Below, piece by piece: positions 1 through 38,574 of a DNA stretch of 38,574 bases. This DNA comes from Anaerolineales bacterium (GTDB taxonomy: Bacteria; Chloroflexota; Anaerolineae; Anaerolineales; Villigracilaceae). Every line of letters starts with the position of its first letter. The stretch's first letter is position 1. The stretch is taken from positions 1-38,574 of the forward strand of contig JAGUZU010000114.1 of the NCBI GenBank assembly GCA_020060625.1, read 5' to 3'. The position numbers were made by a program, and so were the translations under genes. The notes beneath the pieces are model-generated. The model saw nothing but the letters and a program-made list of their open reading frames with translations. It did not search any database and was not told where the DNA came from.

Positions 1-25
1 GCGCGGCAAGCCGCAGCCAAAGTAA

Positions 26-44
26 GTCGGATTGGCAATCCGAC
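26..44. repeat. short intergenic palindrome
   Basis: Perfect 8-bp inverted repeat gtcggatt / aatccgac around a 3-base loop, followed by ctac. It has the same build as the hairpins at 3319-3341 and 3362-3380 (8-10 bp arms, 3-base loop, gta or ctac at the edge). This looks like a family of dispersed intergenic palindromes rather than a terminator, since no T-run follows on either strand. Confidence 0.6.
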
Positions 45-91
45 CTACGCGCAAAATCTTCGCGGTAGGCGTAGTTTTTACAGAGCAATAC

Positions 92-97
92 TATAAT
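92..97 (+). promoter_or_regulatory. possible -10 box of the STAND ATPase unit
   Basis: A perfect TATAAT lies 99 bases upstream of the chosen start codon at 197. No good -35 hexamer is found 16-18 bp upstream and there is no TG extension, so this is only a candidate. If used, the mRNA would have a leader of roughly 95 nt containing the hairpin at 162-195. Confidence 0.35.
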
Positions 98-161
98 ACG
101 GGGATACGCCGCGAGACAAATTCCTTTAGAAGTTCAAAGTTCACAAAACGTAACTGGTTTC

Positions 162-195
162 GTTCGGCATTTCAAAGGATAGGAGGAAGCCGAAC
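162..195 (+). promoter_or_regulatory. hairpin presenting the Shine-Dalgarno in its loop
   Basis: Arms gttcggc (162-168) and gccgaac (189-195) form a 7-bp stem ending one base before the ATG at 197. The 20-base loop contains the ribosome binding site AGGAGG at 181-186. The arrangement may expose the site or allow translational control; no function is proven. It also supports the start at 197. Confidence 0.4.
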
Positions 196-196
196 C

Positions 197-2809
197 ATGA
201 GTCGACAAATCACGCCCGAACGGGTGAACGTGAAGATTCGAGGCGATGTCAGCGGGCAGATCGCCATCGGAAACAATATTTTGCAGATCGGGGAAATTCA
301 CGGCGGGATCGTCAACATCATCGCGCCCGAAAAAAAGCCCGTCTTCACAAAACGGGATCAACCAGTTCTTATCCGACCGCGCGACCTGCCCGGGTTCATT
401 GACCGGGAGCGGGAGCAGGTCGCGGCGATCAAGGCGCTGGCGGTTTCGGAATCGCTGTCCGTTTTCGGCGAGGGAGGCATCGGCAAGACTGCCCTCCTCC
501 GCCATCTGGCATACCGCTCGCCCGGCGACAGTTTCCCCGATGGGATTATCTTTCTCTCCGCGCGGGGATACGCGCTCGACGACCTGCGCCAGTATATCTT
601 CGAATCGTTCTACGAAAGCGACAGCCGCGCGAAACCCACAGAAGCCGAACTGCGCCGCTCGCTGCAAGGGCTGAGGGCGCTCGTCCTGCTGGACGATCTT
701 GTTCTCGACTACAGCAGCGCCTCGGAACTCGTCAACAGCGCGCCGCAATGCTCTTTTATCTTCGCTTCGGTTGAACGTTGTTTATGGGGGGAGGGGGTCT
801 GCGTCGAATTGGGCGGGCTGTCGCTCGAGGATTCAGTCAACCTGTTCGAGCGCGAATTGAGGCGTCCGCTCGATGTGAAGGAAAGAACCGTCGCGCAGAA
901 CTTTTGCCGGGCGGTGGACGGGCATCCGCTTTACATCTTGCAAGGGGCGGCGTTGGCGCTTCGCGGGCATCCATTCACCGGCATCACGGGCGAGTCCGAA
1001 GAGGCGTTCGTAAAAAATATCCTCTCGAAACTGACACCTTCCCAACGGCAAGTCGTCAGCCTTTTGGCGGCTGCGGGCAACGCGCCCATGCCAGCGCAAC
1101 ACATAAAAGGATTGCTCCCCGGAACAAAAATCGAAGATGCGATTCGGGCTTTGCTCGACCTCAAATTGATACAGGCGCACAGCCCCGCCTACAACCTCGC
1201 CGGAACATTCGCCTCGACGCTCGAACGAACGACGGACCTCCGCGATTGGAGCGGACGGCTTCACGGCTATTTCATCGGCTGGCTCAAACAAAACCCGCCC
1301 CTGCCCGATGTTACAGACGCCCTCGACGTCCTGCTCAACCTGCTCGAAAAATCCAACCGCGATCACCGCTGGGACGATGTGATCGCCATCGGCAGGGGTA
1401 TCGAAAAAGCGCTCATCCTCGGCAAGCGGTGGTCTGCATGGGCGCGGGTGTTGGAGATGATTCTCAAAGCGGCGGAAGCCGTCGGCAACCGCGCCGCGCA
1501 AGGCTGGGTGCTTCATCAACTCGGCACGCGCGAACTCTGCATCAACAATCTCGACCCTGCGCGGCAATTCCTCACACAAGCCTTGAAGATACGCGAAGCG
1601 TTGAACGACAAAGCCGGAGCCGCCGTGACCCGCCATAATTTGAACCTGATCATTGCGCCGCCCGCCCCGCCGCGCGAAACGCCTCGTTCGGGACCCAAGC
1701 CTGGTTCAAAAGGCGGAGCCTCTCCCGTGCTGAAAACGTTTTTCGCGCTCGTTACGATCTCGGTCATTGCGTTCATCGCTATCCAAATCCTTCCAGACCT
1801 GTTCCCGCCTCAACCACCCGAGGAGGTTCACCCCGCGCAAGTTGCAACTACAAAGCCAAAGCCTGCCGCGCCTCCCCAAAAAACACCGACTCGAACCCCG
1901 ACAAAGACCATCACGCCTTCGCCCACCCTGCCCCCATGCCGCGCAGGGATTTGGTATTGTGAAGATTTCGACGATGGCAAAGCGCAGTTCTGGGAACTCG
2001 AATCGGGTTGGTCCATCCAAAATTACGTACTCAACGGCAAAGGTCATCGCTTTGCCATATTGACCGATCACGAATGGAGCGACTACCGCGTTAACTACCA
2101 TTTGAATATCATTTCAGGAACCATCCACTTGAACTACCGTCTCTCCTCCGGGAACAACGGGTTTTACCGATATTTCATCGGCGTTGACGAAAACGGCGTC
2201 AGCCTCAGCCGGCAGAACAACGACAGGTTTACCCCGCTTACCTACCAGAGCTTCTACATCCAGCGGGGCAACTGGCATGCCGTCGAAATTTACGGCTGGG
2301 GCGGGCATATCCAAATTTACCTGGATGATGAATTGGTGATCGAATATGTGGATGAGAATTACATCTCGAGCGGCACAATTGCCTTTGAAACGCTGGACAA
2401 CTCCAGCGCGCAAATTGACAACATCGAAGTGACAGGGGCAGGCGACGAACCGCCTGTGTATGTGCAACCCGTTGCGCCGCCTGAATACGTCCCGCCTGCT
2501 GAAAACCCGCCGAGCGGACCCGTCAGCATCATCACGCCTGAGCCTCTTCCAGTCACCTGCACCACCACTTTCATGACATGGGAGGAACTCACCGACCGCC
2601 CCGGCATGGATTATTGGAGCGGCACGCACACCGGCGGCATAGACAGTGTCGCCATTACCGCCTCGAAGTGCCAGCAAATGTGCCTGCAAGACTCCGCCTG
2701 CAAGGCATTTACATACGATACCTATATCAACCAATGCTGGCTGAAGAACGGACAGCCGGACCCGGTCTATAAATATCAGGATATTTCAGGCATAAAGGTC
2801 TGCCAGTGA
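197..2809 (+). CDS. membrane-anchored STAND/NB-ARC ATPase with concanavalin-like and PAN/apple ectodomain
   Basis: Predicted 870-residue signalling ATPase. The frame is open from 32, but AGGAGG at 181-186 places the start at 197. Order of parts: motif GDVSGQIAIGNNI (16-28), shared with the next gene; NB-ARC-type ATPase with Walker A GEGGIGKT (91-98), Walker B LVLLDD (162-167) and a GHPL motif (242-245); winged-helix-like segment (~280-340); TPR-like helices (~380-485); basic and proline-rich stretch; one membrane span (~514-536); Pro/Thr-rich linker; concanavalin/LamG-like beta domain (~588-746); C-terminal PAN/apple-like domain with six cysteines (788, 825, 829, 835, 847, 869). The N-terminal part would be cytoplasmic and the C-terminal part outside. 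STAND proteins switch on by nucleotide-dependent oligomerisation after ligand sensing; an outside sensor here is inference. The neighbouring gene, 17 bases away, is the likely partner. Confidence 0.85.
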   Translation: MSRQITPERVNVKIRGDVSGQIAIGNNILQIGEIHGGIVNIIAPEKKPVFTKRDQPVLIRPRDLPGFIDREREQVAAIKALAVSESLSVFGEGGIGKTALLRHLAYRSPGDSFPDGIIFLSARGYALDDLRQYIFESFYESDSRAKPTEAELRRSLQGLRALVLLDDLVLDYSSASELVNSAPQCSFIFASVERCLWGEGVCVELGGLSLEDSVNLFERELRRPLDVKERTVAQNFCRAVDGHPLYILQGAALALRGHPFTGITGESEEAFVKNILSKLTPSQRQVVSLLAAAGNAPMPAQHIKGLLPGTKIEDAIRALLDLKLIQAHSPAYNLAGTFASTLERTTDLRDWSGRLHGYFIGWLKQNPPLPDVTDALDVLLNLLEKSNRDHRWDDVIAIGRGIEKALILGKRWSAWARVLEMILKAAEAVGNRAAQGWVLHQLGTRELCINNLDPARQFLTQALKIREALNDKAGAAVTRHNLNLIIAPPAPPRETPRSGPKPGSKGGASPVLKTFFALVTISVIAFIAIQILPDLFPPQPPEEVHPAQVATTKPKPAAPPQKTPTRTPTKTITPSPTLPPCRAGIWYCEDFDDGKAQFWELESGWSIQNYVLNGKGHRFAILTDHEWSDYRVNYHLNIISGTIHLNYRLSSGNNGFYRYFIGVDENGVSLSRQNNDRFTPLTYQSFYIQRGNWHAVEIYGWGGHIQIYLDDELVIEYVDENYISSGTIAFETLDNSSAQIDNIEVTGAGDEPPVYVQPVAPPEYVPPAENPPSGPVSIITPEPLPVTCTTTFMTWEELTDRPGMDYWSGTHTGGIDSVAITASKCQQMCLQDSACKAFTYDTYINQCWLKNGQPDPVYKYQDISGIKVCQ

Positions 2810-2826
2810 TGAAAGGATGATGGAAA

Positions 2827-3279
2827 ATGGCTCGGAAAACAAAACCAAAACAGGCGCCCGCGCAAGGCTCCATTGAAGTCAATTTGACGGGAAACGTCGG
2901 TGGACAGGTGGCGGTAGGCTCGAACATTCAGCAGACGCAGAATATCTCAAAAGGCTTGTCCGCTTTGAGCGAAGAGGATCGGGCGTTATTATCCGCTTTG
3001 ATCGCGGAATTCATGCAAAAGGTCAGGGGAGAGGCGCCGGAGGAGCAAAAGGATGAGGCGCTGGAGAAAGCGTCCGAATTGGAGCAAGCCATCACGGCGG
3101 AGGAGCCGAACGTCTCCACGATGGAACATGTCAAGGATTGGTTCGTGAAGAATATCCCCGCTCTTGCCGGCACAGTGACCGGGTTGATCGTCAACCCCAT
3201 CGTCGGCAAACTGGTGGAAGCCGCCGGGGAAACGGTGGCACACGAGTTCAAACTGCGCTTTGGCTCTGCCGGCGGCTGA
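2827..3279 (+). CDS. small protein sharing the STAND N-terminal motif, hydrophobic C-terminus
   Basis: 150 residues, no recognised full-length family. It starts 17 bases after the ATPase stop, with AAAGGA at 2812-2817 as ribosome binding site, so the two form an operon. Residues 22-34 (TGNVGGQVAVGSN region) match the ATPase motif at 16-28: G-x-V-x-G-Q-x-A-x-G-x-N-I. Residues 45-95 are predicted helical and rich in Glu/Lys/Leu; residues 108-132 form a glycine-containing hydrophobic segment interrupted by Asn-Pro, which could insert in or lie on a membrane. The shared motif suggests a homotypic contact with the ATPase, making this a candidate adaptor or membrane effector. That role is inferred; no catalytic motif is visible. 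Confidence 0.75.
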   Translation: MARKTKPKQAPAQGSIEVNLTGNVGGQVAVGSNIQQTQNISKGLSALSEEDRALLSALIAEFMQKVRGEAPEEQKDEALEKASELEQAITAEEPNVSTMEHVKDWFVKNIPALAGTVTGLIVNPIVGKLVEAAGETVAHEFKLRFGSAGG

Positions 3280-3318
3280 GTTCCACTCTTTAACCAGACC
3301 ACTTGCATAAGTATTTGT

Positions 3319-3341
3319 AGGGCGGGTTTTCAACCCGCCCT
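3319..3341. terminator. hairpin after the two-gene STAND unit
   Basis: Perfect 10-bp stem agggcgggtt / aacccgccct with a 3-base loop, 40 bases after the stop of the small protein gene. The downstream sequence (atatcaatttt) is AT-rich but not a clean T-run. It may end the + strand unit, and it also resembles the dispersed palindromes at 26-44 and 3362-3380. Confidence 0.5.
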
Positions 3342-3361
3342 ATATCAATTTTCAGAATGGC

Positions 3362-3380
3362 GTCAGGCTGAAAGCCTGAC
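3362..3380. repeat. short intergenic palindrome
   Basis: Perfect 8-bp arms gtcaggct / agcctgac, 3-base loop, followed by ctac, as at 26-44. The accessory two-gene unit is therefore bracketed by similar palindromes, which may be recombination or insertion scars. Confidence 0.55.
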
Positions 3381-3407
3381 CTACATACGATCTTTGCAAG
3401 AAATCTA

Positions 3408-3454
3408 CTTTAAAATCAAAAACCTGACAGCCGTTGAGGAACGGCTGTCAGGTT
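3408..3454 (-). terminator. rho-independent terminator of the secreted-protein gene
   Basis: Perfect 15-bp stem (3421-3435 with 3440-3454) and 4-base loop. Read on the - strand, the stem is followed by TTTTTGATTTTA, a good U-rich tail. It lies 31 bases after the stop of the gene at 3486-3902. Confidence 0.85.
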
Positions 3455-3485
3455 GCAGACAGGGCGCAGCTGCGAAAACAAAAGA

Positions 3486-3902
3486 TCAGCGGCGGGACCA
3501 AACGACTCCCAGCCAGTCCGTCAGGGTGTCGGTGGAGGAATCGTAGGTGTAGGTAAACAGGTAGTTTCCGGCATGGGTGGGAGGCGAGGTTTGGCAGTAA
3601 ACATCGAGGTAACCCGAAAGAGCGCTCCCTGAAGCCGAGAGCGTACCGCGGGCAGATGCGGCGGAGAGAAAATCGCCCGTATCGGGGTCGAGCCCGCAGA
3701 TGGTGGCGCCGTCGTCGTAATAGCGGACATGACGGGTCCCACCGCCTCCGCCGCCGATATTCAGGGTTTGACTGCTGCCGTCAATATCGATGGACGTCCA
3801 AACGCCGATGAAAGGATCGGGCTTTGCGCTTGCGGGGGATGCAATGAGGATGGCGATCAACAACACGGCTGTGACAAGGGAGGGTAAAAGGTGTTTTTTC
3901 AT
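3486..3902 (-). CDS. small secreted protein, unknown function
   Basis: 138 residues. The N-terminus is a classical signal peptide: MKKH, a hydrophobic core of about 16 residues, then ASA as a likely signal peptidase I site near residue 26. The mature part is rich in Gly, Ser, Thr and aromatic residues, contains a GGGGGG run and two cysteines that could form a disulfide, and looks beta-rich. No family is recognised. Ribosome binding site AAAGGAG lies about 10 bases upstream of the ATG. A strong terminator follows, so it is likely a single-gene transcript. It is divergent from the membrane protein gene at 4211. Confidence 0.75.
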   Translation of the reverse strand: MKKHLLPSLVTAVLLIAILIASPASAKPDPFIGVWTSIDIDGSSQTLNIGGGGGGTRHVRYYDDGATICGLDPDTGDFLSAASARGTLSASGSALSGYLDVYCQTSPPTHAGNYLFTYTYDSSTDTLTDWLGVVWSRR

Positions 3903-4210
3903 TTCTAAAATTCTCCTTTCGCTTGTTCAGCAATAACATTAAAGACAGTTGCGCCCATGTCGTATTCATAGTAGCACAAAACGCGCCAGGTTCATTCCTG
4001 CTGTAAATTCCCCCAAATTTCCTAATGACAACCCGTTGACTCCTGCATCCAACATAGGTCGAGCAGGGGGATACGGATGCCCTCTATTTGTCAAAACCCA
4101 GGAGCGGCTATTGGAAAACATGCGCGGCAGGACGGAGGGGGCGGGCAGAGTTCGTAATAAATAACCGACAGCATACGTCTACACACAAACCGGAGAAACG
4201 GAGCTTTATT
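3903..4210. other. 308-nt divergent intergenic region, no recognised element
   Basis: Lies between two divergent genes and must contain promoters for both, but no convincing paired -35/-10 was found on either strand (a TTGACT at 4036-4041 has no -10 at the right distance). No hairpin repeat, RNA gene or short ORF with a ribosome binding site was recognised. Confidence 0.4.
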
Positions 4211-4579
4211 ATGAGACTTTCCTACTGGCATTACGGGGTCATCGTGTGCAGTCTTGCCACCGCAACGTTCCACATCCTGTGTTACCCATACTTTGGTCTT
4301 TTCGACCCAATCGTCTTGAACGGCTTCGGGTCATTGGCGCTGCTGGCGGCGTATTTTCTGCCCATCCCCTTCTTTATGAAAAGACGCCGCATCTTCTACT
4401 GGACGATCATTGGTTACGCCTTACTTACCATCCTTCTTTGGATCATCCTTGGCGACAAAACTTTCAAGTTCGAAAGCACCGCCGCGTTGGGGTATTACGC
4501 CAAGGTCGCCGAGATGTTCCTGCTGATCTTTATGATGTATGACCTGCCAAAGTACCTATCCGCCCGGGCGAAGAATTGA
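4211..4579 (+). CDS. small integral membrane protein, unknown function
   Basis: 122 residues from the ATG at 4211; the frame is open from 4088, but GGAG at 4200-4203 sits 7 bases before 4211 and the upstream codons lack membrane-protein character. Four hydrophobic segments are visible (about residues 6-26, 36-56, 63-82 and 100-116), with a positive cluster MKRRR between segments 2 and 3, suggesting four membrane helices. No catalytic motif or family was recognised. A strong hairpin follows immediately, so it appears to be a single-gene transcript. Confidence 0.7.
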   Translation: MRLSYWHYGVIVCSLATATFHILCYPYFGLFDPIVLNGFGSLALLAAYFLPIPFFMKRRRIFYWTIIGYALLTILLWIILGDKTFKFESTAALGYYAKVAEMFLLIFMMYDLPKYLSARAKN

Positions 4580-4583
4580 ATTA

Positions 4584-4620
4584 CGAGACCTCCGAGGTCT
4601 TAAAGACCTCGGAGGTCTCG
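4584..4620. terminator. long hairpin between convergent genes, likely bidirectional terminator
   Basis: Near-continuous inverted repeat: cgagacctccgaggtctt (4584-4601) pairs with 4603-4620. On the + strand it is followed by the pyrimidine-rich tctctttccttct. It lies between the ends of the small membrane protein gene and nrdJ and probably serves both. The arms are themselves partly palindromic, typical of dispersed hairpin repeats. Confidence 0.65.
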
Positions 4621-4631
4621 TCTCTTTCCTT

Positions 4632-7211
4632 CTAACACTCACTATACCCGCAGGCATAGCATTTGCGGCAGCCTTCTTCATTGACTACCGCCGCTTCGCC
4701 GCATTCGGGGCAAAGGTCGCCGATCTTCATCTTGTTCATCGCGGCTTCCTCTTCGATGGTGTGTCCGCCGCCGTTGCCGTTGGATTTCACCTCTTCCGTG
4801 ACGATTCCGTTTTTCTCATTCAGGTACTGATCCAACACCTGACCGATCCCATCCGGCAGCGACCTGACGCGGTTGGGACCGAATCCCAGCGAACGTCCGC
4901 CGCCGATGCCGATCAGTTGGATGACGACTTCGCGCATCCTGTCCAACGGGGCGACAGGCGATGCCATGCGCAGGATATACGAGATCAAACGTCCAATCGC
5001 TTCGGAGACTGCGGCGGTCTCGGAACCCGCCTTGGCGGTATTGACGAAGGTCTCGAAAGGCTGGTTGCCGCCGTTTTCGTTGATGGTGATAAAGGTCTTG
5101 CCGACGGGCGTCTCGATGTTGTACGTACTGCCAGTCAACGCTTTGGGGCGGGGTTTCTTGGTCCCATGCCACAGGGTGGGAACGGCTTGTTTTGCAGAAT
5201 CAGTTTCGGGCTGAGTCTGAAGCGGGGCTTTCTTCTCCGCAGTGGCTTTCGTCTCCAGCACCACGATCTCGCGCGAACCCGTCACGTACACCGTGATCCC
5301 CTTGCAGCCGAGTTCCCATGCCAGTTGATACGCAGTCGCCACGTCGCTTTCGGTTGCGCCTTCCGGGAAGTTGACGGTCTTCGAGAGCGAGTTGTCCACG
5401 AAGGCTTGCAGCGCACCCTGCATCCGCACGTGTTCCTCAGCGGTGATATCGCCCGAAACAACGAAGGTATCGCGCACCGCCTGCGGGATTTCCGCAATGT
5501 GCTGGCACGTCCCTTCGCGCATCACCTGCTCGACAATCTCCTGACGCTTCTCTTCGCCCAAGCCGAGTTTCTTCAACGCCTCATCGAAGCGCGGGCTGGC
5601 ATACGTGAGCGTCAGGTCTTTGCCGTTATCGTTGACGTGGCGGATGTAGGCGAGCGCAAAGACGGGTTCGCAGCCGTAGCCTTCACAGCCTGCGACGGTG
5701 GCGATGGTGCCAGTCGGCGCGACGGTGGTCTGCGCGGCGTTGCGGATGCCGTGCTGCTTGATACCTTTGACCACCGCCTCCCACTGGACTTCGGGTCTGT
5801 ACCAGTTATTCTCGAACTTGATCAGCGACTGAGGCGGAGTCCACTTCATGTCGTCCATGTCGTAGATCGAGCCTTGTATCGCGGGGAAAGGTCCGCGCTC
5901 CTGCGCGAGTTCGACGCTGGTCATCATCGCGTGATAGCGGACGAACTCCATCACCTGCGCGCCGAACTCCTGACCTTCCTTCGAGCCGTAGCGCACACCC
6001 ACGTGGTACATCAAGTCCGCGAGACCCATGATTCCAAGCCCGATGCGGCGGGCTTTGTGAGCCGCTTCTTTCAACTGCGCCACAGCTGGAACGTAGGCAT
6101 TGGCTTCCACCACGTCATCCAAGAAGCGCGTAGCGGTCACAACGCTCTTGCGCAGAGTTTCCCAATCCACCGTGCCATCCGCTCCGCAATGCTCGTTCAA
6201 ATTCACCGAACCAAGACAGCAATTCTCGTAAGGTCCAAGCCATTGCTCTCCACACGGATTTGTCGCTTCGAGCGGATACAAATGCGGGACAGGGTTACTG
6301 CGGTTTGCCGCATCCAAAAACAGAACGCCAGGCTCGCCGTTGTGATGCGCCTGTTTGACGATCTTATTAAACAATTCGCGCGCGTTGACCTTCTTATAGG
6401 TGTTGATCTTGATTCCCGCAGCCTCGGCTTGTTCAAGCGTGCCTTTGAAGCCTTTTTTCTTTACTTCAATCAGGTCGGGGAAGCGCAATTCCCATTCCTT
6501 GTCATCCTTCACGGCTTGCATGAACGCATCCGTGATGCCGACGGAAATGTTGAAATTGGTGATGTGATTCTCGTTGGTCTTGCACGTGATGAAATCCTCC
6601 ACATCGGGATGATCCACGCGCAGGACAGCCATGTTCGCGCCGCGGCGGGTTCCGCCTTGCGCGATCTCCCCAAAGGCATGGTCATACACGCGCAAAAATC
6701 CGACAGGACCCGTCGCCTGCCCGGCGGAGCTTTGCACAAATCCGCCTTTTGGGCGCAGGCGTGAAAACGAAAAGCCATTCCCGCCTCCCGTCTGCTGGAT
6801 TAGCGCGGCGTCGCGCAGGGTTTGGAAGATGCCCGCTGAATCACGCCCCATGTCGTCGGTGATCGGAAGCACAAAACATGCAGCCAGCTGCCCAAGTGGA
6901 GTTCCCGCGCCGGTAAAGGTGGGAGAGTTCGGGAAAAACTTCTTGCTCGAAAGCAAATGATAATACTCGACCGCGCGCTTCCGAACGTCCGCGCCCCACT
7001 GCTCTTCGACCTTTGCCACGTGATACGCCACACGCCAGAACATCTCTTCGACGTTCTCGGCGGGTTTGCCGTCGTCGCCGCGGCGGACATAGCGCTTCAT
7101 CAACACCTGGCGGGCGTTGTCGGTCAACTGCGCCTTCGGCAGTCCCTTCGGCATGGGCGGCGTGGGCAGAAGTCCGTTTTTGGCTTTGGGTTCAGCAGAT
7201 TTGGTTACCAT
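4632..7211 (-). CDS. nrdJ: class II (adenosylcobalamin-dependent) ribonucleoside-diphosphate reductase
   Basis: 859 residues. Reduces ribonucleotides to deoxyribonucleotides using a thiyl radical made from coenzyme B12, without oxygen or a small subunit. NPCGE (318-322) holds the radical cysteine C320 and E322; the redox pair is C112 (in QLAACF) and C331 (in YENCCLGS). A TSCPD-type domain lies around residues 690-790, and the C-terminus carries a CxxC...CxxC zinc-ribbon-like tail ending YSEC that would re-reduce the active site. No N-terminal ATP-cone is evident. AGGAG about 8 bases before the ATG supports the start. It lies 157 bases downstream of nrdR on the same strand, beyond a terminator, so it may be read by read-through or by its own promoter. 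Confidence 0.96.
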
Positions 7212-7242
7212 GGTGTACTCTCCTGTAAAGTTTTTTTCGCTG

Positions 7243-7306
7243 TCACTCTGAGCGTAGCGAAGAGTCTCGCCCGGCGTACAGAGACCTTTCGCTTCACTCA
7301 GGGTGA
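7243..7306. repeat. BIME-like imperfect palindrome
   Basis: Two 26-base arms (7243-7268 and 7281-7306) match as inverted repeats at about 21 of 26 positions, with a 12-base centre. The arm core tcactctgag..agcgaa is typical of dispersed intergenic repeats. It lies between nrdR and the ribosome binding site of nrdJ. Confidence 0.6.
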
Positions 7307-7320
7307 TAAAAAGCAGCGAT

Positions 7321-7365
7321 ACAAAAAGGCAAAGACACTCCCCCCTTGGAGGGCGTCCTTGCCTT
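7321..7365 (-). terminator. terminator-like hairpin between nrdR and nrdJ
   Basis: On the - strand AAGGCAA pairs with TTGCCTT and, inside, GAC with GTC and CCTCC with GGGGG, followed by a T-run (rc of 7321-7327). It begins 4 bases after the nrdR stop codon. It would end or reduce transcription before nrdJ. Confidence 0.65.
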
Positions 7366-7368
7366 GAA

Positions 7369-7818
7369 TTAGTCTTTCAGCAGCAGATCTATTTCTTTGC
7401 GGATGGACTGGAGATCGTCCAAGCCCAGATACACAATCGCATAACGGATGTACGCGATCTGATCCACCTCCTTCAAAATTTTCATCACCAAATCTCCGAC
7501 AACGCGGGAGGAGACCTCCGCCTTGCCGAGTTTTTGCAATTGCGATTCGACCTGCCCGATCATACGCTCGATGTCCGCCGCGGAGACGGGGCGTTTGGCG
7601 CAGGAGATGCGGATTCCGCGCGCCATCTTCTCGCGGTCGAATTCCTCGCGCATGCCATCCTGCTTGATGATGAGCGGAACGGCAAGGATGGGACGCTCGT
7701 AACTGCTGAAACGCTGGCGGCATTTCAGGCATTCGCGGCGGCGGCGAATCCCCCCGTGACTGTCGTGGGAGGTATCCAACACCTTTGAGTCGTGATGTTT
7801 GCAGTACGGACAACGCAC
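7369..7818 (-). CDS. nrdR: transcriptional repressor NrdR
   Basis: 149 residues, the usual family length. NrdR senses ATP/dATP through its ATP-cone and represses ribonucleotide reductase genes by binding paired NrdR boxes. The N-terminal zinc ribbon has C3, C6, C30 and C33; the ATP-cone covers about residues 46-136. The start is GTG at 7818, with AGGAG 9 bases upstream. The next gene downstream is nrdJ, its expected target. Two NrdR-box-like sites lie in its own leader, so it is probably autoregulated. Confidence 0.97.
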
Positions 7819-7853
7819 CGAAAAAGGCTCCTAAATTAGAACAGATGTATCAG

Positions 7854-7863
7854 CCATATATGG
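7854..7863. promoter_or_regulatory. NrdR-box-like operator 2
   Basis: Perfect palindrome CCATATATGG, matching the C-w-ATATAT-w-G core of NrdR boxes. Its centre lies 31 bp from the centre of the ATATAT core of the site at 7883-7894, the spacing usual for paired NrdR boxes (about three helix turns). Confidence 0.65.
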
Positions 7864-7882
7864 GCGTAAAGGCTCTGCATCC

Positions 7883-7894
7883 CCGTATATATGG
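7883..7894. promoter_or_regulatory. NrdR-box-like operator 1
   Basis: CCGTATATATGG; on the - strand CCATATATACGG, with the C-x-ATATAT core of NrdR boxes. It starts about 10 bases downstream of the predicted nrdR transcription start, a position that would block transcription. Confidence 0.6.
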
Positions 7895-7908
7895 TCAAAG
7901 TGATTGGC

Positions 7909-7937
7909 ATTTTACTCCCTCCTCCATACATTGACAA
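7909..7937 (-). promoter_or_regulatory. sigma70-type promoter of nrdR
   Basis: On the - strand: -35 TTGTCA (7932-7937), 17-bp spacer, -10 TAAAAT (7909-7914). Each hexamer is one base from consensus. Predicted start near 7902, giving a leader of about 84 nt that contains both NrdR-box-like sites. Confidence 0.7.
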
Positions 7938-8137
7938 GAGGCGATCAGTATGCGTGAATCTTAAAATATCGTGGACACGATCCCCGCTTCATGCTTGACG
8001 GATGGTTGATCCTGTTTCCCCGGGCGGTTTCCTACCCTGGAAATTTTCACGTCGCGGCGCAAGATGAGACACCCTTCGATAACCTCAGGACAGCGTCTTG
8101 CCCTGCGGCGCTTGTTGCCATACCACCACCAAAAAAA
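7938..8137. other. intergenic stretch between nrdR promoter and hydrolase gene
   Basis: Contains a short dispersed-type fragment (8073-8095: ccttcgataacctcaggaca) that is a partial inverted repeat with its flanks. A run of seven A at 8131-8137 directly after the hydrolase stop would be a T-run on the - strand, but no stable stem precedes it. No gene or RNA was recognised. Confidence 0.35.
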
Positions 8138-8995
8138 CTACAACCCCCGCAGGAAATCCATCACCAGCGGATTTACATTCATCGGGTGGCATTGATGCGG
8201 CACATGCCCGCAGGCGGGAAGTTCATGGGCGCCCTTGATGTTTGGGAGTATCGTTTTCAGAGTCGGGAATGAAGTTGGCGCAAGGGTTTGGTCGCGCCCA
8301 CCCCACAGGAGTAGCGTCGGCTGGGTAATGCGGGACAGGTCATAGGTCAGGTTGTGAAGCGTGCGCGGGATGTTGTAAATTCCCGAAGAAGCGCGTTTGT
8401 AATCCAGCGCAGTCTGATAGCGGATGTGCTCAGGCAGGACGTGTGATTCGCGCTGTCCGACGTATGCGCTGAAACTGGTTACATCCACAAAAAAGCGAAA
8501 GAGGCGATAGGGTGTGCGCTCGATGAGATTGGTGTTGATCAACTGATGGCGAAAGACGGTCTGCATGACCGGCGGAAGCTGTTTGATGTCGTAGAACGGA
8601 TTGACCAATACCAGCGCGCGCACCCGTTCGGGATGGCGAAGCGCGTACAACAACGAAAGCCCGCCGCCGAGCGAATGCCCAACAAGGGTCAGCGGCTCGT
8701 GAAACTGGAGGGAATCGATCCACCTTGAAAAATGGTCGAACGCGTTTTCGGCGGTATAGTCGTATGCGTTCAAGGGTTTTTCGCTCCCGCCATGACCGAG
8801 CAGGTCGAGCGCATAGCCCGCATACCCCGAGGCGGCAAGTTCGGGGAGCAGGTCGTCCCAGTCGTGAAGCGAAGCCGCCAGACCATGAACAAGGACGACA
8901 GGCGACCCTTCACCCTGCCGGACGTAATTTACTTTTTGGTTGTTTCCCAGCATCATGCTTTGATATATGACGCCTCGTAGATCAATCGCTGACAT
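8138..8995 (-). CDS. alpha/beta-hydrolase fold protein
   Basis: 285 residues from the ATG at 8995 (AGGA 4 bases upstream); in-frame starts at 9031 and 9109 are possible but lack a clear ribosome binding site, and the last would overlap the upstream gene by 38 bases. Features: HG oxyanion motif (VVLVHGLAAS, ~34-42), nucleophile elbow GHSLGGG with Ser108, acid in GGRDQT and histidine in ACGHVPH near the end. The triad is complete, so it should be an active esterase, lipase or related hydrolase; the substrate is unknown. It directly follows a hydrolase/acyl-CoA-synthetase fusion, suggesting a shared role in acyl or ester metabolism. Confidence 0.9.
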   Translation of the reverse strand: MSAIDLRGVIYQSMMLGNNQKVNYVRQGEGSPVVLVHGLAASLHDWDDLLPELAASGYAGYALDLLGHGGSEKPLNAYDYTAENAFDHFSRWIDSLQFHEPLTLVGHSLGGGLSLLYALRHPERVRALVLVNPFYDIKQLPPVMQTVFRHQLINTNLIERTPYRLFRFFVDVTSFSAYVGQRESHVLPEHIRYQTALDYKRASSGIYNIPRTLHNLTYDLSRITQPTLLLWGGRDQTLAPTSFPTLKTILPNIKGAHELPACGHVPHQCHPMNVNPLVMDFLRGL

Positions 8996-9071
8996 AAATT
9001 CCTGAAAATGTTGAGGATTTTTTGTAATCATAAACGAAACCGCCGAATTGGGCGATTCCAATTTCGCAAGG

Positions 9072-11543
9072 CTATTCGCTTGCGATCTGTTTTCCGTACC
9101 GTTTTGCAAGTTCCCTTCTCAGCACTTTGCCGATGAATGTGCGCGGGAATTCGTCCATGAAGATGACAAAACGCGGAACAAGATGCGGCGGAAGCCTGCG
9201 TTTGCAATACGAAATGACAGATTCGGCTTTTGGCGGTTCCTTACCCGCAATGACAAAAGCAAAGGGATGCCCCGCTATGGCAACGACAACCGCCTCTTTC
9301 ACCTGCGGAATTTCATAGATAACCTCTTCCACGTCGCGCGGAAAGGCGGGTTCCCTGCCGCCCTTTTCGGGATACCACATATCCGCCTTGCGGGCGATGA
9401 TTCGGAAGAAACCGTCCTCGTCCATTTGAGCCACGTCGCCGGTCAAAAGCCAGCCGTCGCTGGTCAAAACGGCTTGCGTGGCGGCTTCATCCTTCCAGTA
9501 TCCCATCATCACCTGCGGACCACGCACTGCGAGTTCGCCTATCTGTCCGGGTTCCACCTCTTTGCTGGACGTCTTCAAATCCACCACCGCCGCCTGCGTG
9601 GACGGCAGGGGTACGCCAATCGTGCCAATTTTGCGATTCTTGCCTATCGGGTTGGCATGAGTCACGGGGGAGGCTTCGGTCAGTCCGTAGCCTTCGACCA
9701 GTTTGCCTTTGGTGAGTTTTTCGAAAGCCTCCTGCACCTCCACCGGCAGCGGCGCGGAGCCGCTGATGCATGCCTTGATGGATTTGATGCCGTACTTCCT
9801 CACGCCGCGAAAATTATTGATGGCAACGTACATGGACGGCGAACCTGGGAAGATGGTCGGCTTGTATTTTTTGATGGACTTCAAAATGTCCAGCGTCTGA
9901 AATTGCGCTTTGAGGATCATTGCCGCGCCGACGGAAACGGGAACGTTAAGAGCCGCCGTCATGCCGTAACTGTGAAAGAACGGCGCCACCGATAAAAACC
10001 GCTCCATGCCCGGCTCGGCGTTCGGCAGCCAATGGCGGGTCTGCAATGCGTTGGCGACAAGATTGCGGTGCGAGAGCATCACGCCTTTGGATTGCGAGGT
10101 CGTCCCGCCTGTGAAGAGGATGACGGCAAGGTCGTCGGGAAGCGCCTCCACCGCCGGGGATTTCCGGTTCTGCTGGGAAAGCCAGCGATTCCAGCGCAAG
10201 GCGTTCGATACGGTCAAACCGCGATTGCGCCAACGGGAGACGAAATATTTCGGCAGAGAAAGATAATCGGCTGGATCGGTCAACACCAGGTGAGGGATGT
10301 TCGCCTCGCTCTTGATCTTTTTCGCAAGCCCCGACCACGTCGAAAGTGTGACCAGCGCGCTCGCGTCCGTCTCCTTGATCTGGCGGACGAGTTCATCCGG
10401 CTCGATGATGGGCGGAGTCAACACCACCACCGCGCCCGCCTTCAACGCGCCATAATATCCAACGACCATCTGCGGGATGTTCGGCAGGAGCAGCGCCACC
10501 CGCGCGCCTTTTCCGATTCCCAATGCAAGCAGGGCGTTGGCAAAACGGTTCGCCTCGTGGTTCAATCTTCGATAAGTCAGTTTTGCGCCCTCGAAATAAA
10601 TGGCGGGGCGATTCGGAAAACGCCTGACCGACGAACGCAGCAAATGATGAACCGGAATGCGCGGCACATCCACCGTAAACGGGACGCCATCCTCATATTG
10701 ACTCAACCACATGCGCTCGCGCTTCAATTCATCGCGCGTGGATTTCGGGGCGACGAAGGCCGAGTCGCGCCACGATTTTTTGGATTCACCCTTGAGGAAA
10801 CTATCAATCGCCCGGTCAACCGCTTCGCGCCTCTCCAGCATGACCATGTGGCCTGATACCCGCACGTCAACATCCTCCGCGCCGGGAATTGACCTTGCCA
10901 CCTTCTCGAACAGCGGACGGTCGAAGACAAGGTCGCGATGTCCGCGAATGACCATGACCGGCGTTTGCAGGTTTGCGAATTTCTCCCATCCCGCCCATTT
11001 CGACATGTTGCGGCGGTAGAACTCCCTGAGCGCGTGAGGCGGGGCGTGAAGCCAGGAACGGGTGAATGGACCGATGACCCGCAGGACGGAAACGGGCAGG
11101 CTCAGTCCCAGTTTGAATAATGGATTCAACTTGAATTCACCCGCTGTTGCGATCAGTATCAATTTCTCGACGTGGTTGGGGTGATTCAGGGCGTAGTCTG
11201 TGGCGATGGCTCCGCCGAAGGAATGTCCCACCAAAACGAACGGCGTGGATACGTTCAATTGGGCAAGGGCAGTTTCGAGGTCCAGTTGGAGGCGCGGCAT
11301 GTCGTAGCCTGTGACCGGCTTGTCGGAAAGTCCATGCCCGCGCAGATCCAGCGCAATAACACGGTTGTCCATTGCAAACTTTTGAAGTTGATACTGCCAC
11401 TGCTCCGCCTTGCCGCCAAAACCATGAATGAAAACGATGGTACGCTGGGGGCGCTCGGGGGACACATCGATTGCCGAAAGACGGAGGAGGGGATCGGACG
11501 GAATGCGGATTTCGTGGCGATATAGATCCAAGTCAATATCCAT
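9072..11543 (-). CDS. fusion of alpha/beta hydrolase and AMP-dependent acyl-CoA synthetase
   Basis: 823 residues. Residues 1-255 are an alpha/beta hydrolase (HGFGG ~40-44, GHSFGG with Ser108, acid in GHRDLV, His in VSGHM). Residues ~290-823 are an adenylate-forming ligase of the acyl-CoA synthetase type: TGGTTSQSKG (478-487), YGLTEASP (619-626), TGDV (701-704) and the C-terminal lysine motif with K806 in TFIGKVLRREL. The segment before PRDVEEV (about 718-735) is longer and more charged than usual. A plausible reaction is hydrolysis of an ester or thioester followed by activation of the released acid to acyl-CoA; the substrate is unknown. A consensus promoter puts the transcription start at the ATG. 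Confidence 0.93.
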   Translation of the reverse strand: MDIDLDLYRHEIRIPSDPLLRLSAIDVSPERPQRTIVFIHGFGGKAEQWQYQLQKFAMDNRVIALDLRGHGLSDKPVTGYDMPRLQLDLETALAQLNVSTPFVLVGHSFGGAIATDYALNHPNHVEKLILIATAGEFKLNPLFKLGLSLPVSVLRVIGPFTRSWLHAPPHALREFYRRNMSKWAGWEKFANLQTPVMVIRGHRDLVFDRPLFEKVARSIPGAEDVDVRVSGHMVMLERREAVDRAIDSFLKGESKKSWRDSAFVAPKSTRDELKRERMWLSQYEDGVPFTVDVPRIPVHHLLRSSVRRFPNRPAIYFEGAKLTYRRLNHEANRFANALLALGIGKGARVALLLPNIPQMVVGYYGALKAGAVVVLTPPIIEPDELVRQIKETDASALVTLSTWSGLAKKIKSEANIPHLVLTDPADYLSLPKYFVSRWRNRGLTVSNALRWNRWLSQQNRKSPAVEALPDDLAVILFTGGTTSQSKGVMLSHRNLVANALQTRHWLPNAEPGMERFLSVAPFFHSYGMTAALNVPVSVGAAMILKAQFQTLDILKSIKKYKPTIFPGSPSMYVAINNFRGVRKYGIKSIKACISGSAPLPVEVQEAFEKLTKGKLVEGYGLTEASPVTHANPIGKNRKIGTIGVPLPSTQAAVVDLKTSSKEVEPGQIGELAVRGPQVMMGYWKDEAATQAVLTSDGWLLTGDVAQMDEDGFFRIIARKADMWYPEKGGREPAFPRDVEEVIYEIPQVKEAVVVAIAGHPFAFVIAGKEPPKAESVISYCKRRLPPHLVPRFVIFMDEFPRTFIGKVLRRELAKRYGKQIASE

Positions 11544-11549
11544 GAAAAG

Positions 11550-11578
11550 AGTTTACAGGAGACGGGGGAGATTGTCAA
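11550..11578 (-). promoter_or_regulatory. promoter of the hydrolase/ligase fusion, leaderless start
   Basis: On the - strand: -35 TTGACA (11573-11578, perfect), 17-bp spacer, -10 TAAACT (11550-11555). Only 6 bases separate the -10 from the ATG (11541-11543), so transcription should begin at or next to the start codon and the mRNA would have no leader. Confidence 0.75.
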
Positions 11579-11597
11579 TTTTCATTGTGAAATTAAG

Positions 11598-11752
11598 TAT
11601 ATAACCTGAGTTTTACCTCATCTACTTTTTTACCGCAGAGTCGCGGAGAACGCAGAGAAATTCATGAAGAACTCCACGCCCTCTGCGCCTCGGCGGTTCA
11701 AGACAGGCGAATTTCCTGTTACCTCTTTGAAGGTGACAACTTAGGTTATATA
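11598..11752. mobile_element. 155-bp MITE-like palindromic element
   Basis: Terminal inverted repeats of 15 bp with one mismatch: tatataacctgagtt (11598-11612) and aacttaggttatata (11738-11752), extending imperfectly to about 22 bp. The interior holds a second imperfect palindrome: taccgcagagtcgcgga (from 11631) pairs with the tcggcggtt end of 11681-11698. No coding capacity. The size and structure fit a miniature inverted-repeat element; a TA target duplication is possible but not provable here. Its right end supplies most of the promoter of the next gene. Confidence 0.7.
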
Positions 11753-11754
11753 AT
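11727..11754 (+). promoter_or_regulatory. promoter of the DUF1992 gene, at the MITE edge
   Basis: -35-like TTGAAG (11727-11732), 16-bp spacer, perfect -10 TATAAT (11749-11754). The last two bases of the -10 lie outside the terminal repeat. The ATG at 11764 is 9 bases after the -10, so the leader would be at most about 3 nt. Confidence 0.6.
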
Positions 11755-11763
11755 TGGGTCACC

Positions 11764-12093
11764 ATGAGTCTTGCAAAATCAGTGGAAACCATTATCAAGG
11801 AAGCAATGGAACGGGGCGACTTCAACGATTTGAAGGGCAAGGGCAAGCCGCTCGACTTGAACGCTTATTTTGAAACACCGGAAGACCTGCGCATGGCGTA
11901 TTCCGTGCTGAAGAACGCGGGCATGGTCTCTGGCGAGGTGGAATTATTGCAGGAAATCGCGGCGTTAAAGGAACGGCTTGCCGCAACATACGAAGAGAAT
12001 CAACGGAACCGAATCAAAAAGATCATCGCCGAGAAACAGCTGCAGTTCAACGTGATGATGGAGCGGCAAAACAGCCAACGCAGGAAAAAATGA
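11764..12093 (+). CDS. DUF1992 (DnaJ-homologue subfamily C member 28-like) protein
   Basis: 109 residues, normal for the stand-alone bacterial form. The family signature is clear: EAMERGDFNDLKGKGKPL (~17-34), followed by RMAYSVLKNAG (~48-58). The C-terminal half is a charged predicted helix ending in a basic tail. It lacks a J domain. The cellular role of this family is not settled. It stands alone on the + strand, between the MITE-like element and the RNase J leader. No Shine-Dalgarno precedes the ATG, agreeing with a leaderless mRNA. Confidence 0.88.
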   Translation: MSLAKSVETIIKEAMERGDFNDLKGKGKPLDLNAYFETPEDLRMAYSVLKNAGMVSGEVELLQEIAALKERLAATYEENQRNRIKKIIAEKQLQFNVMMERQNSQRRKK

Positions 12094-12100
12094 CCGATGA

Positions 12101-12120
12101 ATGGGCGGGCAGCCGCCCAT
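12101..12120. terminator. hairpin after the DUF1992 gene
   Basis: Perfect 8-bp GC-rich stem atgggcgg / ccgcccat with a 4-base loop, starting 8 bases after the stop codon. No T-run follows, so termination strength is uncertain. Confidence 0.4.
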
Positions 12121-12134
12121 CGCCCGAATCGGCT

Positions 12135-12163
12135 TTGACGAAATACCCCCACCCTGCTATAAT
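12135..12163 (+). promoter_or_regulatory. strong sigma70-type promoter upstream of rnj
   Basis: -35 TTGACG (12135-12140, 5 of 6), 17-bp spacer, perfect -10 TATAAT (12158-12163). Predicted start near 12170. This is the best promoter match in the window. Confidence 0.85.
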
Positions 12164-12169
12164 CCACCC

Positions 12170-12276
12170 AGTTTGAGTTGACTATACCTGCCGTTCGGCA
12201 GTTTGTTTGGCAAGGCGTTTTGTGTTTGAAATCCACACAGGGACCTCTCGCGGGCAAGTCAGCGGAGGTCTTTTTT
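12170..12276 (+). ncRNA. candidate small RNA or attenuated leader of rnj
   Basis: Transcript of about 105 nt predicted from the promoter at 12135-12163 to an intrinsic terminator. It contains a 6-bp hairpin ctgccg/cggcag (12188-12101 region: arms 12188-12193 and 12196-12201), then a 9-bp stem with one bulge (12242-12251 with 12262-12270) followed by six T (12271-12276). It does not match 6S, SRP RNA, tmRNA or a riboswitch class I can recognise. RNase J begins 82 bases after the T-run, so this is either an independent small RNA or a premature-termination leader controlling RNase J. Confidence 0.55.
12242..12276 (+). terminator. intrinsic terminator in the rnj leader
   Basis: gacctc-t-cgc pairs with gcg-gaggtc around a 10-base loop, followed immediately by TTTTTT. 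A second, weaker hairpin (ccgcc/ggcgg, 12307-12319) lies between it and the rnj start. Confidence 0.8.
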
Positions 12277-12358
12277 AATGCGTGCAAACGCAGCATTCGA
12301 CCTTACCCGCCACAGGCGGTTTAGAAATCTTTTAACTTAATGAGGTAAATAAAATAAT

Positions 12359-14002
12359 ATGAGCAAGAAAAACAAATTAAGAATTATCCCACTCGGGGGG
12401 CTCGGCGAAGTGGGAAAGAACATGATGGCGTACGAGTTCGGAGGCGACATCATCGTGGTGGACGCCGGCATCATGTTCCCCAACAACGACATGCTGGGCG
12501 TGGATTACATCATTCCCGACTACGAGTATTTAAAGAAAAAAGCCAGCCGCGTGCTGGGTATCTTTATTACGCACGGGCATGAAGACCACATCGGCGCGAT
12601 CCAGCACATTATTGCGGATATTTCCGCGCCAATCCACGCCACGCCGCTCACACGCGGGCTGATCGAAGGCAAATTACTGAGAAATAATTCCCAGCACAAA
12701 GCCCAGATCAAGACCATCCAGGCGGGCGAAAAGACCAAGGTCGGTCCATTCACTGTCGAGTATTTCCATGTCAGCCACTCGATTCCCGATGCAGTAAGCC
12801 TTGGCATCACCACCCCCGCCGGACTGGTCGTTCACATGAGCGATTTCAAATTCGACCATACTCCCGTGGACGGCTGGCCCACCGACTTTGCCAAACTCGC
12901 CGAGTTCTCCACGCGCGGCGTGGATTTGCTGCTTTCGGATTCAACCAATGCCGAGCGCCCAGGCTGGACTCCCTCGGAAACCGTCATCGGACCTGCGTTC
13001 GACAAGGTCTTCGGCGCGGCAAAAGGACGCGTCATCGTCGCCACCTTCGCCTCGCTGATCTCGCGCGTACAGCAGGTGGCGGATGCCGCCGCCCGCCACA
13101 AACGCAAGATCACATTCGCCGGTCCCAGCATGGTGGATAACGTCAAGATCGCGCGCAAGATGGGCTATCTCGAAATCCCCGATGAAATGATCGTACCGAT
13201 TGACCAGGCGCTGCAAATGCAGGATCACAAGGTCGTCATCATGTGTACCGGCTCGCAGGGCGAACCGTCGTCCATCGTGGGACGGTTATCGGCTGGCACG
13301 AACCGTCAGTTCGACCTCAAGCCGAACGACACCATCGTGCTTTCGTCGCATCCGATTCCCGGCAACGAAGAGACCATCAGCAAGACCATCAACCGGCTTC
13401 TGCGCCGCGGCGTCAAAGTGGTGGATGACAGCGTCGCGCCCATCCATGTCTCGGGTCATGCAGCGCAGGAAGAGCAGAAACTGCTCATCAACATGGTGCG
13501 CCCAAAGCATTTCATGCCCATCCACGGCGAACTGCGCATGTTGAAACGCCACGCCGAACTCGCGGTACAGGTCGGCATCCCGGAAGAAAATACCGTCGTG
13601 GTTGAAAACGGTCAGGTTGTCGAGCTGGTCGGTAATAAAATTCAACTTGGCGAGCGCATCCCCGGCGATTACGTCTTCGTCACAGGCGAATCCATCGGCG
13701 ACATCGATCACGACGTGATGCGCGAGCGCAGTCAACTGGCGCGCAACGGCATCCTGCTGATCGACATCAGCCTCGATAAATTAACAGGACGACTGCTTCA
13801 CGAACCCGAGATCATCACGCGCGGTTTCGTTTCCCCCGAAGACGCCGAGGACCTTATTCCCGAAGTCCGCAAGCGCGTCATGGACGTCGTCCACGGCAGC
13901 GGCATTGACAATGAGAAAGACATCGTCAGCGCGGTCAAAAGTTACCTGCACCAGCAGACGAAGCGCAGACCAATGGTGTTTGTGACCCTGAGCAAATCGT
14001 AA
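12359..14002 (+). CDS. rnj: ribonuclease J
   Basis: 547 residues, the usual length. Beta-CASP metallo-beta-lactamase RNase with 5'-3' exonuclease and endonuclease activity, central in mRNA turnover and rRNA processing. Metal site HGHEDH at 72-77, with HVSHS, SDSTNAERPG, HVSGHA and MPIHGE further on. The C-terminal domain is present to about residue 547. GAGGT about 11 bases before the ATG is the ribosome binding site. It is expressed from a long leader with a strong promoter and an intrinsic terminator, which points to attenuation. It converges with mutY, and a terminator hairpin starts 5 bases after its stop codon. Confidence 0.97.
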   Translation: MSKKNKLRIIPLGGLGEVGKNMMAYEFGGDIIVVDAGIMFPNNDMLGVDYIIPDYEYLKKKASRVLGIFITHGHEDHIGAIQHIIADISAPIHATPLTRGLIEGKLLRNNSQHKAQIKTIQAGEKTKVGPFTVEYFHVSHSIPDAVSLGITTPAGLVVHMSDFKFDHTPVDGWPTDFAKLAEFSTRGVDLLLSDSTNAERPGWTPSETVIGPAFDKVFGAAKGRVIVATFASLISRVQQVADAAARHKRKITFAGPSMVDNVKIARKMGYLEIPDEMIVPIDQALQMQDHKVVIMCTGSQGEPSSIVGRLSAGTNRQFDLKPNDTIVLSSHPIPGNEETISKTINRLLRRGVKVVDDSVAPIHVSGHAAQEEQKLLINMVRPKHFMPIHGELRMLKRHAELAVQVGIPEENTVVVENGQVVELVGNKIQLGERIPGDYVFVTGESIGDIDHDVMRERSQLARNGILLIDISLDKLTGRLLHEPEIITRGFVSPEDAEDLIPEVRKRVMDVVHGSGIDNEKDIVSAVKSYLHQQTKRRPMVFVTLSKS

Positions 14003-14006
14003 ATCC

Positions 14007-14042
14007 GTAGGGGCGCAGCAGCACTGCGCCCCTACATTTTTT
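14007..14042 (+). terminator. terminator of rnj, containing the mutY stop codon
   Basis: Perfect 12-bp stem gtaggggcgcag (14007-14018) / ctgcgcccctac (14024-14035), 5-base loop, then ATTTTTTT. The stop codon of the convergent mutY gene (14032-14034) lies inside the second arm, so the two transcripts overlap here. Confidence 0.88.
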
Positions 14043-15060
14043 TGGCAATCTGCCGATCCACCTTCCCCATTGGGAAATCATCCAATTCGCCGATCTTCAC
14101 CCATTTCAGGTTTTTATTTTTGGGGATTGATATCGCCCTACACCAATACGCGTGAACCACGACGCTAAAGTGACTATACGCATGACCAACAACAGTCAAC
14201 GCCTCTTTTTTCTTGACGTTTAGCCTGATTGCTGTTTTCAAGGCTTTTTCCAACTCTTCGGCTGGATTCGCCTTCACCCGCGCATTCGGGAACTCCCACA
14301 TCCCGCCCAGCAGCCCATCCCGCGGACGTTGGTTCAACAGCACACGCCCGCGCTCGATAATCACCGCCGCTGCATGGATGTACTGCGGAACCCGCTTCTT
14401 CGGTCTTAGAACAGGGCTCTGTTCCTGCGTGCCGTTTTCACGCGATTTACAAATGGACATCAACGGGCAAAGCAGGCAGCGCGGATTTTTCGGCAGGCAA
14501 ATGGTCGCGCCCAAGTCCATGAGGGCTTGGTTATAGTCGCCTGCTTTTCCTTTGGGTAGATTCTTTTCCGCCAACTCCCACAGCATTTTTTCACCCGCCG
14601 GCGAGTCGGCATATTCTGTCACATCATATAAACGCGAAAAGACGCGGCGCAGGTTGCCGTCGAGAGTCGGTTCGTCCATTTTGAAGGCGATGGACGCGAT
14701 TGCCCCCACAGTGTAGCGACCGACGCCCGGGAGTGAGCGCAAGGCTTGGAGGTCACGAGGCAGTTTCCCGTTAAAGTCTGAGGCGATGATCTTCGCGGCT
14801 TTATGCAAATTTCGCGCGCGGGTGTAATAGCCGAGTCCCTCCCAGGCGTTTAGCACATCCTGCTCCTCCGATTTTGCCAACGAGTTCACATCGGGAAATA
14901 ATTTCATCCATTTTTCAAAATAAGGGATGACTGTTTCCACCCGCGTTTGCTGAAGCATGATCTCGGAGACCCAAACAGCGTATGGGTCGGGGTGATCGCG
15001 CCAGGGCATGGCGCGACCATGTTTGGCGTACCATTTGAGCAATGACGTCGAAAGTTTCAT
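14032..15060 (-). CDS. mutY: A/G-specific adenine DNA glycosylase MutY
   Basis: 342 residues. Removes adenine mispaired with 8-oxoguanine. Catalytic Glu33 lies in SEIMLQQT, the helix-hairpin-helix is LPGVGRYTVGA (110-120), and the catalytic Asp134 lies in LDGNLRRV. The iron-sulfur cluster cysteines follow the family pattern C-x6-C-x2-C-x5-C (188, 195, 198, 204). Residues ~225-342 form the Nudix-like domain that recognises 8-oxoguanine. The ATG directly abuts the stop codon of the upstream membrane protein gene, and there is no clear Shine-Dalgarno, so translation is probably coupled. The end overlaps the rnj terminator. Confidence 0.96.
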   Translation of the reverse strand: MKLSTSLLKWYAKHGRAMPWRDHPDPYAVWVSEIMLQQTRVETVIPYFEKWMKLFPDVNSLAKSEEQDVLNAWEGLGYYTRARNLHKAAKIIASDFNGKLPRDLQALRSLPGVGRYTVGAIASIAFKMDEPTLDGNLRRVFSRLYDVTEYADSPAGEKMLWELAEKNLPKGKAGDYNQALMDLGATICLPKNPRCLLCPLMSICKSRENGTQEQSPVLRPKKRVPQYIHAAAVIIERGRVLLNQRPRDGLLGGMWEFPNARVKANPAEELEKALKTAIRLNVKKKEALTVVGHAYSHFSVVVHAYWCRAISIPKNKNLKWVKIGELDDFPMGKVDRQIAKKM

Positions 15061-17487
15061 TTATGGGCAGGGCTGCGAAAGCGGCGCGCTTTGATAAGAC
15101 GCATCGTCGAAATCAACAATGCGGGCTTCGAGCAGGCTGTCACCCGCATCGCAGGCAAGGATGATGGCATCCGCGCCTTGCGGAAAATCGAGCAGATCGC
15201 GGGTTGGGAAGATCAGGTTGTGATGGCTGGCATTGATAAGGATAAAGCCAATGCGCGGGAAATCCTGTTCCGCATAGGCGGGCCAGGGATTGGCGGAGGC
15301 GAGTCCCTCGTTTCGCCGATACATGCGCGGATACAACAAGCGTCCTTCCATGAGAATCGCGTTGGGTTGTATCAGGAAGGTTTGAATTTCCGCGCGGTCA
15401 TATCCATTCGATTCGAGTTTTGCGATCAACACATCCTGCGCGGCGGTATAACGCGGCTGGGCAAATCCTTTGGCAAGCCAGGGCAGCGCGCCAACGAGCA
15501 TAAAGCCAAGTACGATAAGCAGAGCCCGCGGGCGAAAATCGCGGAATGAAATTGTCCGCGTTTCGGGCTGCGCGTTTTGAGGGAATATCCTTTCGGTTTT
15601 CGCGCCAAACAAAAGGGACAAGCCGCCCAGCGCCTCGATTGCGCCAACCGCAAAATAAAAATAGATAACCCAGTCCACTGGCAGGTTGTAGCGCCAGCTG
15701 GAGAAACGGGCAATACCGTTCGAAAGGGCGTAGCCGAGATTGAACGCCAGCGGGACCAGCCCAAGCCAGCCCATGCGCCGCCACGCCGCGCCGAACCCGA
15801 GCGCAAGGACGACAAGGTATCCTAGAATGAGAAGCAGGTTGTACCATTCGAGCGAACCATTCCATTCCACCCAATACAAGTTGACCGGGGCTTGCAATCC
15901 ATTGAACGGCTCGATAAGCGGAAGCGTGAGCAAACCGCCGATCTCGGTGTTCAGGAAGTGCGCGGCGATAAAGTTCGCAACATAGGCGGGGTTTTCGAGT
16001 GTGAAGGAAATAATGCGTTCACGGACGCTATCCGTTTCGGGGTTAAATTGACTCAGATCGAGATTCCCGGTGAAGGAATACTGACTGTAAATCACTGCCA
16101 CCTGATTTGGGTCATCGAAGGAGAATTTGCCGGCAATGGTGTAGTTATGCGCCAGCCACGGCAGGACGGCGAGCAGCATTGCCGCGCCAAAGGCGACCCC
16201 AGCCCTGACCCACTCCGCCCATTTGAATTTCATGGCAAAGAGAGCAAGAAGGAAGACGACGGGCAAGGTCAGCATGGACTGGGTGCGGAAAAGCAGAAGG
16301 ATGCCGAACGCCCCGCCAGCCGTCAGCGTGGATTTGAGATCGCGCCGCTCCAGCCACCAAATGACCATGAAGCACATCAATGCGATTGCCATCGCGGTTG
16401 GGAAGTCGGTGGTGAATATTTTGCTGTTCGCCACGCGGGTGTTGGATGCGATCCACAAGGCGGTGTATTCGCGGAAAATGGCAAACAATGCCACGGTCAC
16501 GCCGGCGGCGGGAGAGTGAAGTTTCTTCCCCAGTAAATACAATGTGACGGGAAAGATCGCCAGCACGAGGGTCTGCGCGGCGATAATAGCGGGATAGTTT
16601 TGGTCGAAGAGCAGGTGCAAAAAGGCGAGGAAGGTCACATACAGCGGACGGGGTGGGATGCCGCCGAAATAGTCTGTGCCGATGAGCAGGCTTTGGGAGG
16701 CAAAGTCGTAATAGCCCGCGTCGGAATATGGCAGGGGGATGTTCGTCGGCGGGGAGATGGGGGCGTAGAAGCTGCTGGCAAGGGTTTCCAGCGGCACGCT
16801 GAGCCAAAGGATGACGGCGGCGAGGTAAAGGGAGAGTGGGAGCAGAAGGCGAAAGGTAGAAGGCGGAAAGCGGAAGGCGAAAAGCAGAAGGGTTGCAAAA
16901 CCGATGACAAGTGCTACGATGAAATGCCATCCTTGAATGGCTGTGCCGGGTTCGCCCCAATAGGCGGTATCGGGGGTGATGCCTATCCTGGTGAAGATAA
17001 CAAAAAGAAGGATGAAAAGAAGAAGGAAGAGAGCGACAAGAGATGAGCGATATACAGGCTTATGCTCAACGAGCGCCGCGAAGTGAAATCCGTTTTTGAG
17101 GAGGAGGAGGAGGAAAAGAGATGTTTCGAGGGCAAGAAAAAAGACCAGCCACAGCAATGGGCTCAATCGCTCGTAGTAGGGCAGGAGTCGCTCCGGGTTG
17201 AGATAACGCAAGAGGAACAGGAGCAGGCTGGAAGTCAGAGAGAGAAGCGCGGAGGAAAAAATAATCGGCGCGGCGGCAAATTTATCGAAGCGGGAAAGGT
17301 TCCGGCGCGAGTAAAATCCCAATCCAATTCCTGAAAAGAGAAGAAGAGTGATAACGCCGAGCAGGGCAAGCCGAGCGAGAGACAAACCTTCGGACGGCAC
17401 GCGCAGAAGCGCGGCGAGGGCGATGAGAGATTGAAAAGCCGCGGCAAAGAAAAACCACGGCCAAAGTTTTGTGAAACGGTTTTGCAT
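15061..17487 (-). CDS. polytopic membrane protein, glycosyltransferase family 39/RgtA-like
   Basis: 808 residues from the ATG at 17487; a GTG at 17532 would add 15 residues lying inside a palindromic repeat and is less likely. At least a dozen hydrophobic segments are visible. The segment SDAGYYDFASQSLL followed by a large hydrophobic region resembles the first outside loop of lipid-linked-sugar glycosyltransferases of the PMT_2/RgtA type, where acidic residues are catalytic; substrate and acceptor are unknown. The C-terminal ~130 residues look like an outside domain. It abuts mutY with no gap. Part of the coding sequence (about 16841-16890) is a purine-rich dispersed-type repeat read as membrane-compatible residues. 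Confidence 0.7.
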   Translation of the reverse strand: MQNRFTKLWPWFFFAAAFQSLIALAALLRVPSEGLSLARLALLGVITLLLFSGIGLGFYSRRNLSRFDKFAAAPIIFSSALLSLTSSLLLFLLRYLNPERLLPYYERLSPLLWLVFFLALETSLFLLLLLKNGFHFAALVEHKPVYRSSLVALFLLLFILLFVIFTRIGITPDTAYWGEPGTAIQGWHFIVALVIGFATLLLFAFRFPPSTFRLLLPLSLYLAAVILWLSVPLETLASSFYAPISPPTNIPLPYSDAGYYDFASQSLLIGTDYFGGIPPRPLYVTFLAFLHLLFDQNYPAIIAAQTLVLAIFPVTLYLLGKKLHSPAAGVTVALFAIFREYTALWIASNTRVANSKIFTTDFPTAMAIALMCFMVIWWLERRDLKSTLTAGGAFGILLLFRTQSMLTLPVVFLLALFAMKFKWAEWVRAGVAFGAAMLLAVLPWLAHNYTIAGKFSFDDPNQVAVIYSQYSFTGNLDLSQFNPETDSVRERIISFTLENPAYVANFIAAHFLNTEIGGLLTLPLIEPFNGLQAPVNLYWVEWNGSLEWYNLLLILGYLVVLALGFGAAWRRMGWLGLVPLAFNLGYALSNGIARFSSWRYNLPVDWVIYFYFAVGAIEALGGLSLLFGAKTERIFPQNAQPETRTISFRDFRPRALLIVLGFMLVGALPWLAKGFAQPRYTAAQDVLIAKLESNGYDRAEIQTFLIQPNAILMEGRLLYPRMYRRNEGLASANPWPAYAEQDFPRIGFILINASHHNLIFPTRDLLDFPQGADAIILACDAGDSLLEARIVDFDDASYQSAPLSQPCP
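16841..16890. repeat. purine-rich low-complexity repeat inside a coding sequence
   Basis: Degenerate tandem units around gaaggcgaaag / gcggaaagcggaaggc. On the coding strand it reads as a Phe/Arg/Leu/Pro/Ser-rich stretch (FAFRFPPSTFRLLLP) between two membrane segments, and the other frames are open too with similar composition, as expected for a captured intergenic repeat. Confidence 0.55.
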
Positions 17488-17509
17488 GTTATTAGGAGAT
17501 TGCCGCGTT

Positions 17510-17560
17510 GGGCTGGTCTCGATACGCGGCACCCGGGCGACACTACTCGACCACCAGCCC
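17510..17560. repeat. intergenic palindrome between the small unknown gene and the membrane protein gene
   Basis: Outer arms gggctggt (17510-17517) and accagccc (17553-17560) are perfect inverted repeats; just inside them tctcgat and actcga form a partial second match around a GC-rich centre (cacccgggcg). The build resembles dispersed bacterial palindromes of the ctggtctcgata...tactcgaccag type. Confidence 0.55.
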
Positions 17561-17577
17561 TCTTCGCAATGACATCG

Positions 17578-17895
17578 TTAGAACTGAAACCCCGCGCGGA
17601 CGGGAACGATCTTGTAGGAATAATTTTTGACGTACCCGAAGAGGCGGTCTTGCAGGAGAGTCCAATCTGACGAGGCAAGAATGCGGCGCGCGGAGGATTC
17701 GTCCGAAGCGAGCAAGCCGACTTGAATCTGGGGATATTCGCCGTAGATGGTCGCCCAGGCTTCGGCGGGCTGCAAGCCGAGGCGCTGCACGCCCGGCACG
17801 AATTCACCGATGATGAACTCGAAATATTCCTGATCGCGTTCCGCCGCGATATCCCAGGTCATGATCACTTTGACGGACTTGTTTCCCGCGGACAT
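17578..17895 (-). CDS. small conserved-looking protein, unknown function
   Basis: 105 residues, no signal peptide or membrane segment. The pattern (beta strand KVIMTWDI, helix with RDQEYFEFIIGEFVPG, strand, helix with DESSARRILASSDW, strand) suggests a ferredoxin-like alpha/beta fold as in dimeric alpha-beta barrel proteins, but no active-site motif was recognised. It starts one base after the stop of the MBL-fold gene, with AGGA 4 bases before the ATG inside that gene's end, so the two are translationally linked and may act together. Confidence 0.7.
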   Translation of the reverse strand: MSAGNKSVKVIMTWDIAAERDQEYFEFIIGEFVPGVQRLGLQPAEAWATIYGEYPQIQVGLLASDESSARRILASSDWTLLQDRLFGYVKNYSYKIVPVRAGFQF

Positions 17896-17896
17896 T

Positions 17897-18547
17897 CTAT
17901 CCTTTTTGGTAATCCAGCACGACGACCTTCGTTTCGTCGGGCAGACCCGAACGCGTGACCTTCAGGGAAGGCTGGGCGTCAATTTTCCCCAAGCCCATTT
18001 CCTTGAGGAATTTGTTGAGCGAATCCAGTTTCAGTTTTGTATCGGGCGTGGAATAGTGCATGGGAACGACGATATTCGGCTCGATCAGGCTGACGACTTC
18101 CGCGGCTTTGGCGGCGTTGAGGCTGCTCCCGCCTCCCACCGGGACGAGGAGCACGTTGACTGTTCCCAGAGCCTCCACCTCGCTTTGAGTTGGGACTTCC
18201 TCCATGTCGCCGAGATGCGCCACGGTGATGCCGTCATAATCGAACACGTACAGCGTATTGCGGGTCTTGCCTTTGTTTTTCTTCGCGCCGTTCCCGCCCG
18301 TCTGCACGGCAGTGATGAACACGTCGCCGATCTCGAACTCGCCCGCGCCCGTGAGAATGTGGGTGGCGCCTTTGACCGCGTCGCTGTTGTTGTGACCGGG
18401 CGCGTCGTGGCTGATGGTGACGAGTTCCGCCTTAAGCTTCAACGAGTCATAGCCGACGGCTTTGTGGTCAAACGGGTCGGTGACAACGGTCGCGTAATTG
18501 CGTTCGGTGAGACGAAAACAGGAATGTCCGTACCAGGTGATTTCCAT
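17897..18547 (-). CDS. MBL-fold (UlaG-like) hydrolase with atypical metal motif
   Basis: 216 residues with the short UlaG/YtkL-type MBL layout: WYGHSCF at 5-11, a central SHDAPGHNN (~46-54), AHLGDM (~110-115) and PMHYS (~162-166). The canonical HxHxDH metal motif is HDAPGH here: the second histidine is Ala and the aspartate is Gly. The remaining metal-side residues (His and Asp of HLGDM, His of PMHYS) are present, so a mononuclear or altered site, or loss of catalysis, is possible. GGAGG precedes the ATG. A TATAAT on the - strand (18572-18577) is a likely -10. First gene of an operon with the 105-residue protein. Confidence 0.85.
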   Translation of the reverse strand: MEITWYGHSCFRLTERNYATVVTDPFDHKAVGYDSLKLKAELVTISHDAPGHNNSDAVKGATHILTGAGEFEIGDVFITAVQTGGNGAKKNKGKTRNTLYVFDYDGITVAHLGDMEEVPTQSEVEALGTVNVLLVPVGGGSSLNAAKAAEVVSLIEPNIVVPMHYSTPDTKLKLDSLNKFLKEMGLGKIDAQPSLKVTRSGLPDETKVVVLDYQKG

Positions 18548-18571
18548 ATAAAGTAAGCCTCCAAAGGGGAT

Positions 18572-18577
18572 ATTATA
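18572..18577 (-). promoter_or_regulatory. -10 box of the MBL-fold gene
   Basis: TATAAT on the - strand, 24 bases before the ATG at 18547, giving a leader of about 18 nt that includes GGAGG. No clear -35 was found at 16-18 bp. It lies 15 bp from the oppositely directed promoter of the EamA gene, so the two promoters overlap. Confidence 0.5.
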
Positions 18578-18589
18578 CCCGATGTAAAT

Positions 18590-18598
18590 TGATATAAT
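18590..18598 (+). promoter_or_regulatory. extended -10 promoter of the EamA gene, leaderless start
   Basis: TGATATAAT: a perfect TATAAT (18593-18598) with the TGn extension that compensates for a weak -35. Only 6 bases separate it from the ATG at 18605, so transcription should begin at the start codon. No Shine-Dalgarno precedes the ATG. Confidence 0.65.
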
Positions 18599-18604
18599 CC
18601 CGCC

Positions 18605-19489
18605 ATGCCCAAACCCAAACTCATCCCCTATCTCGAAGCCCTGTTTGCCGTGGTCGTCTGGGGCGCATCGTTCATCGCCACGAAAATCGCCGTTGGGCAG
18701 ATCTCGCCCATCGCGGTAGTGTGGATCCGCTTTGCGATGGGAATTCCCATCCTGTTTGCCGTCGTCCTTGCGCGGAAACAGTTCGCGCTTCCAAAAAGAA
18801 ATGAATGGCTGTACTTCGCCCTGCTGGGTTTTTTGGGCATTTCATTTCACCAGTGGCTGCAATCGAATGGATTGATTACCGCGCAAGCCACCACCACCGC
18901 GTGGATTGTGGCGACATCGCCCGTTTTCATCGCCATCCTCGCCTGGTTGGTTCTCAAGGAAAAGCTCAACCTCATACAATCGCTTGGGATCGTGCTGGCA
19001 ATGCTGGGCGTGCTGGTCGTGGTCGGCAAAGGAGACTTCGCCAGCCTTGCCATCGGTCAATTCGGCACGATTGGCGATTTCCTCATCCTCATCAGCGCGG
19101 TCAACTGGGCGGTGTTCTCCATCCTTTCGCGGCGCGGATTACAGGCTCATCCATCCACGCGCCTGACGTTCTGGGTGATGACCATCGGCTGGTTGATCAC
19201 ATCCGTTGCGTTTTTCGCGCAAGGCAAAACCGCCGAGATTACCATGCTCGATTCGCGCGGCTGGTGGGCAATGATCTTCCTCGGCATCTTCACCACCGGT
19301 CTCGCCTACATCGCCTGGTTCGACGCGCTCGCCCAACTCCCCGCCGCGCAAACGGGCGCATTCCTTTTTCTTGAACCGCCTTCCAGCATGGTCGTTGCCG
19401 CAATCGTGCTGAACGAAGCCGTCACCTGGGCGTCCATCATTGGCGGCGCGGTGATTTTGCTTGGCGTGTGGCTGGTCAACAGGAACTGA
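18605..19489 (+). CDS. EamA/DMT-family transporter
   Basis: 294 residues with about ten hydrophobic segments arranged as two EamA repeats (about 8-140 and 150-292), the classic drug/metabolite transporter layout. The first helix carries the FAVVWGASFIATK signature of the family, and the second repeat begins ISAVNWAVFSILSRR. Members export amino acids, nucleotides, or other metabolites; the substrate cannot be told from sequence. The mRNA appears leaderless. The next gene starts one base after its stop, suggesting co-expression. Confidence 0.93.
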   Translation: MPKPKLIPYLEALFAVVVWGASFIATKIAVGQISPIAVVWIRFAMGIPILFAVVLARKQFALPKRNEWLYFALLGFLGISFHQWLQSNGLITAQATTTAWIVATSPVFIAILAWLVLKEKLNLIQSLGIVLAMLGVLVVVGKGDFASLAIGQFGTIGDFLILISAVNWAVFSILSRRGLQAHPSTRLTFWVMTIGWLITSVAFFAQGKTAEITMLDSRGWWAMIFLGIFTTGLAYIAWFDALAQLPAAQTGAFLFLEPPSSMVVAAIVLNEAVTWASIIGGAVILLGVWLVNRN

Positions 19490-19490
19490 C

Positions 19491-20210
19491 ATGAAATCCC
19501 GAACAACCCCAAACGCAAGCGTGGACAAAACCGAAAGCGGCTATCTTTTGAAGATTCCCGCCGGAGATTCATCCGCCTATCGCTTTGCCCAGATGGATGA
19601 TTACTTCGGACTCTCGCGCCGAAAATTTCCGCATCATTCCCTGACGTTGAGCCTGCGAGCCAGAGTCTCGAGCAATTCCCTCCCCGGAACCTGGGGCTTC
19701 GGGCTGTGGAACGATCCCTTCGGCATGTCGCTCGGTTTCGGCGGACGGCGCTGGCAGTTCCCCGCCCTGCCGAATGCGGCGTGGTTCTTCAGCGCATCGA
19801 AGGAAAATCATTTGTCGTTCGGCGACAAACCCGCGCAGGGATTTCTCGCTCAATCGTTTAGCGCGCCGAAGTTTCATCCGCAGTTGATTCCAACCGGATT
19901 GGTCTTTCCGTTCTCGCGCAAGGCGGCAAGAAAATTATTGAGCAGGGTCATCGCGGAGGATTCATCCGCTTTGGGCGTGGACGTCGCTCAATGGCACGCC
20001 TACAGGATCGAGTGGCGTCGAAGAAGCGTTGCATGGTATGTGGATGAGGTTCAGGTGTTCGAGTCGCCGGTAAGCCCGAATCCGCCGCTGGGGCTGGTCA
20101 TCTGGATAGACAATCAATTTGCGGCGTTTCCCCCGAATGGAAGAATCAAATTCGGAGTGTTGGAAAACCCCGAACCCGCATGGCTTGAGATTGCCGATCT
20201 TGCGATATAG
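19491..20210 (+). CDS. GH16/concanavalin-like lectin-fold protein, probably non-catalytic
   Basis: 239 residues. The frame is open from 19461, but AGGAA (19481-19485) sits 5 bases before the ATG at 19491, one base after the transporter stop. The C-terminal segment WHAYRIEWRRRSVAWYVDEVQV (split here: WHAYRIEWRRR, then VAWYVDEVQVFES) matches the late beta strands of glycoside hydrolase family 16-like jelly rolls. The catalytic ExDxxE motif expected in the middle is not seen; that position reads GFGLWNDPFGMSLGFGG. No signal peptide is visible, so it is probably cytoplasmic. A carbohydrate-binding or structural role is inferred. It converges with mazG with a gap of two bases and no terminator. 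Confidence 0.7.
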   Translation: MKSRTTPNASVDKTESGYLLKIPAGDSSAYRFAQMDDYFGLSRRKFPHHSLTLSLRARVSSNSLPGTWGFGLWNDPFGMSLGFGGRRWQFPALPNAAWFFSASKENHLSFGDKPAQGFLAQSFSAPKFHPQLIPTGLVFPFSRKAARKLLSRVIAEDSSALGVDVAQWHAYRIEWRRRSVAWYVDEVQVFESPVSPNPPLGLVIWIDNQFAAFPPNGRIKFGVLENPEPAWLEIADLAI

Positions 20211-20212
20211 GG

Positions 20213-21298
20213 TTATACGCCCAACTTCTTTGCTTCATTCCAAAAGGCGTCCATTTCCTCCAGCGTCATGTCGGACAAGTTGCGTCCCTGCCCTTTTGCG
20301 GATTTCTCCACAAAAGCAAAACGGCGTTTGAACTTCAGGTTTGCCTCCCGCAAAGCGGATTCAGCATCCACGCCGCGCCAGCGCGCGAGGTTGACCAGCA
20401 CAAAGAAAAGATCGCCGAGTTCGCCTGTCACTTGCTCAAGGTTTTCGGCGCGTTTGATCTCTTCGATCTCCTCGCGTATTTTATCCAGCACGCCTTCGAT
20501 TTCGGGCCAGTCAAAGCCGACGCGCGCGGCGCGGTCTTGATACTCCTGCGCCTGACTCAATGCCGGCAACGAGGCTGGCACGCCATCCAAAATTCCCTTA
20601 TCCTCTTTCTGGTTTCCCCTTTCTTTTTCCTTCAACTTTTCCCAGTTTGCCAGCACACCATCCACGCCGTCGAGCTTTACGTCGCCAAACACGTGCGGAT
20701 GGCGGCGGACGATCTTGTCGTGGATGTGCTTCACCACATCGGTGAAGTTGAAATCTCTCGATTCACTGGCAATTTGCGAGTTGAGGATGATCTGCAAAAG
20801 CAAGTCGCCGAATTCCTCGCGCATACCGGGCTTGTCGTCCGCGTCCATCGCGGACAGGGCTTCGTAGGATTCTTCGAGCAGGTGCTTGCGCAGCGTCTGG
20901 TGGGTCTGCTCCCTGTCCCACGGACAGCCGTCCGGCGCGCGCAGGTGGGCGACGATCTCGGCAAAGGATTCGAAGGATGTGCCTTCGCCGAGTAACGGGA
21001 TGAAAAGCGAAACCGGAGTTGAAAAGTCCTCTCTGCCAAAGTCCGCCAACTTTTCCTCTTTCTTCTTTCTTCCGTCCACAATCCAGATCACATGATCCGC
21101 CGGATATGCTGCCAGCAAAACCGTGCGCGCCTGTTGAGCCAATTCGCGCGAATCAATGCCGAGGATGAGCGTGTCCGCATCCGGCGGGATGGGAGGATAA
21201 TGAGCGGATGAAAGAGTCTGCGCTTCGAGCAGGGTCAATTTCGAGGGCGGGGTGAGGCGGAGTGTCTCGAATGCCGAAGTGACGAGGGAGAAGTCCAT
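20213..21298 (-). CDS. mazG: MazG-type nucleoside triphosphate pyrophosphohydrolase
   Basis: 361 residues. Hydrolyses NTPs to NMP and pyrophosphate, clearing non-canonical or excess nucleotides. Two MazG repeats: the first has CPWDREQTH (~125-133), LLEESYEAL (~140-148) and EEFGDLLLQ (~161-169); the second has REEIEEIKRAE and ELGDLFFVLVN. Residues 1-110 are an extra domain (IPPDADTLILGI, AAYPADHVIWIVD) resembling the C-terminal half of the tetrapyrrole-methylase domain fused to MazG in YabN-like proteins, without its N-terminal SAM-binding half. It ends a - strand run following rpsI across a palindromic spacer. Confidence 0.92.
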   Translation of the reverse strand: MDFSLVTSAFETLRLTPPSKLTLLEAQTLSSAHYPPIPPDADTLILGIDSRELAQQARTVLLAAYPADHVIWIVDGRKKKEEKLADFGREDFSTPVSLFIPLLGEGTSFESFAEIVAHLRAPDGCPWDREQTHQTLRKHLLEESYEALSAMDADDKPGMREEFGDLLLQIILNSQIASESRDFNFTDVVKHIHDKIVRRHPHVFGDVKLDGVDGVLANWEKLKEKERGNQKEDKGILDGVPASLPALSQAQEYQDRAARVGFDWPEIEGVLDKIREEIEEIKRAENLEQVTGELGDLFFVLVNLARWRGVDAESALREANLKFKRRFAFVEKSAKGQGRNLSDMTLEEMDAFWNEAKKLGV

Positions 21299-21314
21299 GA
21301 TGAATCTCCTGTTA

Positions 21315-21364
21315 AATGCGTAATCCGTAATTCGTAACTCGTAAATGATTACGGATTACGCATT
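21315..21364. repeat. large palindrome in the rpsI-mazG spacer
   Basis: Perfect 17-bp inverted repeat aatgcgtaatccgtaat (21315-21331) / 21348-21364 around a 16-base loop that itself contains degenerate cgtaa units (cgtaattcgtaactcgtaa). No T-run follows on the - strand. A dispersed repeat that may weaken transcription from the ribosomal operon into mazG. Confidence 0.65.
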
Positions 21365-21392
21365 ACGGATCGACGTCAACCTTGTAAAGGGT

Positions 21393-21785
21393 TTAGCGCT
21401 TGGTGTAGGTGGGCGCCTTGCGGGCTTTCTTGAGACCGGGTTTCTTGCGTTCCTTCACGCGGGCATCGCGGGTGAGCAAGCCCTTTTTGCGCAGGGCGGA
21501 AGTCCAGTCCGCGTTGATGAGTTGGAGCGCGCGGGCAATGCCGAGGCGCACGGCTTCGGTCTGACCGGTGACGCCGCCGCCGTTGACCAGCACGGATACG
21601 TCGTATTTTTTGGCTTCCTGACCGACCGCGCCGAACGGGCGCAGGATGTCTTCAAGGTCGCCGAGGCGGGTGAAAAACGCCGAAGCTTCCTTTTCGTTGA
21701 CGACAAACTTGCCGCTTCCGTCCACCAGGCGCACACGGGCGGTGCTTGCCTTGCGGCGGCCAATGCCTTCGTAATATTGAGCCAT
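21393..21785 (-). CDS. rpsI: 30S ribosomal protein S9
   Basis: 130 residues, normal length. The C-terminal tail reaches the P-site tRNA; it ends TYTKR rather than the usual FSKR-type end, keeping the terminal Lys-Arg. The N-terminus EGIGRRKASTARVRL is the family signature. GAGGT 9 bases before the ATG. Follows rplM by 14 bases, the conserved L13-S9 pair. Confidence 0.98.
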   Translation of the reverse strand: MAQYYEGIGRRKASTARVRLVDGSGKFVVNEKEASAFFTRLGDLEDILRPFGAVGQEAKKYDVSVLVNGGGVTGQTEAVRLGIARALQLINADWTSALRKKGLLTRDARVKERKKPGLKKARKAPTYTKR

Positions 21786-21799
21786 ATTCGCTTACCTCT

Positions 21800-22243
21800 T
21801 TATTCCAAAACTTTCGGGTTCTGCATGGTGTGCGGGTGCTCCGACCCGGCATAGATCTTCAGGCGCTTGAGCACGGCGCGTCCCATGCGGTTGTGCGGGA
21901 GCATGCCCCACACAGCGGCGCGCAGGGCGCGGTCCGGGTGCGTGGCGAGTTGGTCGCGCAAAGAAATGGTCTTTAACCCGCCGGGATAGCCGGAATGGCT
22001 GTAATACATCTTGCTTTCCAGCTTGGAGCGGGTCTTTGTGCCGGTCACGCTGACGCGCTGGGCGTTGACCACGACCACATAATCGCCCATCTCCACACCG
22101 GGCGTGAAGGTGGGCTTGTGCTTTCCAAGCAGAACATGCGCAATGCGCGCGGCAAGCCGCCCAAGGGTCTGCCCTTCCGCATCGATAACAACCCAGTCGC
22201 GCTGAATTTCAGCAGCTTTCGGATAGTACGTCTTTTGTTGCAC
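21800..22243 (-). CDS. rplM: 50S ribosomal protein L13
   Basis: 147 residues. Signature [14 protein letters not shown] and the [15 protein letters not shown] segment near the C-terminus are clear. The start is GTG with GGAG about 9 bases upstream. Early-assembling large subunit protein; pairs with rpsI downstream and lies 30 bases after truA, continuing the alpha-operon gene string. Confidence 0.98.
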
Positions 22244-22273
22244 TTTCGTCTCTCCGTTTCTTTAAATATCTTT

Positions 22274-23020
22274 TCAGCGTGATCCATAATCCACTTCGAC
22301 CAGTGTCAGCCCGCGCGCGGGAGCCAGCCCTGCGGGAAGTTTTGTCTGCCTCGAAAGAGCAGACTGAACATCCCCGACCGGGCATTTTCCCTGCGCAAGA
22401 GATACCTGCACAAACACCAGTCTCCGCACCATGCGATACAAAAACGCATCCGCCCGGACTTCAAACTGCCACTCACCATCCGGCTTTCGTCTCCACTCGG
22501 ATCTTGTCACCGTGCGCGCCGTCGTCCCTTTTTCGGAAGTCGGTGAGCCGAAGGCGGCAAAATCATGTGTGCCGAGGAAGAGTTCAGCGTTCTGTTTGAG
22601 CGCGCCGCCGTCCAGCGGAACTGCAAGCCGCCACGCAAACCTTTCGCGTAACGGGTTGCGGGTCGGTTCGCAGAACAGCCTGTAGCGGTACACGCGCGAG
22701 ACGGCATCGAAGCGGGGATGAAAATCCGCCGGAGCCGGGCGCAGGCTTTTCACGGCAAGGTCGGGCGGGAGTTCCGCGTTGAGCGCTTTCAGCAATTTTT
22801 CGTCTGAGTGCGCCCACCTATCGAAGTCGAACGCCGCGACCTGTCCGCTGGCGTGAACTCCCGTGTCGGTCCGTCCAGCCAACAAAATTGACCTTCCAGA
22901 CCAGCCGATGACGCGAAGGGCTTTTTCCAATTCGCCCTGCACCGTTCGAGAGTTTGCCTGCCGCTGGCTTCCGGTAAACCCGGAGCCGTCATAGGCAAGG
23001 ATCACTTGGTAACGTGCCAT
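22274..23020 (-). CDS. truA: tRNA pseudouridine synthase A
   Basis: 248 residues. Makes pseudouridine at positions 38-40 of the tRNA anticodon arm. Catalytic Asp52 lies in GRTDTGVHA (49-57), and the N-terminal strand YQVILAYDGSGFTGSQRQ is typical. Found after rplQ, a common placement. The 51-base spacer upstream is a degenerate tttagcggttagcc repeat, and AAGG within that repeat is the only ribosome binding site candidate, about 12 bases from the ATG. Confidence 0.96.
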   Translation of the reverse strand: MARYQVILAYDGSGFTGSQRQANSRTVQGELEKALRVIGWSGRSILLAGRTDTGVHASGQVAAFDFDRWAHSDEKLLKALNAELPPDLAVKSLRPAPADFHPRFDAVSRVYRYRLFCEPTRNPLRERFAWRLAVPLDGGALKQNAELFLGTHDFAAFGSPTSEKGTTARTVTRSEWRRKPDGEWQFEVRADAFLYRMVRRLVFVQVSLAQGKCPVGDVQSALSRQTKLPAGLAPARGLTLVEVDYGSR

Positions 23021-23021
23021 A

Positions 23022-23060
23022 TAGCGATTAGCCTTTAGCGGTTAGCCATTGGCTGAACGC
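23022..23060. repeat. degenerate direct repeat in the rplQ-truA spacer
   Basis: Units agcgattagcc, tagcggttagcc and attggctg follow each other at 23022-23055. Low-complexity intergenic repeat; it occupies most of the 51-base spacer and extends into the truA leader. Confidence 0.45.
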
Positions 23061-23071
23061 CAGATGTTTCC

Positions 23072-23449
23072 TTATTCTTCAACCAGTTCGAGGACCACCA
23101 TTTCGGCGGAGTCGCCGAGGCGGGTTCCCAGCCTGGTAACGCGGGTGTAGCCGCCGTTGCGGCTGGCGAAGCGGGGGGCGATCTCGTCAAACAGACGTTT
23201 GATGATCTGGTTGTCGCCCAGCCGCGAAACAGCGAGGCGGCGGGCGTGGACTTTCTGTTCCGCGGTGCCGTTCGCACTGTTCTTTGCAAGCGTGATCAGC
23301 CGTTCGGCATCGCCGCGAATGGCGGCGGCTTTCGCCTTGGTGGTCTTGATCCGCTCGTGCGTAAGAAATTGTTTGATCAGGTTGCGGCGCAGGGCGATAC
23401 GCGCGCCCTTTGTGCGTCCCAATCTGTAACCTGCTACTGAATGTCGCAT
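23072..23449 (-). CDS. rplQ: 50S ribosomal protein L17
   Basis: 125 residues. N-terminus MRHSVAGYRLGRTKGARIALRR is the family signature (LGR and the basic repeat), followed by HERIKTTKAKAAAIRGDAE. It lines the lower part of the exit tunnel. Starts 3 bases after the rpoA stop, the conserved rpoA-rplQ pair. Confidence 0.98.
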   Translation of the reverse strand: MRHSVAGYRLGRTKGARIALRRNLIKQFLTHERIKTTKAKAAAIRGDAERLITLAKNSANGTAEQKVHARRLAVSRLGDNQIIKRLFDEIAPRFASRNGGYTRVTRLGTRLGDSAEMVVLELVEE

Positions 23450-23452
23450 CTC

Positions 23453-24424
23453 TTAACTCTCCGAGGATGTTTCGTCTTTCATAAAGCCCTTCTCACGCAT
23501 CTTGTCGCGAAGCTCATCGAGGCTCTTCTCGCCAAAATTGCGGATGGACATGACCGCGCCTTCGCCTTTTTCAAGGAGTTCGAGCACGTCTCCCACCGTG
23601 GTGATGCCTGTGCGCTTCAACGAATTGAAGACGCGCACGGAAAGGTCCAGGGCTTCAACGGGCGTCTCCGCCATTTCACTGCTCAGGCGGCTCCCGGTCG
23701 TCTCGCGTTCCACAGCCACTGTCAGCATCTCTTCATTGATACCGGCGATGTAGCGCAGGTGATCGATCAGGATGCGCGCGGAGTTGCTGAGAGCGCGTTC
23801 GGGCGAAACGGTGCCGTCCGTCCAGATTTCCAAAATCAGTTTATCGTAGTTGGTGCTTTGACCCACGCGGGCGGAAGCCACCTCCCAGTTGACGCGCTTG
23901 ACGGGGCTGAAGATCGCGTCCACGGGCAGTTCGCCGATGGGCATGTGCCCGGAGCGTTCGTTGGCGGGCGAATAGCCGCGCCCGCGCTCCACGACGAACT
24001 CGATGTCAAGTTTTGTCTTTGCGCCGTCCACCGTGAAAAGATAGGCGTCCGGGTTGACGACCTCGATCTCGGCGGGGGCAATGATGTCCGCCGCTGTGAC
24101 GGTTCCCTCGCCCCGCACTTCCAACTGCATGCGGGCGCTGTCCACGCCGTCCATCTTGATGCGGATCTGTTTGACCTGCAGCATGACCTGGATGACGTCC
24201 TCGCGCACGCCGGGGATATCGCTAAACTCATGCAAAACATCAGAAAAGCGCACAGATGTAATCGCGGATCCTTCGAGGGAGGAAAGCAGGACGCGCCGCA
24301 GGGCGTTGCCCAGCGTCACGCCGTAGCCGCCTTCGAGCGGGCTGATTACGAATTTGCCATAGTTTCGAGCCTCTGCTTCGCGCTCGATCTTTGGCATAAC
24401 CATGTTCGTGATGATACCTGTCAC
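23453..24424 (-). CDS. rpoA: DNA-directed RNA polymerase subunit alpha
   Basis: 323 residues. N-terminal domain (1-~230) dimerises and holds beta and beta prime: GNALRRVLLSSLEGSAITSV is typical. Linker, then the C-terminal domain (~250-312) with LDLSVRVFNSLKRTGITTVGDL-like helices and SIRNFGEKSLDEL, which binds UP elements and activators. The start is GTG at 24424 with AGGT nearby; an ATG eight codons later is possible. A 76-base spacer with a hairpin separates it from rpsD. Confidence 0.98.
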   Translation of the reverse strand: MTGIITNMVMPKIEREAEARNYGKFVISPLEGGYGVTLGNALRRVLLSSLEGSAITSVRFSDVLHEFSDIPGVREDVIQVMLQVKQIRIKMDGVDSARMQLEVRGEGTVTAADIIAPAEIEVVNPDAYLFTVDGAKTKLDIEFVVERGRGYSPANERSGHMPIGELPVDAIFSPVKRVNWEVASARVGQSTNYDKLILEIWTDGTVSPERALSNSARILIDHLRYIAGINEEMLTVAVERETTGSRLSSEMAETPVEALDLSVRVFNSLKRTGITTVGDVLELLEKGEGAVMSIRNFGEKSLDELRDKMREKGFMKDETSSES

Positions 24425-24452
24425 GGTTCACCTGTCCCTTTTGATCAGGCTC

Positions 24453-24485
24453 CGGGTCGCGGACCAGGCTTGCAGTCCGGACCCG
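24453..24485. promoter_or_regulatory. hairpin in the rpsD-rpoA spacer
   Basis: cgggtc-g-cggac pairs with gtccg-gacccg (11 bp, one bulge) around a 10-base loop. There is no U-run on the - strand. It lies directly between rpsD and rpoA and could be an mRNA processing or translational control element; S4 is an autoregulator in other bacteria, but no known S4 site is recognised here. Confidence 0.4.
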
Positions 24486-24500
24486 AAGCGCATTTGAGAA

Positions 24501-25151
24501 TTAGCGTCTGGAGTAGTATTCAACGATCAGTTGCTCGTCAAGACTACCGTCAATTTCAGCGCGCTCCGGCATGCGCGCCACCGAGCCGCTCATGGATTTG
24601 AGATCACGGCTGAGCCAGGCTGGGGTGTTGCGTTTTTCGGCGAATGCGCCGAGTTCCTTGAAATAAGTGAGTTTGCCCGAGCCTTCGCGCACAGCCACGG
24701 CATCGCCTTCGCTGAGGAGCATGGAAGGAACGTCGGTGCGGCGTCCGTTCACAATGAAGTGACCGTGAGTCACCAGCACGCGCGCCTGCGCGCGACTGGC
24801 GGCAAAGCCAAGCCGATAGACCACGTTATCGAGCCGGGACTCGAGAATCTGGAGCAGGTTCAAACCTGTCAAGCCGCGACGGGTAATCGCCGTGTCGTAG
24901 TAGCGGCGGAACTGGCGCTCCAGCACGCCGTAGATGCGGCGGGCTTTCTGTTTTGCGCGCAACTGACGGGCAAAGTCGGAGGAGCGACCCATGTTGGGAC
25001 CGCCGCGACTCGCCGTGCGTCCATGCTGACCGGGCGCGAAACTGCGCTTTTCAAAGGAGCATTTTGGCGTAAAACAACGCTCGCCTTTGAGATAAAGTTT
25101 TTCGCCTTCGCGCCGGCACAATTTACAAACCGGACTTAATGATTTAGCCAT
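24501..25151 (-). CDS. rpsD: 30S ribosomal protein S4, zinc-binding form
   Basis: 216 residues. Primary 16S rRNA binder. The N-terminus has the zinc-type cysteines C9, C12, C26 and C31 (SPVCKLCRR...RCFTPKC). The S4 RNA-binding domain covers about residues 98-165 ([22 protein letters not shown]). Located between rpsK and rpoA as in many bacteria. S4 represses its own operon in several species. Confidence 0.98.
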
Positions 25152-25169
25152 ATATCAACAACCTCTATC

Positions 25170-25574
25170 CTACACGCGTCGCTTTTTCGGAGGGCGGCAT
25201 CCGTTGTGCGGAACCGGCGTGATATCCGAAATGGAGCGGACTTTTAAACCCATTGCCTGCACTGCGCGGATGGCATTTTCGCGGCCGGGTCCGGGACCCT
25301 TGACGAACAGGTCTACTTCCTGCAAGCCCAACTGCTGGGCAGCCTTGATGGCTTGTTCGGCGGCAAGGCGCGCGGCAAAAGGCGTGCTCTTGCGCGAGCC
25401 TTTGAAGCCCGCGGAGCCTGCGGAACCCCAGGCAACGGTGTTGCCATCGGTGTCGGTAACGGTAACAATCGTGTTATTGAAGGAAGCAAAGATATGCACC
25501 TGCCCGTAGGACAGGGTACGCTTCCCTTTTTTCGCGCCGGAGGCGCGGCGGGCGGAACGAACACTCTGAGCCAT
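25170..25574 (-). CDS. rpsK: 30S ribosomal protein S11
   Basis: 134 residues. Platform protein near the mRNA exit. Signatures: [29 protein letters not shown] and the C-terminal [18 protein letters not shown], where the Asn-Gly is the usual isoaspartate site. The basic N-terminus is slightly extended. 27 bases after rpsM. Confidence 0.98.
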
Positions 25575-25601
25575 GTTTCTTTATATACCTTTCGGACAGG
25601 A

Positions 25602-25988
25602 TTACTTCTTCGCACCGCGACGGCGACCGCGTCCCGCGACTGTTTTCTTGATGCCTTTGCGGGTTCGGGCGTTCGTCTTTGTGCGTTGACCATTGACGGG
25701 CAGGTTGCGGCGATGGCGCAAGCCGCGATACGAGCCGATTTCGATCAGGCGCTTGACGTTCATTTGAACTTCGCGCCTCAGATCGCCCTCGACTTTGTAA
25801 TGCTTGGAAATGTACTCGCGGATCGCGGCAACTTCCGATTCAGTTAAATCCTTGATGCGCGTGTCGGGACTGACCTTGGTCTCAGCCAAGATCTGCCGGG
25901 CGCGCGTCGGACCAATGCCATAAAGGTAGGTCAAACCAACTTCTGTCCGCTTGTTGCGCGGAAGATCAACACCTTCAATTCTCGCCAT
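25602..25988 (-). CDS. rpsM: 30S ribosomal protein S13
   Basis: 128 residues. Head protein contacting the P-site tRNA and the large subunit. N-terminus [26 protein letters not shown] is typical, as are [22 protein letters not shown] and the basic tail [10 protein letters not shown]. 7 bases after rpmJ. Confidence 0.98.
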
Positions 25989-25995
25989 AGGTCAC

Positions 25996-26109
25996 TTACC
26001 CTTGTCTCTGTTTATGTTTTGGATTTTCGCAAATAATGTACACGCGTCCCTTGCGCCGGACGATGCGGCACTTGGCACAGCGCTTGCGAATGGAAGGCGA
26101 AACTTTCAT
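25996..26109 (-). CDS. rpmJ: 50S ribosomal protein L36
   Basis: 37 residues: [17 protein letters not shown], then [20 protein letters not shown]. The zinc ligands C11, C14, C27 and H32 are all present, so this is the zinc form. AAGGAG lies 7 bases before the ATG. It is the first gene after the internal promoter at 26157-26185, in the spacer where infA is often found. It is short, but its position and motif make it certain. Confidence 0.97.
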
Positions 26110-26156
26110 GAAAAATCTCCTTGCTTGCAGGCTCTCCTCTGAGAACCAAAGTTCTG

Positions 26157-26185
26157 ATTATACTGTTCGTTTAACAATTCGTCCA
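26157..26185 (-). promoter_or_regulatory. internal promoter for rpmJ-rpsM-rpsK-rpsD-rpoA-rplQ
   Basis: On the - strand: -35 TGGACG (26180-26185, 4 of 6), 17-bp spacer, perfect -10 TATAAT (26157-26162). Predicted start near 26150, leader of about 41 nt containing gaac-ttt-gttc-like and gcttgcaagc hairpins and the rpmJ ribosome binding site. It would let the alpha operon be transcribed independently of spc. Confidence 0.7.
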
Positions 26186-26208
26186 TACTAATACGGCGCA
26201 TCCGCCAT

Positions 26209-26979
26209 TTACAGGACAGTCAGGAGGAGGGGTTCTCCTTCGGTGACGGCAACCGTATGTTCAAAATGCGCCGTCAGGGATCCATCCGCAGATACAACCG
26301 TCCACTGATCCGGCAGGACGCGGGTTTCATACGTCCCGACAAGCACCATGGGCTCGAGCGCGATGGTCATCCCGGGTCGGAGGAGAACGCCGCTTCCCGC
26401 CGCGCCGACGTTTGGCACCTGCGGACCTTCGTGCATTTCCTTCCCGACGCCGTGTCCCGTGTATTCACGGGTAACCTGGAGACCACGGCTTTCCACGTAG
26501 TTCTGTATCGCCGCCGAGACATCGCCCGTGCGCAAGCCTTTTCGCATCTTTTCGACGCCGGCGTACAACGCGCCTTCGGTGATCTCGAGCAATTGCCTCG
26601 CCTCGGGGGAAATCTCCCCGACCCCGGCGGTAAAAGCGGAGTCGGCGACAAAGCCTTCATGGATCGTCCCGCAGTCTATCGAAACGATGTCCCCATCCTT
26701 CAGCCTGCGCTTCGGGTGGGGAATTCCATGCACCATTTCGTCGTTGATGCTGACGGTGATTGATGCCGGAAACGGCGGGCGTCCATAGCCTTTGAACGGC
26801 GATATACATCCGTATGACTTCAGCACTTCCTCAGCAGCCGCGTTAAGGTCGGCTGTCGTCACACCTGGTTGTAAAAGTTCCCGTACTTTTGCCAGAACCG
26901 TCGCATTGATGCGTCCTGCCTCGCGCATGATCCTCAGTTCGGCAGGCTTCTTTAATTTGATCTGGCGTTTCCAACTCAT
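26209..26979 (-). CDS. map: type I methionine aminopeptidase
   Basis: 256 residues. Removes the initiator methionine from new proteins. The five metal ligands are present: D102 (IDCG), D113 (VADS), H176 (GHGVGKEMHEGP), E209 (ALEPM) and E240 (AHFEHTVAV); H84 (MVHGIP) is the usual substrate-contacting histidine. No N-terminal zinc finger or SH3 linker, so type Ia. Lies between adk and rpmJ. Confidence 0.97.
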   Translation of the reverse strand: MSWKRQIKLKKPAELRIMREAGRINATVLAKVRELLQPGVTTADLNAAAEEVLKSYGCISPFKGYGRPPFPASITVSINDEMVHGIPHPKRRLKDGDIVSIDCGTIHEGFVADSAFTAGVGEISPEARQLLEITEGALYAGVEKMRKGLRTGDVSAAIQNYVESRGLQVTREYTGHGVGKEMHEGPQVPNVGAAGSGVLLRPGMTIALEPMVLVGTYETRVLPDQWTVVSADGSLTAHFEHTVAVTEGEPLLLTVL

Positions 26980-27038
26980 TCCAATAAACCTATCAAATCG
27001 GCAGAGCGTGGCGGGCTCCGCATATTCACAAATAATTC

Positions 27039-27689
27039 CTATTTTTTCAACACGGCAAGCAGTTTTGCCGTCACTTGATCGACAGCCTGCGAGCCGTCGA
27101 TCTCGACAAGTTTCCCGGCTTTACGGTAGTACTCCACAAGCGGCGTGGTCTGCTCAAGGTAGACGCGAATCCGTTTTGTGACCGTTTCCACCTTGTCATC
27201 GTCGCGCTGGTACAGATCGGAGCCATCCACATCACAGATACCAACCTGCTTTGGCGGGTTGAACTTCTCGTGATAGATGTGTCCCTGCGCGCGGCATGTC
27301 CAGCGCCCGCTTGCGCGTTCAACGAGGACGGATTCCTCGGCAGTGATGTATGGCACGAAGCCCACTTCACCGCCGAACTCTGCCAGCATCTTTTCGAGCG
27401 CATCCGCCTGAGCCGGGGTGCGGGGAAAACCGTCGAGGATGGCGCCAGCCTGACAGTCCGGACGGGAGATGCGTTCCCGAATCATGTTGATGGTCACATC
27501 GTCCGGAACCAGTTCACCTTTATCCATGAAGGACTTGGCAAGTTTTCCAAGTTCGGTTTCATTCTTAAAGTTCTCGCGGAAGAGATCACCCGAGGAAACA
27601 TGCGCCAGTTTGCTCGTTTCGGACAGTATCCTCGCCTGGGTTCCCTTCCCAACACCGGGAGGTCCAAGCAAAACGATGAAGGTCGCCAT
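27039..27689 (-). CDS. adk: adenylate kinase
   Basis: 216 residues from the ATG at 27689; a GTG one codon earlier is possible. Interconverts ATP + AMP and 2 ADP. P-loop GPPGVGKGTQ (9-18), AMP-binding SSGDLFRE and DGFPRT (86-91), LID about 126-163. The LID has the long zinc-type form, but the ligand set is C132, Q135, C152, D155: the second cysteine of the usual C-x2-C...C-x2-[CD] is Gln. AGGG lies about 9 bases upstream. Directly follows secY, as usual. Confidence 0.97.
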   Translation of the reverse strand: MATFIVLLGPPGVGKGTQARILSETSKLAHVSSGDLFRENFKNETELGKLAKSFMDKGELVPDDVTINMIRERISRPDCQAGAILDGFPRTPAQADALEKMLAEFGGEVGFVPYITAEESVLVERASGRWTCRAQGHIYHEKFNPPKQVGICDVDGSDLYQRDDDKVETVTKRIRVYLEQTTPLVEYYRKAGKLVEIDGSQAVDQVTAKLLAVLKK

Positions 27690-27698
27690 CACATCACC

Positions 27699-29081
27699 CT
27701 AGCGGACGAGCAGAGAGTCTTGATAACCGTGCAGTTTGAGTTCGGCGTCGATATTCTGGAAGGTATCGCGCACAACACCGACGACAATGAGCAAGCCGGA
27801 AGACGAAACAAGGAAGATTCCCGTTTGCGAACTGGCGGCGGCAAGATTGAAAGCGCTCAACAGCAGACCAAGCAGGAACGGCATGATGGCAACAAGTCCA
27901 AGGAACACTGCGCCGACCAGGGTAATGCGCCTCTGGACCGTGCTCAGATACTTCTGCGTGGGAGCGCCCGTATGCACGCCGGGGACTGTCGCGCCCATCT
28001 TCTTGAGATTATCGCCGTAATTTTGCTGGTCGAACAACACGGCGGTATAAAAGAAGGTAAAGACGACGACCATGAGGAAGTACAGAGTCCAGTAGCCCCA
28101 GTTACTCGTACCGGTGGCGCCGAAGAAGTTTTGAACGCTCAGGAAGAAGTTCGCCACGCCCTGGTTTTCACTCTGTGTGAAGTAACTGGCGACGATGGCA
28201 GGAAATTGTAAAATGGCGCTCGCAAAGATCAAGGGGATCATGCCGGAGAGGTTGACCATCAGCGGCAGGGTTCCCTTCACGGGCATGGACATGCGATTGC
28301 CAATGCGTCGCCCGGGATACATGACCGGGACATTGCGGCGCCCCTGCTGGACGTACACGATGGCAAACACGGTTAATACGATGATAACCATGGTGAAAGC
28401 CAGCATGACCCAGCGGGTCGCTTCATCCGCCAGGAGCCCGGCAAGGTTCGCAGGCATTTGCGCGACGATACCCGCAAAGATCACGAGGGAAAGTCCCTGC
28501 CCGCGAACGCCATACTCGGAGATCAGCTCGCCAAGCCAGATGGCGAACATGGTTCCCGCCGTCATCGCTATGAGGGTTGCCCATGAGCCCAGTGCAGTCT
28601 CACCGCCCAGCAAGCCAAACGGAAGGATCGGCTGACCAATCGCCTGAATGGACAGGGAGTTGAAGATATTGATCTGACCAATGGCAGAGAGGGCAGCCAT
28701 CGGCACGGCGAGATAATATGTCCATTTTTCCTGCCAGCGGCGTCCCTCACGAGGGTCTTCCTGTATCCTGCGCTGAAGGGAGGGAATGATCGGGATCAGC
28801 AATTGCAGGATGATCTGGGCGGTAATATACGGGTACACACCCATGGACAACAGTGAGAAATTGGAAACTGTGCCGCCGGAGAGCAGGTCCAAAAATCCGA
28901 GGAAGTTTCCCTGCCCGGTGGACGAGCCTCGAAAAGCAGCGAGAATGTCATGGTCTACGCCAGGGGCGGGCACATTTGCCGCAATTCTGTAGATCGCCAA
29001 AATGATGAGAGTGACGATCAGTTTGCTTCGAATATCTTCCGATTTCCAAAGATAACGCCAGCCTGAGAAGGTGGTCTTCAT
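27699..29081 (-). CDS. secY: preprotein translocase subunit SecY
   Basis: 460 residues with ten membrane segments. Central channel of the Sec translocon. Typical features: an opening segment FSGWRYLWKSEDIRSKL, plug region LDLLSGGTVSNFSLLSMGVYPYI, and C-terminal loops DQQNYGDNLKKMGATVPGVHTGAPTQKYL. It is a little longer than the common ~435. 13 bases after rplO and 9 bases before adk, the conserved spc-operon order. Confidence 0.97.
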   Translation of the reverse strand: MKTTFSGWRYLWKSEDIRSKLIVTLIILAIYRIAANVPAPGVDHDILAAFRGSSTGQGNFLGFLDLLSGGTVSNFSLLSMGVYPYITAQIILQLLIPIIPSLQRRIQEDPREGRRWQEKWTYYLAVPMAALSAIGQINIFNSLSIQAIGQPILPFGLLGGETALGSWATLIAMTAGTMFAIWLGELISEYGVRGQGLSLVIFAGIVAQMPANLAGLLADEATRWVMLAFTMVIIVLTVFAIVYVQQGRRNVPVMYPGRRIGNRMSMPVKGTLPLMVNLSGMIPLIFASAILQFPAIVASYFTQSENQGVANFFLSVQNFFGATGTSNWGYWTLYFLMVVVFTFFYTAVLFDQQNYGDNLKKMGATVPGVHTGAPTQKYLSTVQRRITLVGAVFLGLVAIMPFLLGLLLSAFNLAAASSQTGIFLVSSSGLLIVVGVVRDTFQNIDAELKLHGYQDSLLVR

Positions 29082-29094
29082 GCAGTGTATCCTT

Positions 29095-29559
29095 TTATCC
29101 GGGTTGAGCGATCAATTCGACGGAGCCGCCAGCCTTTTCGACCTTGGCTTTGGCTCCCGTGCTGACACGATGGACACGAATCTTGAGGGGTATGGTCAAC
29201 TCGCCGCGACCCAGAACAACTATCGGGTTGCGTGAATCGCGCAGAAGATGGGCTTCGGCGAGAGTCTCGGGGGTGACTTCCGCATCCGCTTTGAATGCCT
29301 GCGAAAGTTGATCCAGGTTCACTTCGTTGTAAACAACCTGGTTGGGCGGGGTGAAGCCTTCACCCCGCATGAACGGCAGGCGGCGATAGAAAGGCAGGTT
29401 GCCGCCTTGACGGTACAGATTACCGCCTTCGCCGGAACGCGCGCCTGCGCCTTTTGTACCGCGACCGGCGGTCTTGCCCTGCCCCGCCGAGATGCCGCGC
29501 CCCACCCGCTTCTTGTCTTTTTTGGACCCGGGATTGGGTACGAGATCATGTAGTTTCAT
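29095..29559 (-). CDS. rplO: 50S ribosomal protein L15
   Basis: 154 residues from the ATG at 29559 (a TTG two codons earlier is less likely). The N-terminus MKLHDLVPNPGSKKDKKRVGRG is the family signature, followed by the Gly/Arg-rich extension with QGKTAGRGTKGAGARSG and a C-terminal domain with conserved glycines. AGGT 8 bases upstream. Confidence 0.97.
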   Translation of the reverse strand: MKLHDLVPNPGSKKDKKRVGRGISAGQGKTAGRGTKGAGARSGEGGNLYRQGGNLPFYRRLPFMRGEGFTPPNQVVYNEVNLDQLSQAFKADAEVTPETLAEAHLLRDSRNPIVVLGRGELTIPLKIRVHRVSTGAKAKVEKAGGSVELIAQPG

Positions 29560-29568
29560 ATCCAATAC

Positions 29569-29766
29569 CTATTCTTCGATCTTGAGCAGGTGGATGACCT
29601 TGTTCAACATGCCGCGCAACGCGGGGGTATCCTTATGCTCAATAGTTTGGTGTAAACGCCGTAAGCCCAGGGCTTTGACGGTTGCCTTCTGATCCTTGGT
29701 GTAACCGATGGCGCTGCGCACCAACGTGACACGCAAGGTTTTGCCGGAGGTTTCCTTTTTAGGCAT
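29569..29766 (-). CDS. rpmD: 50S ribosomal protein L30
   Basis: 65 residues from the ATG at 29766, which overlaps the end of rpsE by 8 bases; the frame is open further upstream but GGAGG 8 bases before this ATG and family length fix the start. Core [29 protein letters not shown] is split by family into the L30 fold; [18 protein letters not shown] ends it. Translational coupling to rpsE is likely. Confidence 0.97.
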
Positions 29767-30304
29767 GCTGCTTCCTCCGTTCCCAGAATGGTAATAATTC
29801 ATCGTTTCGCTTGCCTCGACGCGCAGCTTCGACAGTTGGGGAGCGCAACGCATCCAGCGCGTCGAACGTGGCCATGACGACGTTGAGGACGTTCGCGCTT
29901 CCCATGGACTTGGTGAGGATGTCGCGCACGCCGGCAACTTCAAGCACAGCACGGACGCCGCCCGCCGCGATTACGCCTGTACCAGCCGAAGCGGGTTTGA
30001 GAAACACCCGAGCTCCAGCCACCTTCCCCAGAACTTCATGGGGAATCGTTGTACCGGACAGGTTGACTGCGCGCAAGTCCTTACGGGCGCGCTCTGATGC
30101 CTTTCGCATCGCATCCGGAACGGCGTTTGCCTTTCCGACCCCCATTCCAACGGAGCCCTTTTTGTCTCCGGTGACAACCGTCACGCGGAATTGGAAGCGG
30201 CGGCCGCCTTTCACCACTTTCGCCACGCGGGCAATTTCGATCACGCGCTCTTCGAAGGCGTCCTGCGCTTCATATTGCTGCTTGTCAAATTGAGTTTCTG
30301 CCAT
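29759..30304 (-). CDS. rpsE: 30S ribosomal protein S5
   Basis: 181 residues from the ATG at 30304, with GGAG 7-8 bases upstream; an ATG 12 bases earlier lacks one. Double-stranded RNA-binding-like N-terminal domain ([20 protein letters not shown]) and the C-terminal domain with [16 protein letters not shown]. Involved in decoding fidelity. 44 bases after rplR. Confidence 0.97.
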
Positions 30305-30348
30305 ATCTTTCTCCATGTGGTAACGAACCTGCGTCGTTCCAGGAAACC

Positions 30349-30714
30349 CTAGAACTGCAGTCCGCCTTCACGCGCTCCATCAGCCAATGCTTTTACACGT
30401 CCGGTATAGCGAAAGCCGCCGCGGTCAAACACAACGGAGGTGACTCCCTTGGACTTGGCGCGTTCTGCAATGGCTTTACCCACCGCCTTCGCCTGTTCCG
30501 TTTTTTTCATACCCTTCATTTGCTCGCGCAATTCCTTATCCACCGTGGAAGCGGAGATAAGGGTGTTTCCCTGCGCGTCATCGATGATCTGGGCATAGAT
30601 ACCGGTAAGACTCTTGAACACGTTCAGCCGGGGGCGGCTGGGCGTTCCAGATAAATTCTTGCGAACGCGCACATGGCGGCGCTCGCGAGCAATTGAACGA
30701 TTTTTCTTAGCCAT
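30349..30714 (-). CDS. rplR: 50S ribosomal protein L18
   Basis: 121 residues. Binds 5S rRNA. Basic N-terminus ([24 protein letters not shown]) and the C-terminal [26 protein letters not shown] region are typical. 3 bases after rplF. Confidence 0.98.
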
Positions 30715-30717
30715 GCT

Positions 30718-31266
30718 TTACTTGGCTCCCTTCCCGGCTTTGCCTGCCTTGCGGCGGACACGTTCGCCAAGGTAGTGCAAACCTTTGCCGTGATACGGTT
30801 CCGGCGGGCGCACCTTGCGGACGTTCGCAGCCACCTGACCGACCAGTTCCTTGTCAAAACCCATCACCTTGATCTGACGGGTCTTCTGATCCACCTCGAA
30901 TGAAATACCCGCAGGGGGTTCCATCTTAATGGGATGTGAATAGCCGACGTGCAGGGCGAGGGTCTTTCCTTCCATTTCGGCGCGATAGCCGACGCCTTCC
31001 ACTTCCAGGATCACTTCAAAACCCTGGCTGACGCCATGCACCATGTTTGCCAGAACGGCGCGGGTGGTTCCGTGCAGGGCGCGTTCTTCGGGGTTATCCG
31101 AATTCCTGGCAATGTTCAACTGATTGTTTTCCATCTTGATGTTGATCAGGCTGGAAAACTCACGCTGAAGCTCGCCCTTCGGACCCTTCACGCGAACCTT
31201 GGAGCCGTTCAACTCCACCTGCACGCCGCCGGGGATTTCCACGGGTAAACGACCTATGCGAGACAC
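30718..31266 (-). CDS. rplF: 50S ribosomal protein L6
   Basis: 182 residues. Two repeated L6 domains; MSRIGRLPVEIPGGVQV opens and PEPYHGKGLHYLGERVRRKAGK closes, near the GTPase factor site. The start is GTG, with AGGAGG 6 bases upstream. 10 bases after rpsH. Confidence 0.98.
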   Translation of the reverse strand: MSRIGRLPVEIPGGVQVELNGSKVRVKGPKGELQREFSSLINIKMENNQLNIARNSDNPEERALHGTTRAVLANMVHGVSQGFEVILEVEGVGYRAEMEGKTLALHVGYSHPIKMEPPAGISFEVDQKTRQIKVMGFDKELVGQVAANVRKVRPPEPYHGKGLHYLGERVRRKAGKAGKGAK

Positions 31267-31276
31267 AATAAACCTC

Positions 31277-31690
31277 CTACCACACCTTACAGAGAATCTC
31301 GCCGCCCACGCCCAACTGTCGGGCGCGCGCGCCGGTCATGACACCCTTGGGAGTCGAAAGAATGGCAACGCCAATTCCCGAAAGCACCCAGGGGATATCC
31401 GTCTTCTTGGTGTAGATGCGGCGACCCGGCTTACTGACGCGCTCCAAACCGGAAAAGACCGCGCGCCGGTCCCGGCGTTCGCCAACATATTTGATCTTCA
31501 AGCGCAGGAACTTTTGTCCTTCACGCTCGCCGTCAACCACTTCATACCCTTCGAGAAAACCTTCCTCTTTGAGGATTTTGGCGATCTCCAGCTTTATTTT
31601 CGAGTTGGGCATTGCAACCTGGGCATGTCCTGCCATTACAGCGTTGCGAATGCGGGTCAACATATCAGCAATTGGATCATTAAAAGACAT
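31277..31690 (-). CDS. rpsH: 30S ribosomal protein S8
   Basis: 137 residues from the ATG at 31690; an ATG two codons earlier directly abuts GGAGG and cannot be used well, whereas this one has a 6-base spacing. MSFNDPIADMLTRIRNA opens and IGVAILSTPKGVMTGARAR closes. Central-domain 16S rRNA binder. 18 bases after rpsN. Confidence 0.97.
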   Translation of the reverse strand: MSFNDPIADMLTRIRNAVMAGHAQVAMPNSKIKLEIAKILKEEGFLEGYEVVDGEREGQKFLRLKIKYVGERRDRRAVFSGLERVSKPGRRIYTKKTDIPWVLSGIGVAILSTPKGVMTGARARQLGVGGEILCKVW

Positions 31691-31708
31691 GATCATCCTC
31701 CACCCGGC

Positions 31709-31891
31709 CTACCAGGACGACTTTACGACGCCGGGGATTTTGCCCACCAACGCCAGTTCACGGAAGCAGATGCGGCACAGACCAAAGCGGCGGATATATC
31801 CGCGCGGTCGTCCGCAACGCTGACAACGGTTTCGTACCTGCACGGCATGGCGGCGGCGCAATTCACGATATTGCATACATTTCTTTGCCAT
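31709..31891 (-). CDS. rpsN: 30S ribosomal protein S14, type Z
   Basis: 60 residues, the short zinc form: C23, C26, C39 and C42 as CxxC pairs (RCQRCGR, LCRICFR). [10 protein letters not shown] is the conserved end. 3 bases after rplE. Confidence 0.98.
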
Positions 31892-31894
31892 AAG

Positions 31895-32446
31895 TTAAGC
31901 TTCCTTCTTGCCGCTGAACGGCATTCCGAGCATTCTTAATAATGCGCGCGCTTCATCATCGTTTTGCGCAGTGGTCACAATGGTAACTTCCATGCCGCGC
32001 AACTTGTCGATTTTGTCGTACTCGATCTCAGGAAACACCAGTTGATCCTTGAGTCCGAGCGTATAATTCCCGCGTCCGTCAAAGGCGTTCGCCGAAATAC
32101 CACGGAAATCGCGCACGCGAGGCAGGGCGATGTTCACGAGGCGGTCCAGGAAAGCCCACATGCGCGGACCACGCAGGGTCACCTTTGTTCCGATCAAGCG
32201 TCCCTCGCGCAATTTGAAGTTCGCAATGCTTTTTCGCGCCTTCGTCTGCACCGGTTTTTGTGCCGCGATCTGCATCAGGTCTGCCGTCGCGGATTCGAGC
32301 GCCTTGGGGTTATCCAACGCCTCCCCAAGACCGATATTCACAACGATCTTCTCCAAACGCGGCACTTGCATCACGTTCTTGTAACCAAACGATTTGAACA
32401 GCGCCGGGGTAATTTCATTCTTGTAAAGTTCCTGTAATCTATTCAT
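31895..32446 (-). CDS. rplE: 50S ribosomal protein L5
   Basis: 183 residues from the ATG at 32446, near the family's usual 179-180; GGAG lies 9 bases upstream. Upstream in-frame starts (ATG 32452, GTG 32461) are less well placed. Forms the central protuberance with 5S r[32 protein letters not shown] is characteristic. 17 bases after rplX. Confidence 0.97.
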
Positions 32447-32463
32447 CTTCATCTGCTCCACGG

Positions 32464-32796
32464 CTAGTCAATCGCGGCCTCGCAATTCTTGCAAACGCGA
32501 TGGACGCCCTCATCGTCCCGTTGAACGCCCACACGCGTGGCTACACCGCACTTTGGACACACAAGCATCACGTTTGAAATATCGACCGGGCCCTCGAACT
32601 GGATGCGTCCCGGGTTCATATTTCGCCCAGCCTTGGTTTGAACCTGTTTCTGGTGCTTGGTGCGAATATTCACGCCCTGGACAACCACGCGACGGTCATC
32701 GAGAAGCACATTGATGACCTCGCCTCTCTTGCCTTTATCCTCGAGGCTCCCGCTGATTACTTCCACCGTATCGCCTTTTCGAATCTTGACTTTCAT
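32464..32796 (-). CDS. rplX: 50S ribosomal protein L24
   Basis: 110 residues. KOW motif at the start ([27 protein letters not shown]). The C-terminal part has CPKCG (~80-84) and CKNCE (~102-106), a possible zinc ribbon found in a subset of L24 proteins. Assembly initiator of the large subunit. 9 bases after rplN. Confidence 0.97.
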
Positions 32797-32805
32797 CCTT
32801 CGCTC

Positions 32806-33177
32806 CTACAGCACTTCCGGGGCAAGCGACACGATCTTCATATAACCCATGTCGCGCAGTTCGCGCGCCACCGGTCCAAAGATGCGGGTGCCCCTGGGGT
32901 TCTCGCCATCAGCATCCAGAATGACCGCGGCATTATCATCGAAACGGATATACGAACCGTCTTCGCGGCGCCATTCCTTCGTGCAACGCACAATGACGGC
33001 TTTCACAATTTCGCTTTTCTTTACCGAGCCCTGTGGCGTGGCAGACTTGACAGTCGCAACCACCACGTCGCCAATCGCGCCATACTTTCGCTTGGACCCG
33101 CCCAACACGTGGATGACAAGCAACTCGCGCGCGCCGGTGTTATCGGCAACCTTCAATCGAGATTCATGCTGGATCAT
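32806..33177 (-). CDS. rplN: 50S ribosomal protein L14
   Basis: 123 residues, one more than typical. [28 protein letters not shown] and [28 protein letters not shown] are the standard ends. Lies at the subunit interface and binds RsfS. 3 bases after rpsQ. Confidence 0.98.
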
Positions 33178-33180
33178 GGA

Positions 33181-33453
33181 CTACTCTCCCACGCCCTGAT
33201 CCGCCGTCCGCGTTTCGCGCTTGATGACTGTTTCCACAGCCCAGCGCTTCTCGCGGGACAAGGGACCGGTTTCCACGATACGGACTTCATCACCAATCTG
33301 ACAGCCGACTTCGTCGTGCGCCTTAACACGCATGCTCGAATACACAACCTTCTTATAAAGAGGGTGCCGAAACTTGCGGGTAATCTCGACAACGACCGTC
33401 TTGGTCATTTTATTGCTGGTTACTACGCCGGTCATACGACGACGATTGTTCAT
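33181..33453 (-). CDS. rpsQ: 30S ribosomal protein S17
   Basis: 90 residues, OB fold. MTGVVTSNKMTKTVVVEI and HPLYKKVVYSSMRVKAHDE are characteristic. It overlaps rpmC by 4 bases (ATGA), so translation is coupled. Confidence 0.97.
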   Translation of the reverse strand: MNNRRRMTGVVTSNKMTKTVVVEITRKFRHPLYKKVVYSSMRVKAHDEVGCQIGDEVRIVETGPLSREKRWAVETVIKRETRTADQGVGE

Positions 33454-33671
33454 TTTGCACCTTCCACAGCAGCCGCGCGTTCGATTTCGCGCAGAATTGT
33501 CTCCATGCGAGCGATATCGCGGCGCAAAATCTTCATATGGCTGGTATCCGTCAATTGACCGGTCACCTGCTGAAAGCGCAGTTTCATCAACTCGTCACGC
33601 GCATCCACAAGTTTGGTGCGGATTTCCTCCGCGCCCAATTTGCGGATATCTTCCACTTTCATCGCCTTCAT
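33450..33671 (-). CDS. rpmC: 50S ribosomal protein L29
   Basis: 73 residues; GGAGG about 8 bases before the ATG at 33671 sets the start, though an ATG three codons later is closer to the usual N-terminus. Helical protein near the tunnel exit; ELMKLRFQQVTGQL and LRRDIARMETILRE are typical. One base after rplP. Confidence 0.97.
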   Translation of the reverse strand: MKAMKVEDIRKLGAEEIRTKLVDARDELMKLRFQQVTGQLTDTSHMKILRRDIARMETILREIERAAAVEGAK

Positions 33672-33672
33672 A

Positions 33673-34092
33673 TTACTCTCCTCCCTGGGGTCGACCTACA
33701 ACCTTGGTCTTGATGGAGAATTTATACTGGGCGCTCTTCAACGCGGCGATCGCAATCTCTTCGGACAAACCGCCAACCTCGAACATAATGCGTCCCGGTT
33801 TTACAACAGCGACATAATATTCCACATTCCCTTTACCGGAACCCATGCGGGTTTCCGGCGGCTTATGTGTGAACGGCTTGGCTGGGAAAATGCGAATCCA
33901 AACCTTTCCGCGTCGTTTCATTTCGCGCACGATCGAGCGCCGCGCGGCTTCAATCTGACGGGCGGTGATCCAGCCCGGCTCGAGCGCCTGCAGACCGAAT
34001 TCGCCAAAGGAGACTTCCGCACCACGGAGAGCCTTGCCTCTCATGCGACCGCGCATCTGCTTGCGCCACTTTACACGTTTCGGCATCAACAT
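33673..34092 (-). CDS. rplP: 50S ribosomal protein L16
   Basis: 139 residues from the ATG at 34092 (GAGG 8-9 bases upstream); [17 protein letters not shown] is the usual start, so the open frame upstream to 34116 is ignored. Contacts the A-site tRNA. Conserved RMGSGKGN and [20 protein letters not shown] are present. 32 bases after rpsC. Confidence 0.97.
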
Positions 34093-34124
34093 ATCAAATA
34101 CCTCGTCTCGTAGCAACGCAGCGA

Positions 34125-34874
34125 TTACTCGCTGACGTACACGCCTTCCGTTGCTTCAACCTTTTCTTCGGTTTCCGGTGTGACTTCGCCCTTGTAGATC
34201 CAGACCTTGATGCCGATCTGACCATAGGTGGTCAGCGCTTCGGCTGTGGCAAAATCAAGATTCGCGCGCAGGGTTTGAAGAGGCACGCGTCCTTCGCGCA
34301 GCCAGACATCACGGGACATTTCCGCGCCGCCCAAACGTCCGCCTACCATGATCTTGATCCCTTCAGCGCCCTGTTTCATGGCTTGCTGAATGGCGCGCTT
34401 CATTGCGCGGCGGTAGGCAATGCGGCGCTCAAGCTGGTCTGCAATGTTTCTGGCAACCAGCATGGCGTCCGTATCGGGCGAGGAAATCTCTTTGACGTCC
34501 AATTCGATCTTCTTGCCGACCAAAGTCTCCAGCGCCTGGCGGATTTTCTTCACGCCTTCGCCTTTGCGTCCGATCAGGATGCCCGGCTTGGCAGTATGTA
34601 TGGCAATGCGGATCTTCCCCGGAGTGCGTTCCACATCGATGCGGGAAATACCAGCCTTGCCGTTCTTCACCGCATCGGGCATCTGCTTCCGCAATCCACG
34701 GACCCTTTCGTCGGCGGCAGCGCCGCCTTTGGAAAGTTTCCCTACCAGCAAATTGCGGATTGCAAAATCCTGGTGTAATTGTTGACGATAGGTGCTGCCT
34801 TCTGCAAACCAGCGCCCGCCCCACGGCTGATTAATGCCCAGACGAAAACCAACGGGATGTACTTTACGACCCAT
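34125..34874 (-). CDS. rpsC: 30S ribosomal protein S3
   Basis: 249 residues from the ATG at 34874 (AGGAG 8 bases upstream); the in-frame extension to 34976 lies within the end of rplV and is dismissed. KH domain with [11 protein letters not shown] (GxxG type) around residues 95-105, C-terminal domain with [28 protein letters not shown], part of the mRNA entry helicase. 11 bases after rplV. Confidence 0.97.
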
Positions 34875-34885
34875 AAAATCTCTCC

Positions 34886-35227
34886 TTAAGCTCCGCGCTC
34901 GCGCAACACAACGGTGATATGCGAACTCCGGCGCAATATCGGCTTGAAACGGCCGCGCGCGCCAAAGCGTCTCCATTTGCGGGTCGGAGCCTCATCTGCC
35001 GTGATCTTCGCCACGTACAAATCGTCGCGGCTGACGCCAAAGTTTTCCTCAGCGTTTGCCACCGCAGAAGCGACCAACTTTCGCACGGGCATCGCCGCGC
35101 GTTTGTTTACAAAGTGAAGGATTTCCAACGCCTCATTGGCGCTCTTGCCGCGCACCAGTTCGATGACGGCGCGCACTTTCTGCGCGGATTGAGGGAGAAA
35201 TCGGACTTTTGCATGAATATCCTGCAT
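34886..35227 (-). CDS. rplV: 50S ribosomal protein L22
   Basis: 113 residues. The beta hairpin that narrows the exit tunnel is present (ITADEAPTRKWRRFGARGRFKPILRRSSHITVVL); residues in this loop affect macrolide response in other bacteria. 11 bases after rpsS. Confidence 0.97.
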   Translation of the reverse strand: MQDIHAKVRFLPQSAQKVRAVIELVRGKSANEALEILHFVNKRAAMPVRKLVASAVANAEENFGVSRDDLYVAKITADEAPTRKWRRFGARGRFKPILRRSSHITVVLRERGA

Positions 35228-35238
35228 CGCTCAGTCTC

Positions 35239-35511
35239 CTACGCGGCTTTCTCGCTGGTCTGGTGACCGCGGAAGGTGCGTGTTGGGGCGAACTCGCCCA
35301 GGCGATGACCGACCATGTTTTCGGTAATATAGATCGGTACATGGCGGCGTCCGTCGTGGACCGCAATCGTGTGACCGACCATCTGCGGGAATATCACAGA
35401 GGCGCGGCTCCAGGTGCGGATGACCTTCTTTTCTTTTTTCTGATTCATGGACTCGACACGCTTGAGCAGCTTCGGCTCGATGTAGGGTCCCTTTTTCAAT
35501 GATCGTGACAT
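35239..35511 (-). CDS. rpsS: 30S ribosomal protein S19
   Basis: 90 residues. [22 protein letters not shown] and [35 protein letters not shown] are canonical. Head protein. 21 bases after rplB. Confidence 0.98.
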
Positions 35512-35532
35512 ATCTGCTTACCTCATCAACTA

Positions 35533-36369
35533 CTAGCGGTTCGTCTTACTGCGACGGCGCACAATGTACTGGTCGGTCTTTTTGTTATGGCGGGTCTTCT
35601 TGCCAAGCGTAGGTTTACCCCACGGGCTTTTCGGACCCGGAAGACCAATCGGCTGGCGTCCTTCACCACCGCCGTGAGGATGGTCGCGCGGACTCATCGC
35701 AGTTCCACGCACAGTCGGGCGGATGCCGAGATGGCGCTTGCGTCCAGCCTTACCGAGCTTGATGTTGCCGTGGTCAAGATTGCCCACCTGACCAATGGTC
35801 GCATAACAAACCTGATGCACCAGGCGGACTTCTCCGGACGGCATGCGGATTTGGGCAAACTCACCTTCCTTGGCGAGCAATTGCGCGGCGGCTCCAGCCG
35901 AACGGACAAGCTGTCCGCCCTTCCCGGTCTTCATCTCGATATTGTGAATCATCGTACCGACCGGAATATTGCTGATCGGCAAGGCGTTGCCGGGGCGAAT
36001 CTCAGCGTTGGACCCGGACATGACCGTGTCACCAACTTTCAGTCCCAGCGGCGAGACGATGTAACGTTTTTCGCCGTCCACATAATGGAGAAGCGCAAGT
36101 CGTGCGGTGCGGTTGGGATCATATTCGATCGCGGCCACTTTCGCGGGGATTCCGAATTTGTCACGGCGGAAATCCACCACGCGAATGAAACGGCGCGCGC
36201 CTCCGCCTCGATGACGGACGGTCACACGACCATGAACGTTGCGCCCGCCGCGATTCCTCTTGGTAACCAACAGGGAACGTTCGGGCGTGCTTTTCGTGAT
36301 TTCTTCAAACGTGTAACCGGTCATTCCGCGCGTGCCGGGAGTTACCGGTTTGTACTTTTTAACAGCCAT
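35533..36369 (-). CDS. rplB: 50S ribosomal protein L2
   Basis: 278 residues. Supports the peptidyl-transferase centre. The C-terminal [21 protein letters not shown] holds the functionally important histidine. The ATG overlaps the rplW stop by one base (TAATG), so translation is coupled. Confidence 0.98.
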
Positions 36370-36674
36370 TACTGCACCCCTTCAAATATCTCGAGGGGTT
36401 TGCTTCCCTCGGCAAGGGTCACCACCGCCTTTTTGAACGCAGGGCGGCGAACCAGCAAACGGCGGGTTCGTCCGCGGCGACCGCGTTTTGCAGGCGCGTT
36501 GAGAATGTTCACGCGCGCCACGGTCACATCGAAAAGGGTTTCGATTGCATCTTTCACCATGGTGCGGGTGGCATTGTTTTTGACGACAAAAACGTACTGA
36601 CCTAATTTGCCCGACTGGTAACTCGACTTCTCGGTCACGAGCGGGCGGACGAGGACACTATATAAATCCGTCAT
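36369..36674 (-). CDS. rplW: 50S ribosomal protein L23
   Basis: 101 residues. Docking site for trigger factor and SRP at the tunnel exit. [23 protein letters not shown] is typical, and the loop [15 protein letters not shown] is strongly basic. 9 bases after rplD. Confidence 0.97.
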
Positions 36675-36683
36675 GTCTCTCTC

Positions 36684-37313
36684 CTATCCAAGTTGCGCAA
36701 CCAGCGCATCGATTGTCTTGACGGGCAGGACAACCTTGTCGAACGAAAGGACATCCCGCACGTTCAAATAACTTGCAAGAAGCACTTTTGCGCTTTCGAG
36801 ATTATCCGCCGAACGCATCACGCTTTCGTAGTCCTGATCCTTGACAGGCATCAAGACCAACACTGTGGAAGCTCCGACCAGGTTGCCCAATGTTTCAGCC
36901 ATGAGGCGGGTCTTGGGTTCCTTGAGCGCGAGTTCATCAACAACGACGATGGAGGCTTCCGCAGCCTTCACGGAAAGCGCGGAACGAAGAGCGGCTTGAC
37001 GCATCTTCTTCGGCATGCGCAATTCATAACTGCGCGGATGCGGGGTATGGATACGTCCGCCTCCAACCCACTGCGCCGCGCGCCTGGACCCTTGGCGGGC
37101 TCGACCCGTCCCCTTCTGTTTCCACGGCTTTCGGCCTCCGCCCCTCACCTCTGACCGGACTTTGGTCTCATGCGTTCCAAGTCGGGCGTTCGACATCTGA
37201 CGAACGTATGCCTGGTGCATCAAGTCCACATTTACAGGGGCTTCAAAAAGGCTCGCCGGAAGTTCAACTTCACGAACCTTCTTGCCCTTCAAATCAAGAA
37301 CATCTACTTTCAT
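36684..37313 (-). CDS. rplD: 50S ribosomal protein L4
   Basis: 209 residues. The tunnel loop is clear: SEVRGGGRKPWKQKGTGRARQGSRRAAQWVGGG. In enterobacteria L4 regulates the S10 operon by binding its leader; whether it does here is unknown. 29 bases after rplC. Confidence 0.97.
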   Translation of the reverse strand: MKVDVLDLKGKKVREVELPASLFEAPVNVDLMHQAYVRQMSNARLGTHETKVRSEVRGGGRKPWKQKGTGRARQGSRRAAQWVGGGRIHTPHPRSYELRMPKKMRQAALRSALSVKAAEASIVVVDELALKEPKTRLMAETLGNLVGASTVLVLMPVKDQDYESVMRSADNLESAKVLLASYLNVRDVLSFDKVVLPVKTIDALVAQLG

Positions 37314-37342
37314 GGTTATTCTGGCTCCCGTTTCCTGCGCGC

Positions 37343-37975
37343 CTATTGCTTGCGCGACTCCTTGATCATGACGAGACTGCCCTTGCCGCCGGGAACAGCG
37401 CCATTAACGGCGATCAAATTGCGTTCCGGGTCAACCATCACAACCTTGATGTTCTGGGCGGTAACGCGATCCGTGCCCATGTGACCGGCGCCGCGGGCGC
37501 CCTTATACACACGTCCAGGCGTGGTGCCGGAGCCGCGCGAACCTGGCGCACGGTTGCGGTCGGACGTGCCGTGAGTGGCATTCATGCCGTGGAAATGATA
37601 GCGTTTCACGCCGCCAGCAAAGCCTTTACCTTTGCTGATGCCGACCACATCCACGCGTTCGCCGATGGCAAAAGCGTCGCCAACTGCCACCTTGTCGCCG
37701 ACCTTCAAGTCATGATCTTTGGCGCGAAACTCGCGCAGGTATCGCAAGGGGGGAATTTCATTGGACTTCAAGTGTCCCAACTGTCCGCCGGTGAGGCGTT
37801 TGGGATTCACTTCGCCAAATCCCAGTTGCACCGCCAAATACCCCTCTTTTTCGGCAACGCGGACCTGGGTAACGTAACATGGCCCAGCTTCGATGAGTGT
37901 CACCGGATAGGCAACACCTTGCTCATCGAAGATCTGGGTCATACCGATCTTCTTTCCAATCAGCCCTTTCAACAT
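37343..37975 (-). CDS. rplC: 50S ribosomal protein L3
   Basis: 210 residues from the ATG at 37975; a TTG two codons upstream has closer spacing to GGAG but MLKGLIGKKIGMTQIFD fits the family. The extended loop that reaches the peptidyl-transferase centre reads KGFAGGVKRYHFHGMNATHG. Preceded by an unusually long 179-base spacer after rpsJ. Confidence 0.96.
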   Translation of the reverse strand: MLKGLIGKKIGMTQIFDEQGVAYPVTLIEAGPCYVTQVRVAEKEGYLAVQLGFGEVNPKRLTGGQLGHLKSNEIPPLRYLREFRAKDHDLKVGDKVAVGDAFAIGERVDVVGISKGKGFAGGVKRYHFHGMNATHGTSDRNRAPGSRGSGTTPGRVYKGARGAGHMGTDRVTAQNIKVVMVDPERNLIAVNGAVPGGKGSLVMIKESRKQ

Positions 37976-37981
37976 GCTCAA

Positions 37982-38154
37982 TTTTCTCCTTTATGAAGAT
38001 ATTGACGAGACTGTCAGCCGGGGCAACGGCCGCATCATCTCCGTGCAGCGCAGTCAGCAGGTCTGGTGCGAAGCGTGTGTTTTGTCGGTTCCACACGCAG
38101 ACCTTCTCTTACGCTGTCTCAAATAATCCGCGGTCTTCCGCGGTTATTCACCAA
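37982..38154 (-). promoter_or_regulatory. structured 173-nt spacer between rpsJ and rplC
   Basis: In transcription order: a hairpin with arms built on ccgcgg/ccgcgg plus aataa/ttatt (38122-38147, one bulge), then a two-part stem in which agg tct (38059-38064) pairs with agacct (38099-38104) and gcgtgtg (38073-38079) with cacacgc (38092-38098), then the rplC ribosome binding site GGAG. No T-run follows either hairpin. No ORF or promoter is seen. Every other spacer in the S10-spc part is under 60 bases, so a regulatory leader for rplC onward is plausible. Confidence 0.5.
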
Positions 38155-38463
38155 CTAGATCTTGATCTCAATATCGACGCCTGCGGGAAGGTTCAAACGC
38201 ATCAACATGTCAATCGTTTTGGAATCCGGGTCAAGAACATCGATCAAACGGTTGTGCGTGCGTATCTCGAAGTGTTCGTGAGAGTCCTTGTCAATGAAAG
38301 TCGAGCGGCGTATTGTAAAGCGTTCCTTCTTGCTTGGCAAGGGTACAGGACCAACGACGTGAGCGCCTGTGCGTTCGGCTGTTTCAACAATGCGTTTAGC
38401 GGATTGATCGAGAACGCGGTGGTCGTATGCCTTGAGACGGATGCGAATCTTCTGTTTTGCCAT
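38155..38463 (-). CDS. rpsJ: 30S ribosomal protein S10
   Basis: 102 residues from the ATG at 38463; an adjacent ATG at 38466 is too close to the AGGTGAG binding site. Also acts as NusE in transcription antitermination. [30 protein letters not shown] and [18 protein letters not shown] are typical. 8 bases after tuf. Confidence 0.98.
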
Positions 38464-38471
38464 CATCTCAC

Positions 38472-38574
38472 CTATTCGATGATCTTGGTGACGACGCCCG
38501 CGCCGACGGTCAGACCGCCTTCACGGATGGCGAATTTGGAGCCCTGCTCCAGCGCCACCGGCACGATCAGTTCC
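38472..38574 (-). CDS. tuf: elongation factor Tu, C-terminal end (partial)
   Basis: Cut by the window edge; only the last 33 residues are visible: [20 protein letters not shown], then [13 protein letters not shown] and a TAG stop. This is the end of EF-Tu domain 3 ([12 protein letters not shown] is diagnostic). Placement directly before rpsJ is the classic str/S10 junction. Confidence 0.97.

Follow-up and report, generated by a model that had tools for sequence, protein, structure and literature searches.

Our analysis of a 38,574-nucleotide stretch of an Anaerolineales genome (contig JAGUZU010000114.1; hereafter the window) describes a two-gene unit in which an NLR-type ATPase that crosses the membrane, a bacterial relative of the immune ATPases of plants and animals, is followed by a small protein carrying a copy of its N-terminal RHIM-like motif. 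The unit belongs to a family of modular receptors with partners matched to them, which we take for a variant of the NLR amyloid signalosomes. From its N-terminus, domain analysis resolves the receptor into the RHIM-like motif, NB-ARC, TPR-like helices, a span, a stalk, a LamG-like domain and a PAN domain (Table 1). This order, the single span, the inside/outside bias, the exchange of outer heads, the common motif and the pairing of the genes come directly out of the computation, and the topology of the receptor and the gene pairing are well supported. The motif common to the receptor and the next gene further suggests that recognition outside the cell can switch on an effector inside it. We give about even chances to the reading that the two genes form a receptor–effector unit, in which the ATPase oligomer of a surface receptor nucleates an amyloid-like signal to the effector. 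Somewhat more tentatively, we propose for the family as a whole, in Chloroflexota, Cyanobacteriota, Actinomycetota and others, that exchangeable ectodomains drive an NLR-type ATPase which signals through a RHIM-like amyloid to a cognate killer, be it a small helical protein, a caspase, a CHAT or a Bell-like protein. The initial annotation of the window had claimed an NLR-like ATPase wired to an outside sensor; that architecture is borne out, while the N-terminal motif and the partner gene had been overlooked, and the claim of a modular family with matched partners is the larger one.

Table 1. Features of the receptor and partner genes, by position in the window
Feature	Position	Strand	Basis and remarks
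Receptor gene	197..2809	+	870 aa; ATG at 197 with GGAGG ahead; family in five phyla; full orthologue in G330
RHIM-like motif, residues 10-45	224..331	+	Common to the receptor family; two matches in own genome, here and in the next gene
NB-ARC-type ATPase, residues 46-285	332..1051	+	Walker A G91-T98; Walker B around D166
Winged helix and TPR-like helical region, residues 286-490	1052..1666	+	TPR_12 below cut-off; GPSM2 TPR match
Single membrane span, residues 514-532	1736..1792	+	Mean hydropathy 2.45 (19-residue windows); charge +3 on the N-terminal side, -3 on the C-terminal side
Pro/Thr-rich stalk, residues 539-580	1811..1936	+	Sequence; 46% identity in G330
LamG/concanavalin-like domain, residues 581-749	1937..2443	+	Pfam under cut-off; profile match; relatives in exported-looking proteins
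PAN/apple domain, residues 786-870	2552..2806	+	Above Pfam cut-offs; six cysteines; 65.5% identity in G330
Partner gene	2827..3279	+	150 aa; motif and five predicted helices; begins 17 bases past the receptor stop
Motif copy in partner	2872..2940	+	E 0.0124 with a profile built without the partner gene; E 1.8e-4 in another search

Architecture and topology of the receptor

The initial annotation had placed the span and the outer modules at 1736-2809, correctly, as residue 514, counted from the ATG at 197, begins at base 1736. A longer reading frame from a TTG at 32 was rejected; this codon sits inside a dispersed repeat. The repeat, of about 95 bases (window 1-96), recurs at 97-100% identity in seven other loci examined and as a head-to-tail double copy in L003 and L008; its translation matches 84 places in the own genome, including the receptor itself and at least one unrelated ATPase, and because many copies lie at contig ends it probably breaks the assembly. 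In the inner part of the protein, the NB-ARC model PF00931 scores 23.3 bits, 0.2 below its curated cut-off of 23.5. In the alignment of the receptor core (19 sequences, 38 invariant columns), G94, G96 and K97 of the Walker A stretch GEGGIGKT are invariant and D166 nearly so, so that the Walker signature of an NB-ARC ATPase is present. Similarly, TPR_12 reaches 21.9 bits, under its cut-off of 30.1, and the region matches GPSM2 chains at E 6e-5. A PADLOC search covering Avs, CARD-NLR and others gave no known-system match for the receptor (best E 0.007).

Residues 514-532 constitute the receptor's only span, since all 19-residue windows above 1.3 start at 506-521. One span (at about 514-536) after the helical repeats, followed by a Pro/Thr-rich linker, is also what the initial annotation had described, and both hydropathy and the positive-inside charge agree with a single-pass receptor whose C-terminus is outside. 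Among 53 distinct family rows, the flanking charge is more positive before the span in 31 and after it in 8, with 14 ties (binomial p 1.5e-4), and a clear span with at least 100 residues after it occurs in 38, versus none of 25 other NB-ARC proteins from related genomes (Fisher p 2e-10, or 8e-7 against the 14 complete controls), all of these p-values being rough because the family rows are related to one another. The controls came from 30 loci, five of them without a usable frame, and 11 of the 25 scored run off their sequence stretch; the family table leaves out L100 (frame broken) and the truncated L101, L136 and L147, and its 54 rows are 53 distinct ones because uL024 duplicates L115. The receptor of L047/L100 has its frame broken some 106 codons in. 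A span of hydropathy 1.75 or more lies behind the TPR region in 40 of the 53 rows; the other 13, which count against a surface receptor, have a weak span, 12 of them being from Nostocales and the last being L146.

Beyond the stalk, the claim of a PAN/apple domain is confirmed by two Pfam models above their cut-offs (PF00024, 31.0 bits against 21.4; PF14295, 30.6 against 27) and by six cysteines at residues 788, 825, 829, 835, 847 and 869; the nearest solved relative is microneme protein 4 (4a5v, E 1.4e-5). The claim of a lectin-like domain fared less evenly. A profile of the domain and five relatives matches the lectin-like domain of levanase (4b1l) at E 9.6e-7 over profile positions 16-153 of 165 and, over shorter stretches, neurexin at E 2.4e-8, but PF06439 gives 21.8 bits, below its cut-off of 26.8. 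The single-sequence AF2 model of this domain is all-beta with 13 strands at a low-confidence pLDDT of 40.6, and the assignment of the fold therefore rests on the sequence profiles.

The relatives of these domains also bear on which side of the membrane they lie. Among six distinct proteins with relatives of the LamG-like domain, four have by eye a start resembling a signal or lipoprotein peptide (L062, L030, L033 and, on the plus strand, L063), L034 has membrane spans ahead of the domain, and L032 is a fragment. The PAN fold depends on disulphides, and since all six cysteines are kept in the orthologue in G330, a position outside is supported for this domain as well. Four lines thus agree, namely the charge bias, the exported-looking relatives, the PAN cysteines and the exchange of the outer part described below, in supporting the orientation proposed by the initial annotation, with the ATPase predicted inside and the binding modules outside.

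The orthologue in G330, which belongs to the same taxonomic family but to a different genus, is full-length, carries both the LamG-like and the PAN domain, and is likewise followed by the partner gene. Because it keeps both outer domains, their arrangement is not a chance one. Identity between the two proteins is 58% in the motif, 56% in the ATPase, 55% in the helical region, 49% in the span region, 54% in the LamG-like domain and 46% in the linker, with 54% between the partners. With pN/pS at 0.32-0.60 across the domains (LamG-like 0.42, PAN 0.32; synonymous sites near or beyond saturation), purifying selection acts on every domain in this one pair, and it is about as firm on the outer domains as on the ATPase.

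Family distribution and exchange of the outer part

A search of 101 genomes with the receptor gave matches in 66 at E ≤0.001, many of them partial; by our own count, 19 of the 101, besides the receptor's own, have a match reaching from the motif or the ATPase to at least residue 569. A genome scan with one conserved peptide pattern yielded the 53 loci of the family set, which lie in five phyla: Chloroflexota, Cyanobacteriota (mostly Nostocales), Actinomycetota, one Armatimonadota and one Eremiobacterota.

The outer parts of these receptors are diverse in kind. When twenty were scanned with Pfam, 13 gave a match at E ≤0.001, and 12 of these passed the cut-off. The matches comprise FGE-sulfatase heads (L098, L140), ASH/HYDIN-like Ig heads, some with cadherin-like or HYR domains (L108, L110, L111, L126), LysM heads (L056, L138), a beta-helix (L124), a PD40 propeller (L142) and others (L105, L118, and L103 below the cut-off). 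The FGE-sulfatase fold is often varied by diversity-generating retroelements. The remaining seven gave no Pfam match (L097, L099, L120, L130, L132, L057 and L059); among these, L099 represents several related heads without a Pfam name. In the tree of the core, one fully supported clade of six close rows combines the FGE head of L098, another unmatched head in L097 and four unnamed heads of the L099 type. In these comparisons the family keeps its ATPase core and swaps the part beyond the span among close relatives.

This exchange weighs on a reading in which the outer domains merely anchor the ATPase in the envelope while the TPR-like region senses inside the cell. Some heads are indeed of wall- or surface-binding kinds, such as the LysM heads, and of all sensor-like parts the TPR-like region shows the most regular conservation; yet sensors usually vary, and a tether would not need to be swapped for FGE, cadherin/Ig, beta-helix or propeller domains. 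We consider a mere tether quite improbable, and favor a surface receptor in which the outer part would act as the ligand sensor. Whole-ectodomain exchange on a kept core, beside matched effectors, would make this a modular system, the ectodomains of which could be used to seek ligands.

The partner gene and the shared motif

The motif at receptor residues 10-45 (GDVSGQIAIGNNILQIG...) is common to the receptor family, and in the own genome its profile gives just two matches at E ≤0.1, in the receptor and in the adjoining partner. In the structural model of the partner (mean pLDDT 67), residues 1-41 are mostly below pLDDT 50 and are followed by the five helices; a fold search gave no PDB match at E ≤0.001. 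When 400 genomes of the window's phylum were searched with a profile of the partner, three proved to have it, each time directly downstream of a receptor; the neighbor scan adds two Nostoc genomes, Kribbella and a further actinomycete in which a receptor is followed by the small partner (G275 and L103 are one contig). Small motif-bearing proteins in related genomes match TCAD2 (PF19971), such as L086 with 32.3 bits against a cut-off of 27, whereas the window's partner gave no Pfam match to it at E ≤1 and was not recovered by a profile built from the TCAD2-like small proteins; a profile comparison between the partner and the TCAD2-like motif proteins (E 5.5e-5, probability 66) points to a distant resemblance. 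Behind the partner, on the minus strand, lies a secreted-looking protein of 138 aa (window 3486-3902), for which neither Pfam nor PADLOC nor the curated NCBIfam models gave a match. We rejected a defence island around the receptor, since a scan of ten further genes showed a housekeeping character, with one gene lacking a match.

Elsewhere in the family the place of the small protein is taken by others. A motif-bearing neighbor is found at 12 of the 53 loci. Nine are listed by the motif profile at E ≤0.015 (L126, L119, L118, L122, L141, L138, L103, L110 and L111) and three are recognized otherwise: those of L105 (E 0.17) and L130 (E 0.23) by their resemblance to the caspases and small proteins at other loci, and that of L129, absent from the profile listing, by eye. 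In L105, L118, L119 and L122 the next gene encodes a caspase-like protein that bears the motif on its C-terminal side (Pfam-tested in L105 and L118); in L129 the partner is a CHAT and TRADD-N protein with the motif; and by eye a Bell-like protein with the motif lies directly upstream in L138 and about 0.8 kb upstream in L141, the libraries searched holding no Bell model. On the tree, the small partner accounts for three label changes, and caspase and Bell for one each. The other 41 loci, some of them at contig ends, have no motif-bearing neighbor, which counts against the receptor–effector reading, and none was found beside 23 further relatives outside the 53 loci.

Where the genes are paired, their motifs appear matched. 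In a comparison of hand-chosen stretches, receptor and partner motifs are closer within pairs than between them in a test on 11 pairs (0 of 20,000 permutations), and likewise without L129 and L105 (4 of 20,000, nine pairs); inside the six small-partner pairs the test is not significant (p 0.15). Where no neighbor is seen, partners in trans are possible, because motif-bearing frames occur elsewhere in the genomes of the genus. Fourteen of 37 such genomes have the receptor, and a further motif-bearing frame is present in 10 of these 14 versus 4 of the 23 without it (p 0.0016; our own counts from the table, which include other STAND ATPases and not necessarily partners). Twenty of these further places were examined. 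Eight encode TIR proteins (L077, L080, L081, L083, L085, L089, L091 and L093; L077 and L091 Pfam-tested), which bear the motif on the C-terminal side and are unlinked to a receptor in the stretches examined; others are STAND ATPases with an N-terminal motif (L082 and L088 tested), TCAD2-type small proteins (the Pfam-tested L086) and some that we take to be Roc-COR-like. The matches in L079 and L087 may be chance. One frame (L090, in G015, 1771-2772) encodes a short membrane protein in which the motif is directly followed by a span, a stalk and a beta-type head, with no ATPase; it is possibly a short co-receptor or decoy.

The nature of the motif admits a second reading, which leaves the surface receptor as it is and takes the motif for an ordinary homotypic adaptor, comparable to the effector-associated domains (EADs) found in conflict systems, and not an amyloid, that would recruit the partner stoichiometrically after oligomerization. 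Likeness to the published BASS3 peptides is weak, as these score 7.8 and 3.8 bits against the motif profile, slightly above shuffles (28 and 22 of 2000 as good), and the family motif of about 35 residues is longer than the published 21-residue BASS3 peptide; adaptors of the EAD type are described for STAND systems in the available text of PMC10907252 and PMC7159879. On the other hand, the partner's segment is short, Gly/Asn/Val-rich and predicted to be unstructured, and the motif occurs at either end of unrelated effectors, as is known for amyloid signaling motifs. We judge such an adaptor somewhat unlikely and retain the amyloid-like seed as the preferred reading.

Proposed mechanism and relation to known systems

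STAND ATPases oligomerize when activated. We hypothesize that the receptor resides in the cytoplasmic membrane, with the LamG-like and PAN domains outside and the ATPase inside, and that binding of a ligand outside, perhaps a glycan or a protein, would be signaled through the single span so as to cluster or release the NB-ARC/TPR part. The latter would then exchange nucleotide and oligomerize in the manner of STAND ATPases, gathering the RHIM-like N-terminal motifs into a small amyloid-like seed that could template the motif copy of the partner. Through its helical domain, which has a moderately hydrophobic stretch, the partner might act on the membrane, although its best 19-residue hydropathy of 1.54 is under the usual limit for a span and counts against such an action. 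In some relatives a caspase, CHAT or Bell-like protein would take the place of the small partner. We infer that the outcome is likely cell death or arrest, as a defence or in non-self recognition.

A role outside defence, with the receptor serving development, kin recognition or the sensing of envelope state and the partner being regulatory, would fit the rest of the window, which is housekeeping (by reading, ribonucleotide reductase and NrdR; ribosomal protein L2; SecY). It would also fit the nearest NCBIfam models of the receptor, AfsR and a TPR protein of RiPP biosynthesis, neither of which comes near its cut-off, the many filamentous hosts, and the viral contigs, where 71 stretches fit the pattern of the family and none was confirmed. 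Against it stand the caspase and CHAT partners in sister branches, the TIR proteins that bear the motif, and the weak PADLOC matches of the partner to PDC-M14B, a candidate family of defence proteins (E 9e-5), which cover no more than a part of the model. We regard a role of this kind as unlikely, and favor a receptor with an effector that would induce death or arrest; at 150 aa, the partner has a convenient size for testing toxicity and amyloid formation.

NLR-type ATPases are generally regarded as sensors that work inside the cell, STAND proteins usually sensing through TPR, LRR or WD40 repeats. A bacterial family with an outside sensor would mean that the same switch has been coupled to the cell surface too, which a few NLRs of animals also show, and it bears on what bacterial amyloid signaling responds to. 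In the available text of PMC7889193, PMC8086366, PMC7885112, PMC8195603, PMC10907252, PMC7159879, PMC12261475 and PMC13133943, and in a wider literature search that covered sources other than bioRxiv preprints, we found no description of the receptor family; the nearest are PMC10907252 and PMC13133943.

As far as the available text of PMC7889193 and PMC8086366 goes, the signal of NLRs in fungi and, by prediction, in bacteria travels as an amyloid seed to the effector of the neighboring gene. The BASS signalosomes described there, including the RHIM-like BASS3, likewise pair an NLR-type ATPase, which has a short motif at its N-terminus, with the protein of the adjoining gene, in which this motif recurs, and their partners include Bell, CHAT and TIR proteins. 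In contrast, the receptor described here crosses the membrane and has exchangeable outer domains, and its putative effector in the window is a small helical protein of another kind, which bears the motif at its N-terminus and not at the C-terminus of a Bell domain; caspase partners occur in its relatives. Similarly, the STAND/NACHT proteins with DGR-diversified C-type lectins join a STAND ATPase to C-terminal ligand-binding domains, and one NACHT/C-type-lectin DGR target is predicted to reach the periplasm, while FGE-type heads also occur in the receptor family. Unlike it, they use NACHT or nSTAND1 instead of NB-ARC/TPR and EAD adaptors instead of this motif, and the available text describes no constant core combined with diverse outer domains (PMC10907252). 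The membrane-associated GAP1-N2 conflict systems also have NTPases in which wall-binding or cadherin domains come after a C-terminal span, but these are GTPases of another family, and the term RHIM is absent from that paper (PMC7159879). The layout recurs in the transmembrane NLRs of the sea cucumber, in which an outside recognition domain is linked through a span to a STAND-type ATPase inside; AjNLRC4, however, is an animal NACHT protein with an Ig domain, for which the accessible text describes no motif-bearing partner (PMC13133943), and its likeness to the bacterial receptor is likely convergent. If our reading is true, the position of a Toll-like receptor, the switch of an NLR and the output of the necrosome would come together in one protein pair.
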